Shown piece by piece: positions 1 through 7,748 of a stretch of 7,748 nt of DNA. The translations under genes were made by a program, and so were the position numbers. The stretch comes from Acidobacteriaceae bacterium. Lineage in GTDB: Bacteria > Acidobacteriota > Terriglobia > Terriglobales > Acidobacteriaceae. Below the pieces are notes generated by a model that did no database searches, was not told where the DNA came from, and saw only the letters and a program-made list of their open reading frames with translations. Where the stretch lies: positions 1 through 7,748 of the forward strand of contig JASHYS010000009.1 of assembly GCA_030042915.1 (NCBI GenBank), given 5' to 3'. Positions within the stretch are counted from its first letter, which is position 1, and each line of letters opens with the position of its first letter.

Positions 1-29
1 GCAGGCTGGAATCTTCGCCGCGCCGCAGA

Positions 30-1097
30 CTACGTCTTGCCCGGCTTGTATGCGACGAGCAACTGGCCGGCGGTGCGGTCTGCGAACAGCGGCAGGGCTT
101 CCTGGGGGATTCCGACGGTTCTGGCGTACGGCTCAAAGTCGGGGTGGTCCACTCGCACTTTATGGAATCCCGCTCGCCGCGCCAGCGCCACAAGCTCGTC
201 GTCTTCGTAGAAATGGAGCCGCGAAGCAATGGGTTCGGGTGCTGCGGGCGTTCCGCGCAGTGCCTTGCCTCCCGTGAACAGTGCAAGTTGTCCGCCGGGA
301 GCCAGAACGCGAAAAATCTCGGCCAAAACCCGATCCGGGTGTTCGATAAATCCGAACACCCCTGTCATGACCGCGCGCGTGAACCGGGCCGACGCGAAGG
401 GCAGCTTTTCGGCGTCGGCCTGGTGAATCTCAAGCCGGCCGGCTTCGATACTGGCGCGATTGGCCTCAGTTGCCGTTCGCACCATGTCGGCGCTGTGGTC
501 GATGGCTGCAGCGCGGCAGCCGCTCTTCAGCGCGTCCTTGAGAAATGCTCCGCCGCCGCAGCCGATTTCAACCAGCGAATCGTCGGGCTTGAGTTGGAGC
601 GTGTCGAGGATGGCCAGGAAATTGGGACGATGGTACAGCGGGTCAGCGTAGGTTGCCCTGGATTGTGGGCCGGAGGGCCGGCGTGCGCGCCGGTCAGTGA
701 TCCAGTCGGCCATTTTCTGGGGCGCCATGGCCGCCAGCCACGGTGCGATGACCTGGCCGGCAAACCACCCCGCCAATTCCGACTCTCCGCCATCCACGCG
801 CTTGCTCCAGTCGGGCTGCTCGAGCGCAACCATCGTCCCGGCAGCCGAGGGTTCAAAACGCGCCCGCAGCTCCAAGCGATGCGGGCTTTGCCATTGCGCA
901 GCGATCCACTCAAGGACAAACTCGTGCGGAGGGTTCCATTGGACCACGCGTGCGATCGCGACTTCGCGTTCGAGCAGCCGGCCCTCAGGTCCAGGCTCGA
1001 GCGTCATTCCCAGGCGGCTTAGGGCGAGGCTTAGTTCGTCCAGAAAGAGTTCAAACGCGGCGCCCGGTTCCATGTCGAGTTCGCAACTCAGGCGCAT
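30..1097 (-). CDS. SRPBCC (AHSA1-like) / class I SAM methyltransferase fusion protein
   Basis: Predicted 355-residue cytoplasmic protein; no signal peptide or membrane segment. Residues about 1-125 look like an SRPBCC/AHSA1-type domain (a hydrophobic-ligand-binding fold): an N-terminal 'PGAAFELFLDEL' helix, then 'VVQWNPPHEFVLEW' and 'LELRARFEPSAAGTMVAL'. Residues about 150-350 are a Methyltransf_11-type SAM-dependent methyltransferase. Its motif I is 'VEIGCGGGAFL' (176-186), the acidic post-I position is D200 in 'AAIDHSADMV', motif II is around 'AEKLPFASARFTRAV', and motif III is 'RVLAPGGQLALFTG'. The substrate cannot be read from the sequence. The frame stays open to 1361, but the extra 88 residues are translated repeat DNA. 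The ATG at 1097 has GGAGGG 5 nt upstream and begins a normal domain, so I chose it. The gene is divergent from the secreted-protein gene at 1493. High confidence for the methyltransferase, moderate for the N-terminal domain. Confidence 0.88.
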   Translation of the reverse strand: MRLSCELDMEPGAAFELFLDELSLALSRLGMTLEPGPEGRLLEREVAIARVVQWNPPHEFVLEWIAAQWQSPHRLELRARFEPSAAGTMVALEQPDWSKRVDGGESELAGWFAGQVIAPWLAAMAPQKMADWITDRRARRPSGPQSRATYADPLYHRPNFLAILDTLQLKPDDSLVEIGCGGGAFLKDALKSGCRAAAIDHSADMVRTATEANRASIEAGRLEIHQADAEKLPFASARFTRAVMTGVFGFIEHPDRVLAEIFRVLAPGGQLALFTGGKALRGTPAAPEPIASRLHFYEDDELVALARRAGFHKVRVDHPDFEPYARTVGIPQEALPLFADRTAGQLLVAYKPGKT

Positions 1098-1102
1098 AAC
1101 TA

Positions 1103-1108
1103 CCCTCC
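1103..1108 (-). promoter_or_regulatory. Shine-Dalgarno GGAGGG that fixes the methyltransferase start
   Basis: On the minus strand GGAGGG lies 5 nt before the ATG at 1097. The longest ORF would start at 1361 and read through repeat sequence without a comparable site, so this SD decides the start. Confidence 0.75.
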
Positions 1109-1201
1109 AGACGCGAAACGGCTGACTCCAATTTTGCCAGTTGGCAGACGGTGGTTGTCCAGTGTGGCTTTGCGGAGAAACTTTCCTGTGAGGACAGGGA
1201 T

Positions 1202-1221
1202 GCCCGCACGACAGCCGGCAA
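1202..1221. repeat. Dispersed GC-rich repeat, core copy 1
   Basis: An exact 20-base match (GCCCGCACGACAGCCGGCAA) occurs here and at 6699-6718. 'GAGGAC' also precedes both copies, separated from the core by 6 extra bases here. The arms that form two hairpins in the 6685-6728 copy are missing, so this copy is degenerate. It lies upstream of the methyltransferase, while the other copy lies just upstream of the Cys-rich protein gene. I recognise this type from acidobacterial intergenic regions by memory only. Confidence 0.8.
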
Positions 1222-1251
1222 CCACCCCACGGACGAAGACCTTTCCCTCCA

Positions 1252-1280
1252 CCCCAGCGAGCAAAGACCGCTCGCCGGGG
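1252..1280 (+). repeat. 29-nt palindromic element, copy 1 (CCCCAGCGA family)
   Basis: An 11-base arm CCCCAGCGAGC (1252-1262), a 7-base loop AAAGACC, and the arm GCTCGCCGGGG (1270-1280) form a hairpin with one A/C mismatch at the fifth pair. The same architecture, with the mismatch in the same place, recurs at 6922-6950. Two 31-nt relatives lie inside the coding sequence at 6178-6253. A 13-base stretch starting at 1250 (CACCCCAGCGAGC) is identical to the minus-strand sequence at 6243-6255. Confidence 0.8.
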
Positions 1281-1333
1281 ACCTCGGACCCGGGGCACCC
1301 CTTTTTCGTGCTGGGCCGACGAAAGACGGTCGA

Positions 1334-1366
1334 GGTTTGTGCTATCCCATCCTAACGGCAAAAACA
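1334..1366 (+). repeat. 33-nt dispersed repeat, copy 1 ('LTAKT' type)
   Basis: Thirty of 33 bases match 5666-5698, with the identical core CCTAACGGCAAAAACA. In the copy behind ligA the sequence continues into a strong complementary arm. Here the right arm is degenerate: only AGGGTGG (1378-1384) can pair with the left CCATCCT, with one G-U pair. One reading frame gives 'LTAKT' in both copies, a chance peptide often seen in spurious acidobacterial ORFs (memory, not searched). Confidence 0.8.
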
Positions 1367-1381
1367 GAGACCCGGCGAGGG

Positions 1382-1421
1382 TGGAGCGATCGAACCAAGA
1401 TCGCCACTATGAATCGCTCCA
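1382..1421. repeat. 9-bp perfect inverted repeat, 22-nt spacer
   Basis: TGGAGCGAT (1382-1390) is exactly complementary to ATCGCTCCA (1413-1421). It lies 72-111 bases upstream of the secreted-protein start, immediately after the 33-nt repeat. It could be a factor-binding site in the divergent promoter region or the worn end of the repeat element; nothing in the sequence decides this. Confidence 0.45.
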
Positions 1422-1453
1422 GAGTCACATACAGCAGATAAAGTCCGTGGTAG

Positions 1454-1472
1454 CTTGAACTCAAAATTCAAG
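1454..1472. promoter_or_regulatory. CTTGAA-N7-TTCAAG inverted repeat before secreted-protein gene
   Basis: A perfect 6-bp inverted repeat with a 7-base AT-rich spacer, ending 20 bases before the ATG at 1493. Its position suits an operator near the transcription start or in the 5' leader. The arms are short enough that chance is a real alternative, and no matching site was seen elsewhere in the window. Confidence 0.25.
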
Positions 1473-1492
1473 ACAGACTCAAGGGCGCCAAC

Positions 1493-5663
<4,171 letters not shown>

Positions 5664-5665
5664 GG

Positions 5666-5698
5666 GGTTCGTGCGATCCCACCCTAACGGCAAAAACA
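5666..5698 (+). repeat. 33-nt dispersed repeat, copy 2 ('LTAKT' type)
   Basis: Matches 1334-1366 at 30 of 33 bases and begins within 3 bases of the ligA stop codon. Together with the sequence up to 5717 it forms the full palindrome listed as a possible terminator. The position, directly behind a gene and between convergent genes, is typical of REP-like elements in bacteria. Confidence 0.8.
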
Positions 5699-5717
5699 AA
5701 GGCGCCGTTAGGATGGG
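5678..5717. terminator. Long hairpin between convergent genes, possible bidirectional terminator
   Basis: The arm CCCACCCTAACGGC (5678-5691) pairs with GCCGTTAGGATGGG (5704-5717) over 14 positions with one mismatch, around a 12-base A-rich loop. It starts 14 bases after the ligA stop and ends 22 bases before the stop of the convergent small gene at 5740. No T-run follows on either strand, so it is not a classical intrinsic terminator. It may act instead as a transcript-end stabiliser or simply be a repeat insertion. Confidence 0.45.
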
Positions 5718-5739
5718 GCAACCGTCGGTGTGGTTCCGG

Positions 5740-5835
5740 TTACTCGCGGGTTGGCATCATTGCGTGGGCCTGCGCGGGCCGGGTGGTCAGCATGGGAAGC
5801 AGCGCCAGAAGAGCCACGGTCAAATCGATCCACAT
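5740..5835 (-). CDS. Small hydrophobic protein, 31 residues, unknown
   Basis: A short ORF supported by a good ribosome binding site: AAAGGA (minus strand, 5843-5848) lies 7 nt before the ATG at 5835. The peptide begins 'MWIDLTVALLALLPMLTT' and ends 'AMMPTRE': a short hydrophobic helix followed by 'RPAQAHA'. It could be a single-span membrane microprotein, or a signal peptide with almost no mature part (a possible cleavage after A-Q-A or A-H-A). It follows the Cys-rich protein gene on the same strand after 78 bases and is convergent to ligA. The neighbouring gene's product is cytoplasmic-looking, so context gives no function. The length is at the limit where chance ORFs are common; the SD and hydrophobic pattern are the main support. 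Confidence 0.42.
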   Translation of the reverse strand: MWIDLTVALLALLPMLTTRPAQAHAMMPTRE

Positions 5836-5842
5836 AGGAAAT

Positions 5843-5848
5843 TCCTTT
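5843..5848 (-). promoter_or_regulatory. Shine-Dalgarno AAAGGA for the 31-residue ORF
   Basis: Minus-strand AAAGGA with a 7-nt spacer to the ATG at 5835, preceded by a run of nine T (5850-5858). It is the main evidence that the small ORF is translated. Confidence 0.45.
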
Positions 5849-5913
5849 CAAAAAAAAATCTTCAAAACGACGACGCGCTGGAGCGGCGGCGCTGGGCGAT
5901 GCCGGGCCGGTGC

Positions 5914-6663
5914 TCAATGGCGCGCAGTTCGCGCTCGCTCCCGCTCCCACGCTTCAGCGCGCCAGCGCCGCGAGGCGTAACGGAGGGTGTCGGTGGGGAC
6001 GGATATGGTTTCGTGCGCTCGTGCCGGCATCATCACGAGCTCAGGCTGCGGACGAGATGCCGGCGCCTCCCCACTCCTGTGATCGCCTGCGGGCGAAGTT
6101 GGATCGCGAGGTTGGGGGGACGGGTGGTTGTTGGGATGGATTACCGGGACGCCCGACGACGGGTCGATTACCGGAGTCCCCAGCGAGTCCGCTCTTGGCT
6201 CATCGGGGTGCAGCGCAAGAACCCCCGATGAGGCTGCTTTTGGCTCGCTGGGGTGAAAAACCGTCACCGGCAAAACCGCGGGTACGACGACGGCTGTTGT
6301 CAGCAAACGCGCTGACGACGCCTCGTCTTCGACAAACGCCGCAGTGGACGTCAGGCTTGCATCGTTCTCGGGCGCAGCCGGCGGCGCAGGCAGGTTCCGA
6401 GCCGGTTCAGGCAACTCCATTTCCAGCTCGTCATTCTCGGCCGCACGCCGCGCACGCACCGCGATCGATTTAGCCATAAACTCGTCCACTAACTTATGAA
6501 GGCAAGTTTGGCCGCAGAGATGCTTGGACCCTGGGCGCAATCGATGGCGGGAGCTCCATCCGCTGACGCGGAGCTCGCCGCCCTGCTCGTAGGCCACAAA
6601 CCAGTGGTTGGTCTGCCGCTTTTCGGCAGCGCAGATATCGCACGAGATGGCCTGCCGGATCAC
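5914..6663 (-). CDS. Cys-rich, probably zinc-binding protein with disordered linker, unknown function
   Basis: Predicted 249-residue soluble protein. Residues 1-65 form a compact domain with a C8-x-x-C11 pair and a second pair C50/C54 ('HLCGQTCLHKL'), joined by 'TNHWFVAYEQGGELRVSGW' and a basic 'RHRLRPGSKH'. This pattern suggests one treble-clef or ribbon-like zinc site. Residues about 66-210 are low complexity, rich in Ala, Pro, Glu and Ser. They contain a 15-residue tandem repeat, 'HPSEPKAASSGVLAL' / 'HPDEPRADSLGTPVI', encoded by two palindromic DNA elements. The C-terminus (about 225-249) is Arg- and Glu-rich, probably helical ('RYASRRWRAEAWERERAR'). The start is the GTG at 6663, preceded by AGGGAGGT; the longer ORF to 6735 only adds translated repeat sequence. 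I recall similar N-terminal domains in Acidobacteriota hypothetical proteins. A nucleic-acid-binding or regulatory role is possible but unproven. Confidence 0.78.
   Translation of the reverse strand: MIRQAISCDICAAEKRQTNHWFVAYEQGGELRVSGWSSRHRLRPGSKHLCGQTCLHKLVDEFMAKSIAVRARRAAENDELEMELPEPARNLPAPPAAPENDASLTSTAAFVEDEASSARLLTTAVVVPAVLPVTVFHPSEPKAASSGVLALHPDEPRADSLGTPVIDPSSGVPVIHPNNHPSPQPRDPTSPAGDHRSGEAPASRPQPELVMMPARAHETISVPTDTLRYASRRWRAEAWERERARTARH
6178..6208 (+). repeat. 31-nt palindromic element, intragenic copy A
   Basis: Ends CCCCAGCGAG and CTCATCGGGG flank an 11-base variable centre. It lies inside the coding sequence of the Cys-rich protein and is read on the minus strand as 'HPDEPRADSLG'. 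Its ends are identical to those of copy B, which lies in the opposite orientation 14 bases away. Confidence 0.75.
6223..6253 (-). repeat. 31-nt palindromic element, intragenic copy B
   Basis: Same length and identical 10-base ends as copy A, in inverted orientation, read as 'HPSEPKAASSG' in the same protein. A and B together form nested perfect inverted repeats: outer 6178-6187 with 6244-6253, inner 6199-6208 with 6223-6232. The minus-strand 13-mer at 6243-6255 is identical to 1250-1262 in the intergenic copy. Confidence 0.75.
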
Positions 6664-6666
6664 GGC

Positions 6667-6674
6667 ACCTCCCT
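6667..6674 (-). promoter_or_regulatory. Shine-Dalgarno AGGGAGGT that fixes a GTG start
   Basis: The minus-strand AGGGAGGT ends 3 bases before the GTG at 6663 (4 from the GGAGG core). It is slightly close but strong, and it marks GTG as the start of the Cys-rich protein rather than the ATG at 6735 within repeat DNA. Confidence 0.65.
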
Positions 6675-6684
6675 CATTTGGCGG

Positions 6685-6728
6685 GTGCGGGCGAGGACGC
6701 CCGCACGACAGCCGGCAAGGATGCCGGC
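6685..6728. repeat. Tandem double hairpin repeat (copy 2 of the GCCCGCACGACAGCCGGCAA family)
   Basis: Two perfect hairpins lie back to back. GTGCGGGC (6685-6692) pairs with GCCCGCAC (6699-6706) around GAGGAC. GCCGGC (6711-6716) pairs with GCCGGC (6723-6728) around AAGGAT. They are 4 bases apart. The element starts 22 bases upstream of the GTG start of the Cys-rich gene, so it probably lies in its promoter or 5' leader. The 20-mer 6699-6718 recurs exactly at 1202-1221. Confidence 0.8.
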
Positions 6729-6869
6729 GGTACAATTCCGCCTCAGTTGCCCTTCCTATATTTCATCGATCAATCGGGGGAATGGTTGAGACGGCGCAGC
6801 GGGGAAGTGCCGGTGGATTCACTTCAGCACCACCTGGCCGGGGACCGTCCCGAATCGGAACCCGCCTCA

Positions 6870-6883
6870 GGGGCTAAAGCCCC
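6870..6883. repeat. GGGGC-TAAA-GCCCC mini-hairpin
   Basis: A 5-bp perfect stem with a 4-base loop, preceded by 'CCTCA'. The sequence GGGGCTAAAGCCCC is one I associate with dispersed repeats of Acidobacteriota (memory only). There is only one copy in this window. Confidence 0.5.
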
Positions 6884-6906
6884 CAATGTTTACGCAGCTT
6901 CTCACG

Positions 6907-6967
6907 GCACGGCTCAAGTCACCCCAGCGACCAAGAATCGGTCGCCGGGGGCCCCGATGAGCCGTGC
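6907..6967 (+). repeat. Two-tier inverted repeat containing the 29-nt palindrome copy 2
   Basis: The outer arms GCACGGCTCA (6907-6916) and TGAGCCGTGC (6958-6967) are perfectly complementary over 10 bp. Inside them is the 29-nt element 6922-6950: CCCCAGCGACC, loop AAGAATC, GGTCGCCGGGG, with one mismatch. The tiers are separated by 5 bases on the left and 7 on the right. It ends 113 bases upstream of the amidohydrolase ATG. CCCCGATGAGCC (6952-6963) is shared with the minus strand of intragenic copy A. Confidence 0.8.
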
Positions 6968-7066
6968 TCTTTCAAATCGGATTTATGCAACCAGCTCTGG
7001 CCTTAGAGTCTCTGTCGGCGTTCTAAGATGGAAGGGCAACATCCAGTTCCCCGTCTGCCAAAAACC

Positions 7067-7072
7067 AAGGAG
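7067..7072 (+). promoter_or_regulatory. Shine-Dalgarno AAGGAG for the amidohydrolase
   Basis: AAGGAG lies 8 bases before the ATG at 7081, an ideal spacing. It fixes the start of this partial gene, whose stop lies beyond the window. Confidence 0.8.
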
Positions 7073-7080
7073 AGATTTTC

Positions 7081-7748
7081 ATGAATCTGCATCGCGCAGC
7101 TTTCGCAATGGCTCTCGTTGTCGCATCGTTCGCCTCTGTCGCCGCGTTGGCGCAGGAAACGACTGCGCCGGTCACGGTGGTGCACTGCCCCAACCTCTTT
7201 GACAGCGCGGCGGGAAAGATGCTGGGACCTTCGACGGTCTTCGTCTCCGGCGACAGATTTCAGAAGGTTGAAGCGGGCACGGAGAGTCCGGCCGGCGCGA
7301 CGGTCATTGACCTGGCCGGAGCCACCTGCCTGCCCGGGCTGATCGACGACCACGTTCATCTGGACGATCAGCTCGGCCCTAAATCCTACCAGGAGCGCGC
7401 CCAAGTCAACTTTGCCAATCTGGTGCTGCGTTCCACGCTCTATGCGCGCCGCACTCTGCTGGCAGGATTCACCACGGTGCGCAACGTGGGCGACACCGAC
7501 TACGATACGGTCGCGCTGCGCGAGGAAATCGCGGCCGGCACGGTGATCGGCCCGCGGATCTTTACCGCCGGACCCGCGATGAGCACCACGGGAGGCCACG
7601 CCGACGGCACAAATGGCCTGAGCCTGAAACTGCAGGGCGATCCCGGCCCGCTGCAATCCATCTTCAATGGCGCCGATGAGGCGCGGAAGGTGGTGCGGCT
7701 GCATTACAAGGAAGGCGCCGACCTGATTAAAGCCATGCCTTCCGGCGG
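7081..7748 (+). CDS. Exported metal-dependent amidohydrolase (imidazolonepropionase-like), N-terminal part
   Basis: The first 222 residues of a gene that runs off the window. A Sec signal peptide covers residues 1-24 ('ALVVASFASVAALA' then Q25), so the enzyme probably acts in the periplasm or outside. After it come the small beta-sandwich part ('VFVSGDRFQKV', 'TVIDLAGATCLPGLID') and the metal motif H91-x-H93 in 'DDHVHL'. Next are 'LLAGFTTVRNVGD' (127-139) and 'GGHADG' (171-176). The last lysine, K217 in 'DLIKAMPSG', sits where this family carries the carboxylated lysine bridging two metals. Exported members with this layout are usually annotated as imidazolonepropionase-like or Xaa-Pro dipeptidase-like hydrolases. 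Exact substrate unknown; release of amino acids from blocked peptides is one possibility. The remaining metal ligands lie beyond the window. Confidence 0.92.
   Translation, partial: MNLHRAAFAMALVVASFASVAALAQETTAPVTVVHCPNLFDSAAGKMLGPSTVFVSGDRFQKVEAGTESPAGATVIDLAGATCLPGLIDDHVHLDDQLGPKSYQERAQVNFANLVLRSTLYARRTLLAGFTTVRNVGDTDYDTVALREEIAAGTVIGPRIFTAGPAMSTTGGHADGTNGLSLKLQGDPGPLQSIFNGADEARKVVRLHYKEGADLIKAMPSG

What the first reader, a model, noticed from the sequence alone, without database searches (positions are those of the whole stretch)
6178..6253. Palindromic repeat elements inserted in frame inside a protein-coding gene
Two 31-nt elements with identical 10-base ends lie in inverted orientation, 14 bases apart, inside the Cys-rich protein gene. 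The same family occurs between genes at 1252-1280 and 6922-6950. Being palindromic, both intragenic copies are read as the related peptides HP[SD]EP[KR]A. The frame stays open through both copies, and they fall in the low-complexity linker, not the Cys domain. This resembles the Rickettsia palindromic elements that enter coding genes, a phenomenon I do not know to be described for this lineage. The element may be creating new protein sequence.
Basis: partly seen in the sequence, partly recalled or inferred. Interest (0 to 1): 0.72.

Follow-up and report, generated by a model that had tools for sequence, protein, structure and literature searches.

The report
Palindromic DNA inserts inside bacterial genes
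Soil Acidobacteria of one genus carry a short palindromic DNA element that has landed, in frame, inside many ordinary protein genes, usually adding about 14 amino acids per copy while the gene stays readable.

Summary
The window's homologues are Terracidiphilus-like Acidobacteria. The intergenic hairpins at 1252-1280 and 6922-6950 belong to a dispersed family: a strict form occurs in 59 of 80 genomes of the genus (reversed-pattern control 0). In loci fetched around copies, 44 of 175 element places lie inside apparent genes with coding signal on both sides. At 24 places both flanks code strongly; all 24 keep the frame. Hosts, named from Pfam, include GltX, GatB, GlmS, NadA, TsaD, RnpA, Ddl and TrpD. 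GltX orthologues in the genus show clean 14-codon gaps. Two TrpDs identical over 383 residues differ by exactly one 14-residue copy. The window's own pair is an older, decayed case: a 2 x 15-residue block in 6 of the 120 closest homologues, in a predicted disordered linker. Its DNA match to the family is modest (E 0.001 and 0.0095); each copy alone no longer folds, the pair does. The process works like the Rickettsia/Wolbachia protein-coding palindromes and intragenic REPs. This family lacks GTAG/CGTC tags, and 0 of 30 Y1-transposase loci were flanked by it on both sides. Its mover is unknown.

The parts
5914..6663 (-). Host gene of the finding: 249-aa protein with a conserved Cys domain (CDIC...LCGQTC), a low-complexity linker and a conserved C-terminal stretch; no Pfam match
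   Evidence: no Pfam hit at E<=0.001; model with low confidence overall, better in the N domain and the C-terminal helix
6211..6255 (-). Intragenic unit 1: 45 nt read as HPSEPKAASSGVLAL; 31-nt element at 6223-6253 (coding strand CCCCAGCGAG-CCAAAAGCAGC-CTCATCGGGG)
   Evidence: sequence; nhmmer 9.2 bits, E 0.0095 in the window, against a model of 125 other copies
6166..6210 (-). Intragenic unit 2: 45 nt read as HPDEPRADSLGTPVI; 31-nt element at 6178-6208 (coding strand CCCCGATGAG-CCAAGAGCGGA-CTCGCTGGGG)
   Evidence: sequence; nhmmer 12.2 bits, E 0.001; orthologous copy in L001/L099 at 2935-2965
6178..6253 (-). 76-nt composite hairpin formed by the two copies together (outer arms pair, inner arms pair)
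   Evidence: fold z -4.09, 0 of 200 shuffles as good; single copies do not fold better than shuffles
1252..1280 (+). Intergenic A-type element (29-nt core, CAAAGACCG loop)
   Evidence: fold z -3.80; nhmmer 33.9 bits
6922..6950 (+). Intergenic copy with outer arms GCACGGCTCA / TGAGCCGTGC around it (about 6907-6967)
   Evidence: fold z -3.91 alone and -4.92 for 6900-6970; nhmmer 34.5 bits

Best explanation
A dispersed palindromic repeat (CA-CCCC-[AG][AG][CT]GA[GC]-loop-[GC]TC[AG][CT][CT]-GGGG-[AG]CCCC, mostly 35 or 36 nt) has spread through Terracidiphilus-like genomes and is found between and inside genes. Shown: inside genes it adds a Pro/Ser/Asp/Gly-rich peptide, mostly in one reading phase (such as HPSDEDLSPGTP on one strand, GVPGDRSSSLGW on the other); where an empty site could be aligned closely (GltX, GatB) the insert is 14, sometimes 13, codons; copies then vary in number in 14-codon steps. 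Inferred: out-of-frame or badly placed insertions are removed by selection; those in turns or linkers persist because the peptide is a tolerated loop; later duplication or hairpin-templated copying alters copy number and arm sequence. The window's pair is an old, duplicated insertion of this kind in a disordered linker. How the element moves is not known; mobilisation in trans by an unidentified enzyme is my guess.
For: Dispersed family: 23 places by pattern in the closest genome G001, reversed control 0. The strict form is in 59 of 80 genus genomes, control 0 in all 80, and in 9 of 297 phylum genomes, none of them among the 266 handles new to that call.

Intragenic: 44 of 175 places (42 ORFs) with coding signal on both sides, from 11 of the 16 genomes sampled. 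Both flanks strongly coding on one strand: 24 places, same frame in all 24, different frame 0; 23 of the 24 are among the 44 (one search printed 25 because one place counted on both strands). In 18 of 42 ORFs the element lies inside a single Pfam domain alignment (GltX, GatB, NadA, GlmS, RnpA, TrpD, E1 dehydrogenase, RibBA, RibF, LipB, DPPIV and others). In 4 more (Ddl, TsaD twice, thiolase) the domain matched in two stretches.

Empty sites: GltX 6 of 30 aligned loci have 14 extra codons and 24 have none there; GatB 7 of 30 have 14 or 13 extra codons at two sites. Homologues of TrpD, Ddl and the molybdopterin oxidoreductase often split at the insert.

Copy number: P0121 (3 copies in TrpD) and P0123 (2 copies) are identical at all 383 aligned residues and differ by one 14-residue gap. 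The same peptide sits in unrelated proteins (LeuRS, ABC transporter). Neighbour spacings under 150 nt: 42 nt in 11 of 14.

Reading phase: 33 of 44 in one phase (binomial p 1.9e-8, copies not fully independent). The window block lies within residues 97-163, pLDDT below 50.
Against: The window's own copies match the family model weakly: 12.2 and 9.2 bits against about 34 for the intergenic ones, and 2 of 300 synonymous reshuffles of the gene score at least as well as the better copy. A peptide model of the family does not pick out P0001; P0003 and P0004 rank first of 120 but only at E 0.025 and 0.035. The pair is 31 nt, as is the G001 orthologue, against 28 or 29 nt for the other 172 of 175 places, and its spacing is 45, not 42. 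No target-site duplication was consistent. No cognate transposase was found. Elements are under-represented in genes: 44 of 175 places against 496 of 1038 random positions by the same criterion. Being open in all six frames is not special: 36% of shuffles of the B consensus are open too. Three of the 42 ORFs have no Pfam match and may not be genes.
Confidence: 0.86

Rival explanations
1. The block in the window's gene is just an old protein tandem repeat in a low-complexity linker, unrelated to the dispersed element; the DNA resemblance comes from codon use for HPxEPxA.
For: Weak nhmmer scores, and 2 of 300 synonymous reshuffles reach the top score; the peptide model is not significant for P0001; the linker is variable and Pro/Ala-rich.
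Against: Both copies match the family pattern whose reversed control has 0 matches in 4.8 Mb of G001, though that pattern was written with these copies in view; exact 10-nt complementary arms, and pair folding at z -4.09; the block is absent from 114 of 120 homologues; the same family sits in frame in dozens of other genes of the genus.
Confidence: 0.17
2. The elements are true REPs mobilised by a RAYT/TIRYT Y1 transposase of these genomes.
For: REP-like size, hairpin and composite arrays. All 8 genomes tested have Y1 transposases. Some copies continue as GGGGTGAC on the other strand, which fits the GGGGWSAS motif that PMC3733652 gives for TIRs of tyrosine-transposase loci, of which Acidobacteria form one group.
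Against: 0 of 30 Y1-transposase loci are flanked by the element on both sides; 2 (L264, L268) hold one copy; several have other inverted repeats at both sides. Five of the 30 loci are cut short by contig ends, so the test is incomplete for them.
Confidence: 0.3
3. The in-gene copies are selected functional modules (for example regulatory hairpins in mRNA or binding loops) rather than tolerated insertions.
For: The window block persists in 6 proteins, the other five 67-76% identical to P0001; the same place in GltX carries it in two divergent GltX copies; strong phase preference.
Against: Patchy presence among close relatives (6 of 30 GltX, 7 of 30 GatB loci); unrelated host proteins; depletion in genes; copy-number variation in TrpD.
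Confidence: 0.12

Closest known systems
Rickettsia palindromic elements (RPE-1 to RPE-7) and Wolbachia palindromic elements
   Same: Dispersed palindromes found both between genes and in frame inside conserved genes, read as exposed extra peptide (passages of PMC2229807, and PMC3767692)
   Different: RPEs are described there as about 100-150 bp (some listed shorter, for example 84), in intracellular alphaproteobacteria; this one is 35 or 36 nt and adds about 42 bp, in Acidobacteria, with tandem 14-codon arrays. No sequence relation was sought.
GTAG- and CGTC-tagged REPs, including intragenic ones (Opitutus terrae, Thauera, R. conorii RPE-4/6, Xanthomonas)
   Same: Size, hairpin, composite arrays, insertion inside genes including RNA-related and repair genes (PMC3733652, section 15 and passages)
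   Different: No constant GTAG or CGTC tag at the ends; the phyla named for the two superfamilies in the passages read do not include Acidobacteria; CCA lies at the 5' side of the core as I orient it, not as a 3' tail
ERIC/RU-1, RU-2, RU-3 and 107-bp Correia/NEMIS repeats with in-frame fusions
   Same: Small non-autonomous mobile sequences fused in frame to genes (passages of PMC2229807; abstract start of PMC2759123 in the listing)
   Different: Larger (103-168 bp in the sources seen); here the added length is 13-15 codons per copy and often lies inside a domain

Membership tests
Protein-coding palindromic element (working definition: dispersed palindrome, also outside genes, in frame inside unrelated genes) | Several copies per genome, also outside genes | tested here: met
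   23 places in G001 by pattern, control 0; 131 of 175 census places not classed as intragenic, many beside but not in coding frames
Protein-coding palindromic element (working definition: dispersed palindrome, also outside genes, in frame inside unrelated genes) | In-frame insertion with insert-free orthologues | tested here: met
   GltX 14-codon and GatB 14- or 13-codon gaps; 24 places same frame, 0 different frame
Protein-coding palindromic element (working definition: dispersed palindrome, also outside genes, in frame inside unrelated genes) | The window's own pair belongs to the family | tested here: inconclusive
   E 0.001 and 0.0095 at DNA level with a synonymous control of 2 in 300; peptide model not significant; pattern matched. 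Judged likely.
Rickettsia RPE proper | Sequence of RPE-1 to RPE-7 | not tested
   No RPE sequence was fetched or compared; only lengths seen in papers
GTAG/CGTC REP | Unpaired GTAG or CGTC tag at one end | tested here: not met
   Flanks of 48 places, by eye: CCA before and [AG]CCCC after the core in most, no constant GTAG or CGTC
REP of a RAYT (REPtron) | Transposase gene flanked by the element | tested here: not met
   0 of 30 Y1_Tnp loci in 8 genomes flanked on both sides; 2 with one copy; 5 of the 30 cut short
Mobile element by transposition | Target-site duplication or observed movement | tested here: inconclusive
   One GltX insert has TCA on both sides, five others do not; movement cannot be observed with these tools

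The most novel reading that the evidence does not exclude
A mobile palindrome tuned to protein genes: a unit that enters as about 42 bp, 14 codons, encoding a tolerated loop in a preferred phase, so that an insertion and its later tandem steps keep the frame. The genus would then have an ongoing process that writes standard 14-residue loops into core enzymes, with hairpin-templated copying re-writing their arms (and codons), as the matched inner arms of the window's pair suggest.
Probability: 0.3. Interest if true: 0.85.

Novelty: new variant of a known kind. Interest (0 to 1): 0.68.

Why it matters
In-frame palindromes inside core genes are best known from Rickettsiales (my recollection, and the papers). 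Here Acidobacteria with genomes held at 2.4-6.8 Mb carry the same kind of insertion in aminoacyl-tRNA synthetases, amidotransferases, RNA-processing and biosynthetic enzymes, with many insert-free and multi-copy orthologues in one genus, and with one copy-number step between otherwise identical proteins. That makes questions left open for Rickettsia testable: how such an element moves, why its reading phase is biased, how often a random loop is tolerated, and whether it ever becomes useful. It also warns that protein annotation and structure models of this genus contain repeat-derived loops.

Tried and rejected
Searching viral contigs for the gene found no relative. The window's own genome is not held, so the closest genome carrying the block, G001, served as centre. 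Dropped ideas: that the two window copies are inverted copies as wholes (their interiors are direct); that each copy is still a palindrome; that being open in six frames is a special adaptation (36% of shuffles are open, and 114 of 175 copies); that a RAYT is the cognate mobiliser (not supported); a peptide profile as independent proof for the window copies (failed). The structure model of the host protein is poor overall (pTM 0.32) and was not used for a fold search.

Rows dropped and limits: the census regions were chosen because they hold the element. They cover every place that one search lists for 14 genus genomes except two places in G308 whose match contains N, the 21 listed of the 31 places of G312, the 23 places of G001, and the window's 4. 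Places in other genomes were not listed and not fetched. The regions (G009, G117) are not in the 175. 'Intragenic' rests on codon usage, not on annotation. The Pfam scan took all 42 intragenic ORFs. A hand sum of the table gives about 535 strict matches over the 80 genomes. In one search the domain could be read in 45 of the 51 scanned loci.

Full report
What was checked. The window (7748 bases) carries two 31-nt elements at 6178-6208 and 6223-6253 in a minus-strand gene, and related hairpins at 1252-1280 and 6922-6950. The host gene is 5914-6663 on the minus strand, 249 aa (P0001). It has a conserved Cys domain, a variable linker and a conserved C-terminal stretch. Pfam has no match for it. 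Where sources name organisms, homologues are Terracidiphilus or other Acidobacteria.

Homologues of the window's gene. The protein search listed 120 of 2212 hits. Six (P0001-P0006) carry the two-peptide block and 114 do not. Among the 51 loci of the genome scan, the domain could be read in 45; by eye only the closest one (L001, MAG JOPF070, handled later as G001) has the block. The six proteins share the same order of copies (HPSEPKAASSG-like, then HPDEPRAGSLG-like), so the duplication is older than their split (inference). The edges of the block are soft because the linker is variable. The AlphaFold2 model is weak overall (mean pLDDT 60, pTM 0.32). It gives pLDDT below 50 for residues 97-163, which includes both copies at 137-147 and 152-162.

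The family. In G001 the pattern CCCCRRYGASN{8,12}STCRYYGGGG has 23 places, and the reversed control has none. Aligned with flanks, most copies show CCA before and ACCCC or GCCCC after the core. There is a 29-nt type with a loop like CAAAGAxCG and a 28-nt type like CCCCAGCGACGAAGACCTGTCGCTGGGG. Some copies are nested in or tandem with others. The 29-nt type with fixed arms is in 19 of 300 genomes of the family. A longer form CACCCC...GGGGRCCCC is in 59 of 80 genomes of the genus, with 0 control matches in all 80. It is in 9 of 297 genomes across the phylum; those 9 all bear handles from the earlier family search, and none of the 266 new handles has it.

Other host genes. In G001, 5 of the 23 places lie inside ORFs of recognisable proteins: Ddl, an amidase, TrpD, a molybdopterin oxidoreductase and the orthologue of the window's gene. 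Homologue searches found TrpD in 58 of 60 genomes, Ddl in 58 of 60 and the oxidoreductase in 96 of 100, and many matches split at the insert. In alignments of 20 loci each, the Ddl and TrpD inserts are missing or much shorter elsewhere, with one telling exception: G009 has three in-frame copies in TrpD (HPSDQKPPPGTPVL, then HPSDQKPSPGTPVL twice) where G001 has one. The oxidoreductase insert is longest in G001, and G009 has a partly similar longer linker there.

Census. I fetched 138 regions around listed places and, with the G001 regions and the window, scored 175 element places in 979 kb. A place was called intragenic if the best open frame through it had codon-usage scores above 8 on both sides. 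This gave 44 places in 42 ORFs, from 11 of the 16 genomes sampled; the places in G178, G218, G302, G303, G307 and the window gave none. By the same test 496 of 1038 random positions in the same loci are intragenic, so elements are about two-fold depleted in genes. A test that does not require an open frame looked for places whose two flanks are both strongly coding on one strand: 24 places, all in the same frame, none in different frames (one search printed 25 because one place counted on both strands). Phase use is uneven: 33 of 44 in one phase. Pfam scans of the 42 ORFs put the element inside a single domain alignment in 18: molybdopterin oxidoreductase, amidase, TrpD, a glycoside hydrolase, RnpA, DPPIV, NadA, GltX, GlmS, asparaginase, GatB, two E1 dehydrogenases, a DEAD helicase, RibBA, a prolyl oligopeptidase, RibF and LipB. 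In 4 more (Ddl, two TsaD, thiolase) the domain matched in two stretches; the second stretch is not printed, so the split at the insert is inferred. Three ORFs had no Pfam match at the thresholds used. The other 17 lie between domains (for example RecQ, RNase R, RlmN, a MiaB/RimO-like protein) or outside the matched part. Protein names beyond the Pfam descriptions are my reading.

Empty sites. GatB was found in 71 of 79 and GltX in 77 of 79 genus genomes; 30 loci of each were aligned. GltX has exactly 14 extra codons between LLRS and DG in 6 of 30, in two divergent GltX copies whose 3' junctions differ (L443 against L455, L456, L458, L460, L470); 24 have none there. GatB has 14 extra codons at one site (L413, L414) and 14 or 13 at a second (L418, L419, L427; L429, L435), 7 of 30 in all. 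One further GatB (L431) has 3 unrelated extra codons, and 22 have none. No constant target-site duplication was seen.

Copy number. Of 14 neighbour spacings under 150 nt in the fetched loci, 11 are 42 nt, and the others are 43 (a place without coding signal, L116), 87 (L343) and 107 (L284). The 42-nt pairs all lie in an open frame, though that of L474 is only 145 aa, at a contig end. The window pair, not in that count, is spaced 45. A protein search limited to the TrpD insert returned TrpDs with 3, 2, 1 or no copies, and a leucyl-tRNA synthetase fragment and an ABC transporter with two copies each. P0121 (3 copies) and P0123 (2 copies) are identical at 383 of 383 aligned residues with a single 14-residue gap; P0122 and P0124 differ from P0121 by 1 and 3 residues besides that gap.

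The window's own pair. A model of 125 copies not classed as genic scores the intergenic window copies at 34.5 and 33.9 bits and the genic ones at 12.2 and 9.2 (E 0.001 and 0.0095). In 300 synonymous reshuffles of the gene, 2 reach 12.2. A peptide model does not recognise P0001; P0003 and P0004 rank first of 120 at E 0.025 and 0.035. Each copy alone folds no better than shuffles, but the pair folds at z -4.09. The 5' arm of the first copy and the 3' arm of the second are the family's arms. The two inner arms both differ from the family's common arms yet match each other perfectly, which is what hairpin-templated correction would leave (inference). I take the pair as an old, decayed insertion with probability about 0.8.

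Mechanism. Shown: dispersal, in-frame presence, insert-free orthologues, 14-codon steps, phase bias, depletion in genes. Inferred: insertion followed by purging of harmful cases, tolerance as exposed loops, later duplication. Not shown: movement itself, the enzyme, and translation of the peptides. Y1 transposases occur in all 8 genomes tested, but 0 of the 30 loci are flanked on both sides by the element; 2 hold one copy, and 5 are cut short.

Known work. Di Nocera et al. 2013 (PMC3733652; abstract, passages and section 15 read) describe intragenic GTAG and CGTC REPs in several species and a group of tyrosine transposases in Acidobacteria; the parts read report no intragenic element there. Delihas (PMC2229807, passages) and the R. 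japonica paper (PMC3767692, passages) describe RPEs in genes. RepRanger (PMC12306157, passages) has Granulicella aggregans in a table of REP counts. The original papers of Ogata, Claverie and colleagues I know only through these; the one I asked for was not held. I found no paper reporting this family or in-gene palindromes in Acidobacteria in searches; apart from the four papers named I saw their listings only, and subscription journals are mostly missing from that library.

Verdict. The finding is real and general in its genus. It is a new variant of a known kind, with an unknown mover.

Noticed in passing
window 1202-1221 and 6699-6718: An identical 20-nt stretch GCCCGCACGACAGCCGGCAA occurs twice between genes; a related inverted repeat (CCGGCATCCTTGCCGG) lies on both sides of a Y1-transposase match in L261, so a separate REP-like family is probably present.
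   Followed up: partly
window 5678-5719 and 1346-1369: CCCACCCTAACGGCAAAAACAAAGGCGCCGTTAGGATGGGG hairpin just after ligA, with a half copy at 1346: a further palindromic family.
   Followed up: no
window 6870-6884: GGGGCTAAAGCCCCC resembles the inverted repeats (GGGCTTTAGCCCC) on both sides of a Y1-transposase match in L258.
   Followed up: no
window 6178-6253: Inner arms of the two genic copies (CTCATCGGGG / CCCCGATGAG) depart from the family's common arms but complement each other perfectly; CCCCGATGAGCC also occurs right after the intergenic element, at 6952.
   Followed up: partly
L343 (G306), about 3020-3218, minus strand: A 442-aa open frame holds an array of the element read in the PPQRQMPVAGDPG phase, at least five units long by eye.
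   Followed up: no
L443 and L455, L456, L458, L460, L470: Two divergent GltX copies carry the insert at the same place (S before DG) with different 3' junctions: a hot spot, or transfer between copies.
   Followed up: partly
L103, L105-L108, window 1252-1280: A-type copies sit after a common stretch like CCACCCCACGGACGAAGACCTGTCCCTCCA, which resembles the first half of a B-type copy: probably element inside element.
   Followed up: no
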